A stretch of DNA of 64,000 bases from Oscillospiraceae bacterium (GTDB lineage: Bacteria > Bacillota > Clostridia > Oscillospirales > Oscillospiraceae), in assembly GCA_017861365.1 (NCBI GenBank), contig JAGFXR010000002.1, forward strand, positions 62,001 through 126,000, read 5' to 3'. Position 1 is the first letter of the stretch; each line of letters begins with the position of its first letter. Made by a program: the position numbers and the translations under genes. The notes below the pieces were generated by a model. It had not been told where the DNA came from and made no database searches. It worked only from the letters and a program-made list of their open reading frames with translations. Shown here one piece after another: positions 1 to 64,000 of the stretch.

Positions 1-82
1 CCTCCCTGTTTGTCAATTGCTTTGTAGGATATCACCGACACTTTTATTTTTTGATATAGGATTTTTCCTGCATATTGCAAGA

Positions 83-118
83 AGAAAGACCCTTCGCAGA
101 CAGCCGAAGGGTCTTTCT
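83..118. terminator. Intrinsic terminator hairpin
   Basis: Arms 83-96 and 105-118 pair perfectly over 14 bp around an 8-base loop. Seven T follow at 122-128 on the plus strand, so it should stop transcription entering from the left. It also sits directly behind the stop codon of the minus-strand gene ending at 127, although its T tract in that direction is weak. Confidence 0.8.
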
Positions 119-126
119 AAATTTTT

Positions 127-999
127 TTATTTTTTAATTAGTTTGAGAATTTCGCGAGCTTCGGTGGGCGTGGCAACCTCCATATCCATTTCGCGGATGA
201 TGCGCACCATGCGCTCCACCAGCTGGGCATTGCTCTTGGCCAGCTCGCCCCGACCGTAATAAACGTTATCCTCCATACCCACACGGACGTTACCGCCCTT
301 GAGCATGCCATAAGTAACGCCGGGCAATTGATTGGCTCCAATGGCCATAGTGGTGAAATTGGTGCCCTGCGGCAGCTTATTGACCATAAAATCAAGATTC
401 TCCTGGCTGTAGCTGATGGCTCCCTGGCTGACCTTGTTCATACCCATCACAAAGGTGATGGAAACAGGGTCCTGCAGGACTCCCGTGGGATAAACAGAAC
501 CGAAAATATCCTCCAGCGTCACGGGATTAAAGGCCTCCAGTTCGGGTTTAATCCCCAGATCCAGCATACGCTGTGCGGCTTTGATCAGCCAGGGACGGGT
601 CCATTCGTAGATGAAGCTCAGCTCGCCCCAGGTAGTGGTGATCAGGGAGCAATCCAGAGAACACATGTCTGGCAGATCGGCCTTGGGCAGATCCAGGAGC
701 GCCAGGCCGTCATCGGCCTTGGAACCGGGGCGGGTAGCGGGTGCGGTGGAATTCTGCACAATCATATTGCCGCATTTGGCGCGGACTCCGGCGTTAATTT
801 CGGCGAAGATGCTGGGGTCATTGGAGGATTTGCCTTCCTTGTCACGGGCATGAATGTGGACGATGGAAGCTCCTGCGTTGTAACATTCATAGGCTGAGGC
901 GATGATCTCGTGAGGCTGCTCGGGCAGAGCGGGATTTGCGTCCTTGCCTTGGAAATTTCCGGTCTGGGCGACCGTTATGATAATCTTTCTTTTTGCCAT
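127..999 (-). CDS. Beta-keto acid cleavage enzyme (BKACE, DUF849 family)
   Basis: A 290-residue TIM-barrel enzyme of the family that contains 3-keto-5-aminohexanoate cleavage enzyme. The family condenses a beta-keto acid with acetyl-CoA and splits it into acetoacetate and a shorter CoA ester. The zinc-binding HIHAR motif is present (His48 and His50 from the chosen start), as are NSTAP near residue 93 and the GGNVRVGMEDN stretch near the C-terminus. I chose the ATG at 999 because GAAAGG lies about 10 bases upstream; an upstream in-frame extension lacks family similarity. It is divergent from a CoA-transferase, which could recycle the acetoacetate or CoA ester. Substrate preference cannot be read from the sequence. 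Confidence 0.9.
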   Translation of the reverse strand: MAKRKIIITVAQTGNFQGKDANPALPEQPHEIIASAYECYNAGASIVHIHARDKEGKSSNDPSIFAEINAGVRAKCGNMIVQNSTAPATRPGSKADDGLALLDLPKADLPDMCSLDCSLITTTWGELSFIYEWTRPWLIKAAQRMLDLGIKPELEAFNPVTLEDIFGSVYPTGVLQDPVSITFVMGMNKVSQGAISYSQENLDFMVNKLPQGTNFTTMAIGANQLPGVTYGMLKGGNVRVGMEDNVYYGRGELAKSNAQLVERMVRIIREMDMEVATPTEAREILKLIKK

Positions 1000-1166
1000 G
1001 ATGAAACATCCTTTCAAGTGAATTTGTAGTGAGCCGCAATACGCACAGTCATCATTGCAAAACCAGTGCCAAGTTGCCGTCTGATACAGGCCGTACAAAT
1101 TTGGCACATCGGTTGCAAATAGGTAATGACGCGACTGAATACTTGAAACAAGAAAGGACGTTCACT

Positions 1167-2735
1167 ATGGTAAAATTCATCCCTGCGCAGGAGGCCGTCG
1201 GTCTGATCCGCGACAATGCAACGGTGGGTGTCGGTGGTTTCGGCGCTTATTGCGGTGCCGATGAATTGTTTGTAGCATTGGCAGAACGCTTTAAAGAAAC
1301 CCGTCATCCCGCAAACATTACGATAGTCGCGGGTATCTGCACCGGAGACAACAGCAGAGAGCCCCGCGGCCTCAACCGGCTGGCGGAGCCCGGACTAATC
1401 GGAACGGTTTTTGCGGCGCACCTGGCAAATCCCCCTCTGATCTCGGAGATGGTGGGCGGAAACCGCGTCCCCGGCTATACTCTGCCTCTTGGTGTTATTC
1501 TTCATCTGTTTCGCGCCATTGCCGGCAAAAAACCAGGCGTGCTCACCCATGTAGGTCTGAACACGTTTGCCGACCCGCGTGTTGAGGGCTGCAAGGCCAA
1601 TGACCTGGCCCGCGCACAAAACCGCGAGGTGGTTGAGCTGGTCAATATAGGCGGCAAGGAGTGTCTGTTTTACCCCAGCTTCAACATGGATGTTTGCCTG
1701 ATCCGGGGTACATATGCCGATGAAGACGGAAACATCTCCATGGATCACGAGGCACTGATGGGTCCCGAACTGGAGCTGGCAGCCGCTGTCCATAACTGCG
1801 GAGGCATCGTCATCTGCCAGGTGGAAGAGATTGTCCTGCGAGGTACCATCCACCCCAAGCGTGTGCGAATCCACAATTCTCTGGTGGATTATGTGGTGAA
1901 AGCCACACCGCAGCTGCACCGCCAGGGATATGCCACAGACGCTTACAGACCAGAGCTGTCCGGAGAACTGCGCTGTCCGGCAAACGCGATCAAGCCGATG
2001 GAATTGAGCATCCGCAAGGTCATTGCCCGCCGTGCCGCCATGGAACTGCGGCCTGATATGGTAATCAATTTGGGCATTGGCATTCCCTCCGGCGTGGGCA
2101 GCGTGGCAAACGAAGAAAATATCGCGGGACAACTGACACTCTCGCTGGAATCAGGCCCCATCGGCGGAGTCCCCGTTGAAGGCGTTGGTTTTGCCGCTGC
2201 GGTTAATCCAGAGTCCATTTGCAACATTTGCGACATGCTTGACTGCTATGACGGCGGTTTGCTGAGCATGACCTGCCTCGGTTCCGCCGAGATTGATGAA
2301 AACGGCAATGTCAATGTCTCACGCTTCGGCATCCGATGCACAGGTCCCGGAGGGTTTATCAACATCTCGCAGACTACCCCCAAAGTGTGCTTTTTGGGTG
2401 CGTTTACCGCCGGTAAGTGTGATGTAGAAATTAAGGACGGCAGTATGAACATCAAGGCCGACGGAACGGGCATCAAATTCATCAAAAAAGTGCAGCAGAT
2501 CACATTCTCGGCCGATTACGCCCGTAAGACGTCACAGGACATTATGTACATCACCGAGCGTGCGGTGTTCCGGCTGGTGGAAGGTGGCATCATGCTCACC
2601 GAGATCGCTCCGGGTATTGATTTGCAGAAAGATATTTTGGACAAAATGGAATTTAAACCACTGATCGCAAAAGAGCTGAAGACCATGGACGAGCGCATCT
2701 TCCGTGTCGAAAAGATGGGACTGCGTCTGAATTGA
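1167..2735 (+). CDS. Family I acyl-CoA:carboxylate CoA-transferase, fused subunits
   Basis: A 522-residue CoA-transferase of the YdiF/propionate CoA-transferase type, with alpha and beta domains on one chain. It moves CoA between an acyl-CoA and a free acid through a glutamyl-CoA intermediate. The catalytic glutamate is Glu328 in LSLESGPIGG, and the glycine-rich VGVGGFG near residue 25 fits the N-terminal domain. The ATG at 1167 follows AGAAAGGA at 1151-1158. The next gene has its own ribosome binding site 11 bases after this stop, so it begins an operon with the decarboxylase genes. The likely job is activating an acid, or sparing CoA from the BKACE product; the actual acid is unknown. Confidence 0.9.
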   Translation: MVKFIPAQEAVGLIRDNATVGVGGFGAYCGADELFVALAERFKETRHPANITIVAGICTGDNSREPRGLNRLAEPGLIGTVFAAHLANPPLISEMVGGNRVPGYTLPLGVILHLFRAIAGKKPGVLTHVGLNTFADPRVEGCKANDLARAQNREVVELVNIGGKECLFYPSFNMDVCLIRGTYADEDGNISMDHEALMGPELELAAAVHNCGGIVICQVEEIVLRGTIHPKRVRIHNSLVDYVVKATPQLHRQGYATDAYRPELSGELRCPANAIKPMELSIRKVIARRAAMELRPDMVINLGIGIPSGVGSVANEENIAGQLTLSLESGPIGGVPVEGVGFAAAVNPESICNICDMLDCYDGGLLSMTCLGSAEIDENGNVNVSRFGIRCTGPGGFINISQTTPKVCFLGAFTAGKCDVEIKDGSMNIKADGTGIKFIKKVQQITFSADYARKTSQDIMYITERAVFRLVEGGIMLTEIAPGIDLQKDILDKMEFKPLIAKELKTMDERIFRVEKMGLRLN

Positions 2736-2746
2736 GGAGGATTTAT

Positions 2747-4225
2747 ATGTCAAAACAAGTAACCGACCTGCGCTCCGCCATTGAGATGCTGCAGAAAATT
2801 AAGGGACAGCTGGCAGAGACCCATGTTGCCGTTGACCCGCACGCGGAACTGGCGGGCGTTTATCGCCATGTGGGCGCGGGCGGCACCGTGATGCGCCCAA
2901 CCCGGGAAGGTCCCGCTGTGATCTTTCACAACGTAAGTGGGCACCCGGACGCCCGTGTGCTCATCGGTCTGCTCTCCAGCCGCGAGCGTGTTGGCTATCT
3001 GTTAAACGAGAAGCCGGAGCGGCTCGGTTTTCTGCTCAATCAAGCGGTAGAAAACCCCATTCCTCCCATCATAGTTCCCAACAGCGAGGCATCCTGCCAG
3101 GAGGTAGTCCATCTGGCCACCGATCCTGATTTTGATATTCGTAAGCTTGTCCCCGCACCCACCAATACCGAGGAGGACGCGGGCCCCTACATCACGTTAG
3201 GGATGTGCTATGCCTCAGATCCGGAAACCGGGGAGTCCGATGTCACCATTCACCGCCTCTGTCTCCAGAGCAAGGATGAAATCTCCATGTACTTTGTCCC
3301 CGGCGCGCGCCATTTGGAAGTCTTCCGTCAGAAGGCAGAGGCCGAGGGCAAACCGCTTCCCATTTCTCTGTCCATCGGCGTGGACCCTGCCATCGAGATT
3401 GCCGCCTGTTTTGAGCCGCCCACGACGCCGCTGGGCTACAACGAGCTCTGTGCCGCCGGGGCCATCCGCGGTGAGGGCGTGAAGCTCACCCGCTGCCTGA
3501 CGATTGAAGAGAATTGCATCGCCAACGCCGAGTATGTGATCGAGGGAGAACTGATTCCAGGCGTACGCTGCCGCGAGGATCAAAACACAAATACCGGAAA
3601 AGCTATGCCTGAATTTCCGGGCTATACCGGTCCTGCCAACCCGTCTCTGCCCGTCATCAAGGTCAAAGCCGTTACCACCCGCAAACATCCCATTATGCAG
3701 ACCTGTATCGGTCCCAGCGAGGAGCATGTCTCCATGGCCGGCATTCCCACTGAGGCCAGCATCCTGTCCATGGTGAACAAAGCCATGCCAGGCAAGCTGC
3801 AAAACGTTTATTGTGCCTCCTGCGGCGGCGGAAAGTATGTGGCGATTCTTCAGTTTCAGAAAACCGTGGCTTCCGATGAGGGACGTCAGCGTCAGGCGGC
3901 TTTGCTGGCGTTTTCCGCCTTCAGTGAGCTTAAACATGTTTTTTTAGTGGATGAAGACGTAGATTGCTTTGATCTGTCCGACGTTATGTGGGCCATGACT
4001 ACCCGCTTCCAGGCTGATGTAGACATGATTCCCGTTCCGGGCGTGCGCTGTCACCCCCTCGACCCCTCCAATGACCCCGCCTTCTCTCCCTCTATCCGCG
4101 ATCACGGCATCGCCTGCAAGGCCATCTTTGACTGCACCGTTCCCTTCCATCAAAAGGAGAGCTTTCAGCGCTGCAAATTCAAGGATGTTGACCCCGCCCA
4201 TTGGTTCCCGGAGCTGTTTGAATGA
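2747..4225 (+). CDS. UbiD-family prenylated-FMN decarboxylase (LpdC-like)
   Basis: A 492-residue UbiD-type decarboxylase, which uses prenylated FMN to remove CO2 from aromatic or alpha,beta-unsaturated acids. The stretch EDQNTNTGKAMPEFPGYTG around residues 276-294 is the form I associate with gallate/protocatechuate decarboxylases such as LpdC; Glu289 matches the conserved active-site glutamate of the GEFTGY-type motif. The C-terminal half carries the IGPSEEH and GIPTEA motifs. The ATG at 2747 follows AGGAGG. The stop overlaps the UbiX start by 4 bases and an LpdD-like gene follows, reproducing the three parts of a gallate-decarboxylase-type system. Substrate is inferred; ubiquinone synthesis is unlikely in this kind of anaerobe. 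Confidence 0.88.
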   Translation: MSKQVTDLRSAIEMLQKIKGQLAETHVAVDPHAELAGVYRHVGAGGTVMRPTREGPAVIFHNVSGHPDARVLIGLLSSRERVGYLLNEKPERLGFLLNQAVENPIPPIIVPNSEASCQEVVHLATDPDFDIRKLVPAPTNTEEDAGPYITLGMCYASDPETGESDVTIHRLCLQSKDEISMYFVPGARHLEVFRQKAEAEGKPLPISLSIGVDPAIEIAACFEPPTTPLGYNELCAAGAIRGEGVKLTRCLTIEENCIANAEYVIEGELIPGVRCREDQNTNTGKAMPEFPGYTGPANPSLPVIKVKAVTTRKHPIMQTCIGPSEEHVSMAGIPTEASILSMVNKAMPGKLQNVYCASCGGGKYVAILQFQKTVASDEGRQRQAALLAFSAFSELKHVFLVDEDVDCFDLSDVMWAMTTRFQADVDMIPVPGVRCHPLDPSNDPAFSPSIRDHGIACKAIFDCTVPFHQKESFQRCKFKDVDPAHWFPELFE

Positions 4226-4800
4226 GTGCCATAAAAAAACGCATCATGGTTGGCGTCAGCGGGGCCAGTGGGGCGCCTTTGGCGGTAGCCTGCCTCAAGG
4301 AGCTGAAGCAGTTCCACGACTGGGAGGCTCACTTGATTCTGGGCGAAGGCGCTGCCGAAACCATCGAGCACGAGACGGAATATACCGTGGACCAGTTTAC
4401 CAAACTGGCCGATCATGTTTATCCGCTCCATCAGCTGGGAGCAAGCCCTGCCAGCGGCAGTTTTGAAACCGCAGGGATGGTCATTGTCCCCTGCAGCATG
4501 AAGACATTGGCGGGGATACACTCCGGGTATGGAGACAACCTTTTGCTCCGTGCCGCCGACGTTACCATAAAGGAACAGCGAAAGCTTGTTCTCGTTGCCC
4601 GGGAAACGCCTCTTTCACCCATTCATCTGCGAAATATGAGTGAGCTGTCCATGATTCCCGGCGTGACTATTATGCCGCCTGTGCTGACCTTCTACCAGCA
4701 GCCCAAAAGCATTGATGATGTCATTCATCATTTGGTCGCAAAAATACTCGGCCGGTTCGGTTTAGAGGTCGGCGGATTTAAACGATGGGAGCAACCATGA
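4222..4800 (+). CDS. ubiX: UbiX flavin prenyltransferase
   Basis: A 192-residue flavoprotein that attaches a dimethylallyl group to FMN, making the cofactor for the neighbouring UbiD-type enzyme. Family marks are GVSGASGAP at residues 11-19, VPCSMKTLAGI near residue 90, RETPLSPIH near residue 128 and the PPVLTFY segment in the C-terminal third. Length is normal for UbiX/Pad1. It overlaps the decarboxylase stop by ATGA, which implies translational coupling, and the next start overlaps its own stop in the same way. Confidence 0.94.
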   Translation: MSAIKKRIMVGVSGASGAPLAVACLKELKQFHDWEAHLILGEGAAETIEHETEYTVDQFTKLADHVYPLHQLGASPASGSFETAGMVIVPCSMKTLAGIHSGYGDNLLLRAADVTIKEQRKLVLVARETPLSPIHLRNMSELSMIPGVTIMPPVLTFYQQPKSIDDVIHHLVAKILGRFGLEVGGFKRWEQP

Positions 4801-5150
4801 TCTTACAGCAGAGCACCCCGGATATGACAATTGAACTGGAGGTCAGGCAGCTTGGAACGGATTACGCTGTGACCATCAGCGGTGGCGCGGCCCATGTAGG
4901 GTGCGTGGTTCTATCCGTGCCACGCCCTTCACTGCTTGACTCAAGCCGGATCAGCTGCACATCCTCTGTCCTCAACTGCACCGGACATAAGGACGAGGAG
5001 GTATGCCGCCTGGTAGCTGAAACCTTATGCATACATTTTAAGGCCACTGTGGTTTGTACAGGCGGCATTCATCTGGACAACATCAGCAAGCGGCAATTGG
5101 AGCAGATATTTGAAGCAGTCAATTACTTACTGCGCCAGATGACTCAGTAA
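4797..5150 (+). CDS. lpdD: LpdD-like prenylated-flavin chaperone
   Basis: A 117-residue protein resembling LpdD, the small third gene of lactobacillary gallate decarboxylase loci, thought to help the decarboxylase receive or keep prenylated FMN. Visible features are the C-terminal TGGIHLDNIS motif and a compact alpha/beta composition with four cysteines. I prefer the ATG at 4797, which overlaps the ubiX stop and follows GGGAG, over an upstream ATG at 4785. The assignment rests on motif memory plus its place directly after UbiD and UbiX, so the chaperone role is an inference. Confidence 0.62.
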   Translation: MILQQSTPDMTIELEVRQLGTDYAVTISGGAAHVGCVVLSVPRPSLLDSSRISCTSSVLNCTGHKDEEVCRLVAETLCIHFKATVVCTGGIHLDNISKRQLEQIFEAVNYLLRQMTQ

Positions 5151-5234
5151 AATACGCTGCTTCCTGATACAGCTTACTAGGTGTCGCTACTTTGGCCTGC
5201 CGCAAGGCTCGGCACTGCCCATCAAAAGATCGAA

Positions 5235-5269
5235 AAAGACAGCCCCCCTTTTTTAAGGGGGCTGTCTTT
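5235..5269. terminator. Bidirectional terminator
   Basis: Arms 5235-5247 and 5257-5269 pair perfectly over 13 bp, with a C/G-rich core and A/T-rich ends. It lies between two converging genes (the LpdD-like gene and a LysR gene) and can serve both. Confidence 0.85.
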
Positions 5270-5330
5270 CAATTCAACTGTAATGGCGTTCCAAAGCCTT
5301 TGATCGGCTCGTCATCGATTTGGCAGCTTT

Positions 5331-6257
5331 CTATTTTAAGTTTTTAAGGTCATTGCAGAATTCTAATAATCCATCGTGAAATTTTTGAGCTGCGGCGGTG
5401 CGGTATCGCCCGGCCAGCATCAACAGGTAAATCGTGCGGCGGCAAAATTCATTTTCAATGGATAGAAGCTGCAGGGAATTTTCCCATTCAGGACGTCCTT
5501 CCTGCCGCCGATAAGCGTTGTATCGCCGCTCGGAAACGAAGGATACTCCTCTGCCATAAACCACCGCTTCTCCAATAAGCTCACTGGACTCACCCTCGTA
5601 TCGGATTTTTGGCTCATATCCGGCTAGTCGGCACAGATAGCGCGCCGAATCCCGCGGGTCAAGAGCGGAGCTGTTGCAGAAGAAGTATTCCTCCTGCAAC
5701 TCTTCCAGTCGAGCAGCTTTTCTTCCTGCCAGCCGATGATTGGGTCCAACAATGATCCCAAGCTTGTCGGAAAAAAGGGGAGCACAGGAAATGCCAAGTG
5801 CCGAGGACGCCGTCAACGAAAATCCAAAATCCAACTTGCGCTCAATCAGTTTTTTTTCAATATCCAGCATATCCCAAAGAAATAAATGCTGGGATATTTC
5901 TGGGAACATACCGAAAAATTCATATAAATAGGTATAAACCGGGTTAGGCGGTGTAACAGGAAATGAAGCGCCCAGGCGCAGTTCGCCGTGGATTCCCTGT
6001 ACCATATCGTGGATCATGGCCTTGGCTTCTTCCGCCTGAGTCAAGATTACCTCGGTTCGTTCCCACAGTGCCCGCCCAAAAGGGTTGAGTCGAATCTGTT
6101 TACCATCCCGATCAAAAAGGCGGGTGCCCAGTTCTGCTTCCAGATTAGAGATGGCCTTACTCAACGTGGGTTGTGTAATGTTCAGTTCTTCCGCCGCGCG
6201 CGTAAAGTGCTCTACCCGCGCCAGCACCTGAAAATACTGTAATTGAGACAGCTCCAT
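5331..6257 (-). CDS. LysR-family transcriptional regulator
   Basis: A 308-residue LysR regulator. The winged helix-turn-helix spans about residues 1-60 (FTRAAEELNITQPTLSKAI), followed by a linker helix and a periplasmic-binding-like effector domain from about 90 to 295. The ATG at 6257 follows GGAGGGG; an upstream extension has no support. It is divergent from the reductase gene at 6819 and convergent with the decarboxylase operon. LysR proteins usually control the divergent gene, so the reductase is the first candidate target; the ligand is unknown. Confidence 0.92.
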   Translation of the reverse strand: MELSQLQYFQVLARVEHFTRAAEELNITQPTLSKAISNLEAELGTRLFDRDGKQIRLNPFGRALWERTEVILTQAEEAKAMIHDMVQGIHGELRLGASFPVTPPNPVYTYLYEFFGMFPEISQHLFLWDMLDIEKKLIERKLDFGFSLTASSALGISCAPLFSDKLGIIVGPNHRLAGRKAARLEELQEEYFFCNSSALDPRDSARYLCRLAGYEPKIRYEGESSELIGEAVVYGRGVSFVSERRYNAYRRQEGRPEWENSLQLLSIENEFCRRTIYLLMLAGRYRTAAAQKFHDGLLEFCNDLKNLK

Positions 6258-6721
6258 GACACACCCCTCCACCGCAAATATAGTATCTTCAGTTTTATGA
6301 TTTGATATAACGAAAAAATGGAAAACAATGATTCAATGAAACACCTCATAAGCCAGTATTGTTCTCATACGGCAGATTTCTTGATTTCCCATTCAAGCTG
6401 CATGCTGCTATATAGTCAAGAACCAGTATAGCATAGAAAGGGAGCGAGTCAAAATGTAAAAACAGAGAGCTGTCTATTCCAAATCAGAAATGTACTCCGA
6501 TTTTTCTATATTTTACTTTGGGGAAGTCTTTATGGTATCGTAATATGCGGATGCGTACAAATAGATATCATCTATTAAAAATGAAAGTGGTAATCTGCGT
6601 CAATTTCCTGACCGCTTCAGTCGTAAAACCTCTGTAAAAGTGGTCAGCAGGGATCATAAATTTAGTTAATCTATAGTTATACTGTTACGGATACAAGTGC
6701 TTATTTGGATACATATCATAA
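6258..6721. other. AT-rich divergent control region
   Basis: About 460 bases between the LysR start and the promoter of the reductase. I see no gene or RNA in it. It is AT-rich and is the natural place for LysR binding sites, but I could not pick a convincing T-N11-A site among many similar stretches. Confidence 0.4.
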
Positions 6722-6750
6722 TTGACATGCTTGTACAGCTATGTTAATAT
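6722..6750 (+). promoter_or_regulatory. Sigma-A-type promoter of the reductase gene
   Basis: TTGACA at 6722-6727, a 17-base spacer and TAATAT at 6745-6750, close to ideal consensus. Transcription should start near 6757, giving a leader of about 60 bases before the ATG at 6819. Confidence 0.8.
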
Positions 6751-6818
6751 TTTAACAAAATAAGAACTTTGTTATATATTTCACAAAAAGTGTTAGCCGA
6801 ACACTAAAGGAGATTCCC

Positions 6819-8765
6819 ATGACCCGTAAATATCCAAACCTGTCAAAGCCAATCACCCTAGGCCACGTAACATTTAAAAATCGCATGTTTTCTGCCCCGA
6901 TGGGAGGAACAGATATTACCAAGGACGGCTGCATTGGCCCTGCATCCACCGCATTCTATGAACTGCGCGCCAAGGGTGGCGCCGGTGCCGTTACCGTCAG
7001 CGAATGTATGGTGCATCCGGAAACAGACGGATCCCACGCCTATCATTTGGACTTAAAGATCCCTGGTTCCCTGGCTAGTTTCACTTATACTGCGGATGCG
7101 ATCCGCAAGCATGGCGCAATTCCGAGTCTCGAATTGTCTCACTCTGGGCAATATGCCGGCACTTACATGACCGATAAGGACAAGAAAGATAGCTTGATTC
7201 AGTATGGAGTCAGCCCGTCGGTACGTGCGGATGGGCTGCAAATACAGGAGCTCACCATAGAACTCATTGAGGAAATTGTTGCTGCATATGGCGAAGTGGC
7301 CGGGAACGCCAAACGCGCAGGATTTGGAATGCTGATGGTACACGGCGGACACGGCTGGCTGATCAACCAGTTCTTCTCCCCGTACTTTAACAAACGTACC
7401 GATTTATATGGCGGTTCCCTGGAGAACAGAGTCCGCTTTGCCGTCGAAGTGCTGCAAAGCGTGCGAACTGCCGTCGGGCCCGGGTTTCCCATCGAATTCC
7501 GAATGAGCGGATCGGAGCTGTTTGAAGGCGGCTATGACCTCTCCGAAGGCATTCGCATTGCTCAGGCAATTGAACCATATGTCGATCTGATCCATGTCTC
7601 TGCCGGTACTTATCAAAGAGGATTTGGCACAACGCATCCCTCTATGTTTGAAGATCATGGATGTAACGTGTATTTAGCCGAAGAAATCAAAAAACATGTC
7701 GGTGTGCCGGTGGCAACCATCGGCGGACTCAATGATCCGGCCCAGATGGAAGAGATTATTGCATCCGGAAAAGCGGATGTGGTGGAAATGGCCCGTGCGC
7801 TTTTGGCGGATCATGAGCTGCCCAGAAAGGTCGTCAGCAATCAGGACGAGTATATCGTAAAATGCCTGCGGTGTTTCACCTGCATGGCAGAGCGCGCTAT
7901 GACGGCAACCAGAAGATGTACGGTAAACCCGTTAATCGGCCGCGAGCTTTGCGGAAGCGAAGTGATAAAAGCGCCTGAGCAGAAAAAGGTTCTGGTTGCG
8001 GGAGGAGGGCCTGGCGGCCTGTTTGCTGCCTATACCGCGGCCCGAAGAGGACATGATGTAATTCTGTGTGAAAAGGAAGAAGCTCTCGGCGGAATTTTGA
8101 AGGGCGAGCAGGCCATTCCGTTTAAATATGAAATGTACGAGCTAGGCAACACCTACACAAAGCTTGCACAGGATGCAGGTGTGGAAATTCGTTTGAACAC
8201 TGAGGTCACCCAAGAATACGCCGACCAAGAAAATGCGGACGCACTCATCATTGCCGTAGGCTCTGTTCCAATTGTTCCTCCGATTCCGGGTTTGGACGGT
8301 GATCAGGTTGTCATTGTAAATAATTACTATCTGGAGAAGGAAAAAGTAACCGACGATGTTGTCGTGCTGGGCGGCGGGCTTGCAGGCTGTGAGGCAGCAA
8401 TTCATTTTGGACAAGAGGGCAAACGTGTTCATCTGATTGAAATGCGGGAGGAACTTGCACCGGACGCCAACATTCGCCAGCGCCCGCTGCTGCTGGAGGA
8501 AATCGCAAAATATGTGACCGTCCATACGGGCTTCAAGGGCCTGCGGGTGACACCGAAAGGTGTGCTTTGCGCCGACAAAAACGGAAAGGAATACATGATT
8601 GAAGGTACCTGCGTCATCTGCGCCTTGGGACAGAGTTCCAGAAGAAAGGATGTAGACGCACTGTTGGATTGCGCGCCCTATGTAGCCGTGATCGGAGACG
8701 CGGTATATGCAGCCACCATTACGAATGCTGTATATCAGGGATATTATGCGGCCCTTGATATTTAA
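6819..8765 (+). CDS. Old-yellow-enzyme family NADH:flavin oxidoreductase / enoate reductase (FMN, 4Fe-4S, FAD)
   Basis: A 648-residue reductase with the architecture of 2-enoate reductase, 2,4-dienoyl-CoA reductase and BaiCD. Residues about 1-345 form the FMN TIM barrel (HGGHGWLINQF, FNKRTDLYGGSLENR). Cys349, Cys352, Cys355 and Cys367 give the 4Fe-4S site followed by VNP. An FAD Rossmann motif (VAGGGPGG) lies near residue 392 and a pyridine-nucleotide motif (VLGGGLAG) near 516. It passes electrons from NAD(P)H through FAD and Fe-S to FMN to reduce an activated C=C bond. It has a strong promoter, an AAAGGAG site, and a terminator behind it, so it is a single-gene unit, probably under the divergent LysR gene. 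The olefinic substrate is unknown. Confidence 0.93.
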   Translation: MTRKYPNLSKPITLGHVTFKNRMFSAPMGGTDITKDGCIGPASTAFYELRAKGGAGAVTVSECMVHPETDGSHAYHLDLKIPGSLASFTYTADAIRKHGAIPSLELSHSGQYAGTYMTDKDKKDSLIQYGVSPSVRADGLQIQELTIELIEEIVAAYGEVAGNAKRAGFGMLMVHGGHGWLINQFFSPYFNKRTDLYGGSLENRVRFAVEVLQSVRTAVGPGFPIEFRMSGSELFEGGYDLSEGIRIAQAIEPYVDLIHVSAGTYQRGFGTTHPSMFEDHGCNVYLAEEIKKHVGVPVATIGGLNDPAQMEEIIASGKADVVEMARALLADHELPRKVVSNQDEYIVKCLRCFTCMAERAMTATRRCTVNPLIGRELCGSEVIKAPEQKKVLVAGGGPGGLFAAYTAARRGHDVILCEKEEALGGILKGEQAIPFKYEMYELGNTYTKLAQDAGVEIRLNTEVTQEYADQENADALIIAVGSVPIVPPIPGLDGDQVVIVNNYYLEKEKVTDDVVVLGGGLAGCEAAIHFGQEGKRVHLIEMREELAPDANIRQRPLLLEEIAKYVTVHTGFKGLRVTPKGVLCADKNGKEYMIEGTCVICALGQSSRRKDVDALLDCAPYVAVIGDAVYAATITNAVYQGYYAALDI

Positions 8766-8861
8766 CAAAGAGAAGCTGATGGAAACAGACGGGCAATGCT
8801 CCATGTAACGTTTGCTACATTCAATCCGATATGTGTTTAACGTTCTTTTATACGTTATAAT

Positions 8862-8904
8862 AACCCCAACCGTAGTTTTACGATCCTACGATTGGGGTTT
8901 TTGT
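8862..8904 (+). terminator. Intrinsic terminator
   Basis: Arms 8862-8875 and 8886-8899 pair with one mismatch and are followed by TTTTGTT. It closes the reductase transcription unit. Confidence 0.8.
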
Positions 8905-8905
8905 T

Positions 8906-9110
8906 ATATTCTTTTTTACGGAATCTATCTCGTTGCAATACAATTAGAAAGAGTCATAAGAGATGGCAGTGTCAAAGTTGATGCCAAATTAGTGTGCAGA
9001 CGCTCTGTACAGCGCCGGCGGCTGGTTTGCTGGTTCCATTAGGAAGATCACCGATATTTCTACCCCTGCGGACATGATGGTCCGCACCCTGAACAGGCAT
9101 GCGCCTGTTG
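8906..9110. other. Gene-poor stretch at the distal end of the cas operon
   Basis: No cas4, cas1, cas2 or CRISPR repeat is present here, although these would normally follow cas7c in this direction. A plus-strand open frame from 8993 to a TGA at 9116-9118 (41 codons, no start codon or ribosome binding site) has protein-like composition and may be the tail of a decayed gene; I do not recognise it. A weak 5-bp hairpin lies at 9094-9107. Confidence 0.35.
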
Positions 9111-10010
9111 TCAGCTGATTCTCAAATGAGGGATGATCCCGCGAGGGATCGCGGAATCATCAATGTTGATGGCGTAGTCCTGAAACTGTCTGGCGGGCAG
9201 GGCATTCTGCGAGTCGGAACGGCTGACGGTGACCGCCTCCTGAAGCCGATAACTGGGACAGTTTCCTAGTATGGAGTCGTGCTGAAAAGTAATCAGCTGA
9301 CGCAGTGCCATTTTGCCTCGTCCCGCAGACTGATCCTGGCCCCAGCACCGTTCTAACGCCTCCCAGAAAAGTTCAAGATCGCTTTCATCAAAACCGGTGC
9401 TTTTCTGCGCCAACGCTGCGTTCAGACAGCCTTCCATACGGTACAGCCCGTAAGGGATGATAAATTTCCGCCCCATGGAAAACCCTTTTTCCACGGCCTC
9501 TCGTTCGGTGGAAACCGTGCAGCGGGAGATGGTAACCTCCTGAATGGCGACCGGTTCGACGCTTTCCGCGAACGCCAGCTGAACGGGACCTTTGATCTGC
9601 CCACAGTTCAGCGCGGTTTTAAGCTTCGAAAAGGATGTCATCACCGCGCCAAAGGCCCGGATGTCATAAAAATTTCGGCACATAAACTGACGCAGCTGAA
9701 CTCCAAGCTTCTCCGGCTCATCCGAACCCGCCACATCCTGCGGCGATATCCGGAGGGACTGCAATGCTCTGCTGTCATTGCGCTCCAGAGGAGTTCCGCT
9801 TCGGACATAGATTTCATATCCCTGAGTCCCCTCGCGGGTCAAAGCGATATAGTCCCGGATTTTTCGCTTAATGCAGACATCGCTGATCCAGCCGACTCCC
9901 GTTTCCATGTCAAAACGGGGCATCCCGTCCGCATCCGGGTCGCCATTGGGGTTTCCGTTTTTTACTTCCAGAAACGCCACAAAGTCATATCGATGCGTCA
10001 GTACCGGCAT
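9111..10010 (-). CDS. cas7c: Type I-C CRISPR backbone protein Cas7c (Csd2)
   Basis: A 299-residue Cas7 of the Csd2 group, the repeated subunit that coats the crRNA spacer in type I-C Cascade. The N-terminus RYDFVAFLEVKNGNPNGDPD is the family hallmark, followed by a SDVCIKRKIRDY segment and the FYDIRAFGAV region near residue 115. Length is normal. The start overlaps the end of cas8c by 26 bases, as is common in these operons. It is the last gene of the set: no adaptation gene follows. The gene shows no disruption, so the effector is probably still made. Confidence 0.93.
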   Translation of the reverse strand: MPVLTHRYDFVAFLEVKNGNPNGDPDADGMPRFDMETGVGWISDVCIKRKIRDYIALTREGTQGYEIYVRSGTPLERNDSRALQSLRISPQDVAGSDEPEKLGVQLRQFMCRNFYDIRAFGAVMTSFSKLKTALNCGQIKGPVQLAFAESVEPVAIQEVTISRCTVSTEREAVEKGFSMGRKFIIPYGLYRMEGCLNAALAQKSTGFDESDLELFWEALERCWGQDQSAGRGKMALRQLITFQHDSILGNCPSYRLQEAVTVSRSDSQNALPARQFQDYAINIDDSAIPRGIIPHLRIS

Positions 10011-10377
10011 ACCTCATACCGACTCCTCTCTCCTGTGCGCTGTGGTGGAGCTGATGATAATACCCCAGCGTAAAAACTCCCATATCTTCGACGCGGAGTG
10101 TCTGGGGGAATGGTTCGCGGATTCGTGTCATCAAATCCAGCTTCTGAGTTTCCCAATACCGATTCCATCCGCTTGCTTTTAAGCTGTGCAGATCAACATC
10201 ATTGCGCCGCTCCAGATCAGGGAAAATACGGGCAGGCGCGGTGCAGGCAACTCGGAAGTACCGCTGTTTGACCGTATGGCAGGAATGCGGAACCGCTCTG
10301 CGGTTGGTAAGATCATAGACCGCGAACAATCTGCCCAGTATATAGGGAAGATAATCACTTTGTGCGTTTAATTCCAT
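9985..10377 (-). CDS. cas11c: Embedded small subunit Cas11c, internal start within cas8c
   Basis: Within cas8c and in the same frame, a perfect AGGAGG (10391-10386) lies 8 bases before an ATG at 10377. Translation from there gives the C-terminal 130 residues of Cas8c. Type I-C systems are known to make their Cas11 small subunit exactly this way, from an internal start in cas8c. The product begins MELNAQSDYLPYILGRLF and ends with the Cas8c C-terminal region containing FTLGYYHQ. The signal is visible in the sequence; actual production is inferred. Confidence 0.75.
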   Translation of the reverse strand: MELNAQSDYLPYILGRLFAVYDLTNRRAVPHSCHTVKQRYFRVACTAPARIFPDLERRNDVDLHSLKASGWNRYWETQKLDLMTRIREPFPQTLRVEDMGVFTLGYYHQLHHSAQERGVGMRYAGTDASI

Positions 10378-11700
10378 TTGCAATGCCTCCTGAATTTGGA
10401 TGGATGGTTTGTTTTGTTTTAAGTAAATGACAATGAGAGTCAGATACTGAACGCGGATGGTCTCATCCTGACAAAGCCGGAGCAGCAACCGTCTCATCAG
10501 CATCCCAGGGAGGGCCCGTCCATCCATCAGGCATTGCATCAGCTCGACGGCAAGCACGGGTTGCGTCCTGTCATACTTTGTGTCTGGCTCCAGCTCAAGG
10601 AGCAGCTGAGCCAGGGTAGGAATATCCCGCCGGATATCGGTTTCGTTTGGTTCGCAGCGGCGCAGAATGCCCAGAAGCTCCGCCACCTCCAGCTCCGACC
10701 AAAAGCACACAGAAAGGCGGGTTCCGTTTGTGGATAGACCCAGGAGACAGAACATTCCGTCAGACAGGTCAGGACTCCCCGTATCTCCCCCTGTTAGAAA
10801 TTGAAAAAATGCCTCCTGTATGTCCTGTCTGCCGTCAGAGGTCCAAAAGACAAAGGTGACGCCGCCCAGCCCGTAGGCATAGCGCGAGGTGGTCAGATAA
10901 TTCAGCGCAGTGGAGCACGCAAACGCGGCCCGGTCGGAGATGGGCGCATTGTATCCCTTTTCATGTCCCCAAGAGGAAAATGCCTCTTGATTAAATGAAA
11001 CCAGACTGGAGCCGGTGTGCGCCGCGCCAAAGACTCCTCTGATTTTAGGGTGCAAGGATGCAATATGAAGGTACTGTCCTGTCACCAGGCAGCAGCGGCA
11101 GGCTCCCTCCAGGTTTGCCTCGTAATAGGCCGGCCATACCGCTCGGAGGGCGTCGTCCTCGATTGCGGGATGTCCGTTGATCATAAAAACCGCATTGGAA
11201 GCAGCCAGTTCTCGTAAATAAGGTTGAAGCGCCGGATACGTACCGGCCTGTTCCGGCTTCCAGGAATGAAAAAAGCGAATGATTGCCAGGGCACCGGGGT
11301 GATTCAGGTGCGCCAGCAGGTTCTGATGCAGCCTCCGGCTGGTTTCAAAGCATCGGAACGAATGATTGTTTAATTTTAGTTGGGTGTTTGGAGCAAGGCT
11401 GTCGGTCATGTACGGGGGCGCTGCAAGTCCTAATAAATAGCTTGGATTGTCCCACAGAAAATTGGCTCGGCAATTGGTGGTGCGGATGGTTCGCATAGGA
11501 ACCTCCATGATTTGCGGAACCAATCCCCAGCGGTTGCGCGCGATCAGTTTCTTCCGCCGCAAATCAACACATCCGATGAGCGCTCCATTGGCATCCAAAT
11601 TGAGTCCAAAGGAAATCTGTTCCAAGCTCCACCCGTAATGAGGCACGTCGCACCGTTTCGCCAGAAGATCATAATAATCATATAATTGTTTTAATATCAT
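9985..11700 (-). CDS. cas8c: Type I-C CRISPR large subunit Cas8c (Csd1)
   Basis: A 571-residue Cas8c, the large subunit that recognises the PAM and helps open target DNA. Family features include the N-terminal LKQLYDYYDLLA, the NAVFMINGHPA segment near residue 175, SFNQEAFSSWG near residue 240, and a C-terminal ILGRLFAV ... FTLGYYHQ region. Length is typical. The ATG at 11700 follows GAGGT by 8 bases and overlaps the end of cas5c by 23 bases. No frameshift or stop is seen. It carries an internal translation start for Cas11c. With no Cas3 encoded nearby, the complex may bind without cutting, or borrow a nuclease encoded elsewhere. Confidence 0.92.
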   Translation of the reverse strand: MILKQLYDYYDLLAKRCDVPHYGWSLEQISFGLNLDANGALIGCVDLRRKKLIARNRWGLVPQIMEVPMRTIRTTNCRANFLWDNPSYLLGLAAPPYMTDSLAPNTQLKLNNHSFRCFETSRRLHQNLLAHLNHPGALAIIRFFHSWKPEQAGTYPALQPYLRELAASNAVFMINGHPAIEDDALRAVWPAYYEANLEGACRCCLVTGQYLHIASLHPKIRGVFGAAHTGSSLVSFNQEAFSSWGHEKGYNAPISDRAAFACSTALNYLTTSRYAYGLGGVTFVFWTSDGRQDIQEAFFQFLTGGDTGSPDLSDGMFCLLGLSTNGTRLSVCFWSELEVAELLGILRRCEPNETDIRRDIPTLAQLLLELEPDTKYDRTQPVLAVELMQCLMDGRALPGMLMRRLLLRLCQDETIRVQYLTLIVIYLKQNKPSIQIQEALQMELNAQSDYLPYILGRLFAVYDLTNRRAVPHSCHTVKQRYFRVACTAPARIFPDLERRNDVDLHSLKASGWNRYWETQKLDLMTRIREPFPQTLRVEDMGVFTLGYYHQLHHSAQERGVGMRYAGTDASI

Positions 11701-12340
11701 TCCGCAGTACCTCACAGCCCGCGACCTCCAAGACGCCGTTTACCAGAACCGCATCAAAATAACTGGTAAAAAAGGAGCCGTCCGGCGCCCGTTCCTTCGT
11801 CTCATAGGGCATCAGCCCGAACGCAACCACACCGCTGGGATAGGGAGCAATCGTCTCATGCTCGGGCCAAGGCCGAAACTGCGCGATCAACTCCCGGTGT
11901 CCCAGGTAGGGCTGGGAATGGCATTTTCCGTGCTTGAGGCGATGGCGCAGGATGTTGATATCGCGATTCCACTGGTCGCACGACATGGTAAATTCGACTA
12001 CATACCGAACATCACGCAGAACCATGCAGCTGCGCGTTTGGCGGGTCAGAGCGGTGTTGAGCTGCAACCGGTCTCCGCAATCATGGCGCATGGCGGCCAG
12101 AGCATTGCGGGAGCTGGCTTTTCGTCCGACTTCATTGATCGTATAGCGGGTAAACTGAATGGGATTTTGTACGTAGACGCGGCGGATTTGGTAGCTCAGC
12201 CCCGGATGCCAATAGATTGCCTCCAACATACCCCGCGCCGCGGAAGGTGTGATGACCGGATAACTCACCCGTTCCGCTTTGAATTCCGCACGGGTAAAGC
12301 ACGCTTTCTTTCCCCAAATCTCCAGAAAGATTGATGTCAC
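11678..12340 (-). CDS. cas5c: Type I-C CRISPR protein Cas5c (crRNA processing)
   Basis: A 220-residue Cas5 of the I-C type, which in this subtype replaces Cas6 and cuts the pre-crRNA while holding the 5' handle. Recognisable segments are WGKKACFTRAEFKAERVSYP at the N-terminus, ARGMLEAIYWHP near residue 36, NPIQFTRYTINEV near 60 and VLRDVRYVVEF near 107. The start is a GTG after AGGAG. It is the first gene of the operon, with a TATAAT-like box at 12367-12362 just upstream. Usually cas3 precedes it; here a LysR gene ending in a terminator does. Confidence 0.92.
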   Translation of the reverse strand: MTSIFLEIWGKKACFTRAEFKAERVSYPVITPSAARGMLEAIYWHPGLSYQIRRVYVQNPIQFTRYTINEVGRKASSRNALAAMRHDCGDRLQLNTALTRQTRSCMVLRDVRYVVEFTMSCDQWNRDINILRHRLKHGKCHSQPYLGHRELIAQFRPWPEHETIAPYPSGVVAFGLMPYETKERAPDGSFFTSYFDAVLVNGVLEVAGCEVLRNDIKTII

Positions 12341-12420
12341 AGGCTCATCTCCTCTTCTCTTATTATAAAGAAATCATCCTGAATATCCAGCGCACTTTTT
12401 TCATCCGCCCATGTCTAAAA

Positions 12421-12462
12421 CATAGAGACAGCGCCGGCCTTCAGGCCGGCGCTGTCTCTATG
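12421..12462 (-). terminator. 19-bp hairpin terminator overlapping a stop codon
   Basis: Arms 12421-12439 and 12444-12462 are perfectly complementary with a 4-base loop. In the minus direction TTTT follows. The TAG stop of the upstream LysR gene (12460-12458) lies inside the first arm, so termination of translation and transcription are superimposed. It insulates the cas operon from the LysR gene. Confidence 0.8.
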
Positions 12463-13348
12463 CGGTATGGGATTGTACGGATTCCAAAAATAATTGCAAC
12501 AGGGGATTTTCATTGTTTCGGTTCCAGATCAGCCCCTTGAGCATGGTGGGCGTACCCCGGATCGGCAGCTTTGTCATATGGGGAACAAAGTGGACGAAAC
12601 AGCTCTCATTGGCTGGCATGGCATAGAGACCGGAGGTAACCAGCAAGTGCAGATAACCACAGCGGTAATCCAGCTTCAATTCCGGATCCAAACTGCCCCA
12701 GCAATTTTGCGTCAGGGACTCTCCAAAGTTTTCCGGATGCACCATGGCAACGGGGAGAATCTTTAAAATCTCGTTCAGGGACATCTCTTCCTGGTAAACT
12801 CCCTGGGGTGGCATCAAGTTTTCGTGGATGGCCAGAAATACACGCTCTTGCGCGTATACCAGATGGGTGATGGAAGGATCAGGAAAAGTCGCGTTTTCGC
12901 GAAACACGGTGACCGCAACATCTATGGTTCCGTCCAAAAGGCCGGTGTTAATTTCAGCATAATCCATTCTCGTTAAAATCAGCTTTACACCCGGGCCGCG
13001 TTTTGCCAGAGCCTGCACCGCATCGGTAACGGGTTCATCCACGGTCTGGTCGGCCAGTACACCAATTGACAACCTGCCTTCCAGCCCCTGTGCCACGTCT
13101 TCCACTTGCTCTCTGAGTGTGACCAGATCGGCGTAAATATCGATTAATCCAGTCTGAAGCGTTTTCCCGACACCGGTCAATTCCACGGTGTTATTTCTTC
13201 GGATAAAAAGGGTAACATTCAGCTCTTTTTCAAGCGCAATGATCTGACGGCTCAGCGCGGATTGTGTGATAAACAATTGTTCTGAAGCTTTCGTGAAGCT
13301 CAGCAGCTGAGCTGCCATCAAGAACGACTGAATCTGTTCCGTTGTCAT
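12458..13348 (-). CDS. LysR-family transcriptional regulator
   Basis: A 296-residue LysR protein: helix-turn-helix at about residues 1-60 (FTKASEQLFITQSALSRQI) and an effector domain from about 90 on. The ATG at 13348 follows a weak AAGGTGG; a GTG at 13375 is an alternative. It lies 32 bases behind another LysR gene on the same strand, so the two are probably co-transcribed away from the SnoaL-like/SMP-30/MFS operon. Confidence 0.9.
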   Translation of the reverse strand: MTTEQIQSFLMAAQLLSFTKASEQLFITQSALSRQIIALEKELNVTLFIRRNNTVELTGVGKTLQTGLIDIYADLVTLREQVEDVAQGLEGRLSIGVLADQTVDEPVTDAVQALAKRGPGVKLILTRMDYAEINTGLLDGTIDVAVTVFRENATFPDPSITHLVYAQERVFLAIHENLMPPQGVYQEEMSLNEILKILPVAMVHPENFGESLTQNCWGSLDPELKLDYRCGYLHLLVTSGLYAMPANESCFVHFVPHMTKLPIRGTPTMLKGLIWNRNNENPLLQLFLESVQSHTA

Positions 13349-13380
13349 AGCATAACCACCTTCACTTGAAACCACGATAT

Positions 13381-14265
13381 TCAGATATACTCCTGAATCA
13401 TCTCAACAAACAGCGGCACGGCTGGATTTGAGCTTTCCGGGTTCCATACGATATCGATTTGGTCATCTTCCTGATGATCACTGATGAAAATGTATTTAAG
13501 CCGGTTATTGATCGAACACGCCAGGTTTCGCAGCAGCAGCGAAACTCCCATGCCAGATTCCACCTGGAATAAAATAGTCTCCAGATTGGATGGACTGCTG
13601 ATCACATTGGGCACAAATCCTGCGTTCATGCAGCATTTAAAAATATGGTCATATGCGTTGGGAAAATCCTTTCTGGAGAAGATGATAAATGGCTCAAACG
13701 CCAAATCGGCCAGCATCAGATCAGGCTTGCTGGCCAGCGGATGATCCTCGTTCAGAACCATGCACAGCGTGTCGTGATAAAATTTTTGATGGTTCAAAAA
13801 ATGGTATTTTTCTGCTTCAAACGAAGGCATAAAACAAATGTCGGTTTCCTCTCTTAATAGAGCCTCGGACATAGGATAAGAAAAATGATTGATAATCTGT
13901 ACATCGACAGCAGGGTATCGCGCTCGGAAGCGTTTCACAATGGGAGGCAAAAAATCCTTTCCCAGCAGAGATTCATTCACCAACAGAGTTCCGTTGATTC
14001 CATTGCTGACCCTCTTTACCTTCTCAATGATCATATCCGTTCTCGATATTAACTCCATGGATTCCTTCAACAATACTTTTCCGGCGGGAGACAGCCGCAC
14101 AGAGCGGTTGGAACGAAAAAATAATTTCACCCCGCCCAATTCTTTTTCCAGATCCGCGATTTGTCTGCTTAAGGCCGGCTGTCCGATGTAAAGTTGCTCC
14201 GCGGCCTTTGTGAAATTTAGGTATTCAGCAACTTTGATAAAAGACCGCAGTTTATTGATATCCAT
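13381..14265 (-). CDS. LysR-family transcriptional regulator
   Basis: A 294-residue LysR protein with a helix-turn-helix at about residues 1-60 (FTKAAEQLYIGQPALSRQI) and an effector domain from about 90 to 290. It is divergent from the gene at 14424 and first of two tandem LysR genes. The two share N-terminal sequence but differ clearly in the ligand domain, so they may read different signals. Likely target is the divergent three-gene operon. Confidence 0.92.
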   Translation of the reverse strand: MDINKLRSFIKVAEYLNFTKAAEQLYIGQPALSRQIADLEKELGGVKLFFRSNRSVRLSPAGKVLLKESMELISRTDMIIEKVKRVSNGINGTLLVNESLLGKDFLPPIVKRFRARYPAVDVQIINHFSYPMSEALLREETDICFMPSFEAEKYHFLNHQKFYHDTLCMVLNEDHPLASKPDLMLADLAFEPFIIFSRKDFPNAYDHIFKCCMNAGFVPNVISSPSNLETILFQVESGMGVSLLLRNLACSINNRLKYIFISDHQEDDQIDIVWNPESSNPAVPLFVEMIQEYI

Positions 14266-14362
14266 TGTTCACACCCTAAAGACGGTTATTTTAAACAATA
14301 ATAGCACATCGATGTGTCTTTGAATTATGCTTTTTTTTGATTGTACCATAAATTCTTGGCAT

Positions 14363-14391
14363 TTTACAAGAGAGGTTGGCAGCTTTATCAT
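14363..14391 (+). promoter_or_regulatory. Promoter of the SnoaL-like/SMP-30/MFS operon
   Basis: TTTACA at 14363-14368, a 17-base spacer and TATCAT at 14386-14391, ending about 30 bases before the start codon, leaving room for a leader with AGGAGG at 14411-14416. Confidence 0.6.
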
Positions 14392-14423
14392 GAATAGTAT
14401 CAAAACATCCAGGAGGTATTATG

Positions 14424-15197
14424 ATGTCAAACCCAGTCAATTTAGAGGAGATTGTTTTAAAACAGCAGCACGAAATCGATCGTCTCCATGCCATGAGTGA
14501 AATCCAGCAGTGCATGGCTCATTACGAAACCGTCCACTTGAACCCGGCCTATATTGCAAAATCCATCGAGTCCTTTGCCATGTGGAGACCTGATGTTTCT
14601 GCGGAGGTTTCAGACTGGGGCTGTTACTTTGGCCCCGATGCCATGAAGGGCTTTTGGGAAAGCCAGACAGGCGATGATCTGAGAGGCGGAATCTTTTTCC
14701 ATACCCTGTGCTCTCCCTGTATTCAGGTTGCCGGAGACGGAAAGACCGCAAAGGCAACCTGGATGTCTGCCGGATTTGAGACTATGCCCGCGGGAATCAT
14801 GTGCCCTGAGGCAAAGTCCTTCTGGGCTTGGGGCAAATACGGAATTGACTTTATCAAGCATCCCGAAGCCGGCGAGTGGAAAATTTGGCATTTCAAGTGG
14901 TTTCGCACCATTCGCAGCGACTTTTACAAGGACTGGTATCAAGACTCCATCCACACGCTGTCCGGTCAGCCCGGAAAAGGCTACGAACACCCTGACCGTC
15001 ATGCCTCCGTTTTCCATAAGCCGTATCAATTTGATGAAATTCCCCATCCCTTCCCCATGGATCCCGAACCCTATGAGCACTATGATGGTAATTTTCGTTG
15101 GATTTTTGGCAATGAAGAGTTGGAAAAGCAATTTGGAGTGAAATATCCGGAAGAATATCGTAAATTGTATAATGTAGGCTATCCTGAAGTTATTTGA
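14424..15197 (+). CDS. SnoaL-like (NTF2-fold) protein
   Basis: A 257-residue protein whose N-terminal half (about residues 20-165) matches the SnoaL-like/NTF2 cone fold used by small dehydratases, isomerases and cyclases; the region MSEIQQCMAHYETVHL is the typical first helix. The C-terminal third is rich in His, Pro, Tyr and Trp and has no family I know. Two ATG codons stand in tandem at 14421 and 14424; the second has better spacing from AGGAGG. It leads an operon with an SMP-30 protein and an MFS transporter. A hydratase or isomerase role on an imported compound is an inference. Confidence 0.75.
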   Translation: MSNPVNLEEIVLKQQHEIDRLHAMSEIQQCMAHYETVHLNPAYIAKSIESFAMWRPDVSAEVSDWGCYFGPDAMKGFWESQTGDDLRGGIFFHTLCSPCIQVAGDGKTAKATWMSAGFETMPAGIMCPEAKSFWAWGKYGIDFIKHPEAGEWKIWHFKWFRTIRSDFYKDWYQDSIHTLSGQPGKGYEHPDRHASVFHKPYQFDEIPHPFPMDPEPYEHYDGNFRWIFGNEELEKQFGVKYPEEYRKLYNVGYPEVI

Positions 15198-15231
15198 TCA
15201 ATATCCTTCACTCAGATCAGGAGATGAAAAC

Positions 15232-16203
15232 ATGGCGAATGAATTTGACATACAGCTGCAAAAACTGATGACCGAAAATCTTCCGCAAGATGTGATTAAT
15301 TTGCCGGTGATCATGGCGGAACCGTGGGTGTTGATTGACGGTGATACAGAACACCCTGGCATGGAGGGTCCTATCTTTGATAAAGAGGGTAATTTCTATG
15401 TTTGCCGTTCCGCACCGGTTCCGGGCTTTAATTCTACTATTATCAAAATAACGCCGGGTCAAGAAATGTCTGTTTTTTATCAAGCGGGTCAATGTGTACC
15501 TGTCGGAATTGCAATCCATAAGGACGGCAGGTTTTTTGTTGCGTGCCTGACCGGCGAACTATTGGTTCTCACACCCGATGGCACGCTTGTAAGAACCCTT
15601 TATCCCAAGCACTTGGGTGAATCTTTGTCAATGAACGATTTGGTTTTTGATCAAAATGGGAACCTGTACATCACAGACTTCAGGGGCCTGTCCAACAATC
15701 CAATTGGCGGTGTATATCGGCTTGACGCAGATTACAATTACGAGAAGGTCATTCAAATCACTGGGGGTCTTGCACTGGCCAATGGAATTTCGCTGACTCC
15801 GGAGGGCGATGCCCTATGGATTGGAGAGTCAGGCCGAAATGCTATTGTCAGAATCAGATTGGATCAAAACGGAATGATGGATCATTTTGCCGGGTTATCC
15901 TATATCTATTATAATACTGGCGATTGCTCTCCTGATTCCAATAAGGTTGATTCTGACGGGAACCTATACCAAACCATTATGATGGGTGGCCGTATCATCG
16001 TTTTAAACAAAAGCGGAACACCTGTGACAAACGTAATGGTTCCGGGACGGCAGGAAGGCAGAAATCTCATGACTCCGAATCTAGTCATCAAGCCGGGAAC
16101 CAAACAGGCTTATATGCTGGCCTCCGGACCGGACGGTTCCTGGGTATATACGTTTACGGCACTGGCGGAAGCCCAGGTTCTTTATTCTCATATGACCGGC
16201 TGA
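15232..16203 (+). CDS. SMP-30/gluconolactonase-family beta-propeller hydrolase
   Basis: A 323-residue six-bladed beta-propeller of the SMP-30/gluconolaconase/LRE group, usually metal-dependent lactonases. The expected metal ligands are recognisable: Glu in MEGPIFDKEGN, Asn in LANGISLTPEGD and Asp in KVDSDGNLYQT. No signal peptide is seen. AGGAG precedes the ATG at 15232. Placed between a SnoaL-like protein and a transporter, it probably hydrolyses a lactone or ester intermediate of one small pathway; the exact substrate is unknown. Confidence 0.85.
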   Translation: MANEFDIQLQKLMTENLPQDVINLPVIMAEPWVLIDGDTEHPGMEGPIFDKEGNFYVCRSAPVPGFNSTIIKITPGQEMSVFYQAGQCVPVGIAIHKDGRFFVACLTGELLVLTPDGTLVRTLYPKHLGESLSMNDLVFDQNGNLYITDFRGLSNNPIGGVYRLDADYNYEKVIQITGGLALANGISLTPEGDALWIGESGRNAIVRIRLDQNGMMDHFAGLSYIYYNTGDCSPDSNKVDSDGNLYQTIMMGGRIIVLNKSGTPVTNVMVPGRQEGRNLMTPNLVIKPGTKQAYMLASGPDGSWVYTFTALAEAQVLYSHMTG

Positions 16204-16266
16204 ACGGGAAAGCTTCCATATTGAGGAATCTCAGCAGCATCAGAGCTTTACTTTGATTGAAAGGAT

Positions 16267-17475
16267 ATGAAAATCATGGGTAAAAACGCAGGGTTAAAAG
16301 CCACGCTTTTACTGACAAGCACTGACCAAATGGTTGCTACTTCTTTAATTATTCCGATTATGGGATATATTGCCCAGGCATTTCCCAATGCAGGCGCCTC
16401 AATCATGTTACTGATGACACTGCCTAATTTATGTATGGTTCCCGCTATTCTGATTACCGGTAAATTGTGCGACTATGTCAGTAAAAAGATATTATTAGTC
16501 ATTGCCACATTAATTTTTACAATAGGCGGTATTGCCGGCGGCGTATACGACAATTTCACCTTTATGCTCGTGACAAGAGCATTCATGGGCATTGGAGCCG
16601 GTATGCTGTTTTCGCTCCCTCAGGCTTTTATTGCGCAGCTATTCAGCGGTCAGGAAAGAGTCACTATGATGGGCTGGTCGGCTGCCGTGGGCTCCATTTT
16701 CTCCGTCATTTTCAATATGATTTCAGGAACATTGGGTGTGATCAACTGGCATTACTGCTTTTATGCGTTTGCAGTGTATTTCCTGCTTGTTATGTTTCAA
16801 ATTGCTAAAGTACCCAATCTGCCGCCTGAAAAGAAGGATGAAACACTTCAAAGGGACACAAAAGACGATAAACTTGGATTTAGAATTGTGTTTTTCTCTA
16901 TCGCAATTTTTTGTATGTTCACATTGTTATGTTTCTTAACCGTGGATATTTCCCTGTTCGTGATCGGCGAAAATTTGGGTACCTCTGTACAGGCTGGTAT
17001 TGCAAGCTCGATTCTCACACTCACCAGCTTTGCAATGGCATCTTTATTCGCCTTTTGGTTTAAGATTTTCAAACGTTATCTCCCTGTGGTTTCGGCACTT
17101 GCAATGGTAGTCGGTTATTTCGTGCTCTCACATGCGTACAGCATGTCGACTATCTATATTGGAGCCGTTATCATCGGCATCACATCAGGATCTTTTGGCC
17201 CGTATTTTATGACGCGTGCCTCCATCGTAGTTCCAAAATCTAAGCAGACCCTTGCGATTGCCATTATCTCCACTTGTATGTTTGTCGGTATGTTTGCTAC
17301 TACTTATTATGGGATGTTCCTTGCCTCGATCTTTGGCAGCAGCTACAGAAACATCTTTTTTGGAGTCAGTATCAGTGCTCTGATTCTTGCCATCGCTATA
17401 CTGATTTATATTCCCTTAACACAGCGTTTCGAAGCGGAGAATCCTCAGAACATGACTGCGGAAGAGGTCAAATAG
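16267..17475 (+). CDS. MFS transporter
   Basis: A 402-residue major facilitator with about 12 membrane segments and a central cytoplasmic loop near residues 180-205. The loop GKLCDYVSKK after the second segment is a variant of MFS motif A. A second ATG at 16276 is possible because the AAAGG is only 2 bases from the first. It resembles the MFS gene at 35329 (shared MxGWSxAV and NWxYxF motifs), so the two are probably paralogues. Likely importer for the substrate of its operon. Confidence 0.88.
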   Translation: MKIMGKNAGLKATLLLTSTDQMVATSLIIPIMGYIAQAFPNAGASIMLLMTLPNLCMVPAILITGKLCDYVSKKILLVIATLIFTIGGIAGGVYDNFTFMLVTRAFMGIGAGMLFSLPQAFIAQLFSGQERVTMMGWSAAVGSIFSVIFNMISGTLGVINWHYCFYAFAVYFLLVMFQIAKVPNLPPEKKDETLQRDTKDDKLGFRIVFFSIAIFCMFTLLCFLTVDISLFVIGENLGTSVQAGIASSILTLTSFAMASLFAFWFKIFKRYLPVVSALAMVVGYFVLSHAYSMSTIYIGAVIIGITSGSFGPYFMTRASIVVPKSKQTLAIAIISTCMFVGMFATTYYGMFLASIFGSSYRNIFFGVSISALILAIAILIYIPLTQRFEAENPQNMTAEEVK

Positions 17476-17483
17476 CTTTGAAA

Positions 17484-17563
17484 GGCCTGTAACGGGAAAT
17501 GTGCAGCCACCTTTCCTGGTTATTTCCGGCGGAAAGGCAAAAGCACACTTCATGTTACAGGCC
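17484..17563. terminator. Long inverted repeat between convergent genes
   Basis: Outer arms 17484-17493 and 17554-17563 match perfectly over 10 bp with about 60 bases between them, which can form an inner hairpin (CTTTCC/GGAAAG). It overlaps the end of the DUF4491 gene. A terminator role is likely but there is no clear T tract. Confidence 0.4.
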
Positions 17564-17869
17564 CATATCTGCTTTTTCTGATTGATTTTCCTTGTTTGGC
17601 TTTTTTGGAAACCATCCTTTTTCCACTCGTTTTTTCTGCTCGAACAGTTCTCGTATACTCCACAGCAACGAAAAACCGAACGTTCCCAGCATAGCTGAAA
17701 TCACGGTCACATTGATGAACAGAGATGCGGCAATACAGGCCAGTCCTGCCAGCAGGAACAGCGGCCATACCTTTGTGCCCCAATGATATTCCGCTTGAAT
17801 CACCACCGGATGAAGCATTCCGATCATGATGAATACCGCCGCACCCATTAACACACCTACAAATTGCAT
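17555..17869 (-). CDS. DUF4491 family membrane protein
   Basis: A 104-residue protein with three hydrophobic segments in the first 75 residues and a basic tail. The GMLHPVVIQAEYHWGTKVWP segment and the ELFEQKKRVEKGWFP ending are features of DUF4491, a small membrane family common in Firmicutes and Bacteroidetes with no known function. A GGAGAAG site precedes the ATG. It stands alone. Confidence 0.82.
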   Translation of the reverse strand: MQFVGVLMGAAVFIMIGMLHPVVIQAEYHWGTKVWPLFLLAGLACIAASLFINVTVISAMLGTFGFSLLWSIRELFEQKKRVEKGWFPKKPNKENQSEKADMGL

Positions 17870-18280
17870 ATCTTTCTTCTCCTGTCTCTAGTTCGTAAAA
17901 ACTGCATGTATGATCCGATCACAGCCGCGTTGGCTGAAAGGGGTCAAGTTTCCGACCGGTCAATGGGTCAGACGGAAGCATATGTAAACATTGTAGCGAT
18001 TCCGGCTGAACCTGTCAATCCATTCAGCCGTTTGTGAGCGGACTATGGACATGTGCGTTCAGCTATTTCCATTTTTCCATGTTCTTGTTTCCATAGAAAG
18101 AACCCCCTGATGTAGTTTGATTGTTCTGCATCAGGGGGCCTTTGTCATTCTCCGCGTTTCCTGTATCTGTACACTGACCGTTGGAGGTTGTTTTGTTGTT
18201 TCACGCCACACAGGTGCCGGTGACCGCATGTGAAATAATGTTTTCCCGTTCAGACTGTCAGCTCATGAATTTGCCGTTCC
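17870..18280. other. Intergenic stretch with a hairpin only
   Basis: About 410 bases with no credible gene. The only clear structure is the hairpin at 18103-18138. The rest may hold the promoter of the DUF4491 gene on the minus strand. Confidence 0.4.
18103..18138. terminator. Terminator-like hairpin
   Basis: Arms 18103-18112 and 18129-18138 pair over 10 bp (CCCCCTGATG with its complement), followed by CCTTT. It lies beyond the end of the lactonase gene and may end that minus-strand operon. Confidence 0.55.
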
Positions 18281-19084
18281 TCACTTATAATAGTTCGGAG
18301 CGGTTTGTAATGTTTGAAAGTGCTTGATATCATGAGCAAATATAACGTTCGCATCATATTTTTTTTCCAGGCTTCTGACTTTCTCGATGGACTTAAAATA
18401 AGCAAGGCTGTCATACAGGAGGCCGGAAGCCTTTGAGGGCGGGCCATATATTTCCTGGGTATAGACGCAATCCTGCGGTAAAATATAGGTTCCTGAGCTC
18501 AAATGCACCACTAACCCCAGCAGACCCGGCGTGTGTCCAGGTAAATTGATGACCTCCACACCTGGCACCAATTCGAAATCCTCTTCCACCAGATGATATT
18601 GCCTGACCGCAACGTCCAAATCGGCTTTCACATATCCGCCGTGTGTGAGAGGATTTTGATTGAGCCTGACCTGAACCTGTGCCTGATAGAAATCAGCCTT
18701 CGGAACATACACATCCGCATGAGGAAACAGATTCAAATTTCCGGCGTGATCCAGGTGCATATGAGAGATCACTAGGGTTTTGATATCCTGCGGCTGAACC
18801 CCGCAAAGGGCAAGCTGATGCTCCAGACGTTCCTCATTTGTTTGGTAAAGCGGATAGATTTCCTGCAAATTTTGGGGCCAATAGCCCTTCATGGCATCCG
18901 GGTGACTGCCGGTATCATATAAAATATAACCCTGGCTTGTTTCAATTAAGAATGCCATGACGGGGAGCTTGATCCACTCATTCGCAATATGCGGATGGCT
19001 GTATGTGCCAATGCTGGAGCATGCCACAACATTGTTTTGATCTGTCTCCAGATAACCGGTATTTAATATATAAAGTCTCATCAT
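18281..19084 (-). CDS. Metallo-beta-lactamase-fold lactonase (N-acyl homoserine lactonase family)
   Basis: A 267-residue MBL-fold hydrolase of the AiiA/AttM (BlcC) group. The two-zinc motif SHMHLDHAGN lies near residue 108, with further ligands in LPGHTPG, the Asp of PQDCVYT and the FAHD near the end. No signal peptide. The family opens lactone rings; AttM/BlcC acts on gamma-butyrolactone and on acyl homoserine lactones. It lies 23 bases behind an iron alcohol dehydrogenase, a pairing also seen in the Agrobacterium blc operon, which favours a metabolic lactone over quorum quenching. That reading is an inference. Confidence 0.85.
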   Translation of the reverse strand: MMRLYILNTGYLETDQNNVVACSSIGTYSHPHIANEWIKLPVMAFLIETSQGYILYDTGSHPDAMKGYWPQNLQEIYPLYQTNEERLEHQLALCGVQPQDIKTLVISHMHLDHAGNLNLFPHADVYVPKADFYQAQVQVRLNQNPLTHGGYVKADLDVAVRQYHLVEEDFELVPGVEVINLPGHTPGLLGLVVHLSSGTYILPQDCVYTQEIYGPPSKASGLLYDSLAYFKSIEKVRSLEKKYDANVIFAHDIKHFQTLQTAPNYYK

Positions 19085-19107
19085 CTATCGTTCCTCGTGA
19101 ATCGTTC

Positions 19108-20238
19108 TCATAGAGCTTCGCGGTAAATCTCAGCCAGCTCATCGGCATCAAAGAATTTGGGATGAGCTTTTAGTCCGCCGATGGAAACCTTCAGACAGTT
19201 GCTTACCATCCAGGGAATCTGATCCTCGGTAATACCGCATTCACCCAAGGTTGTGGTTAAGTGCAGTCTTTGAAGCAGGGATTCCAGCAGCTCAACCACA
19301 TCGGAGGGCTTGCTGCCGCCTAATAATTTGGAAATCACCCCGAACTTCTCCTCCCCCGCGGGCAGGGTGTGCCGGAAAACAACAGGGGTCAGTGCTGCCA
19401 GCCCCTTGCCGTGGACAATGTCCATCAAACCGCTGGCGGGATGCTCCATACCGTGAGGAGCTGTTACGCCGGAAACTCCGATGACCATGCCGCCCAGTGT
19501 GCTGGCGAGACACAGCTCATCCCAACCATCCACATCCGAAGAATCCTCATACACAGATACCAGGCTGCGGGCAGACATCCGGATACCCTCCAGCGCCTGC
19601 ATCGCGGTCAGCGGCTGTACACTGGCCGAGAGAAAGGCCTCCATATTGTGGCACAGTGCGTCGAAGCCAACAGAAGCTAAAATGGATTTGGGCATGGTCG
19701 TCATCAGCAGCGGATCAATGATCGAACAGGTGGGCACGATGGCGTTGCAGCGCAGGGATTTTTTATCCATGGTATCGGGATTGGTCATCACGGAAAAGCC
19801 GTTGCCCTCGCTTCCGGTGCCGCAGGTGGTGGGAACCGCGACGATGGGAAGCGCTTTGTCACTAAAGGCGCGGCCGAAGATATACTCATTGATATCGCCG
19901 CCGTTGACAGCTTGAAAAGCGATACCCTTAGCCGCATCAATGCTGCTACCGCCGCCCAGCGCAATCACCAGATCGCAGTTCTGCGCCTTGGCAAGCTCGG
20001 CTCCCTCATAAATCGTGGTGGTGAGGGGATTTGGTGTGACCTGGTCAAATAGAACACAGGAGACGCCGTTCTCACGCAGCAATTCTTCTGTTTTATCTAA
20101 CAGTCCGGAGCGCTTGGTGCTGTTTCCTCCGGTGACAATGAGCGCGCGTTTGCCGATACCCGCGGCTTTCTCGCCGATCAGGTCGGACTTGCCTCGGCCA
20201 AATACCAAATCAACCGGCAGATGATATTGAAATTCCAT
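19108..20238 (-). CDS. Iron-containing alcohol dehydrogenase (4-hydroxybutyrate-dehydrogenase-like)
   Basis: A 376-residue group III alcohol dehydrogenase. The NAD-binding GGGSSIDAAKG motif lies near residue 95 and the iron ligands are visible as Asp and His in FDALCHNMEAF, His in PHGMEHP and His in DIVHGKGLA. The ATG at 20238 follows GGGAGG; an upstream extension is unsupported. Members reduce or oxidise small aldehydes, including succinate semialdehyde/4-hydroxybutyrate. Neighbours (lactonase downstream, GABA aminotransferase upstream) suggest that reaction here. Confidence 0.88.
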   Translation of the reverse strand: MEFQYHLPVDLVFGRGKSDLIGEKAAGIGKRALIVTGGNSTKRSGLLDKTEELLRENGVSCVLFDQVTPNPLTTTIYEGAELAKAQNCDLVIALGGGSSIDAAKGIAFQAVNGGDINEYIFGRAFSDKALPIVAVPTTCGTGSEGNGFSVMTNPDTMDKKSLRCNAIVPTCSIIDPLLMTTMPKSILASVGFDALCHNMEAFLSASVQPLTAMQALEGIRMSARSLVSVYEDSSDVDGWDELCLASTLGGMVIGVSGVTAPHGMEHPASGLMDIVHGKGLAALTPVVFRHTLPAGEEKFGVISKLLGGSKPSDVVELLESLLQRLHLTTTLGECGITEDQIPWMVSNCLKVSIGGLKAHPKFFDADELAEIYREAL

Positions 20239-20315
20239 ATAGATTCCTCCCATGAGAGAAGGAGAGATGCCGCGCACCTCTCCCGTCTCTGCTTTCATTG
20301 TATTCGAATGACAGA

Positions 20316-21239
20316 TTACTTTATGTTTGTTGTGATTCCGTCTTCCACGCCCACGAAGTAATCTTCTGTCAGGCCATAGCTTTCCAAAATCTTCAGCAGC
20401 GTTCCGTCTTCCTTCATTTCGTTGAGAGCTGCGTTGACCTCATTCAGGAAATCCTCATCCTCAAAGCGAACCGCGGCGCCGATCTGGCCGCTGGACTCAG
20501 CCTCGTAGGGAGACAGCAGCTTGAGCTTCAGGGAGCTGTCCTGTGCCAGAGTATATCCCGCGACAATACCGTCGGTCACAACGGCGTCGACCTTGCCCAT
20601 GTTCACAGCGGTCATCAGCGTAGCCTGGTTATCATAGGACATCAGATCGCCGATTTTACCGTCGTTCAACCACTGCTCTGCCGTGTCATAGAAGGTGGTT
20701 CCGGGCTGAGCGCCGATCGTCTTATCCTTCAGGTCATCCTTGCTGGCAATGGTGGAGTCCTGAGGAATTACAACGGCCTCGCCCTCCTGATACCACTTGT
20801 CGGTGAAAGCGGCTATCTGCAGACGTTCTTCCTTAACATACATCGCGTCGACGACCATGTCAATGCTGTTGTTGTTCAGCTCGACCAGCAGGTTGCTAAA
20901 ATCAATGACCTTCATCTGAATGTCGGGGATACCGAGTCTGTTGCAGATTTCACGCAAAATCTCAATATCAATTCCCTTGAGCTCACCGGTGTCTACATCC
21001 TGATAGCAGAAGGGCGCATCGTTTGAGGAGCCGATTTCAATATAGCCTTTTGCTTTAATTTCCTGGAGCAGTTTGGATTCGCTGGAGCTGGAGGTTTCTC
21101 CTTCAGCAGCTGTTGATGAGGTGGAAGAGCTGGTATCCGTGGTTTTGCTTCCGGTTGATGAGCTGCATGCCGCCATGGATGCGAGCAGCACGACAGTCAG
21201 GCATAGGGTGGCCAATTTTGTAAGATTGAAGCGTTTCAT
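20316..21239 (-). CDS. Amino-acid ABC transporter substrate-binding lipoprotein
   Basis: A 307-residue family 3 solute-binding protein. A lipoprotein signal ends at Cys25 (ASMAAC), followed by a Ser/Thr linker to about residue 55 and two alpha/beta lobes. GYIEIGSSNDAPFCYQD at the start of lobe one is typical of polar amino acid binders. The ATG at 21239 follows GAGGG. The permease and ATPase genes lie directly upstream on the same strand, making a complete importer. The ligand could be GABA or another amino acid, given the aminotransferase nearby. Confidence 0.9.
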   Translation of the reverse strand: MKRFNLTKLATLCLTVVLLASMAACSSSTGSKTTDTSSSTSSTAAEGETSSSSESKLLQEIKAKGYIEIGSSNDAPFCYQDVDTGELKGIDIEILREICNRLGIPDIQMKVIDFSNLLVELNNNSIDMVVDAMYVKEERLQIAAFTDKWYQEGEAVVIPQDSTIASKDDLKDKTIGAQPGTTFYDTAEQWLNDGKIGDLMSYDNQATLMTAVNMGKVDAVVTDGIVAGYTLAQDSSLKLKLLSPYEAESSGQIGAAVRFEDEDFLNEVNAALNEMKEDGTLLKILESYGLTEDYFVGVEDGITTNIK

Positions 21240-21294
21240 ATCAGTTTCCCTCTTTCTTTGCCTTTCGGCATATTTCAGTACGACTTTGTACCGT

Positions 21295-21990
21295 TTAACG
21301 AACACGTTTCAGTCTGCGCTCAATGATCTTGCAGAGCTGTGACAGGGGCAGGCTGATGATGAGGTAGACAATTGCCAAAATGGTATAGGCCTCCACCGTC
21401 AGGAACGTTTGGGACGCATAGGTTTTGGTCCTGAGGAGCAGTTCCTGAACGGCAATCATGGCCAGCAGGGAAGTGTCCTTAATCATCATCACCAGATAGT
21501 TTCCGAAGACCGGGATAGAATTTCGAAGCGCGGGAGGAATGATAAAGCGGAATAAAACCTGTGTTTCGCTGAAGCCAAGCGCCAGGCCGGCCTCGCGCTG
21601 ACCGGGATCAATGGAGACAATGGCGGAACGGATGACTTCCGACATATAACAGCCGTAGTTGATTGCAAATCCGATGATGCCGCAGGTCGCGGCCTTAAAT
21701 TGAACATTGATATCATACCCCATCGTCGCGGCGATTCCGTTAATGAGCATAGGGATGACATAGTAAATGTAGAAAAACTGTACAAGAAGGGGGGTTCCGC
21801 GGATAATTTCAATGAATACGCTTAAAACGCCGGTCAGAATTTTATTTTTAGAAAGCTTTCCGATGGCAAGCAGCAGGGCTGCGATCAATGCAAACAGGAA
21901 GCCGACGATGGTAATGTAAACGACAATTCCGACGCCGTTGAGAAGGCTGGGCCCCAGCGTTCTCAACGCCCTATCAAAGTGAAACTCCAT
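21295..21990 (-). CDS. Amino-acid ABC transporter permease
   Basis: A 231-residue HisM/GlnP-type permease with about five membrane segments and the EAA loop (EAGLALGFSETQ) near residue 135 that contacts the ATPase. It lies between the ATPase and the binding-protein gene. A single permease gene suggests a homodimer. Confidence 0.92.
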   Translation of the reverse strand: MEFHFDRALRTLGPSLLNGVGIVVYITIVGFLFALIAALLLAIGKLSKNKILTGVLSVFIEIIRGTPLLVQFFYIYYVIPMLINGIAATMGYDINVQFKAATCGIIGFAINYGCYMSEVIRSAIVSIDPGQREAGLALGFSETQVLFRFIIPPALRNSIPVFGNYLVMMIKDTSLLAMIAVQELLLRTKTYASQTFLTVEAYTILAIVYLIISLPLSQLCKIIERRLKRVR

Positions 21991-22005
21991 GCCGGTTCGC
22001 CTCCT

Positions 22006-22734
22006 TTACAATACACGGGCAAGAAATGCCCGGGTTCTGTCGTTCTTCGGATTGGTAAAAATTTCGGCGGGGGTATCGGATTCTACCACATAGCCGCCGT
22101 CCATAAAGATCACACGATCCGCGACTTCCTTTGCGAAGCCCATTTCATGCGTGACAACCACCATGGTCATTCCCTCGTTTGCCAGCTGCTTCATGACCTC
22201 CAGCACGTCACCCACCAGCTCCGGATCCAGAGCGGAGGTTGGTTCATCAAACAGGAGCATATCCGGCTGCATCGCCAGAGCACGCGCAATGGCAACGCGC
22301 TGCTGCTGCCCTCCGGACAACGAGGAGGGATAAGCGTCGGCTTTCGTCTCCAGACCGACCTTGCGGAGCAGCTCCATAGCCTGTTCCTTTGCGGTTTCTT
22401 TCGAAAGCTTGTTCAGATGGATGGGCGCGTACATAATATTCTCCAGTACATTTTTCAGCGGGAACAGATTGAACCGCTGAAAGACCATGCCGACGTGCTT
22501 TCGATATTCTGTGACCTGTTTGCCGAGTTTTGTAATGTCCTGATCCTGATAAAGGATTTCGCCGCCCGTGGGGTGCTCCAGTAAGTTGATGCAGCGAAGC
22601 ATGGTGCTTTTTCCGGAGCCGGATGGCCCGATAATGACGACCACCTCACCTTTTTCAACGGAAATATTGACGTCACGGAGAACCTCAAGATCACCGAACG
22701 ATTTCGAAAGCTTTTTGATTTCCAGCATTCCCAT
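22006..22734 (-). CDS. Amino-acid ABC transporter ATP-binding protein
   Basis: A 242-residue GlnQ/HisP-type ATPase with Walker [10 protein letters not shown] near residue 35, signature LSGGQQQR near 137 and Walker [14 protein letters not shown]. The start at 22734 follows AAGGTGA; an ATG two codons later is also possible. First gene of the ABC importer, set apart from the upstream kinase-like gene by a strong terminator. Confidence 0.94.
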
Positions 22735-22800
22735 TTCTGTCACCTTCTTTGTTGTATGAGGAGGGTTCCCTCGTTGTATCAGAGTGCGCATTTCCTGAAA

Positions 22801-22852
22801 AAATAACAACGGAGCCATTTCTAATCTTAGAAAGGCTCCGTTGCCCATTTTC
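22801..22852. terminator. Bidirectional terminator
   Basis: Arms 22807-22822 and 22829-22843 pair over about 15 bp with one bulge. Thymine tracts stand on both sides (TTATTTTTTC on the minus strand). It separates the cytidylate-kinase-like gene from the ABC operon. Confidence 0.82.
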
Positions 22853-22861
22853 TTTTTTATG

Positions 22862-23464
22862 TTAATTCAGGTGAAAGCGCTTCTTGATAATATCCACCAG
22901 CACATCACAGGTTTCATCGACACCCAGAAGGCTGGAGTCCAGCATCACATGCTTGTAATCCTTGTCGGACATGGAGTAGCCGCAGTAATGCTTATGATAG
23001 GACTCCCGCGCTTTGTCTACCTCCGCAATCATTTTCTTTGCCTCCGCGGGCTGCATGTTCAGCCGTTCCACGCAATTGCACAGTCTTGCGGAATAAGGAG
23101 CGTAGATAAACACGTTGATAATTTGACTGTGATCTTTGAGAATATGATCGGAACACCGTCCGACGATGATACACGAGCCTTTGTCCGCAAGATCAGTGAT
23201 GATGTTGCGCTGTGCGGCAAAGATGGAATCCTGAATCGCGGTGGTTCCCATGCCCAAGGGGTAGCTCATGTTGAAAAAAGCGGACTTTGCGCTCTCTTCC
23301 ACATCGCTGATGGTTGACACGGGAAGCTCCAGGCTTTTGGCGGTCAAATCCACAATGTCTCTGTCGTAGTATTCGATGCCCAGCGCTTCACTGACCTTCC
23401 TCGCGATGGGACGGCCGAGGCTCCCGAATTGACGTGTAATTGTTACCACATATTTTTCATTCAT
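22862..23464 (-). CDS. Cytidylate-kinase-like family protein
   Basis: A 200-residue P-loop-type nucleotide-kinase relative common in clostridia. The N-terminus [17 protein letters not shown] is the family's altered P-loop, followed by [10 protein letters not shown] and [11 protein letters not shown]. It is not the essential Cmk and its substrate is unknown. GGGAGG precedes the ATG at 23464. A terminator follows it. Confidence 0.82.
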
Positions 23465-23604
23465 ACGCGATTCCTCCCAGTGAACCTGTGCTGCTGCTTC
23501 ATCTATCAGCAGTATAGCACATAAAAAACAATTTCCAATAGCCTCTGATCCCAATCTTTTTACGATTAGTTGTATGCTGAATACAAGAGATAACTTGTGT
23601 CTGA

Positions 23605-24957
23605 TTAGAGGCAGTCGGCAATGGCTGCTTCAAAAATATCCAGGCCGGCCTCCAGCTGCGCGTCGGTGATCACCAGAGGTGCAAGGAAGCGAATTACATT
23701 GCTGTAAATACCAGCGCTCTCAATTAATAATCCATGTTTGGCTGTTTCTGCCACCAGCCGGGACACCAGCTCGGGATATGGCTTTTTGGTTGTTCTGTCT
23801 GTCACAAATTCCAGTCCAATCATGGCGCCCAGGCCACGGATATCCCCGATGACATCATATTTGTCCGCCCATGCGCGATACCGCTCGGTGACAGTTTTTC
23901 CGATTGCCAATGCGCGGTCAGCCAGGTGATCCCGCTGCATAATTTCAAGCACCTTAAGTCCTGCAGCACAGGCCAGAGGGTTTCCGCAGTATGTGCCGCC
24001 GATGGTGCCGCCGGGAACAGACTCCATAATTTCCTCTCTTGCGATGATCGCGCTGAGGGGGATGCCAGCGGCAATCGATTTTGCCGTGGCAAGGATATCG
24101 GGCATGACACCGTTTTCGTTCCAGTATTCGCTGGCAAACAGACGTCCAGTTCTGCAAAACCCGGTTTGCACCTCGTCCGCGATGAGCAGAATGCCATGCC
24201 GGTCACAAATGCTCCGAACCGCTTTGATCCACTCGATGGGAGCCGGAATAAAACCGCCCTCGCCCTGCAACGGTTCCACCACGATGGCCGCCACATATTC
24301 CGCGGGTGAGGATTGCTCAAATACCTGCTCCAGCTTGGAGATGTAATAGGCAATCGCGTCTTCCTCGGGCATACCCGCCGGTTTCCGGTATAAATAGGGG
24401 AATTCGGCGCGATATACGCCGTCAGGGAACGGACCCATGCCCACGGCGTATGCCTTTTTAGAGGTCATCGTCATCGTCAGAAGGGTGCGGCCATGAAAGG
24501 CACCGGAAAACACGATAATGTTGGGACGTTTGGTATACGCCTTGGCAAGCTTGACGGCATTTTCGTCTGCTTCCGCACCGCTGTTAGCAAAGAAAGCCTT
24601 TTTCTTTGCCCCGGTCACCGGAACGCAGGCGCACAGCTGTTCAGCCAGGGCGACATATCCCTCATGAGTTACAATATTAAACATACCGTGAAAATATTTG
24701 TCCGCCTGTGCCTTGACGACTTCCACAACCTCAGGGTGGGAATAGCCGATGTTCAAAACGCCGACGCCGCCAATCCAGTCGATATAACGATTTCCGTCCA
24801 CATCTTCCACCATAGCGCCTTCTCCGCGCTCGATCACAACAGGATAGGCACATTTGATTGCGGATGGAACCACGTCTGCTCTTCTCGCAATCACGTCGGA
24901 TGCCTTCGGTCCGGGTACCTGTGCCGTCACGATTTCAGGCAACGCATCTTTTAGCAT
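23605..24957 (-). CDS. gabT: 4-aminobutyrate aminotransferase (class III)
   Basis: A 450-residue PLP-dependent class III aminotransferase. Features include NSGAEADENAVKLA near residue 130, HGRT, the cofactor-binding ADEVQTGFCRTG, and the PLP lysine in ATAKSIAAGIPLS near 290. Similarity is closest to GabT, which converts GABA and 2-oxoglutarate to succinate semialdehyde and glutamate; related enzymes use other omega-amino acids. I chose the ATG at 24957, 8 bases after AGGAG, over a GTG at 24966. It is divergent from a PucR regulator with a good promoter between them. Confidence 0.85.
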   Translation of the reverse strand: MLKDALPEIVTAQVPGPKASDVIARRADVVPSAIKCAYPVVIERGEGAMVEDVDGNRYIDWIGGVGVLNIGYSHPEVVEVVKAQADKYFHGMFNIVTHEGYVALAEQLCACVPVTGAKKKAFFANSGAEADENAVKLAKAYTKRPNIIVFSGAFHGRTLLTMTMTSKKAYAVGMGPFPDGVYRAEFPYLYRKPAGMPEEDAIAYYISKLEQVFEQSSPAEYVAAIVVEPLQGEGGFIPAPIEWIKAVRSICDRHGILLIADEVQTGFCRTGRLFASEYWNENGVMPDILATAKSIAAGIPLSAIIAREEIMESVPGGTIGGTYCGNPLACAAGLKVLEIMQRDHLADRALAIGKTVTERYRAWADKYDVIGDIRGLGAMIGLEFVTDRTTKKPYPELVSRLVAETAKHGLLIESAGIYSNVIRFLAPLVITDAQLEAGLDIFEAAIADCL

Positions 24958-24999
24958 ATGACTCACTCCTCGGTTGATTCAACCAATTATTATATTATT

Positions 25000-25027
25000 A
25001 GTATAGTACAGAGAAAATGGTTTTCAA
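25000..25027 (-). promoter_or_regulatory. Promoter of the GABA aminotransferase gene
   Basis: On the minus strand TTGAAA (25027-25022), a 16-base spacer and TATACT (25005-25000). The aminotransferase ATG is at 24957, leaving a leader of about 35 bases. Confidence 0.6.
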
Positions 25028-25079
25028 CGGCTTCGTAGTACAGAGTTTTGGAGATTTATTATACTTTCCATCTAAATGA

Positions 25080-25094
25080 AAGTGTGGTACACTT
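25080..25094. promoter_or_regulatory. Palindromic operator candidate
   Basis: AAGTGT and ACACTT flank a 3-base centre. The dyad lies 35 bases before the PucR start and could be its autoregulatory or shared binding site. Confidence 0.35.
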
Positions 25095-25128
25095 CTATTA
25101 CCATAGAACATAAAAGGATGAAGCACGA

Positions 25129-26247
25129 ATGCGAACACAGGTTGCAGTGTTATATGAATCCGCGCATGTGAAATATAAGCTGACCGTCCACGGCGGGCAA
25201 AGCGGTATGAGCAATTCCGCGTCCTGGGTCTATTTGGCGGAAGATATTCACAACGTAACCTTCTTAAAGGGCGGAGAGCTGGTGATTACCACAGGCCTGT
25301 TTACACAGAACGGTATTACCCTCTATGAGTTTATTCGCGCGTTTGCGATGTACAATTGCAGCGGTATCCTGATTAACGTGGGGCAATATCTTCAATTGGA
25401 CGATATCACGCCGGAAATACTTCAATTTTGTAACGAGAATAGATTTCCACTCTTTACGATGCCCTGGGAGATTCATTTGGTCGACATTATGCAGGAATTC
25501 TGCGGGCTGTTTGTACGTGAGAACCACAGAGAAGACCATCTGAGCGCGGCATTCCAGGGAGCGATCTATCAGACGCCGGTGCCGGACAGCATCTTACGGG
25601 TGCTCAATCAGTATGGCTTTGCCACCTCCGCCGATTATCAATTGATTGCGATCCGCAATCTGGAAGATCCCACAAGAATCACTTCGCCGCTGAATAGCTA
25701 TGGACTGAAGTATCACCTGTTCCAGCATGACAATCTCATGGTTCTCATTTACCATACAGCGCAAAAGCAGATTTCCTTAGATGGCATCATTGAGGTCATT
25801 TGTTTTTACGACGGTATTATGCTGGGGGTCAGCGATACAGTGCACACACTGGAGGAAGTGGGCGCGTGCTATCGGCGCGCGCGCTTTTCTCTGGCGGCCG
25901 CGGAATTCTGGAAACGTCCCTTCGTAAAATTCGATGAATTGGGCATGTTTCAACTGCTGTTTTGCGTGTCTGACCCGAATTTGTTGGTCACCATGTATCA
26001 GAGACGCCTGGGTAAATTAGAGCAATATGACTTGAATCATGACTCGGATTATATGAATACACTCCGAATCTTTCTGCTGTCGGATTGCAATCTGCTGGAC
26101 ACGGCTTCCCGCATGCATACCCACCGGAATACGGTTGTCTATCGCATTCGGAAAATCAAAGAGCTTTTGAATTCGGAGATGGATGATGCAACGGTAAAGT
26201 TTGATCTTTTAATGGCGTTCTACATTAAAGAATATCTTGCGATGTGA
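25129..26247 (+). CDS. PucR-family transcriptional regulator
   Basis: A 372-residue regulator with an N-terminal PucR sensor domain (about residues 10-125), a middle region, and a C-terminal helix-turn-helix (about 305-370, with RMHTHRNTVVYRIRKI). Relatives control purine, proline or GABA catabolism; GabR-like PucR proteins activate gabT in several bacteria. Divergence from the aminotransferase gene supports that job here. Confidence 0.88.
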   Translation: MRTQVAVLYESAHVKYKLTVHGGQSGMSNSASWVYLAEDIHNVTFLKGGELVITTGLFTQNGITLYEFIRAFAMYNCSGILINVGQYLQLDDITPEILQFCNENRFPLFTMPWEIHLVDIMQEFCGLFVRENHREDHLSAAFQGAIYQTPVPDSILRVLNQYGFATSADYQLIAIRNLEDPTRITSPLNSYGLKYHLFQHDNLMVLIYHTAQKQISLDGIIEVICFYDGIMLGVSDTVHTLEEVGACYRRARFSLAAAEFWKRPFVKFDELGMFQLLFCVSDPNLLVTMYQRRLGKLEQYDLNHDSDYMNTLRIFLLSDCNLLDTASRMHTHRNTVVYRIRKIKELLNSEMDDATVKFDLLMAFYIKEYLAM

Positions 26248-26362
26248 CTTGATCAATGCACTGTGTCACCCTGCAATGTCCGTTTCTATACTCAGATGCG
26301 TCACCAGTTTCTCTGTCTGGTATCAGACCAAGATTTGTGACAGTTCAGTGGAAGAGATCAAA

Positions 26363-26407
26363 AAGACACCCCGGCCCGCCGTAAAAACGGCGAAGCCGGG
26401 GTGTTTT
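26363..26407. terminator. Bidirectional terminator
   Basis: A long GC-rich hairpin: outer arms 26365-26375 and 26395-26405, an inner stem GCCGT/ACGGC, and TTTT after it. It sits between the converging PucR and reductase genes. Confidence 0.85.
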
Positions 26408-26425
26408 CAAATTATCATCAATCGG

Positions 26426-28390
26426 TTATATCCTCACGGCAGCGTCGAAGGCTGAGCGGGTTGCCGTGCGGACATTCTGTGCCTTGACGCAGTCGCCTGT
26501 GGCGGCGAAGTCGAAAGCCAGGGGGCGGAATGCCTCCGCCTGGGCGGTTCTGGGGCGCATGCCCGCCGCCAGCACCACGGTATCGGCGGCCACCGTGTGC
26601 TCCATTCCTTCGCCATCCACAAAGGTCAGGCCGGTTTCCGTGATTTTGGTGCAGCAGGAACTGGTGTGATAGGTGACGAATTCGTCCATCTTCTCCATCA
26701 TCGCCCACTGGGGCAGCCAGAATTCCTCGGAGGCCAGAGTGTCCAGCATTTCCACCACCGTTACCTGTTTGCCCAGGGCCATGGCCAGGTAGAGCGCCGT
26801 TTCACAGCCCACCAGACCGCCGCCCAGTACGACGATGGTCTCGCCCAGAGCCTCTCCCTGCTCCGCTTTGTGGTAACATTCCTCGGCGGTGATGACGTTG
26901 GAATTGTGCACGCCGGGAATGGGAGGGATCGCGGCATCGGCGCCCAGCGCAGCGATGATGACGTCCGGATTCAGCGTGGAAATCAGGCTGGGGGTTGCCT
27001 CAGTGTTCAGCAGCACATCCACGCCCAGCTGTTCCATCATGTGAATCTGATAATCCATAAAGCGGCACAGGTCGTGTTTAAAACTGACCTGGCGGGAAAA
27101 CACCAGCTTGCCGCCCAGCTGTCCGGCCTTTTCCAGCAGAGTGACGCTGTGCCCACGCTGCCGGGCGGTGATTGCAGCCTGCATGCCTGAGGGTCCGCCG
27201 CCGATTACGAGCACATTTTTGATTTCGCCCACGGGAGGAATCATATCCTTCAGGCAGTACTCACGGCCTACTTCGGGGTTTGCGGAGCAGCCGAAGGCGG
27301 TGTTGCGGGCGTAATCCAGGCAGTAAAAGCACTTGATGCAGGGAATGATCTCGTCCCCTCTGCCGTGGCGTGCCTTTTCCACCAGATGAGCGTCGCAGAT
27401 GGTGCCCCGGGCCATGGCAACCAGATCGGCCTTGCCGGAGGCCAGAATTTCCTCAATCTGTTCCGGTTCCTGCAGGCCACCCAGAGTCAGGACCGGAATT
27501 TGAATATCGGGGCATTTTTTGACGGCCTCCGCCAGGTAGACATTGCATCCTGACTCGATAAAGTTGGTGGGGTGCATGATGTGCTCCGTCTCGCTGAAGG
27601 TGCTTCCCGCGGAGATATGGGCGATATCAATGTACTTTTTTTGTGTGGTTTTCAGGAACGCGATGCAGTCCTCGACGGTAAAGCCGTCGTCCCCCGCCAG
27701 CTCCGAGCCGGAAATCCGGTATTCAATGAGAAGCTTTTTCCCCACGCGGCTGCGGATGGCCTCCAGCACCATGAGGGGGAAGCGGCAGCGGTTTTCAAAG
27801 CTACCGCCGAACTCATCGGTTCTCTGATTGAACAGGGGAGAGAGGAACTGGGAGAGGATTAACCCATGTCCGCCGTGAATGAGGATGACATCAAAGCAGC
27901 AGGCCACCGCTGCCTCCGCCGCGTCGGCATAGAGGGACGCCAGCTTTTCCAGCGACGCACGGGTAAAGGGTACGGATTCCTCTCCGGTTTCGGGATTGGT
28001 GTCGCCGTTAACGGAATAGTTCTGCAAAATGCCTTTTTCATCGTAGTCGTGGAAGCTGAAATTTAAGCACTCGATAGATGCCTTCGCGCCGTAAAAGTGA
28101 ATGGCATCGGTGAGACGGCGGTAAAACCGGTGTGTCTCCGGCTTGAAGATGTTGTCCTGGGCGTGGAACCAGTCATCGGGGCGCAGGACATCCATGTTCT
28201 GACTGGAATAGGTCACGCAGGCGGTGCCTCCCGCCGCTTTGTTCCGGTAATAGGCAATCGCCGCCTCGGAGGGATACTCCTCCTTGCCGAACAGCAGGTG
28301 CGTTCCGGCGGGTGCGGACCAGACGCGGTTTTTGAAGGTCACGCCTCCGATGGTGATGGGACTGAAGATATGAGGGTACTGTTGTTCCAT
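26426..28390 (-). CDS. Old-yellow-enzyme family reductase (FMN, 4Fe-4S, FAD), second copy
   Basis: A 654-residue reductase with the same three-domain plan as the gene at 6819. HGGHGLILSQFLSP and NQRTDEFGGSFENR mark the FMN barrel; CIKCFYC plus a fourth Cys 11 residues later (CSANP) binds the cluster; VIGGGPSG and VLGGGLVG are the FAD and NAD(P) motifs. The ATG at 28390 follows AAGGAG. It lies 10 bases behind a double hot-dog protein, so the two are co-transcribed and probably act on the same CoA- or acid-linked unsaturated substrate. Confidence 0.92.
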   Translation of the reverse strand: MEQQYPHIFSPITIGGVTFKNRVWSAPAGTHLLFGKEEYPSEAAIAYYRNKAAGGTACVTYSSQNMDVLRPDDWFHAQDNIFKPETHRFYRRLTDAIHFYGAKASIECLNFSFHDYDEKGILQNYSVNGDTNPETGEESVPFTRASLEKLASLYADAAEAAVACCFDVILIHGGHGLILSQFLSPLFNQRTDEFGGSFENRCRFPLMVLEAIRSRVGKKLLIEYRISGSELAGDDGFTVEDCIAFLKTTQKKYIDIAHISAGSTFSETEHIMHPTNFIESGCNVYLAEAVKKCPDIQIPVLTLGGLQEPEQIEEILASGKADLVAMARGTICDAHLVEKARHGRGDEIIPCIKCFYCLDYARNTAFGCSANPEVGREYCLKDMIPPVGEIKNVLVIGGGPSGMQAAITARQRGHSVTLLEKAGQLGGKLVFSRQVSFKHDLCRFMDYQIHMMEQLGVDVLLNTEATPSLISTLNPDVIIAALGADAAIPPIPGVHNSNVITAEECYHKAEQGEALGETIVVLGGGLVGCETALYLAMALGKQVTVVEMLDTLASEEFWLPQWAMMEKMDEFVTYHTSSCCTKITETGLTFVDGEGMEHTVAADTVVLAAGMRPRTAQAEAFRPLAFDFAATGDCVKAQNVRTATRSAFDAAVRI

Positions 28391-28400
28391 GGTATTCTCC

Positions 28401-29807
28401 TTAGTCGATGTCTCCGTTTTTGGACGGCAGCTGAATGGTTGCCTGCCCCGCCTCAAAGGTCTCTCCCAGAATGGTGTCGATCCACCAGGCCAGCTTTACA
28501 TAGTGTTTTCCGTCCTGGCAGTATTTATCAAATACATAAGATTTCACCCACATCACATCCCGCTCCATACCATGGGTTTTGATATCGGACATGCTCTTTT
28601 CGGGGACGGGAGCGAGATAGTCGACATAGCAGGAGCTGTTGGGCAGATGGTAACCTACCGCCTCCATGGATTCGGGGTTCATGATGCCCCATGTGATTTC
28701 CACCAGCTTGCCATGATCGCCCATAAAGTTGTTGAGATGGCGCAGGACATAGTCCCGACCCATGAAATTGATGAAGATAAAGCGGGGTACTTCGGTGTGG
28801 TGGGGATGGTCCACGCTGCGCTCTCCGCCGCCCAAATCGGTGCCGTACTTTACCTTTGCGTAGCTGGGGTATTCGGGATAGGAATCGGTGCGGTTGGGCA
28901 TGCGGTAAATGCCGTCCACCTGGTCCCGCACCATCTTGGCGCGGAATTCGGGATTCATGATCTCCTGCTTCAGCGTGCGGGTGCCGCCGATGCCCATGCC
29001 GTAGCGATAGGCGGGCTCCAGCGAATCGTCCACGGGACCGTCCAGAGTATCGGCGGGACGGAAGCCGATGGGCACATCCTCCCAATAGAGGGACTCCGAG
29101 CCCTGCCGGTGCTCCTTCTGCCAGATGTCCAAAATCTTCTCCCAGTCCTCGTCTGTGTAGTAGTGGATGGGATGCTCGTTGTCCCAGGGGGGAGCGATCC
29201 AGAAGATATCGTCCTTGGGCATGTCGGCGGGGTTCTGATAGCTTTTCAGGTTTTCCTGAGCGGAGAAGGAGACGGTGTTCACCAGTTCACCCCGCTGGTT
29301 GTAAATGGAACCGACGCCCTGGATGACCAGAGAACGGAACTCGGAGCCCTCCTTTGGGGTCACATCCGTCAAATGCCGGTCGTCCACCACCAGATAGAGG
29401 GTGTCCCCCACGCAGACCGGCTGATGGAACGTGATCCGGTGGGAGAGGCCTGATACCAGCAGGTAATCCCTGGCCTCGGCGGGGAACGGCTTTAAGTAGG
29501 TGTCATCGTGGGCGGCGTAGGTGGGAAGGGCGGGCAGTTGATCAAAGCCCAGCTTTTTTGCATAGTCCGGGTCGTTGTACAGAGGATTTTCCGGGTCGTA
29601 CTTCTTGTTGCAGTATTTCACCATTTCCTCTTCCGCATGAATGATGAAGACCCCGGGCAGACTTTCGGTTACCTTTCCTTCCTGAATTTCACGCGCTCCG
29701 ATGGCGCCCCTCGACCGGATCGCATCGTCACCCGCCAGAAATGCCTTCAGGCATGGCTTTTCCCGTTGCGTGTAGATACCGGGATAGAATGTTTCATATT
29801 GTGACAT
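28401..29807 (-). CDS. MaoC-like double hot-dog acyl dehydratase-type protein
   Basis: A 468-residue protein that appears to hold two hot-dog folds: the first at about residues 50-185 (LSHRITFHQPVCVGDTLYL), the second at about 240-450 (PRFIFINFMGRDYVLR). Families with this arrangement hydrate or dehydrate acyl-CoA thioesters, but I do not see an unambiguous MaoC D/H catalytic pair, so activity is uncertain. It lies upstream of and close to the reductase gene; a hydratase/enoyl-reductase pair is a sensible inference. Confidence 0.6.
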   Translation of the reverse strand: MSQYETFYPGIYTQREKPCLKAFLAGDDAIRSRGAIGAREIQEGKVTESLPGVFIIHAEEEMVKYCNKKYDPENPLYNDPDYAKKLGFDQLPALPTYAAHDDTYLKPFPAEARDYLLVSGLSHRITFHQPVCVGDTLYLVVDDRHLTDVTPKEGSEFRSLVIQGVGSIYNQRGELVNTVSFSAQENLKSYQNPADMPKDDIFWIAPPWDNEHPIHYYTDEDWEKILDIWQKEHRQGSESLYWEDVPIGFRPADTLDGPVDDSLEPAYRYGMGIGGTRTLKQEIMNPEFRAKMVRDQVDGIYRMPNRTDSYPEYPSYAKVKYGTDLGGGERSVDHPHHTEVPRFIFINFMGRDYVLRHLNNFMGDHGKLVEITWGIMNPESMEAVGYHLPNSSCYVDYLAPVPEKSMSDIKTHGMERDVMWVKSYVFDKYCQDGKHYVKLAWWIDTILGETFEAGQATIQLPSKNGDID

Positions 29808-29850
29808 AGTATGATTCCCTTCCTTTTATTAATGAATGCTTATTTGAATG

Positions 29851-29885
29851 AGGAGGTTCGCATACTGGTGACCAGCGAACCTCCT
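29851..29885 (-). terminator. Hairpin between permease genes and enzyme genes
   Basis: Arms 29851-29861 and 29875-29885 pair over 11 bp, with an inner CTGGT/ACCAG stem, giving almost continuous pairing. No T tract follows, so it may attenuate, protect or be bound by a regulator rather than terminate fully. Confidence 0.5.
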
Positions 29886-29916
29886 GACGTTATCTTGAGT
29901 TGTCTATGCTTCCATT

Positions 29917-30183
29917 CTAAAGAGTTCCTTTGATCATCAGAACAATAATACCAAGAATCAAAGCGCCGCCCGCTATGCAGGTGATCATTGCCTGAATGGT
30001 CCGGCGTTTGGTTGTCTTCCCGACGCTATGGATTTCCAACAGTGTATCCACAACCATGAGGCCGCACAGGATAATAGCGCCTATCATCAAAACAAGGTTA
30101 TTATTCTGCATGAATTTCCAAAGGATCACTGTGAACGCGCAGATACCAAGCACCGCATACATCGATTTTTGATTTGTAAGCAT
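29917..30183 (-). CDS. Small three-segment membrane protein
   Basis: An 88-residue hydrophobic protein with three membrane segments (about residues 8-25, 30-50 and 65-84) and a basic loop KTTKRR between the last two. I do not recognise a family. It lies 26 bases behind the permease gene, so it may be an accessory subunit of that transporter. Confidence 0.65.
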   Translation of the reverse strand: MLTNQKSMYAVLGICAFTVILWKFMQNNNLVLMIGAIILCGLMVVDTLLEIHSVGKTTKRRTIQAMITCIAGGALILGIIVLMIKGTL

Positions 30184-30209
30184 AATCGTTCACGCATCCT
30201 CTTTTAAAA

Positions 30210-31532
30210 TCATCCGAAGATTCCAATGGAAGCCATGGCCGCAGTAAGAATGGAAACGATGAAAGCGAACACCACTGCGGTTTTGAAAATAGGAGGATAG
30301 GACTCTTTCATGGTTACACCAGTCATCTCGTTTTGGAGAACGATACCAAGGCTGTTGGGCAGGTTATCAAGAACAACCAATGTCCAGATGGTAACGACAC
30401 CGCAGGCCTGCACGGACATACCGCCAGGAACGTAGATGGATAGGACGATGCTGGAGACCAGTATAATCGCGGATGTGCCGCTGGCGCCGGTCAGAAGAAT
30501 ACCGATGATCAAAAGGCCGAATGCGGAAGGAATGGGAATGGCGCTCAGGAGCTGAACCATATAGTCAAAGGCGGGAGACGCCGCCATGACGAAACCGGGG
30601 AGCATATTGATCAGCATGACAATCGGGGCGGCAAATACACCGTCATTGCACTCCTTCACCAAAACGCCAAACTTGCTGGTGCCCTCTTCATGAGGCAGAT
30701 AAGGAGCAAATAGGATCGCCGAGGCAAGTGTTCCGAACAGCATGGACAGCCACGCCGCGCAGCCGAAGAAATTGTAAGTAACAAAGACGGCCAATAACGG
30801 TATGAATGCCGCAATCCAGTGAGGTGTCTTGATTGTTTCAAAATCTGGAATTTCCAATGGACCCGCTTCAAAATGAACACCTTTGTCATAGTCCCGCTTG
30901 ATCAGATAATTCAGAATTAAAATCGAGCCAACCAGGAATAAGACCAGCAGAAACGTACGCGGTATGATATTTGAGCTGTTACTGAACCCGGTCATGTACT
31001 GTTCCAGCATGATCAGATAAGCCTGAGGTGCGCCTGGAATCAAAACACCAAGGTTTCCGGCGACAATCAGCAGGCAATTGATATATTTGCGGGGCATATC
31101 AAATTTGGCAAACACCGCCACGACAATGGCAACCATTGTAACCATGATTGCCAGATTATCAAATCCGGCAAATCCGATAATCACGCGGAAAATCAGAATA
31201 ATAGCAATGCCGCCAATCCGTTTCGCATTGACATTCGAAGTCTTTTCAAACGGCTTGAGCAGCAGATTGACAATGGCAACCGTTGCGCCCGACTTTGAAT
31301 ACAGCGTACCCATAATGCCGCCGAAGACAAGCAGCGGTACAAGCACTGCCAGAGTTCCGCCCAGAGAACTCATTCCGGTATCCCATGTTGATTGCAGTGG
31401 CAAATTACTGGTAAAGATGATAATCAATGTAGCGATAACGGAGGAAATAACAGGACTTAACCCTTTATAAATAAAATAGTTCTGTACAACCAAACATAGT
31501 ATAATACCGATCACGCCAACGGTCAATGACAT
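30210..31532 (-). CDS. GntP-like permease of the ion transporter superfamily
   Basis: A 440-residue integral membrane protein with about 11-12 segments. The repeat-like halves, FGGIMGTLYSKSGATVAI near residue 75 and TGASGTSAIILVSS near residue 355, fit GntP/DcuC-type carboxylate:proton symporters. It heads an operon with a small membrane protein, a hot-dog protein and a reductase, and faces a divergent AraC regulator. It probably imports the carboxylic acid that the two enzymes act on. Confidence 0.68.
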   Translation of the reverse strand: MSLTVGVIGIILCLVVQNYFIYKGLSPVISSVIATLIIIFTSNLPLQSTWDTGMSSLGGTLAVLVPLLVFGGIMGTLYSKSGATVAIVNLLLKPFEKTSNVNAKRIGGIAIILIFRVIIGFAGFDNLAIMVTMVAIVVAVFAKFDMPRKYINCLLIVAGNLGVLIPGAPQAYLIMLEQYMTGFSNSSNIIPRTFLLVLFLVGSILILNYLIKRDYDKGVHFEAGPLEIPDFETIKTPHWIAAFIPLLAVFVTYNFFGCAAWLSMLFGTLASAILFAPYLPHEEGTSKFGVLVKECNDGVFAAPIVMLINMLPGFVMAASPAFDYMVQLLSAIPIPSAFGLLIIGILLTGASGTSAIILVSSIVLSIYVPGGMSVQACGVVTIWTLVVLDNLPNSLGIVLQNEMTGVTMKESYPPIFKTAVVFAFIVSILTAAMASIGIFG

Positions 31533-31577
31533 ACAGGATGTCCCCCTCTATTCATGTTCAACAAGCTTGTTATCTGG

Positions 31578-31606
31578 ATTATAATTACGAATGTCAAGCC
31601 TGTAAA
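31578..31606 (-). promoter_or_regulatory. Promoter of the permease operon
   Basis: On the minus strand TTTACA (31606-31601), a 17-base spacer and TATAAT (31583-31578), about 45 bases before the permease ATG. Confidence 0.7.
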
Positions 31607-31655
31607 TGCTCTATTTTTTCAAATGTGCATCTTTTAACGATCTTTGAAAAAGATA

Positions 31656-31683
31656 TTTACTTTTTTGATGAACGCCATATAAT
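31656..31683 (+). promoter_or_regulatory. Promoter of the AraC regulator
   Basis: TTTACT at 31656-31661, a 16-base spacer and TATAAT at 31678-31683. The start near 31690 agrees with the chosen start codon at 31748. Confidence 0.6.
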
Positions 31684-31747
31684 CTAAGTTGTCAAACAGA
31701 AAGTGTCAAATTACGACAAGAGACTTTATGTCTTCGAGGTGATTGTT

Positions 31748-33079
31748 TTGAACGCAATGACGCAGGAACAAATCGCACAGATTCAAAAGGAAAATAAGCA
31801 GCTTCAACAAAAACTGTATTTACAGGAGCGGCTCACCAGATCGCTGCTGATTCAGCAGCTCATCCAAGGAACCCACAGCCTTGATGCCAGAATGACGCAA
31901 ATGCTCTCTGATGTCGGAGTGACCTTTAAGGCCAACAACTTTCTGATTGTTTTGGTGCGCGTGATGACTCTGTCGCCGTTGTTCCAAAGCACCGGAAAGG
32001 ATGACAGCCGCTATGACGAGGTGCGGGACATCGGCGCCATCATTCTCAACATTTTCGGAGAACTCATTGAGCAGAAGTATCCTTGCTGGGGTGCCAATTG
32101 CGGAGACGGAATCCCATTTCTTGTAAACTTGACCGCGCTTGAAGAAGATAACAAGGAGGCTGCCGCAGTCAAAGCCGCGGGAGAAATCACGAGGCTGACG
32201 CAAGCCTCGGTGGATGTCATTCATTCGGAATTCGGAATTGGGCTCCAGGTGGTCATCGGTCCGCCATGCTTTGCGCCCAGTCAGATATGGGTGTCCTATT
32301 TAAACACATACAGCCTGTCCCTCTACGCGATGGCAATGAAACCGGAACGCACGGTCTACGCCTATTTTGAACGGGAAAGCTGGGAAAAAACGCTGCTGGA
32401 AACCACCGTACTCAACAATAAATTTGTACACGCCATTATGAACCGGAAGTTAAATGAGGCCTCCGATGTTCTGTTTGACCTGATCAAAAGCCAGCTTGGC
32501 GCCACGCTGTACGATTACCAATCGCTGCGGCAGTTTCTAATTTCACAGTTTATTGCCGCTTTGTCCGTTGTGACGCCTCCGATCCTGCCGGCTGATACTG
32601 GAAGCTTTCTTGTTTTCATTGACACGGAGCTGAAAACATACTTTAATCAAGTGTATGACGGTTGCGGCAGTTTAGCGGAGCTCAAAAAGCTGACCGCCGA
32701 CATATTTGCAAGATTATCGCACTATTTAACAGGAAGTAACGATACCCTTGAGTCAAGGGTATTTTCTGTGATGCGTTACATCATGGATCATTTCAGTGAT
32801 GATACGCTCAGCGCCTCGTTTCTCAGCAACAAATTCCAGATGAGATTACCCCAGCTTTCACGGGAATTTCGTCAGACCACGGGCGTTAAACTGATTGACT
32901 ATATTCACAAGGTACGCATTAAGGAAGCAAACCGGCTCTTATCCGCAAGCGGTTTTAATATTGAGACAATCGGAACTGACGTGGGATATGTGGATGCGGC
33001 GGCTTTCATCCGGACATACAAACGCTACGAGGGAATTACGCCCGGACAATATCGGAAATCACATCTGCTTGAACTGTAA
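31748..33079 (+). CDS. AraC-family regulator with N-terminal coiled coil
   Basis: A 443-residue regulator. A Gln/Lys/Glu-rich coiled coil (about residues 5-35) leads a sensor region with no family I recognise, and the AraC-type double helix-turn-helix fills about residues 340-435, ending GITPGQYRKS. I chose TTG at 31748 because GAGGTGA ends 5 bases before it; an ATG three codons on is further away, and the longest frame from 31703 overlaps the predicted transcript start. It is divergent from the permease operon, the likely target. Confidence 0.8.
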   Translation: MNAMTQEQIAQIQKENKQLQQKLYLQERLTRSLLIQQLIQGTHSLDARMTQMLSDVGVTFKANNFLIVLVRVMTLSPLFQSTGKDDSRYDEVRDIGAIILNIFGELIEQKYPCWGANCGDGIPFLVNLTALEEDNKEAAAVKAAGEITRLTQASVDVIHSEFGIGLQVVIGPPCFAPSQIWVSYLNTYSLSLYAMAMKPERTVYAYFERESWEKTLLETTVLNNKFVHAIMNRKLNEASDVLFDLIKSQLGATLYDYQSLRQFLISQFIAALSVVTPPILPADTGSFLVFIDTELKTYFNQVYDGCGSLAELKKLTADIFARLSHYLTGSNDTLESRVFSVMRYIMDHFSDDTLSASFLSNKFQMRLPQLSREFRQTTGVKLIDYIHKVRIKEANRLLSASGFNIETIGTDVGYVDAAAFIRTYKRYEGITPGQYRKSHLLEL

Positions 33080-33150
33080 GGCCATGTGATTTACCCGATT
33101 TATACAGCTGTGCTCTCTTTGCCCATCAATCTGGCTTACTTCCGAATTTT

Positions 33151-33190
33151 GGCGCTTTATGAGCGGATTAACCGCTTTAAAGCGCCTTTA
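33151..33190 (+). terminator. Terminator of the AraC gene
   Basis: GGCGCTTT at 33151-33158 pairs with AAAGCGCC at 33179-33186, with an inner AGCGG/CCGCT stem. TTTA follows. Confidence 0.65.
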
Positions 33191-33194
33191 TGTG

Positions 33195-33223
33195 TTGACA
33201 TTTTTTTAAGACGGGCTTAATAT
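33195..33223 (+). promoter_or_regulatory. Consensus sigma-A promoter upstream of the pantothenate genes
   Basis: TTGACA at 33195-33200, a 17-base spacer and TAATAT at 33218-33223. Transcription should begin near 33230, about 300 bases before the transporter ATG at 33534, an unusually long leader. Confidence 0.75.
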
Positions 33224-33227
33224 TTCT

Positions 33228-33480
33228 ATATGTCGCGTCGTAACACGATAAGGCCGCAAGCTGGATTTGTGTGGCGTAAAAAATAATGGGAAAAGGAAAG
33301 GATTTGCAAATTGTGACGTTCAAAGGGCATAGCGCCGCAGAACGGACAGGCTCTTTACGGCCCACCAATAAACCGGACAGGCAATCAATGAGTCTTGAAA
33401 AAGTCGGCTGGTCTAAGCGTTTCCGCACACGGGCATAATAGCTTCGCGGGAGTTTGGCAGAGCCCGCCGTCATAAAGCTG
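33228..33480 (+). ncRNA. Candidate structured RNA or long regulatory leader
   Basis: About 250 bases between a consensus promoter and the PanT-like gene hold no credible gene but several possible stems: TCGT/ACGA near 33237, CCGCA/TGTGG near 33254, GGGC/GCCC enclosing CCG/CGG at 33326-33364, AAGC/GCTT enclosing CCG/CGG at 33415-33444, and GCGGG/CCCGC at 33446-33467. CGGACAGGC occurs twice (33343-33351 and 33374-33382). I do not recognise TPP, cobalamin, SAM, purine or THF riboswitch cores. It may be a free small RNA (raiA-type RNAs crossed my mind but I cannot confirm) or a leader controlling panT. No rho-independent terminator separates it from the gene. Confidence 0.35.
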
Positions 33481-33533
33481 TAATTTTAAGTTTGATCAAA
33501 ATAATTCTTTCACAGGAACGAGGTTCGTTTTAC

Positions 33534-34175
33534 ATGAATCAAAATAATAAGACTAGTTTTCTGGTGCAATTCAGTATTCTTTTGGCAATTGAAGCAATTT
33601 TCTGCTTTACTCCTTTTGGGTCGCTTCCGGCGATAGGGCCTATTGTGGCAACCTTGGCGATGATACCTGTTGTGATTACCGCGGTGCTGCTCGGTACAAA
33701 GGCGGGTACGATGATGGGCGCTTTTACGGGATTATTCAGCTTTTTAGTCTGGACGTTCACGCCGCCGTCACCTCTCGTAGCGTTTATATTTACTCCTTTT
33801 TATTCGCTTGGTGAGTTTTCGGGCAATTTTGGAAGTCTTATCATCTGCTTTGTGCCCCGCATCTTAACCGGTACGGTGGCAGGGCTTGCTTACCAGGCAT
33901 TATCAAGAACCTTCCCGAGGAAAAACGTCCTTTGCTTTTCTCTGAGCGCGATCTTGGGGAGTCTGACCAATACCTTTGGCGTGATGGGTGGTATCTGGCT
34001 GTTTTTCGGCAATCAATATGCTTCTATCATGGGAGAGGCTATGCTGCTGATCATCGGCATGACAATTTTAACAAGCGGGATACCGGAAGCGATTGTGAAC
34101 GCGGTGGTCACATCCGCTGTCTGTAAGCCTATGAACATGATTTTAGGAAAAAAAGGTCAGGGCCGCACGTATTGA
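33534..34175 (+). CDS. ECF transporter S component, PanT-like (pantothenate)
   Basis: A 213-residue membrane protein with about six segments and the short Pro/Gly loops typical of ECF S components, including FCFTPFGSLPAIG near residue 20 and LLGTKAGTMMGAFTGLFSF near 55. S components capture a vitamin and use a shared ECF energising module encoded elsewhere. The start at 33534 follows GAGG. Pantothenate is inferred because the next gene is a pantothenate kinase 32 bases away. Confidence 0.78.
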   Translation: MNQNNKTSFLVQFSILLAIEAIFCFTPFGSLPAIGPIVATLAMIPVVITAVLLGTKAGTMMGAFTGLFSFLVWTFTPPSPLVAFIFTPFYSLGEFSGNFGSLIICFVPRILTGTVAGLAYQALSRTFPRKNVLCFSLSAILGSLTNTFGVMGGIWLFFGNQYASIMGEAMLLIIGMTILTSGIPEAIVNAVVTSAVCKPMNMILGKKGQGRTY

Positions 34176-34207
34176 TGATGTGGCAGCGGCGGTGATGGAG
34201 GCAAAAC

Positions 34208-35035
34208 ATGGGCATGATTCTGGGAATTGATGTAGGCGGATCTACCACAAAAATTGTGGCATTTTCCTTACATGGTCATTTAATTGGAACATTGCAGGTG
34301 AAGGCGACCGACCAAATCACATCGGTGTACGGCGCAATCGGTCATTTTGTGCAGCAGTATCAGATTTCTCTGAAGGAGATTGTAAAAATCATTTTAACGG
34401 GTGTGGGAGCCTCATTTTTTACGGAAGATATTTATGAGATTCCCACAATAAAAATAAATGAATTTCAAGCGATCGGCTATGGAGGGCTTTATCTTGCTGA
34501 TATGGAGGAAGCGTTTGTCGCAAGCATGGGCACAGGAACGGCTTTTGTCCGGGCAACGCAGAAAGAAATAGTACATATTGGCGGTTCTGGAGTTGGAGGC
34601 GGTACTCTGATAGGACTGTCCTCCATTATGCTGAATACCAGCGATATAGAGGCTATCCGTTCTTTTGCGGAGCACGGACAGATCGAAAACATTGACCTGT
34701 CCGTCAGGGACATCATGAACCAGGAGGTACCGTCATTACCTGCTAATTTGACGGCTTCCAACTTCGGAAAGGTGAAAAGCACAGCTGTCGAAGCGGATTT
34801 TGCGGTTGGAATGATCAATATGATTTTTCAAACCATTGGTATGCTGGCGGCGTTCGCCGTAAGAAACGATACCATCAAAGATGTTATTTTGACTGGAAAC
34901 CTTACCACGTTCCCGCAGGTGCAGGAAATCTTTTCAGCAATTGCAGACATACATGCAATTCATTTTATTATACCGAACAACGCGGTCTACGCTACCGCGA
35001 TCGGAGCGGCAGTTCCATATCTGGAACGCACGTAA
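34208..35035 (+). CDS. coaW: Type II pantothenate kinase
   Basis: A 275-residue ASKHA-fold kinase of the PanK II/CoaW group, which phosphorylates pantothenate in the first step of CoA synthesis. The ATP-binding DVGGSTTKIV lies at residues 7-16, GTGTAFV near 106 and GGSGVGGGT near 121. GGAGG precedes the ATG. Coupling with an S component makes an uptake-and-trap pair. Type II enzymes are often not inhibited by CoA. Confidence 0.9.
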   Translation: MGMILGIDVGGSTTKIVAFSLHGHLIGTLQVKATDQITSVYGAIGHFVQQYQISLKEIVKIILTGVGASFFTEDIYEIPTIKINEFQAIGYGGLYLADMEEAFVASMGTGTAFVRATQKEIVHIGGSGVGGGTLIGLSSIMLNTSDIEAIRSFAEHGQIENIDLSVRDIMNQEVPSLPANLTASNFGKVKSTAVEADFAVGMINMIFQTIGMLAAFAVRNDTIKDVILTGNLTTFPQVQEIFSAIADIHAIHFIIPNNAVYATAIGAAVPYLERT

Positions 35036-35113
35036 AGGCCGCTTTCGGGTGGATAAGCTTGGATGGAGACGAAGTTAAGCGGGCTGACTCCAAACTCTAT
35101 CCGCAGACGTTTT

Positions 35114-35146
35114 AAGAGTGTTCCAGATCATGGAACACTCTTTTTT
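35114..35146 (+). terminator. Intrinsic terminator
   Basis: Arms 35114-35125 and 35131-35142 pair perfectly over 12 bp with a 5-base loop, and TTTTTT is formed at the end. It closes the pantothenate operon. Confidence 0.9.
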
Positions 35147-35328
35147 GTGCTGTCAATGAGCCGCAAACGAATCCAGAAAGTGCAAAAAAGACGGCCCCTT
35201 TTTGGGGCCGTCGGCGAAAGAGCGCAGCTGGCAAATCTGTTGCGAAGATTTGGCGTTTTGCCGGATCAATTGCGACAGATACTTTATATTTTTATTATGA
35301 CGTATCCCTGATGATTCGAAAATATCAG

Positions 35329-36573
35329 TTAACCATTGCTAATACTCGGTGCCTGATCATTTTCTGCGTGATTGACACCCTTTAATGGATTCCAAACCAC
35401 ATAAATTAAAGTAATCACCGTTATGACGGTAAAGGTAACACCAACAGCGTGCATCAGATGAACCGCAGTTGGATCAGTAAACAGCCCGAAGAATTTCTCG
35501 GTATAAGCCGCGAGAAAACTACCGATGCCCATGAGACCGATGACCATAGACGTTGCGAACGAACCGTTGGTTCTGGGTCCAATCGCCAGCGCTTTTGTCA
35601 TCAGGGATGGCTGAACCAGCCCGTTTCCGATTCCGACAACAAATGAGGCGGCCATGAGCATGGAGACCGAATTGGAGGCGCTCATCATGAAAGCCCCGAC
35701 GGCCATCACCGCGGCGGCCAGCACGATGGTATAGCGCTTAATCACCCGTTCCACAATACCGAAGATAAAACCTGTCGCAATCATACCAAACATCAGAGTC
35801 GACATTGCCGTTGACGTGATGACGGCGGACCCCAGATTTTGCTCTGAAACCAGAATACTGGTTTTCACCATAACAGTTTTTGCAAACATTAAAAAACAGA
35901 ACGCAAACAGCAACACACAAATAAGCTTGATCATCTGCTTTGGAGTATAAACAACTTTAACCGATTCCTTGTTTCCACTCTGACCTTCGGCCACAGGCGC
36001 GGGCAGCGAGGGCAGAAAGAAAATTTCCATCACTAAAATAATTAAGAAAATTCCATATGCCAGGAAGGTATATCTCCAGTTCATGGCGCACAGAATGCCG
36101 GCAACCATGGTCAGCAAAATGCCCATACAGCTGTCAACCGCGTTGGACCAACCAAGCATATTGGTTTTTTCCATGCCGACATACAACTCGTTGATGATGC
36201 CCGCGCACAGGGGCGCTGAAAGACCCATTCCGATCCCGACCAAAAACCGTCCGGCCAGCAGTTGTGTTACGGTTGTGTTGAACAGGAAACCCGCCATGCC
36301 GCCGATGGAGTAAATCACCAACGCGGTGATAACAATTGATTTTTTATTGTATCGTTTGATGAGGAAGGGCATCACAAATAGCGCGACAACGATGGACGAT
36401 AAGCTTGGGATCGTGGAAATCAGGGAAATCGTGCTGGGGTCCACATCAGGAAATGTTTTTTTAATGTCCGCCAAAGCGGAATTTACAAGCGAAGATTCCA
36501 CATTAAGTAAATAAATAAACAATACCGAGAATCTGGTCAATATAGACTTAATGCTAAGATCAACCTTTGCCAT
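35329..36573 (-). CDS. MFS transporter
   Basis: A 414-residue 12-segment major facilitator with a cytoplasmic loop near residues 185-205. It resembles the transporter at 16267 in length and in the MLGWSNAV and NWRYTF motifs. It lies about 300 bases behind the third reductase on the same strand; a separate promoter in that gap is likely, but both may belong to one pathway. Confidence 0.88.
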   Translation of the reverse strand: MAKVDLSIKSILTRFSVLFIYLLNVESSLVNSALADIKKTFPDVDPSTISLISTIPSLSSIVVALFVMPFLIKRYNKKSIVITALVIYSIGGMAGFLFNTTVTQLLAGRFLVGIGMGLSAPLCAGIINELYVGMEKTNMLGWSNAVDSCMGILLTMVAGILCAMNWRYTFLAYGIFLIILVMEIFFLPSLPAPVAEGQSGNKESVKVVYTPKQMIKLICVLLFAFCFLMFAKTVMVKTSILVSEQNLGSAVITSTAMSTLMFGMIATGFIFGIVERVIKRYTIVLAAAVMAVGAFMMSASNSVSMLMAASFVVGIGNGLVQPSLMTKALAIGPRTNGSFATSMVIGLMGIGSFLAAYTEKFFGLFTDPTAVHLMHAVGVTFTVITVITLIYVVWNPLKGVNHAENDQAPSISNG

Positions 36574-36870
36574 GAATCAATTCCCCCTAAATTAGTTTTA
36601 CAGCATTGCATTGTTTTTCAGACAATATCGTAGCAATAAGCCGCCTCTCTCCTATTTACGTACCGCGCAGAGAATCACGCTTTTCCTGATGTCACGGATC
36701 CATATTCCACTCCTCCAATTCTACAAAATTTTTAATTGTACCGCTATTTATCCATATAATGATAACTTTTTTAAACTTTTTTGTCCAATTGCAATTTTTT
36801 ATTATAGTCATAGCTTTTATCTATGACTATATTTATGGGAGTTTGCAAATTCTAAATTGCTAGGCTTGTG
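36574..36870. other. AT-rich intergenic region with an inverted repeat
   Basis: About 300 bases, mostly A and T, upstream of the MFS gene. Arms 36803-36813 and 36821-36831 (TATAGTCATAG and its complement) form an 11-bp perfect dyad with a 7-base spacer; this may be an operator or weak terminator. No gene seen. Confidence 0.4.
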
Positions 36871-36963
36871 TTACCAGCTTGCTCTCACGCGCGCGGGAAC
36901 AAGGACACTCTTGACCGGAATTCTGTGACGATTGAATGCGAGGATTGGTCTGCCGGGCATCAT
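36871..36963 (-). CDS. Possible 30-residue peptide behind the third reductase
   Basis: TAAGGAGGTGA at 36986-36976 is a complete complement of the 16S rRNA 3' end and stands right behind the reductase stop, but no annotated-size gene follows. The first ATG (36963) is 12 bases on, a little far, and opens 30 codons rich in Arg, Val and Pro ending in TAA. Another frame starting at the GTG inside the site gives a Cys-containing peptide. Either the peptide is real, or the site is a decayed relic of a lost gene. Confidence 0.25.
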   Translation of the reverse strand: MMPGRPILAFNRHRIPVKSVLVPARVRASW

Positions 36964-36986
36964 GCCCTGATACGTTCACCTCCTTA

Positions 36987-38942
36987 TTAAATATTATTAG
37001 CCAGCGCGTAAGCCTCCCGCATGGCGGTCTGCACGTTGCCCACCGTATTGCAGTCTCCAATCATATGAACCCGCACATTGCCGTCGAAAAAGGTCATCCC
37101 CTCGTCGCTTTTGGCGTGCATTCCCGCAGCCATCACAACGCTGTCGGCCGCAATGAGATGTTCGGTGCCTTCCGGATCGGCATAGGTTACGCCGGTTTCC
37201 GTGATGCGGGTACAGCGCGCGTTGAGAAGGTAAGAAAAATTCTCCTGCGTTTCCCACGCGCGGGTGAAGAGACTGCGAAAGTGAACGGGAACGCATTCAG
37301 GCGCCAGCTGATCCCGCATCTCGATCAGGGTAACCCCATGCCCTTTCTTCGCGATATGTAATCCCATTTCCACGCCGATTTCACCGCCGCCGATGACCAC
37401 GACCTTCGCTCCCATCATCGGCTCAGTCACCACGGCGTCGATTGCCGGAATGACATTTTTCCCATTTGCGCCCGGAATCGGAGGGATCACCGGATCCGAG
37501 CCGATGGCTACGATGATCTCATCAAAGCCCTTTTGTTTCAATAACGCAGGAGTTGCCGCGGTGCTGAGAACGATTTTCACACCGCTCTTTTCAGTCTGAC
37601 GCACCATATAATCACGGTAGTTGATCAGAGTCCATTTGATTTCAATGCCCTCGGTTTTGTTGATTAACCCGCCCAGCCGATTGGTCTTCTCGTAGAGGGT
37701 CACATCATGACCGCGCCTTGCAGCAAGAATGGCCGCTTCCATGCCGGCAGGCCCTCCGCCGATCACCGCAAGCTTTTTCTTCCTGACGGGAGAGGAGACC
37801 AAGCGCTCCGCCTTGTGTTCAATACCCCATTCTGGATTAACGGAGCAGACCGTATTCCACTGTTCAGGTCCCGGAATATGGCATTTGTTGCAGCGCAGAC
37901 AAGGTACGACATCCTCGCCCCGTCCTTCGTAGGCCTTGACGCCCCATTGTGGATCCGCGATGAAGGAGCGGGCCGCGCCGATGAAATCCGCCTGGCCGCT
38001 TGCAATAATCTGTTCGCAATGGTTCAGATTTTGGCATCCTCCCACAACATCAATCAGAATACCTCCCCCGGCCAGCTGGACGCCTGCGCGGATGGCGGCG
38101 GCTGCGTCCAGCTGGGGAATTTCACGCAGATCAAGATAAGTGGGCTGAGACGGGTCAATGGACTCTCCTCGGATCTGCAGAATATCAATTTTCCCGATAG
38201 CAAGCTTGGCAAATTCAATCTGATCCCCGGTAGTCAGTCCGCCCTCGAAGCCGTTCTCATGTCCTGAAATGGATACCTCAATAAGAAAGTCTTTTCCGCA
38301 GGCGTTCTTGATTGCCTCGCAGATCATCAGCGGGAAACGGGCACGGTTTTCGATGGAACCGCCAAACTCGTCGGCGCGTCTGTTGGTCAGCGGGGAAAGG
38401 AACCGGCCAGGGAACATCAGGCGGTAAGCCATGTGCATGAAGCACATGTCAAAGCCGAGGCTTTGAGCCAGTTTTGCTTCCCGCGCATAGCTTTCCACCA
38501 TCTCCAACAGCAATTCTTTCGGCGCCGCTCGCCCAGACTCGGCTTTGCTGCCGTCTCCCGCCACAAATTCGGATAATACGCCGTCGCTGGCGTCATACCC
38601 CTCCACAATGTTCATGTTAGGGAGCACCAGATAGGAGGCTTTCGCGCCGTAATAGTGAACGGCCTCAGCCACCTGCGCAAAATAGTGCTGATGGGCGCCG
38701 TTTGTGATATTCAGGCTCTGAGAGTGGACATCCTTTGTTTTGACAGGATTATTGCCTTTGCAGGTGACAATGGCGGCGCCTGCTTTGGCTTTGTTGCCAT
38801 AGTGGGTGATCAGGGCTTCGGTGGGCCACTTTTCCGGTCCCTGGACAAAGTGCGGATTGCTGGGGGTCGCGATGAGGCGGTTGCGGAGAAATACGTGATT
38901 GACTTTTATTGGCGAAAGTAAGCTGGAATAACTTAAAGACAT
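36987..38942 (-). CDS. Old-yellow-enzyme family reductase (FMN, 4Fe-4S, FAD), third copy
   Basis: A 651-residue reductase with the same layout as the other two. The barrel motif is altered: MHMAYRLMFPGRFLSP replaces the usual HGGHGxLxxQFLSP, so one of the conserved glycine/histidine positions near the flavin differs. TNRRADEFGGSIENR follows. CLRCNKC plus Cys 12 residues on (CSVNP) gives the cluster site; VIGGGPAG and VIGGGEIG bind FAD and NAD(P). The ATG at 38942 follows AAGGAG. It is divergent from a UGSC-type protein across a strikingly symmetrical control region. Confidence 0.9.
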   Translation of the reverse strand: MSLSYSSLLSPIKVNHVFLRNRLIATPSNPHFVQGPEKWPTEALITHYGNKAKAGAAIVTCKGNNPVKTKDVHSQSLNITNGAHQHYFAQVAEAVHYYGAKASYLVLPNMNIVEGYDASDGVLSEFVAGDGSKAESGRAAPKELLLEMVESYAREAKLAQSLGFDMCFMHMAYRLMFPGRFLSPLTNRRADEFGGSIENRARFPLMICEAIKNACGKDFLIEVSISGHENGFEGGLTTGDQIEFAKLAIGKIDILQIRGESIDPSQPTYLDLREIPQLDAAAAIRAGVQLAGGGILIDVVGGCQNLNHCEQIIASGQADFIGAARSFIADPQWGVKAYEGRGEDVVPCLRCNKCHIPGPEQWNTVCSVNPEWGIEHKAERLVSSPVRKKKLAVIGGGPAGMEAAILAARRGHDVTLYEKTNRLGGLINKTEGIEIKWTLINYRDYMVRQTEKSGVKIVLSTAATPALLKQKGFDEIIVAIGSDPVIPPIPGANGKNVIPAIDAVVTEPMMGAKVVVIGGGEIGVEMGLHIAKKGHGVTLIEMRDQLAPECVPVHFRSLFTRAWETQENFSYLLNARCTRITETGVTYADPEGTEHLIAADSVVMAAGMHAKSDEGMTFFDGNVRVHMIGDCNTVGNVQTAMREAYALANNI

Positions 38943-39046
38943 GTTATCGCTCCTTATGAAACGTTTTGATTGTCTGGGGCACGCCCCTGCCCGAAAGGTG
39001 ACGCTGACCGCGTCTGTGCCCTTAGTGTATTTCCGTCCTTTGTTTT

Positions 39047-39117
39047 TGTCCAATTCATATTGCTATATAGAATCATTACATTGAGGTAATGATTCTATAA
39101 AAAACGGCGATTGGACA
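39047..39117. promoter_or_regulatory. Nested symmetrical divergent control region
   Basis: An inner dyad with 14-bp perfect arms (39066-39079 and 39086-39099, 6-base centre) is framed by an outer dyad TGTCCAAT (39047-39054) and ATTGGACA (39110-39117). Both share one centre near 39082. The outer arms carry TTGGAC, a plausible -35 box, outward on each strand. This looks like an operator shared by the divergent reductase and UGSC genes. Confidence 0.6.
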
Positions 39118-39194
39118 GAATAAGCACGAGGTGGTAAGGTAAGAATCAGAACGGACGTGAACGAACACATTTTTAGCAAGGAGAATGAGGTAAC

Positions 39195-40868
39195 ATGACC
39201 TACACGGCATTGTCCCCTTGGGCGAAAAGCGGTTACCGGGAGAAATACCCCATCAACCCGCGGCTGGACACTCTGGATGGTAAAACCATCGGGCTTTATG
39301 CCTCTTTTAAAGAGTACCATCCCTTTTTCATGCAGGAAGTGGAACGGCAGCTGTATGCACGCTGGCCGGAAACGAAGTTCTCCCACTATACTTACATCGT
39401 CGATACCCAGGAGATTGACAAGGACTCGATAAATTTTCCCAGTTTCAAGCACTGGTTATCCGGTGTGGATGCCGTCGTGGGTGTTGGCGCCGACATGGGC
39501 TCCTGCGCGCTGTATATGGGTTATCTCTTCGCTCAGGTAGAGCGTCTGGGGAAGCCCGCGGTGCTTCTGAGCAAACAGCAGTACATATCCTCCGCCTCCA
39601 AAGGCGCGTCGGCCCGTTCCTATCCCGGCCTGCGCATCGTCACTTACGACGGTCCAGGTTTCGTTCCAAACGCAGTGGACTGCCGCCAATGGACCGTGGA
39701 CACTTATCGCGATAAGATCGCCGCCATGCTGGAGTCCATCGTGGATGCGCTAACGGTTCCGCTCAACGAGGAGGAGCAAAATCCTCAGCCGCCCCAGGAT
39801 TATTCAGAGATGACGTTCACCGGAACCCTGGAGGAAATCAATGACTGTTTCTATGAGCACGGATGGACCAACGGCACGCCGGTGGTGCCTCCCACGGAGG
39901 AAGCCGTGCTGGAAATGCTGAAGGGTACGGATTTGCCACGGGACTATGTTGTGGCGGAGCTGCCGCCGATGAACGGCAGAGCTACCGTAGAAAAAATCGC
40001 TGTTAACGGCGTGATGGCGGGCTGTCTCCCCACATATATGCCTCTGCTGATTGCCGCCGTGGAAGGTATGGCGGACGATATGATCAAGCTCGAGGGTTGG
40101 ACCTGCAGCAACGCCAGCTGGTCGCCTGTTGTCATTGTAAACGGCCCTATACGCGGCGAAATCGGCATCCATACCGGGCAGAATTTATTTTCACCCTATA
40201 CCAGACCCAGTGCCTGCATCGGAAGAGCGCTGGCTTATATGATTATGAATATCAGCGGCTGCCGTTCGCAGCTGGAGGATATGAGCGGCCCTGGCAACGA
40301 TAGCCGATTCGGTATCTGCGTTGCAGAGGATGAGGAACATTCCCCTTGGGGTCCTCTTCAGACCGATTTTGGCTTTTCTGCCGAAGATTCCACCGTGACC
40401 CTGTTCTGGCCCAGTGAACACACTCAGCTTCCCGCTGTCAACGTCAGCGCCACGCTGGATAAGCTTTGTTCCGTCTGGCACGGCGGCTTCGATGTGGGCG
40501 CCATGATCGTTTTGCCTCCCGAAAATGCGGCACTTTTTACCGCCGCGGGGTATAGTAAGGCAGATATTTTGAATTATATTCAGGCTTATAACCGACGCCC
40601 TTCCTCTCAAATCCCCCGCGCGGCTATTGGTAACAACCATCCCCGGAAGGGGCTGGTATTTCCGGCCCCCGGCTTGGCGCATTCCGCGCCTCTGTTCTGG
40701 AACACGGAGCACATGTTCGTCCTGGTCGGCGGCCAGGACTGGGGTACCGTCTACCTTGGAGGCGGAGACCACGGCGGGCCCTGCTGCAAGAAGGCGGTAC
40801 TGCCAAAGGCTTGGGGTGAGCTTTGCCGGAAATATCCCGGCGGTAAACCGCGGTATGCAGATTATTGA
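39195..40868 (+). CDS. UGSC-type protein with Met at the selenocysteine position, fused to a large C-terminal domain
   Basis: A 557-residue protein. Residues about 20-170 match the UGSC family: RLDTLDGKTIGL at the start and VVGVGADMGSC, where relatives have DUGSC or DCGSC, then ERLGKPAVLL. Here the redox residue is Met from a plain ATG codon, with one extra Ala before it, while GSC is kept. Residues about 205-557 form a second domain starting WTNGTPVVPPTEE and containing NGVMAGCLPTYMPL; I know it only as a partner of UGSC proteins. Function of the family is not established. Divergence from an enoate-type reductase suggests a shared pathway. Confidence 0.72.
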   Translation: MTYTALSPWAKSGYREKYPINPRLDTLDGKTIGLYASFKEYHPFFMQEVERQLYARWPETKFSHYTYIVDTQEIDKDSINFPSFKHWLSGVDAVVGVGADMGSCALYMGYLFAQVERLGKPAVLLSKQQYISSASKGASARSYPGLRIVTYDGPGFVPNAVDCRQWTVDTYRDKIAAMLESIVDALTVPLNEEEQNPQPPQDYSEMTFTGTLEEINDCFYEHGWTNGTPVVPPTEEAVLEMLKGTDLPRDYVVAELPPMNGRATVEKIAVNGVMAGCLPTYMPLLIAAVEGMADDMIKLEGWTCSNASWSPVVIVNGPIRGEIGIHTGQNLFSPYTRPSACIGRALAYMIMNISGCRSQLEDMSGPGNDSRFGICVAEDEEHSPWGPLQTDFGFSAEDSTVTLFWPSEHTQLPAVNVSATLDKLCSVWHGGFDVGAMIVLPPENAALFTAAGYSKADILNYIQAYNRRPSSQIPRAAIGNNHPRKGLVFPAPGLAHSAPLFWNTEHMFVLVGGQDWGTVYLGGGDHGGPCCKKAVLPKAWGELCRKYPGGKPRYADY

Positions 40869-40878
40869 TCGAACACAG

Positions 40879-40912
40879 AAAAACAGCTTCCGCGTATGCG
40901 GAAGCTGTTTTT
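40879..40912. terminator. Intrinsic terminator
   Basis: Arms 40879-40893 and 40898-40912 pair perfectly over 15 bp with a 4-base loop; the arms end in A5 and T5, so it can work in both directions. Confidence 0.92.
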
Positions 40913-40988
40913 ACAAAGATTATTTGCATATAAGGTGACATGGCGGTATCATTATCAAAAAATCCATACGGTCTCAATGCACTTATGA

Positions 40989-41017
40989 TTGATTTGTACA
41001 ACAAAACAATTTATAAT
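40989..41017 (+). promoter_or_regulatory. Promoter of the two-component operon
   Basis: TTGATT at 40989-40994, a 17-base spacer and TATAAT at 41012-41017, about 58 bases before the response regulator start. Confidence 0.7.
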
Positions 41018-41074
41018 ACATTAGATACTGTTGCATTTGCTATATTTGCCGCAGCATGAAAGGAAGGGAATTCC

Positions 41075-42178
41075 ATGCATAGTGCAATCATTGCAGATGA
41101 CGAGGATAAGATTTGTATGTTGATTCAAAAACTGGTAGATTGGGAGACGCTTGATATTCGCGTGGTGGGTGTCGCCAACAACGGAAACGATGCGTTCCAA
41201 ATGATTGAACGGTACCGACCGGATATTGTCATTACCGATATCCGAATGCCCGGACTGGACGGAATTCAGCTGGTGGAAAAAACAAGGAAGCTTGACATTG
41301 CGGCCAGCTTTGTGGTCATCAGTGGGTACAGGCAATTTGAGTACGCCCATCAGGCACTGAAGTTTGGAGTGGAGGACTATCTCCTCAAGCCCATCAAAAA
41401 AGATGAGCTGACAGCAACGCTGCAAAAAATTTGTGCTCGAAAGCAGTCGGAAGCGGAGCATCGAAAACAGGCAGAGGGTGAGCCGGGTATGCAGCCTGAT
41501 CAGGCTCCATTTAATTGCGTGCCTCTGGATGGCTATTTTACCAGCCAAAGAACCAATCAGCTCACCCGCGCGGTTGCCGCCCTGTCATTGGATTTCACCC
41601 AACGCATGATTGGGGAGGCCTTCGCCTGGGTGAGTATGCAGCCAAACGTCAGCTCTGTGACCTATTTCGCTGCGGCCGAGCGCCTTGCTTCCGTGATTGG
41701 AGCGGCGCTGGTTCGAGGCGGAATGCGGGCCGAACCGCCCGGGTTTCAGCAAATACCCGGGGTGACTGCCGCCGCAGGCAGCGACGTGCTCCGCAAAGCC
41801 CTTATGGATTGGGTGAAGGCGGAAATGACTCATGACGGGCTGGAGTACTCCAGACAGGAGCATCTGAGTATCCGTCAGGCGAGGCAGTATATAGCGGAGC
41901 ATTTTACCGAACCGCTCACGCTGGAAGAGGTTGCGGGTTTCGTCCATTTAAACGCCTACTATTTTTCCGCTGTGTTCAAACGGGAGCAGGGCGTCAATTT
42001 TAATTATTACATCATGAATTTGCGCATTGAGGCGGCAAAGGGCCTTTTACGCAAGAGCAATCTGAGCGTTTCGCAGGTCGCGGAGCAGGTTGGATACCGT
42101 GATATCAAATATTTTCGTAAAATATTTTTGCAGGAAGTCGGGATCAAACCTTCGGAATACCGCAGGCTTTACGCGTGA
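41075..42178 (+). CDS. YesN-type response regulator with AraC DNA-binding domain
   Basis: A 367-residue regulator. The receiver domain covers about residues 1-125; the phosphoacceptor Asp is in VITDIRMPG near residue 54 and the conserved Lys in LLKPIKK near 106. A linker of about 140 residues leads to a double helix-turn-helix at about 265-365 ending GIKPSEYRRLY. It is followed 9 bases later by its kinase gene. Probable targets are its own operon and the sugar-type ABC importer just downstream. Confidence 0.93.
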   Translation: MHSAIIADDEDKICMLIQKLVDWETLDIRVVGVANNGNDAFQMIERYRPDIVITDIRMPGLDGIQLVEKTRKLDIAASFVVISGYRQFEYAHQALKFGVEDYLLKPIKKDELTATLQKICARKQSEAEHRKQAEGEPGMQPDQAPFNCVPLDGYFTSQRTNQLTRAVAALSLDFTQRMIGEAFAWVSMQPNVSSVTYFAAAERLASVIGAALVRGGMRAEPPGFQQIPGVTAAAGSDVLRKALMDWVKAEMTHDGLEYSRQEHLSIRQARQYIAEHFTEPLTLEEVAGFVHLNAYYFSAVFKREQGVNFNYYIMNLRIEAAKGLLRKSNLSVSQVAEQVGYRDIKYFRKIFLQEVGIKPSEYRRLYA

Positions 42179-42187
42179 GGAAGAAGC

Positions 42188-43246
42188 ATGAAACAAACCG
42201 GTCTGAAAAAGATTGAACTGAAAACTATATTTGCAACCTGTTTTATTCTTCAAATTTTGCTTTGCGCCGCGATACTGGTTTTGTGTCTTGCCGAAAATGC
42301 ACACAGCCATCACCGGGTGACAATTGTATTGTCCATGCTGGTGTTACTCATTTCCCTTCTGATTTTGATGTTCTTTTTTCAGCGGATGCTGTGGCCGATG
42401 GACAGGATCGATGCAAAACTCAACCGAATTTGCGAGGAAATGCCCGGTGATCCGTTCTGGCAGGATATTGGCGGCGTTGACACCACCGGATATGTGCTGC
42501 GGCATATTGACGAGCTGTTCGAGCGTGTGAAAGCGCAGAGCGGCAGGGACTATCAGGCGGAGCTTTTGAACCGGCAGGCGGAATTTTCTGCGCTGCAAAG
42601 CCAGATTAATCCCCATTTTCTTTATAACACATTGGACTCGATCCGGGGGCAGGCGCTGATTGACGGCGCGGATGAAATTGCGGAAATGACCGAGGCGCTG
42701 TCTACCTTTTTCCGGTACAGCATCAGTCAAAAAGGAGCCATGGTGACGCTGGCGGAAGAAATCAAGAATGTAGAAAATTATTTCTTTATTCAGCAGTTTC
42801 GGTTCAGCAATCGGTTTGACTATTCCATTGTGGCGGAGGATCCGGCCGCTCTGAGCTACTATATTCCAAAGCTCACCCTTCAGCCCATTGTGGAAAACTC
42901 TATTTTTCACGGACTGGAAAGCAAACTCGAAAAAGGGCATATCGCGATCCGGGTTACCATGACGGAGAAACGGTTGCTGATTGATGTCACGGACGACGGC
43001 ATAGGCATGGACAAGGCCACACTGGAACATCTGCGCAGCTGTCTGGAGCGCGGGGTACCCACGGGACGTGGGCAGGGCAGACGCGGCACGGGAACTGCCG
43101 TCAGCAATGTCAATCAGCGTATCCGGCTTTTTTTTGGACCGGTTTACGGTGTTACCATTTCCTCCACTCCTCTGATCGGCACTAATGTGCAGGTAGTGAT
43201 TCCGCTGATCTCCGACCCCGCCCCGAAGGGAGGCACGCACGATTGA
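42188..43246 (+). CDS. YesM-type sensor histidine kinase without an extracellular domain
   Basis: A 352-residue kinase with two membrane segments (about residues 13-34 and 45-66) joined by roughly ten residues, so there is almost no extracellular sensor. The His_kinase domain has LQSQINPHFLYNTLDSIRG near residue 140 and an HATPase domain from about 225 (VENSIFHG, DDGIGMD, GTGTAVSNV). Most YesM kinases have a large outer domain; this one must sense within the membrane or through a partner. Its stop overlaps the start of the degenerate ABC gene. Confidence 0.92.
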   Translation: MKQTGLKKIELKTIFATCFILQILLCAAILVLCLAENAHSHHRVTIVLSMLVLLISLLILMFFFQRMLWPMDRIDAKLNRICEEMPGDPFWQDIGGVDTTGYVLRHIDELFERVKAQSGRDYQAELLNRQAEFSALQSQINPHFLYNTLDSIRGQALIDGADEIAEMTEALSTFFRYSISQKGAMVTLAEEIKNVENYFFIQQFRFSNRFDYSIVAEDPAALSYYIPKLTLQPIVENSIFHGLESKLEKGHIAIRVTMTEKRLLIDVTDDGIGMDKATLEHLRSCLERGVPTGRGQGRRGTGTAVSNVNQRIRLFFGPVYGVTISSTPLIGTNVQVVIPLISDPAPKGGTHD

Positions 43247-44730
43247 GAGAGGAACTGCTCCGCATGGAGCGCGTGGTCTGCATCAGCGGAAGCAAGGTTA
43301 GCTTAGATCGGTTTCACCTCAATATTTATAAAGGAGAGGTTGTCGTGGTGATGGGCACCCACGACGCAGGCCAGCAGATGCTCGTGGATCTCCTCTCCGG
43401 CGGCGCGCAGCCGGACCGGGGACGGATTCTCTTTGAAGAGGAAGCCATATCATTATCCAATATGGATGAAGCGCGCGCGGCTGGTATCTACAGTGTCCTT
43501 CAGGGCAGCCGTCTGGTCCCCGACCTGACTGTGGCGGAAAATATTTTCGTCATCCGCCGCAGCAGACGTCATCACGGTATCATATCCCACCGGGTGATGG
43601 AGCGGCAGACAAAACGGATTTTAGATTCCGTCGGCATGGAGATAGCGCCTGATACGCCTGCCCGTCATTTGACGGTGGCTGACCAGCATTTGATTGAGAT
43701 TACAAAGGCTATGACCATGGGGGCAAAGCTGATTATCAATGATGATCTCCGCATTCCCTATACCCATCGCGAGATGGAGCGCCTCCACAGAATGGTGCGG
43801 CAGTACGTGAGCCAGGGCGTGTCCTTTCTGATTGTAACCAGCCACAATGACGAATCCAGCAATATTTTTTCAATCGCAGACCGGGTTGTCGTGATTCGGG
43901 ATGGTCAAAATGTGGGGGAGCTTCGTCAAAGCGACTATAATCCCACGCTGCTGACCAATCTGGTGGTGGGAAGAGAGTTTCATTTTGCGCCCCGAAAGCG
44001 GATGGACGCTCACGCCGGTGAGGTGCTCCGGGTATCGAACTTGTGCGGACAGGGGCTATATCGCGCTTCTTTTTCCGTACACGCGGGAGAGATTGTGGGA
44101 CTGCTTGATCTGGCGGGACATGCCAATCAGGAGGTGGTGGATATTCTGACCGGTTACGCCGGAGAGGATTCGGGAACGGTTTTGCTGGGCGGTCAGCAAG
44201 TCCATTTTTCCGGCCTGGGAGAAGCCATTGCGGGCGGCGTGGGCTTTGTTCCGGCACTTCCTGTCGGCCTGCAGCTTCCGGACTGTATGTCCGCCGCGGA
44301 AAATCTGTCGCTCATCCTTCTGCGGAGAAAAAAACATCCGCCGCTGCTTAAGCTGCGGAAACGGTCGGATTTTTTGTTGCAGGATAATCTGGAGTTGCTG
44401 GGGCTTCCGGGGGACGCCGTGGACTGCCCCATTCATGAGCTGCCCGCCGCCGTGCGGCTGAGACTGTTATACCTGCGGTGGATTCTGGGGAAATGCCGTC
44501 TTTTGATCTGCGTCAAACCCAGCACCGCGCTGGATGTTATGCTCCGCGACGTGGCGCAGTCCATGCTGGACCGCGCCGCGCAATCGGGGATGGCAGTGCT
44601 GGTGGTTTCCGCCGACCCTGCCGAGGTTGCCTCCGTGTGTGACCGAATCGCAATCTTCTCCGGTGGTCAGATTAAGTGCATTTTGCCCAGAAGTGAATTT
44701 ATTGAAGCGGATCTTTCTGTTTATTCTTAA
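43243..44730 (+). CDS. Degenerate double ABC ATPase (sugar-importer type), probably regulatory
   Basis: A 495-residue protein with the two-domain shape of RbsA/MglA but with both ATP sites damaged. Domain one has GTHDAGQQM where Walker A (GxxGxGKST) should be, LTVADQHL instead of LSGGQQ, and LIINDDL instead of LMDEPT. Domain two has DLAGHANQE, HELPAAVRL and LLICVKPSTALDV at the same places. The reading frame is intact. The start is TTG at 43243, overlapping the kinase stop, with GGGAGG 9 bases upstream; ATG at 43264 is an alternative. A terminator separates it from the real importer. I infer a signalling role linking importer and kinase rather than transport. Confidence 0.85.
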   Translation: MREELLRMERVVCISGSKVSLDRFHLNIYKGEVVVVMGTHDAGQQMLVDLLSGGAQPDRGRILFEEEAISLSNMDEARAAGIYSVLQGSRLVPDLTVAENIFVIRRSRRHHGIISHRVMERQTKRILDSVGMEIAPDTPARHLTVADQHLIEITKAMTMGAKLIINDDLRIPYTHREMERLHRMVRQYVSQGVSFLIVTSHNDESSNIFSIADRVVVIRDGQNVGELRQSDYNPTLLTNLVVGREFHFAPRKRMDAHAGEVLRVSNLCGQGLYRASFSVHAGEIVGLLDLAGHANQEVVDILTGYAGEDSGTVLLGGQQVHFSGLGEAIAGGVGFVPALPVGLQLPDCMSAAENLSLILLRRKKHPPLLKLRKRSDFLLQDNLELLGLPGDAVDCPIHELPAAVRLRLLYLRWILGKCRLLICVKPSTALDVMLRDVAQSMLDRAAQSGMAVLVVSADPAEVASVCDRIAIFSGGQIKCILPRSEFIEADLSVYS

Positions 44731-44766
44731 TAATTAAAAAGATCTTAAAAATGACCTCCCTTTCAT

Positions 44767-44799
44767 AAAACACTCTCCTTGTTCTGGGAGAGTGTTTTT
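44767..44799 (+). terminator. Terminator ending the two-component operon
   Basis: Arms 44767-44778 and 44787-44798 pair perfectly over 12 bp and end in TTTTT. Confidence 0.88.
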
Positions 44800-44807
44800 C
44801 ATATAAT
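44779..44807 (+). promoter_or_regulatory. Promoter overlapping the terminator
   Basis: TATAAT at 44802-44807 with TTGTTC at 44779-44784, 17 bases apart. The -35 box lies in the terminator loop, so the importer operon starts afresh immediately after the regulatory operon ends. The weak -35 fits a promoter that needs an activator such as the YesN-type regulator. Confidence 0.5.
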
Positions 44808-44857
44808 CAGAACAGACCGGATGTATATCATCATCCAGAAGAAAGGAAGAGACTGCA

Positions 44858-46045
44858 ATGAAAAAATTAGCATCCATCCTCCTGACCCTTGCGATGATCC
44901 TTTCCCTTGGCGCGCTGAGCGCTTGCACCAATCCGAGCGAAACATCCACCAGCACCGCCTCCGGCAGTGATACTGCTTCCTCCGGCAGTGATACCGCAGC
45001 CACCCAGACCAATGATATCCAGGCCCGTCTGGATAAAGGAGAAGAAGTCTTTATCGGGTTTGCCATGGAGACGGTTTCCAACTCCTTTTTCCTCCAGCAG
45101 GCGGATTTCCTGAAGGAGAACTTTGAGAAAATGGGCGTTACCTTTGAGTATGTTGCCTCGGAAGGCGACAACGCGCTGATGATTTCTCAGATTGAAAACT
45201 TTATCACCATGGGCGCTGACCTGATTATGTGCGCGCCTCCCTCCGCCGACGCGGTTCAGGATGTTCTGCTGAAGGCTGAGGCTGCGGGTATCCCCGTAAT
45301 TATGATGGGCCAGCACCCGTCCTATGCAGATCAGATCTCCGGCGGTACTTATCTGGACTGGACTCAGGTTGGTACTGAGGTGGCCGACATGGTCAGCGCC
45401 TGGATTACTTCCCGCTATCCTGACGCCAAGGACGGTGAAATTCATGCCGCGATTCTGACCAGCAACAGCCAGGGAGTCTATGTTCAGCAGAATGAAGGAA
45501 TGTATGCCGAGCTAGCCAAGGATTCCCGCATCAATATTGCGTATAAAAATGAAGGTGTCGACTCGATCGATGAAGGCTATACCGCGGCGCAGGAAGCCCT
45601 CACCATGGATCCTGAGATTAAAGTTTTCATCGGTTTCCAGGAGAGCCCCGCCATTGGAGCTTCCAACTATGTGATTTCCCGCTCTGATTTGAATCCGGAT
45701 GAGTTCGGCGCATTTGCCGCGGGACTGCAGGATATGGGCACTCAGCAGCTGGAGCTGGCCAAGGACGGACAGAGCATTTATCGCGGAACGATCGCTTACG
45801 GTACTTACGGTGCCGATGATGTTGAAATCCCCTCCGCGGCCGGCCTGTTTTATGTGACCCGGGACGTACTGCTGGGCACAGCGCAGGAAATGCCGTACTG
45901 GTCCGCGGACGACAACTGGTCGATCAATAATTTTGACTATTCGTTCGTACTAGACAATCCCCTCAACGACTTCCTCATTGATTTGTATGCCAATACATCC
46001 GATACGTCCGCGGCTTCCGACACTTCGGCCAGCTCCGCCGGTTAA
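44858..46045 (+). CDS. Sugar-type ABC transporter substrate-binding lipoprotein
   Basis: A 395-residue type I (RbsB-like) solute-binding protein. The lipoprotein signal ends at Cys23 (LGALSAC), followed by a Ser/Thr linker rich in repeats to about residue 50, then FIGFAMETVSNSFFLQQADF and a two-lobe fold. A second Ser/Thr/Ala tail closes the protein. It is longer than classic RbsB. Ligand unknown: a sugar, autoinducer or nucleoside-like compound are all possible. Confidence 0.9.
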   Translation: MKKLASILLTLAMILSLGALSACTNPSETSTSTASGSDTASSGSDTAATQTNDIQARLDKGEEVFIGFAMETVSNSFFLQQADFLKENFEKMGVTFEYVASEGDNALMISQIENFITMGADLIMCAPPSADAVQDVLLKAEAAGIPVIMMGQHPSYADQISGGTYLDWTQVGTEVADMVSAWITSRYPDAKDGEIHAAILTSNSQGVYVQQNEGMYAELAKDSRINIAYKNEGVDSIDEGYTAAQEALTMDPEIKVFIGFQESPAIGASNYVISRSDLNPDEFGAFAAGLQDMGTQQLELAKDGQSIYRGTIAYGTYGADDVEIPSAAGLFYVTRDVLLGTAQEMPYWSADDNWSINNFDYSFVLDNPLNDFLIDLYANTSDTSAASDTSASSAG

Positions 46046-46066
46046 TCGGTTAGTCTGTCCATTCAT

Positions 46067-46128
46067 ACGCCGCGCTTCCGGGGGACTGTTCCCCCGGGAG
46101 CCGCAGGGCGGTAGAACGCGGCGTTTTT
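46067..46128 (+). terminator. Attenuating hairpin between binding protein and ATPase genes
   Basis: ACGCCGCG at 46067-46074 pairs with CGCGGCGT at 46117-46124, followed by TTTT, with an inner GGGGG/CCCCC hairpin. It probably lets most transcripts stop after the binding protein, giving it higher expression than the ATPase and permease. Confidence 0.7.
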
Positions 46129-46157
46129 CTGTCTATCTGAAACGAGGTGAACCGCAT

Positions 46158-47642
46158 ATGGAAGAAAACCGGCCCATTTTGTCCATGGAACATATTACAA
46201 AAACCTATCCCGGCGTCATTGCGTTGAACAATGTCTCCGTTTCTTTTGCCCGCGGGGAGATTCATGCGCTGGTAGGCGAGAACGGCGCGGGTAAGTCTAC
46301 ACTGATTAAAATTATCACCGGCGCGGTGGAACCGGACAATGGAATCATTCGCTTCGATGAAAAAGAGTTTTCAAAAATGCATCCGAATGAAGCTCGGAAA
46401 ATGGGGATCGAGGCAATTTATCAGGAGTATAATCTGATTGATTGCCTCAGTGCCGCGGAAAATATTTGCCTGGGCAAAAAAATGGGACGTTTTGTGAATC
46501 AGCAGGCGATGGCGGCGGTGGCAAAAGAGATTTTTGAACGGTTTCATATCAATATCGACCCGCGCACGCCGGTATCCGATCTGACCAGCGCGAAGATGCA
46601 GATCGTAGAAATCGCCAAAGCGGTTTCGAAGGGGGCGCGGTTGCTGATTATGGACGAGCCGACCGCTCCGCTTACCGTATCAGAGATTGACATTCTCATG
46701 GATATCATTGCACAGCTGAAAGCGGATGGCGTAACCATTCTCTATATTTCCCACCGTATGGATGAGATTTTCCGCATCGCGGATCGTGTATCCGTGTTCC
46801 GGGATGGACAGTATGTGGTGACGCGTCAGGTTTGCGACACCAACCGCGCCCAGCTGATTGCGGATATGGTTGGACGCACGCTGAGCGAGTCCTATCCCAA
46901 ACGGAAGAACGCACCGGGCGACGTGGCGATTGAGTTGAGAAATCTCACCGGAAACGGCGTTAAAAATATCTCGTTTTCAGCCAGGAAAGGCGAGGTTGTG
47001 GGGTTGGCCGGACTGGTGGGGGCGGGGCGCTCCGAAATTATGAAGGTTGTCTATGGCGCGGAGAAAAAACAGTGGGGAGAAATTTATATTAACGGGACTC
47101 CTGCCGAGATCAGATGCCCCAGAGACGCCATGAAATACGGAATCGGCCTGGTGCCGGAGGACCGTAAGCGGGAAGGCTGTTTTCTGATGGAGAGTATTCA
47201 ATGGAATATTCTGATTTCAAATGTAGAAAATATTTCCCGCGCTTCTGTTGTGGATATCGGAAAAGAAAAGAAGATCGCGTCGGAATATCGCGAGCGGCTT
47301 CGCATCAGAACCCCGTCCATCCAGCAAAAGGTGCTCAATCTTTCCGGCGGAAATCAGCAAAAAGTAGTCATTGCCAAAGCGCTGGCCGCAAATACCGATA
47401 TCATCATCTTTGACGAGCCCACCCGAGGCATTGATGTCGGCGCGAAGCATGAAATATATGAGCTGATGAACGACTTGTGCGCGGAGGGAAAATGTATCAT
47501 CATGGTTACCTCCGATATGGAGGAATTGTTGGGCATGTCCGACCGCATTGTGGTTCTTCATGAACGGGAGATGAGCGGTGAAATCAGCCGGGAAGAATTC
47601 TCTCAGGAGCGCGTATTGGATTTGGCCTCCGGCGGCGATTAA
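46158..47642 (+). CDS. Sugar-type ABC transporter ATPase (RbsA/MglA-like)
   Basis: A 494-residue double ATPase. Domain one is intact (GENGAGKSTLIK near residue 40, LLIMDEPTAPLT near 165); domain two has the usual variant GLVGAGRSE, then LSGGNQQKV and IIFDEPTRGIDVG. The ATG at 46158 follows GAGGTGA. It is the functional counterpart of the degenerate protein encoded at 43243. Confidence 0.95.
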   Translation: MEENRPILSMEHITKTYPGVIALNNVSVSFARGEIHALVGENGAGKSTLIKIITGAVEPDNGIIRFDEKEFSKMHPNEARKMGIEAIYQEYNLIDCLSAAENICLGKKMGRFVNQQAMAAVAKEIFERFHINIDPRTPVSDLTSAKMQIVEIAKAVSKGARLLIMDEPTAPLTVSEIDILMDIIAQLKADGVTILYISHRMDEIFRIADRVSVFRDGQYVVTRQVCDTNRAQLIADMVGRTLSESYPKRKNAPGDVAIELRNLTGNGVKNISFSARKGEVVGLAGLVGAGRSEIMKVVYGAEKKQWGEIYINGTPAEIRCPRDAMKYGIGLVPEDRKREGCFLMESIQWNILISNVENISRASVVDIGKEKKIASEYRERLRIRTPSIQQKVLNLSGGNQQKVVIAKALAANTDIIIFDEPTRGIDVGAKHEIYELMNDLCAEGKCIIMVTSDMEELLGMSDRIVVLHEREMSGEISREEFSQERVLDLASGGD

Positions 47643-47670
47643 AGCAAAACGCGCGAGAAAGGATTGATGA

Positions 47671-48708
47671 ATGATGGATAAACAAGCGATGGGCGCAGAC
47701 AAATGGTCCCGCTTTTTCAAAGATTATTTTATGTATGTCGTTCTAATTATTCTGGTTGTATTTTTCTCTGTCCGGTCCCAGAATTTTCTGACGCCCTCTA
47801 ACCTTTTGAATGTCGTCAACCAATCTGCTTACCAGATTGTCGTTGGTGTCGGCATTGCCTTTATCATGCTGTCAGGCGCCATTGACCTGTCCACAGGCTA
47901 CCAGATTTCCACACTAAGTGTAATCGCCGGTGTTTTGCTGACCAAAACCTCCATTCCTTATGGATGGGTGATCGCGGTCATTCTGGTTCTCGGTGTGCTG
48001 CTCTCACTGGTAAACGGTGTTCTCTATGTGACCTTTGATACCTTCCCCTTTATGATCACACTGGCAACGCAGTATATTCTCTGGGGTATCTCCTTCATGA
48101 TTTCCAATTCCGCCACCTTCACACCGCTCCCGGCGGGATTTAAAATGCTGGGTCAGGGCTATATCGGCCCCATTCCCATCGCCATTTTAATCATGGTGAT
48201 TATTGTGATCATAGGCGCGTTCCTGCTCAATAAAACCTATTTTGGACGCTATGTATACGGTCTGGGCAGCAATCAGACCGCAATTGAGCTGGCAGGTGTC
48301 AAAACACGCCGTTTAAAGCTCATTATTTTTGCTATGGCGGGACTCTTTACCGCGCTGGGCACCATCATGCTGGTCTCCCGTTCCGGCTCCTCCTCCTCCA
48401 CGATGGGCCCCGGCATGGAGTTCACCATCATCGCTGGCTGTATGCTGGGCGGTATCAAAATGGGCGGCGGCGGCGGAAAGATTTCCAGCGTGGTCATTGG
48501 TCTGCTCATTCTGACGGTTTTGTCTAACGGTATGCAGCTCATGCAGCTTGGAACCTATCCTCAGAAGATTGCCCTGGGCATTGTTCTGCTGGTTGCCATC
48601 GGTCTGGATGTATTTCAGTCCAAGACAGCGCTTAAAACCGCAAAGAAGGTTGCCGGAGAGCCTCCGGCCAAGGCGGACAAGAAGGATTCAACCCTGTCCT
48701 CCCGTTGA
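47671..48708 (+). CDS. Sugar-type ABC transporter permease (RbsC-like)
   Basis: A 345-residue permease with about ten membrane segments. The GVGIAFIMLSGAIDLSTG motif near residue 65 and GLGSNQTAIELAGV near 195 are typical of RbsC. A charged tail of about 30 residues follows the last segment. Last gene of the importer operon; only one permease gene is present, implying a homodimer. Confidence 0.93.
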   Translation: MMDKQAMGADKWSRFFKDYFMYVVLIILVVFFSVRSQNFLTPSNLLNVVNQSAYQIVVGVGIAFIMLSGAIDLSTGYQISTLSVIAGVLLTKTSIPYGWVIAVILVLGVLLSLVNGVLYVTFDTFPFMITLATQYILWGISFMISNSATFTPLPAGFKMLGQGYIGPIPIAILIMVIIVIIGAFLLNKTYFGRYVYGLGSNQTAIELAGVKTRRLKLIIFAMAGLFTALGTIMLVSRSGSSSSTMGPGMEFTIIAGCMLGGIKMGGGGGKISSVVIGLLILTVLSNGMQLMQLGTYPQKIALGIVLLVAIGLDVFQSKTALKTAKKVAGEPPAKADKKDSTLSSR

Positions 48709-48746
48709 TTGTCATATTCTTTGGTTGTTTGAGAAGTATAATTTAA

Positions 48747-48826
48747 ATGAGCGGGATGTGAGTATTGCCATCCCGCTCATGGACGCAACAGTCCGCCTGC
48801 ATGGCCCCATGCAGGCGGACTATTTT
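48747..48826. terminator. Double hairpin terminator between convergent genes
   Basis: Two perfect hairpins in a row: arms 48747-48758/48769-48780 and 48791-48804/48807-48820. TATTTTCTT follows on the plus strand. They end the importer operon and probably the MFS gene as well. Confidence 0.82.
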
Positions 48827-48830
48827 CTTG

Positions 48831-50027
48831 TCAGACGTTGGATGTCCTCCTGCCGCCGGGATAGAAGGCAAAGGTCAGCACGCAGGCCAGTACCTGTGTT
48901 GCTGCGGCACAAAGAAACGTGACGGTAAAGCCGTAGCCGCTGATCAGAAGGCCCCAGAGGTAGGAACCCAGCCCCATGCCGATGTCCAGCAAGAAATACA
49001 CGGTGCCTCCGGCAATACCGCGGCGGTGGACAGGCATGCCATCCACCGCAAGAAAGTACAGCACGGGCATACAAATGCCCTGTACAAAGCCGTAAACCGC
49101 GCCTCCGAGAAAATAGGTAAACTCGGTATGGTACAGCCCCATAGCGGCGTAGCCAATGGCGCACAGCGCAAAGGCCAGCAACAGCGTCAGACGGGAACCA
49201 AGGCGGTGAAGCAGCCGGTTGGAGCATAGGTTGCCGATTCCCATGAAAATGGCGGCTACCACCAGCGCAAAACCGGCGTTGCTGTAGCCCTCGTTCGCCG
49301 CAAACAACAGAAGGAAAAAGCTGAGACTGGACATACCGATGGCCATGAGGAACATGAGTACGGCAGGACGCATGGCGCCCGGTTCAAAGAAACGATGAGC
49401 ACCTCTACACGGGAGGGACGTGGCGTGAGCCTGCAAACGGGCTTGAAATTCGGGCTTTTTCTCATAATTGCACAACAGGCAGCATACGCCTCCGGCGATA
49501 CCAAACAGGGCGGAGGCAAGAAAAACCAAGGAATAATTACTGCCATTGGTAAGCGACACAACAAGGTAACCGGCCCCGCCCAGTGAAATAGCGGTGGCTA
49601 CCCAAAAAATGCCGATGCCAAGATTGGCCTTTTCCGGTGGGGTTACATCCACATTTGCTGTTGAGATGGCCAGCTGGCCTGCGGAAAAAGCGGCCCCGTG
49701 TATCATGCGGAAGAGAATCAGCGCGGCTGCGGTCGCAAAAAAACCGAAGAACCATGCGGTAATGCCATAAATCAAACAGCCCAGGCTCATCACCATCCGG
49801 CGGTTGAACCGGTCGGTGCAGTAGCCCCCGAAGAAGCGCATAAAAATGGCGGCAATCGCGTATGGGATACCGAGAAAGCCGCTGAAACTGGTGGACATGC
49901 CGATCACGTTTATATATAGCGATATCGTGTTGTTCAGCAGATTCTGACACATATTCAGGCACAGAAATGCCAGCCAGACCAGGATAAAGTAGCGCGTCAA
50001 TAATTTGGAGCCGGAGCTTGTTTCCAT
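48831..50027 (-). CDS. MFS transporter
   Basis: A 398-residue major facilitator with 12 predicted segments and a loop near residues 185-210. GGYCTDRFNRRMVM after the second segment is a good motif A. I chose the ATG at 50027, which follows GAGGGTGA; an ATG at 50111 has no ribosome binding site. It is more canonical than the other two MFS proteins and stands alone. Drug or metabolite export is as likely as import. Confidence 0.86.
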   Translation of the reverse strand: METSSGSKLLTRYFILVWLAFLCLNMCQNLLNNTISLYINVIGMSTSFSGFLGIPYAIAAIFMRFFGGYCTDRFNRRMVMSLGCLIYGITAWFFGFFATAAALILFRMIHGAAFSAGQLAISTANVDVTPPEKANLGIGIFWVATAISLGGAGYLVVSLTNGSNYSLVFLASALFGIAGGVCCLLCNYEKKPEFQARLQAHATSLPCRGAHRFFEPGAMRPAVLMFLMAIGMSSLSFFLLLFAANEGYSNAGFALVVAAIFMGIGNLCSNRLLHRLGSRLTLLLAFALCAIGYAAMGLYHTEFTYFLGGAVYGFVQGICMPVLYFLAVDGMPVHRRGIAGGTVYFLLDIGMGLGSYLWGLLISGYGFTVTFLCAAATQVLACVLTFAFYPGGRRTSNV

Positions 50028-50267
50028 AAAAGCTTCACCCTCAAAGCGAAGATGACGGATCAAAACATCTGTTGTCACTGGATAAACAAGAACAGACGGC
50101 TGATCAGACATCGATTTTTTAAAATAATACCATATTATATATCAAACGTCAAATTTTCCACATTGTTAAGCCGCGTTTTAGAAGGCCAGAGGGCTTGGCT
50201 TACGCTGTGACAAGAAAATCGCGCATCACGGCTCTGGCCCGGGCGCGGAAAGCATGGTATAAAAAAG
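50028..50267. other. Intergenic region without recognised features
   Basis: About 240 bases between the MFS start and the xpt terminator. It should hold the MFS promoter on the minus strand but I could not choose a convincing one. Confidence 0.3.
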
Positions 50268-50299
50268 AAAACAGCCAGGCATATGTGACTGGCTGTTTT
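50268..50299 (-). terminator. Intrinsic terminator of xpt
   Basis: Arms 50268-50278 and 50289-50299 pair over 11 bp. On the minus strand the stem is followed by TTTTCTTTTTT. Confidence 0.88.
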
Positions 50300-50330
50300 T
50301 GAGCGTATTTGGTTACAGAAAGCTTATTTC

Positions 50331-50903
50331 TCAGCAAAACTCAATGGAGCCGTCGTCGCCCATGGATTGAATCCGGGCAAGCGACTCCACATGATATCCT
50401 TTTGCGCGGATCAGGTCCCCTCCGGGTTGGAATGTTTTCTCAATTGCAATACCGGCACCTACCACTGCTGCGCCCGCCTGCTCAACCAGTGAGATCAATC
50501 CGTCAAGCGCCGCGCCATTGGCAAGAAAATCATCGATGATTAAAACACGATTTTCGGGATGCAGATACTTCTTTGACACATAAATACTAGAAACCGTACC
50601 ATGTGTGAAGGATTTGACCTCGGAAGTAAAATATTCACCGCTCATGTTCCTGGTTTTTTGTTTTCTTGCAAACAAAACAGGGCAACCGAATATCTGACCG
50701 GCCATGCAGGCTAATCCAATGCCTGACGCTTCAATGGTAAGTATTTGGTTTACCTGCTTGTCGTGATATACGCGATACCACTCTTTTGCCATATCCAAGA
50801 AAAGGGCGGCATCCATCTGGTGGTTTAAAAAGCTGTCTACAATGAGTACGCCACCAGGAAGCACCTTGCCATCTTCGCGAATACGGCGCTCAAGAATCTC
50901 CAA
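50331..50903 (-). CDS. xpt: Xanthine phosphoribosyltransferase
   Basis: A 190-residue purine-salvage enzyme that converts xanthine and PRPP to XMP. The family motifs VDSFLNHQMD near residue 24, IEASGIGLA near 62, and the PRPP-binding VLIIDDFLANGAAL near 125 are present. I chose TTG at 50903 because AGGGG lies 6-7 bases upstream and the product then begins like other Xpt proteins; a GTG at 50912 sits on top of the ribosome binding site. No uracil/xanthine permease follows and no purine riboswitch core was found upstream. Confidence 0.9.
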   Translation of the reverse strand: MEILERRIREDGKVLPGGVLIVDSFLNHQMDAALFLDMAKEWYRVYHDKQVNQILTIEASGIGLACMAGQIFGCPVLFARKQKTRNMSGEYFTSEVKSFTHGTVSSIYVSKKYLHPENRVLIIDDFLANGAALDGLISLVEQAGAAVVGAGIAIEKTFQPGGDLIRAKGYHVESLARIQSMGDDGSIEFC

Positions 50904-51146
50904 GGCGCCCACCCCTAAATAAAATAGTTTCTGTCCACACAGAGGTCTGACGAGACAGATATGTTAGTTATTTTACTATCGCGTCAAGGCCATGGCAAGT
51001 ATTTTTTTAAATTTGTCGAATATGCGTATATTTGACCATTTTAGTTGTTCAATCTGATGAAAATAGACTGATTGGCTGGAAGGCCGGATGCGGCGGATCA
51101 AAGGTTAACCGGTTGTAAAATGTTGGTTCTTTTTTGGGAAAGTCTA
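50904..51146. other. Divergent upstream region of xpt and the phosphatase
   Basis: About 240 bases. I looked for a guanine/adenine riboswitch aptamer before xpt and found no matching core. A TTGACG at 50987-50982 on the minus strand could be an xpt -35 box but lacks a clear -10. Confidence 0.3.
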
Positions 51147-51175
51147 TTGTTTGGCCGACTTACCTCTATTATACT
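51147..51175 (+). promoter_or_regulatory. Promoter of the SLH phosphatase
   Basis: TTGTTT at 51147-51152, a 17-base spacer and TATACT at 51170-51175, about 70 bases before the start codon. Confidence 0.6.
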
Positions 51176-51247
51176 GATTCTGCCGGGCACACATAAGGAA
51201 TAAAGAACGGTTCGGCGGGAAAAATTGTTGAGAAGGAAGGAATCAGA

Positions 51248-53254
51248 ATGTTCATGAAAAAGCAAGTGCTGGCTGGAGTCCTGTCCGGTGTTCTGCTGCT
51301 GGGGGCTGTGCCTCTGGCTTTGGCGGCCACGTCCCACTATAACGATGCAAGCACGGTGGGAGTGTCCGCCGAGTGGACCGCCTGGGTCAGCGCCTGGCAG
51401 ACCACGGCAGCTGACTACACGAAGGTTTCCTTATCACCCGGCGCGGATGAGACTGAGCTGAATTTTGCGTGGTACAGCCCTGCGGGATCTGCCGCTACCC
51501 CCATTGTGCACTTTGGAACCGATCAGGCGGCACTCACCGCCTACACCGGAACCTCCGCCGATGTGGATACCAGTCTCACCGACGCAGCTGCCTACGTCTA
51601 CAACCACGTGACGGTCACGGGACTGCAGGAAAACACCACTTATTACTATACCGTTGAAAAAAACGGAGTACAGACCGCGGTTGAGACCTACGAAACCGGC
51701 GATTTTGAAGCCGTCAACATCCTTCTGGTGGGCGACCCCCAGATCGGCGCGTCCAAGGGGCAGCCCCAGGGCAGCGAGACGCTGGTCAACGACAGCGGCG
51801 CCGCCAACACCGCCGCCCGCAATGACAGTTTTGCCTGGGACCGCACTCTGGATATCGCGGTGGCTCAAAATCCCGATCTGAATTTTATTATCTCCGCCGG
51901 TGATCAGGTGAACAAAACCGGAAAGCCCAAGGAGGAGGAGTATGCGGGATTCCTCTCCGCCAGCGCCCTGACATCGCTCCCCATCGCCACAACCATCGGA
52001 AACCATGACTCTCTTAACGCCGACTATGCCTACCACTTCTATAATCCCAATGCCACCTCTTACGGCACCACCCAGGCCGGCGGCGACTACTACTACTCCT
52101 ACGGCGAAGGACTCTTCATCGTCCTCAATACCAACAACTATAATGTTGCCGAGCATGAGCAGGCCATTGAGGAGGCCATTGCCTCCGATCCGGATGCTAA
52201 GTGGCGCATTGTCACCATGCACCAGGATATTTACGGCTCCGGCGCGGATCACTCCGACACCGACGGCATGATTCTGCGTACCCAGCTCACTCCGATCTAT
52301 GATGAATATGACATCGACGTGGTGCTTCAGGGGCACGACCACACTTACAGCCGCAGTAAGCTCCTTTATAGCGACGGCCTGACTCACGGAACCTATGAGT
52401 TCCAGCTCAATTCCGATCAGACCGACTACGACTGGGATAACGCCTATAACACCACCGACGGAACCCAGATCGCCCTGTATCCCGACGACACCGATACCGA
52501 AGGACAGAGCGCCCTGGAGGACTTTTCGGATGACAACCAGTGCTACACCATTGAGAGCACCAGCGGCAATACTGTGGTCAACCCCACCGGAACCCTGTAC
52601 ATTACCGCTAACTCCGCCTCTGGTTCCAAGTACTACGAGCTCATCAGCACCCAGCAGGACTATATTGCTCAGCGGAGCCAGAACTGGCTGCCCAGCTATT
52701 CGGTCATCCAGATGACTGCCGATTCCTTTACCATTGACACCTATCAGATTACCGAAGCGGGTGACACAGAGAAAATTGACAGTACCTTTACCATTGAAAA
52801 GACAAGCGCGTCCTCCGATGCGGACAGCAGCCTGACCCGCGGACAGGCCGTGCTTCAGATGTATGAAGCTGCGAGTTCTCCGGCTGTCGCCTCTGCCGAT
52901 TCCTTCTCAGACGTTGCAGCCGGTTCTGAGTACGCCGCTGCCGTGGCCTGGGCCAAGAATCTCGGCATTGTGGTGGGCGTCTCCGATGATCAGTTCCAGC
53001 CCGAGAGCCTTTTGTCCCGTCAGGAGCTGGCGGTGATGCTCAGCCGCTACGCGGCGGCGTCCGGGAAGACGGTATCCAGCGACGGAACTGTGTTCAGCGC
53101 CTTCTCAGATGCCGCTTCCGTTCCCGCCTGGTCGCTGTCCTCCGTGCAATTTGCCGCCGACGAGGGACTGCTCACCGGAAGTGCGCTGAATGTTTCCGGC
53201 ACAGTCACCGCCTCCGATGTGGACTTTGCCATGACCAAGCTGGGCGAGCTGTAA
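51248..53254 (+). CDS. Secreted purple-acid-phosphatase-like metallophosphoesterase with SLH repeats
   Basis: A 668-residue exported enzyme. A signal peptide covers about residues 1-26 (ends ALA). A fibronectin-like N-terminal domain of purple acid phosphatases spans about 40-150. The calcineurin-type core follows: GDPQIG near 160, AGDQVN near 218, GNHDS near 254, MHQD near 325 and GHDHTY near 362. The C-terminal 135 residues hold about two S-layer homology repeats (FSDVAAGSEYAAAVAWAKNLGIV), which anchor proteins to the cell wall. GAAGGAA precedes the ATG. Likely role is release of phosphate from organic phosphoesters at the cell surface. Confidence 0.88.
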   Translation: MFMKKQVLAGVLSGVLLLGAVPLALAATSHYNDASTVGVSAEWTAWVSAWQTTAADYTKVSLSPGADETELNFAWYSPAGSAATPIVHFGTDQAALTAYTGTSADVDTSLTDAAAYVYNHVTVTGLQENTTYYYTVEKNGVQTAVETYETGDFEAVNILLVGDPQIGASKGQPQGSETLVNDSGAANTAARNDSFAWDRTLDIAVAQNPDLNFIISAGDQVNKTGKPKEEEYAGFLSASALTSLPIATTIGNHDSLNADYAYHFYNPNATSYGTTQAGGDYYYSYGEGLFIVLNTNNYNVAEHEQAIEEAIASDPDAKWRIVTMHQDIYGSGADHSDTDGMILRTQLTPIYDEYDIDVVLQGHDHTYSRSKLLYSDGLTHGTYEFQLNSDQTDYDWDNAYNTTDGTQIALYPDDTDTEGQSALEDFSDDNQCYTIESTSGNTVVNPTGTLYITANSASGSKYYELISTQQDYIAQRSQNWLPSYSVIQMTADSFTIDTYQITEAGDTEKIDSTFTIEKTSASSDADSSLTRGQAVLQMYEAASSPAVASADSFSDVAAGSEYAAAVAWAKNLGIVVGVSDDQFQPESLLSRQELAVMLSRYAAASGKTVSSDGTVFSAFSDAASVPAWSLSSVQFAADEGLLTGSALNVSGTVTASDVDFAMTKLGEL

Positions 53255-53310
53255 GCGATATCACATGTTTAACCGTCTTTACGGAGACGGGACAATCATA
53301 AGCATATGGA

Positions 53311-53338
53311 TTCCCCGGGGGCGGAAGCCTCCGGGGAA
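53311..53338 (+). terminator. Hairpin behind the phosphatase gene
   Basis: TTCCCCGG (53311-53318) pairs with CCGGGGAA (53331-53338), with an inner GGC/GCC pair. No T tract follows, so termination would be partial. Confidence 0.45.
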
Positions 53339-53365
53339 ATCTGTTCATGAAATGAGGAATGCTCT

Positions 53366-54619
53366 ATGGGGAAAAATCGGATGGTTTGGATGCTGGGACG
53401 CTGGGGTATACCGGTGATCTTATGTATTGCATTTGCGTTATTTGTGATATGGCTTAACGCAGTGGAGAAAACGGAGCTGGTTTCCAGGTCGGGACAGACC
53501 TTTGAAAAAGGGGTGGTGACCGAGATTTTGCAGGATAACCTCCAGTCGGACGGAAGCAGACTGGGCCAGCAGACGCTCCGGGTGGAGCTTCTTACGGGTG
53601 AGAAGGCAGGGGAGGAGCTCATCACCACAAGCTCCGCGGGCTATCTCTTCGGCGCGGGCTGTACCGTTGGCATGAAGGTGGTGGTGATCCAGAGCGTGGC
53701 GGGAGACAATACCGTTACCACTATTTACAGTCAGGACAGGGAGGGTGCGATTTTTCTCTTTGCGGCGGCGTATCTTCTGGTGCTCTGCCTTGTGGGGGGC
53801 AAACAGGGGATCAAAGGGGCCCTTGGCCTGGTCTTTACCGGCTTTTGCATTCTCTTTGTCTATTTGCCCATGGTCTACCGGGGATGCTCGCCCTTCTGGA
53901 CGGCCGTGCTCCTCTGCGCCGTGACCGCTGTGGCTACACTCTACCTGATCGGCGGGCCGGGGAGAAAAACTATGGTGGCTGTGGCTGGAACCATTGCGGG
54001 AGTTGTCAGCGCGGGACTTGCGGCGACCGTCTTTTCCTATGCAACCGGGGTAACGGGGTGGAATGTCTCCGACATTGAGGACCTGCTTGTCCTGTGGAAT
54101 ACCAACGACATTCAGGTGGGAGGGCTGCTGTTTTCCGGTCTTCTCATCTCCAGCCTGGGGGCAGTCATGGATCTGGCCATGTCCATCAGCAGCGCGATGA
54201 GTGAGCTGTGCGTCCAAAACCCCAGTCTCACCCGGAGGGAGCTGTTCCGGTCGGGGGTGCAGGTGGGCCGGGATATGGTGGGAACCGACAGCAATACTCT
54301 GATCCTGGCCTTTGCGGGGAGCAGTGTGTCCATGCTGCTGCTGGACTATGCCTACGACCTGCCCTATCTTCAGATCATCAATTCCAATAACATAGGCATC
54401 GCCATAATGCAGGGTCTTGCCGGAAGTTTCGGTGTGGTGCTCAGCGCCCCGGCCACGGTGCTTTTGGGAACCCTTCTCTTTCGGGGAAGGCAGAGACCCC
54501 GGGCACAGGGACAGGAGGAACAGCTGAATCCATCGCCCGCAGAGATAAATGGGAACTTTCTGGAGGGAGGTACGGCGGCAGATGGGCAAGCCATCGGGGA
54601 AACGGACACACCTGAATGA
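53366..54619 (+). CDS. YibE/F family membrane protein
   Basis: A 417-residue membrane protein. One N-terminal segment (about residues 12-31) is followed by an outer beta-rich domain to about 125, then seven or so membrane segments. The GGLLFSGLLISSLGAVMDLA motif near residue 250 and VGTDSNTLILAFAG near 310 are typical of YibE/F. Function is unknown in the family. The cytoplasmic tail is charged and low in complexity. Confidence 0.88.
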   Translation: MGKNRMVWMLGRWGIPVILCIAFALFVIWLNAVEKTELVSRSGQTFEKGVVTEILQDNLQSDGSRLGQQTLRVELLTGEKAGEELITTSSAGYLFGAGCTVGMKVVVIQSVAGDNTVTTIYSQDREGAIFLFAAAYLLVLCLVGGKQGIKGALGLVFTGFCILFVYLPMVYRGCSPFWTAVLLCAVTAVATLYLIGGPGRKTMVAVAGTIAGVVSAGLAATVFSYATGVTGWNVSDIEDLLVLWNTNDIQVGGLLFSGLLISSLGAVMDLAMSISSAMSELCVQNPSLTRRELFRSGVQVGRDMVGTDSNTLILAFAGSSVSMLLLDYAYDLPYLQIINSNNIGIAIMQGLAGSFGVVLSAPATVLLGTLLFRGRQRPRAQGQEEQLNPSPAEINGNFLEGGTAADGQAIGETDTPE

Positions 54620-54630
54620 ATAATCTTATC

Positions 54631-54654
54631 AATATTCATGTAAATATGAATATT
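54631..54654. promoter_or_regulatory. AT-rich palindrome, candidate ArgR site
   Basis: AATATTCAT (54631-54639) and ATGAATATT (54646-54654) form a 9-bp dyad. Neighbouring TGAAT/ATTCA half sites at about 54613, 54647 and 54667 resemble pieces of ARG boxes. Placed before the arginine operon it is a reasonable repressor site, though the match to the classic box is imperfect. Confidence 0.4.
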
Positions 54655-54723
54655 ATCATGCTTTATGTGAATTATTTCCCGAAAATTCAGCTGCAATGAG
54701 GAATACTTATTCAAAATTGTACT

Positions 54724-54751
54724 TGCAATTTATCCTGCAAGGTGGTAGACT
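54724..54751 (+). promoter_or_regulatory. Possible promoter of the arginine operon
   Basis: TTGCAA at 54724-54729 and TAGACT at 54746-54751, spaced by 16 bases, about 32 bases before the argG start. Moderate match only. Confidence 0.4.
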
Positions 54752-54782
54752 GAAGCATATTAAATATACGGAGGAAATTACC

Positions 54783-56000
54783 ATGGCTCAAGTGAAAAAA
54801 GTGGTTCTCGCCTATTCCGGCGGTTTGGATACCTCAGTGATCATCCCGTGGCTGAAAGAGCATTACGACAATTGCGAGGTCATCGCCGTATCTGCCGATG
54901 TGGGGCAGGGCAGTGAGCTGGAGGGGCTGGAGGAGAAGGCCATCAAAACCGGCGCCTCCAAGCTGTACATTGAGGACCTTGTGGATGAGTTTGTAGGGGA
55001 TTACATTTTCCCCACCATGAAGGCGGGGGCAAAATATGAGGATTATCTGCTGGGCACGTCCTTTGCCCGTCCCATTATCGCCAAGCGCATCACCGAGATC
55101 GCGCTGAAGGAAGGCGCGGATGCCATTGCCCACGGCTGCACCGGCAAGGGCAACGATCAGGTGCGGTTTGAACTTGCCATCAAGGCATTTGCCCCCGGGA
55201 TGAAAATCATCGCTCCCTGGCGTACCTGGGAGCTGGACAGCCGCGATAAGGAAATTGATTACGCGGAAGCCCATAATATTCCCCTGAAAATCAACCGAGA
55301 AACCAATTATTCCAAGGATAAAAACCTCTGGCACCTCTCCCACGAGGGACTGGATCTGGAGGATCCCGCTCTGGAACCCCAGTATGAGAAGGAGGGTTTC
55401 CTTGAGATGGGAGTATCCCCCGTCAACGCGCCGGATGTACCCACCTATGTCTCCGTTGACTTTGAAAAGGGTTTGCCTGTCGCCGTGGATGGGAAGAAGA
55501 TGAAGGGCAGCGATATTATCCGAACCCTCAACGAGATCGGCGGAAAGAACGGTGTCGGCATTCTGGATATCGTGGAGAACCGTCTTGTCGGCATGAAATG
55601 CCGCGGTGTGTATGAGACCCCCGGCGGCGCTATTCTGTACCATGCCCATGAGGTGCTGGAGACCCTGACACTGGATAAAATGACTGCTCATAAGAAAGCG
55701 GAGCTCGCCATTACCTTCGGTGAGCTTGTCTATAACGGCCAGTGGTATACGCCCCTGCGGGAGGCGCTGTCCGCCTTTGTGGACGTGACTCAGCAGAACG
55801 TGACGGGTACGGTCAAGCTAAAACTCTACAAGGGTAATATCATCAACGCCGGTGTGAGCTCGCCCTACTCCCTTTATAGTGAGAACATCGCCACATTTGG
55901 GGAAAGTGATTACAACCAGATGGATTCCGAGGGTTTCATCAACCTCTATGGTCTGCCCATCAAGGTGCAGGCGCTGCTCAGGCAGGGCTTGCTGAAGTAA
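54783..56000 (+). CDS. argG: Argininosuccinate synthase
   Basis: A 405-residue enzyme joining citrulline and aspartate with ATP. The N-type ATP pyrophosphatase loop YSGGLDTS is at residues 11-18; [13 protein letters not shown] near 118 and the [12 protein letters not shown] region near 177 are family features. GGAGG precedes the ATG at 54783. First gene of an operon that holds the arginine pathway from glutamate onward. Confidence 0.97.
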
Positions 56001-56026
56001 GCGGATTCCAATGATTTTGTGACCAC

Positions 56027-56052
56027 AGAAGAGCCGGGAATCCGGCTCTTCT
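56027..56052 (+). terminator. Intercistronic hairpin between argG and argH
   Basis: Arms 56027-56037 and 56042-56052 pair perfectly over 11 bp with a GAAT loop. No T tract follows, so it is more likely a stability or attenuation element than a full stop. Confidence 0.55.
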
Positions 56053-56077
56053 TATATCAGACTGGAGTGCTTTTATT

Positions 56078-57460
56078 ATGAAACTTTGGGCCGGACGGTT
56101 CCAAAAAGAAACTGATACCCTTGTCAACGATTTTAATTCCTCCATCACCTTTGACGCCCGCCTCTACCGGCAGGACATCGCCGGTTCCATCGCCCACGCC
56201 ACCATGCTGGGGGAGCAGGGGATTATCGCAAAGGAGGAGGCTGACGAGATCATCGCGGGCTTAAAGGCCATTTTGGATGATATTGAGGCCGGACACGTGG
56301 AATTTTCCGTGGATAACGAGGATATCCACATGAATATTGAGACAATGCTCACCGAGCGCATCGGACAGACGGGCAAGCGCCTGCATACTGCCAGAAGCCG
56401 CAACGATCAGGTTGCCGTGGATTTCCGCATGTATGTCAGGCAGGAAATCTCCGTGACCATCAGCATGGTGCTGGAGCTTGAGAAGGTTCTGGTGAAGAAG
56501 GCACGGGAGCATCTGGACACCGTGATGCCAGGCTATACCCATTTGCAGCGGGCGCAGCCCACTACCTTTGCCCATTACATGATGGCATACGCCAACATGC
56601 TCCGCAGAGACATCACCCGTCTGGAGGACTGCCTGGAGCGTATGGATGAGTGCCCCTTGGGAGCTGGCGCTTTGGCAACCTCCACCTATCCCGTGGACCG
56701 CTTCCGCACCGCGCAGCTGCTGGGTTTTTCCAAGCCGACCGACAATTCCATGGATGCCGTCTCCGACCGGGATTTTGCCATTGAGCTCACCTCTGCGCTG
56801 TCCATCCTGATGATGCATCTCTCCCGGTTTTCCGAGGAAATTATTCTCTGGTGCTCCTGGGAGTTTAAATTTGTGGAGCTGGACGATGCCTATTCAACCG
56901 GTTCCTCCATTATGCCCCAGAAGAAGAATCCCGACGTTGCCGAGCTGGTGCGGGGCAAGACCGGACGGGTGTACGGCTCCCTCGTAACGCTTTTGACTGT
57001 TATGAAAGGGATTCCGCTGGCCTATAACAAGGATATGCAGGAAGATAAGGAGCCGGTGTTTGACGCCATCGACACGGTGGAGCAGTGTGTGCCGGTGTTC
57101 ACCGCAATGGTGGACACACTGACAGTTAAGACTAAAACTATGGCACGGGCGGCCTCCGGCGGCTTTATCAACGCCACCGACTGCGCCGACTATTTGGTGA
57201 AAAAAGGGCTTCCCTTCCGCGACGCCTATATGATCGTGGGCCGTCTGGTGAATATGTGCATCAAGAACGGCGAGGATCTGGAGACGCTCACCCTGAAGGA
57301 TTTTCGCGCCATTTCCTCAGTGTTTGACGAGGATGTGTATCAGGCGCTGCTGCTGAAGACCTGCGTCAACGGACGCAAGGTTTATGGCGGCCCCTCCCGT
57401 GGGTCTGTGGAGAAGCAGATCGAAAGTATCGAGGCGTTTCTGGAGGCGAGAGCCTCATGA
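56078..57460 (+). CDS. argH: Argininosuccinate lyase
   Basis: A 460-residue fumarase/aspartase-fold enzyme that splits argininosuccinate into arginine and fumarate. LHTARSRNDQVA near residue 103 and the signature GSSIMPQKKNP at about 275-285 are present. It overlaps argC by ATGA at 57457-57460. Confidence 0.97.
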   Translation: MKLWAGRFQKETDTLVNDFNSSITFDARLYRQDIAGSIAHATMLGEQGIIAKEEADEIIAGLKAILDDIEAGHVEFSVDNEDIHMNIETMLTERIGQTGKRLHTARSRNDQVAVDFRMYVRQEISVTISMVLELEKVLVKKAREHLDTVMPGYTHLQRAQPTTFAHYMMAYANMLRRDITRLEDCLERMDECPLGAGALATSTYPVDRFRTAQLLGFSKPTDNSMDAVSDRDFAIELTSALSILMMHLSRFSEEIILWCSWEFKFVELDDAYSTGSSIMPQKKNPDVAELVRGKTGRVYGSLVTLLTVMKGIPLAYNKDMQEDKEPVFDAIDTVEQCVPVFTAMVDTLTVKTKTMARAASGGFINATDCADYLVKKGLPFRDAYMIVGRLVNMCIKNGEDLETLTLKDFRAISSVFDEDVYQALLLKTCVNGRKVYGGPSRGSVEKQIESIEAFLEARAS

Positions 57461-58389
57461 GACCCAAAATATACATTGACGGCAAGGAGGGTACCACCGG
57501 ACTCCAGATTTACGACCGGCTGGGGGGGCGTGATGATATCGAGCTGCTGCTCATTGACGATGAGAAGCGCAAAGATACCGGTGAGCGGAAAAAGCTCTTA
57601 AACGCCGCCGACCTAGTGTTTCTTTGCCTGCCGGATGCCGCGGCGCGGGAGGCGGTTTCCCTCATTGAGAATGGCTCTACCAGGGTCATTGACGCGTCCA
57701 CGGCTCACCGGGTGGCTCCCGGCTGGGTTTACGGATTCCCCGAGCTGTTTCCCGATCAAAGGCAGGCGGTGCGCGGCGCGAAGCGGCTGGCAAACCCAGG
57801 CTGTCATGCCACAGGCTTTCTGGCCTGCGCCGCTCCTCTGGTTCAGATGGGAATCCTGCCTAAAAGCTATCCTGCGACCTGCTATTCCCTCACCGGATAT
57901 TCCGGGGGGGGTAAGAAGATGATTGCCGAATATGAGGACGCAAACCGAGATGCGCTTCTGGCCTATCCGGGAACCTATGGGTTGACTTTGGGGCATAAAC
58001 ACCTGCCGGAAATGACTTATTACGCGCAGCTGGAGACGGCTCCTGTGTTCTGCCCCGTTGTGGACGACTACTATGAGGGGATGGCGACCACCGTGATGCT
58101 TCATAACCGCCTGCTGGCGGAGCATGTCACGGCGGAAACCGTCTGGAGAACGCTGGATGATTACTATACGGGGGAGCGGTTTATTTCCGTGGCTCCCTTC
58201 GGCGGAACAGCCGGCCGCCTTTATTCCGGCGTGCTGGCGGGAACCAATCATCTGGAACTGACCGTCTCTGGAAACGAAGAGCGCACCATTGTGACCGCGC
58301 GGTTTGACAATCTGGGAAAAGGCGCGTCAGGCGCGGCGGTGCAGAATATGAATATTATGCTTGGCTTCGACGAGGCGGCAGGATTATAA
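57457..58389 (+). CDS. argC: N-acetyl-gamma-glutamyl-phosphate reductase (short type)
   Basis: A 310-residue reductase making N-acetylglutamate semialdehyde. The active-site Cys116 lies in NPGCHATG and the NADP motif begins GKEGTTGLQI at residue 9. Its length matches the shorter type 2 ArgC rather than the 340-residue type. Translation is coupled to argH by overlap. Confidence 0.95.
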   Translation: MRPKIYIDGKEGTTGLQIYDRLGGRDDIELLLIDDEKRKDTGERKKLLNAADLVFLCLPDAAAREAVSLIENGSTRVIDASTAHRVAPGWVYGFPELFPDQRQAVRGAKRLANPGCHATGFLACAAPLVQMGILPKSYPATCYSLTGYSGGGKKMIAEYEDANRDALLAYPGTYGLTLGHKHLPEMTYYAQLETAPVFCPVVDDYYEGMATTVMLHNRLLAEHVTAETVWRTLDDYYTGERFISVAPFGGTAGRLYSGVLAGTNHLELTVSGNEERTIVTARFDNLGKGASGAAVQNMNIMLGFDEAAGL

Positions 58390-58404
58390 TAATGAGGTGT
58401 TAGC

Positions 58405-59622
58405 ATGAAGCAGATTTTCGGGGGCGTGACCGCGCCCTTGGGATTTACCGCCGCAGGTGTGCACTGCGGAGTGAAAAATCATAAAACCGACAAAAAGGAT
58501 TTGGCACTGATTCTCTCCGAGTGTGAGTGTACCGCCGCCGCGACCTATACTTTAAACCGGGTCAAGGCCGCTCCCATTTATGTGACCATGGAGCACTTGG
58601 AGAACGGCACCGCCCGCGGCATTCTTGCCAACAGCGGCAACGCCAACGCCTGCGCGCCTTACAGCCACGAGAACGCTGAGAAAATGTGCGAGTACGCGGC
58701 AAAGGCGGCGGGTTTAAAGCCGGAGGATTTTGTGGTGGCTTCCACCGGCGTCATTGGCCAGACCATCAATATCGCCGCCATTGAGGGAGGGGTTCCCGCT
58801 GCGTTTGCCGCCCTTTCAAGGGATGGCTCCGACGACGCGGCGCGAGCCATTATGACCACTGACTTGGTCAAAAAGGAAATTGCCGTCTCCGTTACCCTGG
58901 AGGGCAAAACCGTCACCATCGGCGCCATTGCCAAGGGCTCCGGCATGATTCACCCCAACATGGGCACCATGCTCGCCTTTGTTACCACCGACTGTGCTAT
59001 TACCCAGGGAATGCTGAAGGACGCGCTGGGGGAAATCGTGCCGCGCACCTTCAACCGCGTCACCGTGGACGGGGACACCTCCACCAATGATATGTGCGTC
59101 GTGTTGGCCAACGGAATGGCGGGCAATCCTTTGATTGAGTGGAAGGACAACAGCTACACGGTGTTTTACAAGGCGCTGTATTTTGTATGCGAATATCTGG
59201 CAAAAACGATAGCCGCCGACGGGGAGGGCGCATCCAAGCTGGTAACCTGCACCGTGCGGGGCGCCCGCAGCGAGGAAACCGCCGAGCGCCTGTCAAAGGC
59301 GGTGGTAGGCTCCTCTCTGGTGAAGGCGGCCATGTTCGGCTCCGACGCCAACTGGGGCCGTGTGCTGTGCGCCATGGGTTATTCGAAAGCGCCCTTCCGT
59401 CCGGAATATGTGGATGTGAAATTCTGTTCCACGGCAGGGGAGATCACGGTTTGCGCCCAGGGTGCCGGCCTGAGCTTCGACGAGGAAACCGCCAAGAATG
59501 TCTTGTCTCAGAACGAAGTGGTGATCGACGTGGATGTCCACGAGGGAGATGCCCTTGCCACCTGCTGGGGTTGTGACCTGACTTATGACTATGTGAAAAT
59601 TAACGGGGATTACCGGTCTTAA
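58405..59622 (+). CDS. argJ: Bifunctional glutamate N-acetyltransferase/amino-acid acetyltransferase
   Basis: A 405-residue ArgJ that recycles the acetyl group from N-acetylornithine to glutamate. It cleaves itself before Thr188 in HPNMGTML to form two chains; the residue before the Thr is Gly instead of the more common Ala. No argA is present in the window, so a bifunctional ArgJ that can also use acetyl-CoA is plausible. Confidence 0.95.
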   Translation: MKQIFGGVTAPLGFTAAGVHCGVKNHKTDKKDLALILSECECTAAATYTLNRVKAAPIYVTMEHLENGTARGILANSGNANACAPYSHENAEKMCEYAAKAAGLKPEDFVVASTGVIGQTINIAAIEGGVPAAFAALSRDGSDDAARAIMTTDLVKKEIAVSVTLEGKTVTIGAIAKGSGMIHPNMGTMLAFVTTDCAITQGMLKDALGEIVPRTFNRVTVDGDTSTNDMCVVLANGMAGNPLIEWKDNSYTVFYKALYFVCEYLAKTIAADGEGASKLVTCTVRGARSEETAERLSKAVVGSSLVKAAMFGSDANWGRVLCAMGYSKAPFRPEYVDVKFCSTAGEITVCAQGAGLSFDEETAKNVLSQNEVVIDVDVHEGDALATCWGCDLTYDYVKINGDYRS

Positions 59623-59626
59623 AGCC

Positions 59627-59653
59627 GGTACGGCGGAAGTCATCCGCCGTACC
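59627..59653 (+). other. Intercistronic hairpin between argJ and argB
   Basis: Arms 59627-59637 and 59643-59653 pair perfectly over 11 bp with a 5-base loop and can extend by CCGG/CCGG across a bulge. No T tract. It may mark RNA processing or tune downstream expression. Confidence 0.55.
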
Positions 59654-59717
59654 TCCGGCGCATTTGCGCCATCCTGCCGGACGAAATCCGAACTTACCAA
59701 TCAACGAGGTGCAAACA

Positions 59718-60572
59718 ATGTCTTATTCACATATTGACCGCGCCACTGTACTGGCGGAGGCGCTGCCATATATTCAAAAATACAACGGAAAAACCGTAGT
59801 GGTAAAGTACGGCGGCAACGCCATGATATCGGAGGAACTGCGTCAGGCGGTGATCTCTGACATTATCCTGCTGCATCTGGTGGGCATCCGGGTGGTGGTG
59901 GTGCACGGCGGCGGCCCGGAGATCAATGATATGCTGAAGAAAATCGGGAAGGAGTCCCATTTTGTTCACGGGCTGCGTTACACCGACGCGGAGACTATGG
60001 ACATTGTTCAGCAGGTGCTTTGCGGCAAGGTGAATAAGGATTTGGTTGCCACGCTCAACCGGATGGGCGGACGCGCCATTGGCCTGTGCGGGATGGACAG
60101 CGGCCTTCTGCAGGCGGAGCAGCTGGACGAGAAATATGGGCTGGTGGGCAATATCACGAAGGTCAACCCGGACATCGTGGCGGACTGCCTGATCAATCAT
60201 TATATCCCTGTGGTATCCACCGTGGCTCAGGGGATTGACGCTGACACCGCTTACAATATTAACGCGGATACCGCCGCTGCAAAACTGGCTATCGCACTGG
60301 GAGCGGAAAAACTGGTGCTGCTCACCGATGTGCGGGGGCTGCTCCGCGACCCTCGGGATGACGCGACGCTGATTCACGTGGTACATGTTTCCGAGGTGCC
60401 GGGACTGATTAAGGACAATATCATTTCCGGCGGCATGATTCCGAAGGTGGACTGCTGTGTGGAGGCCGTCCGCTCCGGAGTAAGGCGGGCGCATATTCTC
60501 GACGGACGGATTCCCCATTCTATTTTAATTGAAATGCTTTCCGACGAGGGCGTCGGCACCATGCTGCTGTAA
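59718..60572 (+). CDS. argB: Acetylglutamate kinase
   Basis: A 284-residue amino-acid kinase phosphorylating N-acetylglutamate. KYGGNAM near residue 26 and VVHGGGPEIN near 60 bind ATP and substrate, and NINADTAAAKLA is typical. The N-terminal helix (residues 1-20) is of the kind found in arginine-inhibited hexameric forms. ATG at 59718 follows GAGGTG. Confidence 0.96.
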   Translation: MSYSHIDRATVLAEALPYIQKYNGKTVVVKYGGNAMISEELRQAVISDIILLHLVGIRVVVVHGGGPEINDMLKKIGKESHFVHGLRYTDAETMDIVQQVLCGKVNKDLVATLNRMGGRAIGLCGMDSGLLQAEQLDEKYGLVGNITKVNPDIVADCLINHYIPVVSTVAQGIDADTAYNINADTAAAKLAIALGAEKLVLLTDVRGLLRDPRDDATLIHVVHVSEVPGLIKDNIISGGMIPKVDCCVEAVRSGVRRAHILDGRIPHSILIEMLSDEGVGTMLL

Positions 60573-60614
60573 CTTGGTAAGGATGACGGCGGGGAAAAAA
60601 GGAAGGGTTTTGAA

Positions 60615-61790
60615 ATGAATTTTGAAGAACTGAAAGCGCTGGATCACGAGTATGTTATGCAGACCTACGGGCGGTTCGAGGTGGATATCGATCACGGCTC
60701 GGGAGCCACCCTGTATGATCTGGCGGGCAGGGAGTACATTGACTTCAGCTCCGGTATCGGTGTCTGCTCCATCGGCTACGGTAATCAGCGCTGGGCGGAG
60801 GCTATCACCAAACAGGCGTTGAAGCTGGGCCACATCTCCAACCTGTTTTATACCCAGCCCTACGCACAGCTGGCGGAGATTCTGTGCCGCCGGAGCGGGA
60901 TGTCCAACGTCTTTTTTGCCAACTCCGGAGCGGAAGCAAACGAGGGTATCATCAAGCTGGCCCGTAAGTACAGCTTCGACAAGTACGGGAAGGGGAGGGG
61001 AACCATCATCACCCTGACCAATTCCTTTCACGGGCGCACCGTTACCACCCTTTCCGCCACCGGACAGGAGACATTTCACAACTACTTCTTCCCCTTTAAC
61101 GATGGCTTCCGCCACGCGGAGCCCACGATAGAAAGCGTGCAGGCGGTAGCGGGGCACGACGTCTGCGCGGTGATGCTGGAGCTCATTCAAGGCGAGGGCG
61201 GTGTTCTCCCTATGGAGGGGGAGTTTGTGCGGAAGCTGGCCGAGCTTTGTCAGAAGCGGGATTGGCTTCTGCTGATAGATGAGGTGCAGACCGGCATCGG
61301 GCGCACCGGTTCTCTTTTTGCCTACCAGCAGTACGGCGTACTGCCAGATGCGGTTTCCTTTGCCAAGGGAATCGCGGGAGGGCTGCCGATGGGCGGTTTT
61401 ATGGCAAACAAGAAGTGTCGCGGCGTGATGACTGCCGGAACTCACGGCACCACCTTTGGCGGAAATCCCATCTGCGCCGCCGCCGCGCTTGAGGTACTGG
61501 ACATTCTGGACGATCATCAGCTTCTGGAGGTGCAGGAGAAGGGTGATTATATCAGAGGTCAGATTGAGTCCATGGACGTTGCCTGCCTTGGCAGCACCAG
61601 AGGTCTCGGACTCATGATCGGTATTGAGGTGCTGGGCAGCCAGACCAATAAGGAACTGGCGGCGAAGCTGGTTGAAAATGGGGTGCTCTGCCTCACCGCG
61701 GGGAAGATGCTGCGGATGCTCCCGCCCTTGACCATTACAAAAGAAGAAATCGACAAGGGTTTGTCGATTTTAAAACAAGTACTTGCTTGA
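60615..61790 (+). CDS. argD: Acetylornithine aminotransferase
   Basis: A 391-residue class III aminotransferase. SSGIGVCSIGYGN, NSGAEANEGIIKLA, HGRT, DEVQTGIGRTG and the PLP lysine in SFAKGIAGGLPMGG are all present. It is distinct from the GABA aminotransferase at 23605 and fits the arginine operon. Confidence 0.95.
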   Translation: MNFEELKALDHEYVMQTYGRFEVDIDHGSGATLYDLAGREYIDFSSGIGVCSIGYGNQRWAEAITKQALKLGHISNLFYTQPYAQLAEILCRRSGMSNVFFANSGAEANEGIIKLARKYSFDKYGKGRGTIITLTNSFHGRTVTTLSATGQETFHNYFFPFNDGFRHAEPTIESVQAVAGHDVCAVMLELIQGEGGVLPMEGEFVRKLAELCQKRDWLLLIDEVQTGIGRTGSLFAYQQYGVLPDAVSFAKGIAGGLPMGGFMANKKCRGVMTAGTHGTTFGGNPICAAAALEVLDILDDHQLLEVQEKGDYIRGQIESMDVACLGSTRGLGLMIGIEVLGSQTNKELAAKLVENGVLCLTAGKMLRMLPPLTITKEEIDKGLSILKQVLA

Positions 61791-61813
61791 CGGTCGAAAA
61801 AAGAGGTGATAAA

Positions 61814-62731
61814 ATGAAAAAAGATTTAACAAAGCTGCTGGATCTGAACAAAGAGGATATCAACAATATCCTCAACGCCGGAGATCAAATGAAGTATAAC
61901 CAGCGGCACGGCATCATCCATGATTACCTCCGGGGCAAAACACTGGCTATGATTTTCGAGAAGAATTCCACCCGCACCCGGGTTTCCTTTGAAGCGGGAA
62001 TGTATCAGCTGGGCGGCCACGCGCTGTTTCTGTCCGGGAAGGAATCCCAGATCGGCAGAGGGGAGCCGGTGGAGGATACCGCCCGTGTGCTGGCGCGTTA
62101 TTGCGATGGGATTATGATCCGCACCTTTGCCCAGAGCGAGGTGGAACTGCTGGCGCGGCATACCTCCATTCCTGTCATCAACGGGCTGACCGATTTTGCC
62201 CATCCCTGTCAGGTGCTGGCCGATCTCATGACCATCCGTGAGCGGATGACTCGCCTGGAAGGGCTGAAGCTCTGCTACATTGGCGATGGCAATAATATGG
62301 CAAATTCTCTAATTGTAGGCGGGCTGAAGTGCGCCATGAACGTGGCGGTGGCCTGCCCGGAGGGATACGATCCCGCCCCGGAGGTGCTGGAGTTCGCGAA
62401 AACAGCCACCGGAGCTGGCTTTATCCTCAGCCGCGACCCCAGGGAAGCGGCGCGGGACGCCGATGTGGTGATCACGGATGTATGGGCGTCCATGGGCATG
62501 GAGGAAGAGGTGCAGAAGCGGCGGATTGCCTTTGAAGGTTATCAGGTGAATGACGAGCTGATGAAGCTGGCCAAAAACGGAGCCATGGTACAGCACTGTC
62601 TGCCCGCTCACCGGGGCGAGGAGATTACTGCAGAGGTATTTGAAGCTCACGCCGATGAAATTTTTGAAGAGGCGGAGAATCGTCTTCACGCGCAAAAGGC
62701 TGTCATGTATCTTCTGATGGGAGATAAATAG
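61814..62731 (+). CDS. argF: Ornithine carbamoyltransferase
   Basis: A 305-residue transcarbamoylase forming citrulline. The carbamoyl-phosphate site FEKNSTRTR near residue 52, HPCQVLAD near 131 and HCLPAHRG near 267 are intact. The ATG at 61814 follows GAGGTGA; a longer start at 61787 would overlap argD and is less likely. An anabolic role follows from the operon. Confidence 0.96.
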   Translation: MKKDLTKLLDLNKEDINNILNAGDQMKYNQRHGIIHDYLRGKTLAMIFEKNSTRTRVSFEAGMYQLGGHALFLSGKESQIGRGEPVEDTARVLARYCDGIMIRTFAQSEVELLARHTSIPVINGLTDFAHPCQVLADLMTIRERMTRLEGLKLCYIGDGNNMANSLIVGGLKCAMNVAVACPEGYDPAPEVLEFAKTATGAGFILSRDPREAARDADVVITDVWASMGMEEEVQKRRIAFEGYQVNDELMKLAKNGAMVQHCLPAHRGEEITAEVFEAHADEIFEEAENRLHAQKAVMYLLMGDK

Positions 62732-62757
62732 ATTGCGGGAAAAGGAGTCGATCAAAA

Positions 62758-63165
62758 ATGGCATACACATGGTCGAAAAATCTGGATACGGGAAACATGA
62801 TGATTGATACCCAGCATAAGCAGCTGATTCAGGCCATCAATGACTTGCTGGAGGCTTGTTCCAAGGGCAAGGGCAGAGATGAACTGAAAAAAACAGTCGA
62901 TTTTCTCCTGCAGTACACCCTCAAGCACTTCGGCGACGAGGAAAAGCTGCAGCAGTCCACCGGCTATCCGGATTATCCCAATCACAGGAAGCTGCACGCC
63001 GAGTTTACGCAGGCGGTGAGAGATCTGTCCAAGGAGCTGGAGGAGAAGGGAAGCTCCATCGTCATGGTCGGAAAGATCAACAGCGCGGTGGGAGACTGGC
63101 TGATCCGTCACATTCAAAAGGAAGACGTCAAGGTTGCCAAGCACGTTCAGGACTATAAGAAGTAA
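62758..63165 (+). CDS. Bacteriohemerythrin, copy 1
   Basis: A 135-residue four-helix diiron oxygen-binding protein. The ligand set is complete: His20, His57, Glu61, His76, His80, His118 and Asp123. It starts 26 bases after argF and is probably co-transcribed with it. In an anaerobe it may buffer or sense oxygen, or deliver it to a detoxifying enzyme. Confidence 0.93.
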   Translation: MAYTWSKNLDTGNMMIDTQHKQLIQAINDLLEACSKGKGRDELKKTVDFLLQYTLKHFGDEEKLQQSTGYPDYPNHRKLHAEFTQAVRDLSKELEEKGSSIVMVGKINSAVGDWLIRHIQKEDVKVAKHVQDYKK

Positions 63166-63210
63166 TATTGCTGTTGATGAGACTGTCACAGAGATAAAGG
63201 AGGAAACCGT

Positions 63211-63618
63211 ATGGCATATGTATGGTCAAAGGCGCTGGAGACCGGACACGCGGCGATTGATACGCAGCATAAGCAGCTGGTGGAAACGGTGAACAATCTG
63301 CTGGATGCCTGCTCCAAAGGCAAGGGACGGGATGAAATCAAAAAGGTAATGGGCTTTTTGCTGCAGTATACCGTCAAGCACTTTGCGGATGAAGAACGGC
63401 TTCAGCAGTCCAGCGGATATCCGGATTATCTGAACCACAAAAAAATCCACACTGAATTTACACAGACCGCGAAAAATCTCGCAGCGGAGCTGGAGGAAAA
63501 GGGCCCCTCCATTGTGATGGTCGGAAAAATCAACAAGGTTCTGGGCGATTGGCTGATTCAGCACATCCAGAAGGAAGATATGAAAATCGCCAAGTACATA
63601 CAAGAAAAGAGCAAATAA
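63211..63618 (+). CDS. Bacteriohemerythrin, copy 2
   Basis: A second 135-residue hemerythrin with all seven iron ligands at the same positions. By hand count 93 of 135 residues match copy 1 (about 69%), with no gaps, so it is a tandem duplication that has since diverged. AAAGGAGG precedes the ATG. A strong terminator follows. Confidence 0.93.
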   Translation: MAYVWSKALETGHAAIDTQHKQLVETVNNLLDACSKGKGRDEIKKVMGFLLQYTVKHFADEERLQQSSGYPDYLNHKKIHTEFTQTAKNLAAELEEKGPSIVMVGKINKVLGDWLIQHIQKEDMKIAKYIQEKSK

Positions 63619-63621
63619 GAA

Positions 63622-63662
63622 AAATAGATACCCGCCGGTACATCCGGCGGGTATCTATTTTT
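63622..63662 (+). terminator. Strong intrinsic terminator
   Basis: Arms 63622-63638 and 63644-63660 pair perfectly over 17 bp with a 5-base loop and end in TTTTT. It closes the arginine-hemerythrin transcription unit. Confidence 0.93.
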
Positions 63663-63782
63663 GCTTCTGCCATGTTTCCTGTCCTGACGTGGATGGCACT
63701 CCACCGGGTCGGAACCTTGAATTGGACATCGGTTTCCGCGCGCTGCCGCGGAGTCATTTCATGAAAGCTTCATAAAAAACAC

Positions 63783-63811
63783 TTTACAAATACAACTTAC
63801 GGTTGTATTAT
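63783..63811 (+). promoter_or_regulatory. Promoter with an operator palindrome in its spacer
   Basis: TTTACA at 63783-63788, a 17-base spacer and TATTAT at 63806-63811. The dyad AATACAAC (63789-63796) / GTTGTATT (63802-63809) fills the spacer, as expected for an autoregulated XRE repressor. Confidence 0.65.
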
Positions 63812-63830
63812 GGGGGATGAGGTGAAATCA

Positions 63831-64000
63831 ATGCTGGCACAAAAACTGAAACAGCTCCGAAAGGGGCTTAAGCTGACACAGGGAGAGCTGGCGGCCCGGT
63901 TTGGGGTAACGCAGCAGGCGATTGCAAAGTGGGAAGCGGGGCGCGCGCTGCCGGAGACGGAGACCATTTCCCGTATTGCTGCATTTTTCCGCGTGACCAC
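63831..64000 (+). CDS. XRE-family helix-turn-helix regulator, cut by the window edge
   Basis: The first 56 residues of an XRE regulator are visible: KLKQLRKGLKLTQGELAARF then VTQQAIAKWEAG, a complete Cro/C1-type helix-turn-helix. The ATG at 63831 follows GAGGTGA by 5 bases; the window ends inside the gene. An operator-like dyad overlaps its promoter. Confidence 0.88.
   Translation, partial: MLAQKLKQLRKGLKLTQGELAARFGVTQQAIAKWEAGRALPETETISRIAAFFRVT

Follow-up and report, generated by a model that had tools for sequence, protein, structure and literature searches.

The tandem ABC protein encoded at positions 43243-44730 of the window (the whole 64,000-nucleotide stretch of DNA that was analyzed) is, judging from sequence, almost certainly a conserved and catalytically dead signalling member of a two-component module. 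It is probably part of a sensor that switches a sugar importer on, because a dead motor protein has been kept, across various related bacteria, beside a kinase that lacks an outside sensor. Sequence comparisons support this role through the conservation of a dead family, the partnership of its members with a kinase, the apparent lack of a sensor domain in that kinase, and a conserved putative operator at the importer.

Organization of the locus

The genes at 41075-48708, all on the forward strand, encode in order a regulator, a kinase, the double ABC protein (termed the pseudo-ATPase), a sugar-binding protein, an intact RbsA-type ATPase and an RbsC-type permease. The YesN-type response regulator (41075-42178, 367 aa) consists of a receiver and an AraC-type HTH domain (Pfam Response_reg, 7e-25; HTH_AraC, 1.2e-19; HTH_18, 6.3e-18). 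It is followed by a YesM-type histidine kinase (42188-43246, 352 aa; Pfam His_kinase, PF06580, 2.3e-28; HATPase_c, 6.1e-11), for which hydropathy predicts two transmembrane helices at residues 14-32 and 46-64, joined by a short loop and without an extracytoplasmic domain. A promoter for these genes and the pseudo-ATPase is predicted at 40989-41017 on the forward strand (TTGATT-17-TATAAT, 10 of 12 matches in a consensus scan, consensus being the sole criterion). The importer comprises the sugar-binding protein (44858-46045; Pfam Peripla_BP_4, 3.6e-26), the tandem ATPase RbsA (46158-47642; NCBIfam AraG, 8.7e-164, motifs intact) and the permease (47671-48708; Pfam BPD_transp_2, 1.4e-22).

The stop codon of the kinase gene overlaps the start codon of the pseudo-ATPase gene (ATTGA), as expected from the original prediction that the two are translationally coupled. 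The TTG start that this overlap requires is supported by relatives of the pseudo-ATPase, which open with the same MxxE[IV]LR stretch.

Degeneration of the ATP sites

The pseudo-ATPase frame is open over 495 codons with no break. Two fused nucleotide-binding domains (NBDs) of the RbsA/AraG kind are present, and the AraG match extends nearly from end to end (E 2.6e-69), with a score of 234 bits that falls far under the curated cut-off of 689. Pfam ABC_tran matches only the first half (4.2e-18). Identity to the RbsA of the window is 25%, and this intact protein was used as the reference for comparing motifs.

Alignment to the reference bears out that motifs are altered in both halves of an intact frame. 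Walker A1 reads GTHDAGQQM in place of GENGAGKST, and the H-loop column holds S instead of H, with a His one column further on. In the second half, Walker A2 is DLAGHANQE (GLVGAGRSE in RbsA), signature 2 is LPAAVRL (LSGGNQQ) and Walker B2 is CVKPSTALD (FDEPTRGID). Walker B1 is likewise altered, INDDL replacing IMDEP; its Asp column keeps D and the Glu column also holds D.

The loss of motifs needs a qualification, as the intact RbsA is itself off-consensus at Walker A2 and signature 1; the Walker A2 Lys is replaced by R in all 38 intact rows. The available portions of PMC11466899 describe the same for B. subtilis RbsA and NupO. Intact members therefore have a single good composite site, made up of Walker A1, Walker B1, the H-loop and signature 2. 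It is this complete site that is absent from the pseudo-ATPase.

An AlphaFold model of the protein shows a full tandem ABC fold (mean pLDDT 80.7, pTM 0.69), although it is biased towards the RbsA fold because the input alignment consisted mostly of intact RbsA (27 rows). The best PDB matches to the model were the A2 component of the methyl-coenzyme M reductase activation complex and chain D of the Mycobacterium Opp and Dpp importers. PDB searches with the sequence gave distant matches only, or none at a strict threshold.

Recurrence of the family and its gene order

Broken RbsA-like proteins are known from 25 loci, the window included. In a search with the single protein, every match examined other than the window copy and G040 was an intact RbsA by pattern, with near-equal scores. 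Only a two-row and then a four-row alignment used as query separated the family from intact RbsA. Among the 391 genomes of the class sample (taken as the same draw for pseudo-ATPase and kinase searches), 13 gave family matches at E 1e-117 or better, and the best remaining match was 3e-88. Walker A1 and B1 patterns were kept in all 17 lower-scoring proteins examined from this sample. G911 (E 3e-86, in the phylum search) is an intact RbsA by its motifs and is outside the count of members. Members were added from G040, from a phylum sample of 398 genomes (five), from G446, from G699, G567 and G494 by way of their kinases, and from 10 genomes of the family of G1140 (two). Note that the count of 13 in 391 is a lower bound, because the divergent proteins of G699, G567 and G494, which intact RbsA outscores, were picked up only from their kinases. 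In a named collection of 80 loci, mostly Streptomyces, all 81 ABC rows besides the window pseudo-ATPase keep the Walker A1 and B1 patterns.

The broken motifs thus recur in 24 further loci, nearly all adjoining YesM/YesN genes, which is the outcome that the original prediction had looked for among homologues. Both halves are broken in all 24 full-length members; the protein of G446, truncated at 169 aa by a contig end, is broken in all that can be read, to Walker B1. The gene lies directly downstream of a YesM-type kinase gene on the same strand in 22 of the 24 loci with upstream DNA (G1184, which starts at a contig edge, is outside this count), and the gap between the two ranges from -38 to +33 nt across 18 cassettes. 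In G494 the gene is convergent to that of its kinase. Intact motifs at the same operon position, named at the outset as contrary evidence, were found in none of the 22 kinase-downstream copies (G446 being readable to Walker B1), with one partial exception elsewhere, in G578. An importer is encoded downstream of the pseudo-ATPase in 20 of the 25 loci and on the other side of the module in G567 and G494; the loci of G446 and G519 end at a contig edge, and the remaining copy, that of G749, has been relocated. The locus of G459 lies beside genes of the inositol-catabolism type, and two more relatives have neighbors of matching size.

G578 is the main result against a strict rule that these proteins are always dead. 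In this genome the ABC gene precedes the genes of a regulator and a short kinase instead of following that of the kinase, and its product has a family-like start (MKREVLGL). The protein keeps Walker A1, Walker B1, the H-loop, a Walker A2 Lys and Walker B2, and is without signature 2 (LNNAALT) and the Q-loop glutamine. This half-dead form may represent an ancestor-like state or a separate case.

In G749 the pseudo-ATPase gene lies between ileS and an M42 peptidase gene, away from its cassette (regulator, kinase, RbsA, RbsC, binding protein and operator), which is on another contig. The contig carrying the gene belongs to this genome, since its IleRS is 82-83% identical to the full-length IleRS of three genus mates. 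Next to ileS, G699 has an M42 gene, G590 has an M42-like gene after one further gene, and G685 has a different gene. The position of the G749 gene, taken with these surroundings, indicates that it moved and was kept.

In a quick maximum-likelihood tree of 68 rows, 22 pseudo-ATPases fall on one side of a branch with SH-aLRT 98; the tree carries long-branch warnings for the divergent pseudo-ATPases. The RbsA of G665, cut by a contig end, was excluded from the tree and from the motif tables. Importer RbsAs of 15 members form one clade; for the window, G567, G699 and G494, the nearest intact RbsA falls outside it. This placement suggests that the importer can change without breaking up the trio of regulator, kinase and pseudo-ATPase.

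A kinase without an outside sensor

Kinases encoded beside the pseudo-ATPase are predicted to have no outside sensor domain. By hydropathy, the member kinases have frames of 332-394 aa and two transmembrane helices 3-17 residues apart, both before the His box. This survey covered the first 19 member genomes together with G699, G567, G494, G446, G1185 and G578; G040 gives three adjoining calls, and some kinases were called at a slightly lower threshold. H143 and N237 are invariant across 19 aligned kinases.

Such short kinases stand apart from the other PF06580 proteins of the same genomes. Within 14 member genomes, 14 of 101 PF06580 frames are shorter than 400 aa, the other 87 being 439-768 aa, and 13 of these 14 adjoin a pseudo-ATPase gene, the remaining one being the cassette kinase of G749. 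In the class sample, all 13 genomes with a core-family pseudo-ATPase carry the short kinase, and all 14 genomes with the core short kinase carry a pseudo-ATPase, which in one genome runs into a contig end.

Thirty genomes without a core pseudo-ATPase were also inspected. These had been picked from matches to the pseudo-ATPase search, and so are rich in RbsA, and they gave 105 PF06580 matches. Their 14 short frames (229-425 aa; short fragments from G467, twice, and G477:C124 are outside this number) included no untruncated two-helix kinase with a tiny loop, and no pseudo-ATPase was present among the neighbors listed. The short kinases of these genomes are soluble, multi-helix or truncated, with L267, L268 and L269 truncated or cut by a contig end. 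Other, long-frame kinase matches of the class sample (447-660 aa; G567, G597 twice, G630, G723 and G578) had no pseudo-ATPase in the flanking DNA available.

A putative conserved operator overlapping the supposed terminator

The original prediction held that a terminator cuts the module off from the importer. A hairpin followed by T does exist at 44769-44796 (10 of 11 pairs, with a shorter version in a separate scan), but it sits on a putative operator (44739-44782) and on a promoter-like site, TTGTTC-17-TATAAT, at 44779-44807, all three on the forward strand. This site was picked by eye, its -35 element overlaps the operator end, and it is absent from the output of the consensus promoter scan. 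A strict scan found terminator-like hairpins in 4 of 17 gaps (16 that follow a pseudo-ATPase gene and that of the G749 cassette), imperfect hairpins such as that of G1164 being outside this count. We have therefore rejected a terminator that isolates the module.

Gaps 5' of the importer contain a conserved direct repeat, approximately TTCNAAA followed by a C-run, that recurs about every 21 nt and is followed by a -10-like box recognized by eye. Motif discovery on 16 gaps, from which the near-identical G126, G992, G487, G514 and G665 had been removed, gave a log-likelihood of 347 versus 202-213 in shuffles, a comparison that favors the real set somewhat because the shuffles were given 2 restarts of 2000 steps and the real set 12 of 3000. 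With matrices built leaving out the site under test, that site came out on top in each of the 12 core loci. In the window it is the best of 127,914 positions, with a score of 15.1 against 8.3 for the next non-overlapping position. The cassette of G749, from which the pseudo-ATPase gene is absent, still has an operator that ranks first. Construction of the matrix did not use G530, G699, G567 or G519. The best match extends into the end of the pseudo-ATPase gene in G530 (score 16.4) and G519 (23.1), and a scan of G699 and G567 with this matrix revealed no operator.

As a direct-repeat operator is conserved in front of the importer, where the terminator had been proposed, the regulator very likely controls the importer. 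From the position and form of the repeats, the regulator is presumed to bind them.

Proposed mechanism and alternatives

In intact RbsA, conservation peaks at Walker A1, signature 2 and Walker B2. Among the pseudo-ATPases, conservation of Walker A1 drops from the 100th to the 45th percentile and that of signature 2 from the 100th to the 25th. The stretches that follow the two Q-loops, located on the permease side in ABC importers, move the other way, from the 66th to the 99th percentile after Q1 and from the 19th to the 74th after Q2. For columns at least 90% conserved in RbsA, mean retention is 0.25 in nucleotide motifs (43 columns) versus 0.48 elsewhere (51 columns; Mann-Whitney p 0.001). 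Despite their changed residues, the segments of Walker B1, Walker B2 and the H-loop remain well conserved (88th, 92nd and 85th percentile); docking does not explain this, and these segments may still do something. The post-Q conservation, too, could reflect folding rather than docking.

The shift towards the post-Q segments, together with a kinase that appears unable to sense the outside, favors a protein that ties the kinase to the permease, and on balance we expect that the pseudo-ATPase relays the state of the importer or permease to the kinase. Docking on the permease, contact with the kinase and the direction of signalling are what we infer from these patterns. A catalytically dead RbsA paralogue would now serve a two-component system as its dedicated signalling subunit, co-expressed with the regulator and the sensor-less kinase from a single operon. 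Having kept both NBD folds and the post-Q segments, the pseudo-ATPase would replace RbsA on a dimer of the RbsC-type permease and present to the two-helix kinase the state of that permease, namely whether a sugar-loaded binding protein is docked on it. Once activated, the kinase would phosphorylate the regulator, which would then bind the direct repeats 5' of the importer and turn the importer on. More tentatively, and with slightly less than even confidence, we suggest that a non-transporting complex of binding protein, RbsC dimer and dead RbsA is the sugar receptor of the sensor-less YesM kinase, such that an ABC importer has been turned into a transmembrane receptor by a motor swap, in a three-gene module that recurs over many families of the phylum.

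It is unlikely, in our estimate, that the pseudo-ATPase serves the kinase alone, as a cytoplasmic partner that scaffolds or gates it, perhaps senses an internal sugar or nucleotide, and has no contact with the permease. The most conserved stretch of the pseudo-ATPases, the family-specific N-terminus MxxE[IV]LR, would suit this role. So would the gene order, with the pseudo-ATPase gene behind that of the kinase in 22 of 24 assessable loci, and the persistence of the gene with kinase and regulator where the importer lineage differs (window, G567, G699 and G494); no second permease was recognized in the cassettes listed. A pure kinase ligand, however, has no obvious need for both NBD folds and the retained post-Q-loop segments. 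These same features, a fold shared with RbsA and the post-Q segments, could belong to an inhibitory subunit that displaces RbsA and throttles transport, its place in the operon merely setting its amount. An importer lies downstream in 20 of 25 loci (G446 and G519 ending at a contig edge), as would suit such a subunit, yet this role accounts neither for the missing sensor domain of the accompanying kinases nor for how tightly the gene abuts that of the kinase (gap of -38 to +33 nt in 18 cassettes), and we regard it as improbable.

That the protein is a working ATPase with unusual motifs is more improbable still. The Walker A1 lysine is present in 10 of the 22 aligned members, the D-loop Asp in all 22, and G578 keeps most motifs. 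The H-loop column never holds His (0/22), although a His stands one column later in 15 members. Against hydrolysis, the Walker B2 Asp is lost in 22/22 (V, I or M in 18), both signature-2 glycine columns lack G in every member (0/22), and the Walker B1 Asp is lost in 20/22, the window copy being one of the two that keep it. The Walker B2 Glu is Q or K in 17 members and E in one; the Walker B1 Glu is present in five. Residual nucleotide binding may persist in some members, given the Walker A1 Lys (10/22), Walker B1 Glu (5/22) and shifted His (15/22).

Selection was assessed with an in-house Nei-Gojobori script. The dN/dS values of the pseudo-ATPase in six close pairs were 0.064, 0.119, 0.141, 0.127, 0.180 and 0.044; a seventh pair was saturated, and the window copy, which has no close relative, is outside these pairs. 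Constraint is somewhat weaker than on regulator and kinase, since dN/dS exceeds theirs in 5 of 6 pairs, yet the values are far below 1. A decaying duplicate of the neighboring RbsA, as its homology to that protein (25% identity) might suggest, has a negligible chance of being correct for the window copy and is ruled out for the family, given the open frame, the purifying selection in relatives (dN/dS 0.04-0.18), the replacements common to the whole family, a tree position that a branch separates from local RbsAs, and retention after relocation in G749.

Comparison with known systems and significance

The window kinase is of the YesM (PF06580) type, and BceS belongs to a different kinase type. 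Several characterized systems nevertheless resemble the module in part, as far as the accessible portions of the papers go. UhpC of E. coli is described as about 30% identical to the transporter that it helps induce, acts with a membrane kinase, and is encoded in the order uhpA-uhpB-uhpC-uhpT, that is, regulator, kinase, paralogue and transporter (PMC7607045, in part). The window module likewise encodes, together with its regulator and kinase, a paralogue of one component of the transporter that it very likely controls. UhpC is an MFS membrane protein that itself senses the ligand, whereas the window paralogue is a tandem ABC protein, a cytoplasmic importer ATPase subunit that alone would be blind to outside ligand.

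BceS of B. subtilis has two transmembrane helices and no extracellular sensor, and receives its signal through the ABC transporter BceAB (portions of PMC10314905 and PMC7828314). The window kinase agrees in its two helices, short loop and lack of a sensor domain, as predicted by hydropathy. BceAB depends on the hydrolysis of ATP, and a large extracellular loop is present in BceB, whereas the window ATPase is predicted to be dead and the neighboring permease is of the BPD_transp_2, RbsC type found in sugar importers.

Three-component control of a sugar importer is seen in CuaD-CuaS-CuaR, where cuaDSR adjoins the importer genes (PMC10384115, in part), and in XylFII-LytS, and appears to be shared by the window module. 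In those systems the third component is a binding protein whose target is a large extracytoplasmic domain of the kinase. Unlike in CuaDSR and XylFII-LytS-YesN, the window kinase has no such domain and the third component is a cytoplasmic pseudo-ATPase. The fold itself is that of RbsA and NupO, with tandem NBDs of which one site is already degenerate in intact members (PMC11466899, in part); RbsA has one complete composite site, and the pseudo-ATPase has lost it. By analogy, then, UhpC, the Bce modules and CuaDSR/XylFII-LytS would each share one side of the window design, and the portions of the sources at hand describe no dead ABC ATPase for any of them. Among the matches listed from the open-access PMC literature, no title or start of an abstract described such a protein.

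To our knowledge, many YesM/YesN systems have no known input. The family offers a testable answer for one class of them, in the form of a sensor-less kinase and a pseudo-ATPase derived from the importer under its control. If this is true, an ABC motor subunit would have a pseudoenzyme role in two-component signalling, and annotators could stop labelling such genes as transporter ATPases. The finding would also provide a pointer to the sugars sensed by these modules, for example in G459, where the locus lies beside inositol-catabolism-type genes.

Neighbourhood and variants of the pseudo-ATPase module

Within the window, the operon for regulator, kinase and pseudo-ATPase lies downstream of a gene for a 557-aa protein (39195-40868), whose Pfam match to the UGSC family (9.3e-11) is confined to the first third of the protein; the remainder has no family assignment. 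The kinase of this operon (42188-43246) is the sole PF06580 (YesM-type His_kinase) member found in the window's genome, for which completeness is 74%.

In genome G749, the pseudo-ATPase gene (L181:8115-9569) has left its cassette and is now flanked by ileS on one side and a gene for an M42 peptidase on the other. The remainder of the cassette, including the operator, is retained at a separate site that has no pseudo-ATPase gene (L234:6334-12809). The gap between pseudo-ATPase and RbsA is 661 nt in G126 (L067:7232-7894), compared with 263 nt in the near-identical G058; it contains additional repeated stretches 5' of the operator that look like an insertion.

Genome G578 (contig C13, L263:3800-5470) encodes a half-degenerate tandem ABC protein. 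Its Walker motifs are retained, signature 2 and the Q-loop glutamine are gone, and directly downstream come the genes for a regulator of the YesN type and a YesM kinase with two helices. A separate RbsA-like group (L004, L020, L033, L034 and L037), with one member in the window's own genome (G000, contig C22), has an intact first half and a Walker B2 without Asp/Glu, reading VYP, AYP, SQP or AYA. The group is similar to Bacillus subtilis NupO as described.

The genes preceding the module in G459 (L184:12573-16929) encode MMSDH, IolB/KduI-family, transaldolase-type and TIM-barrel isomerase-like proteins, and in G487 and G514 the module is likewise preceded by genes of corresponding size. Together, these genes suggest inositol as the sugar sensed and imported in the G459, G487 and G514 group.
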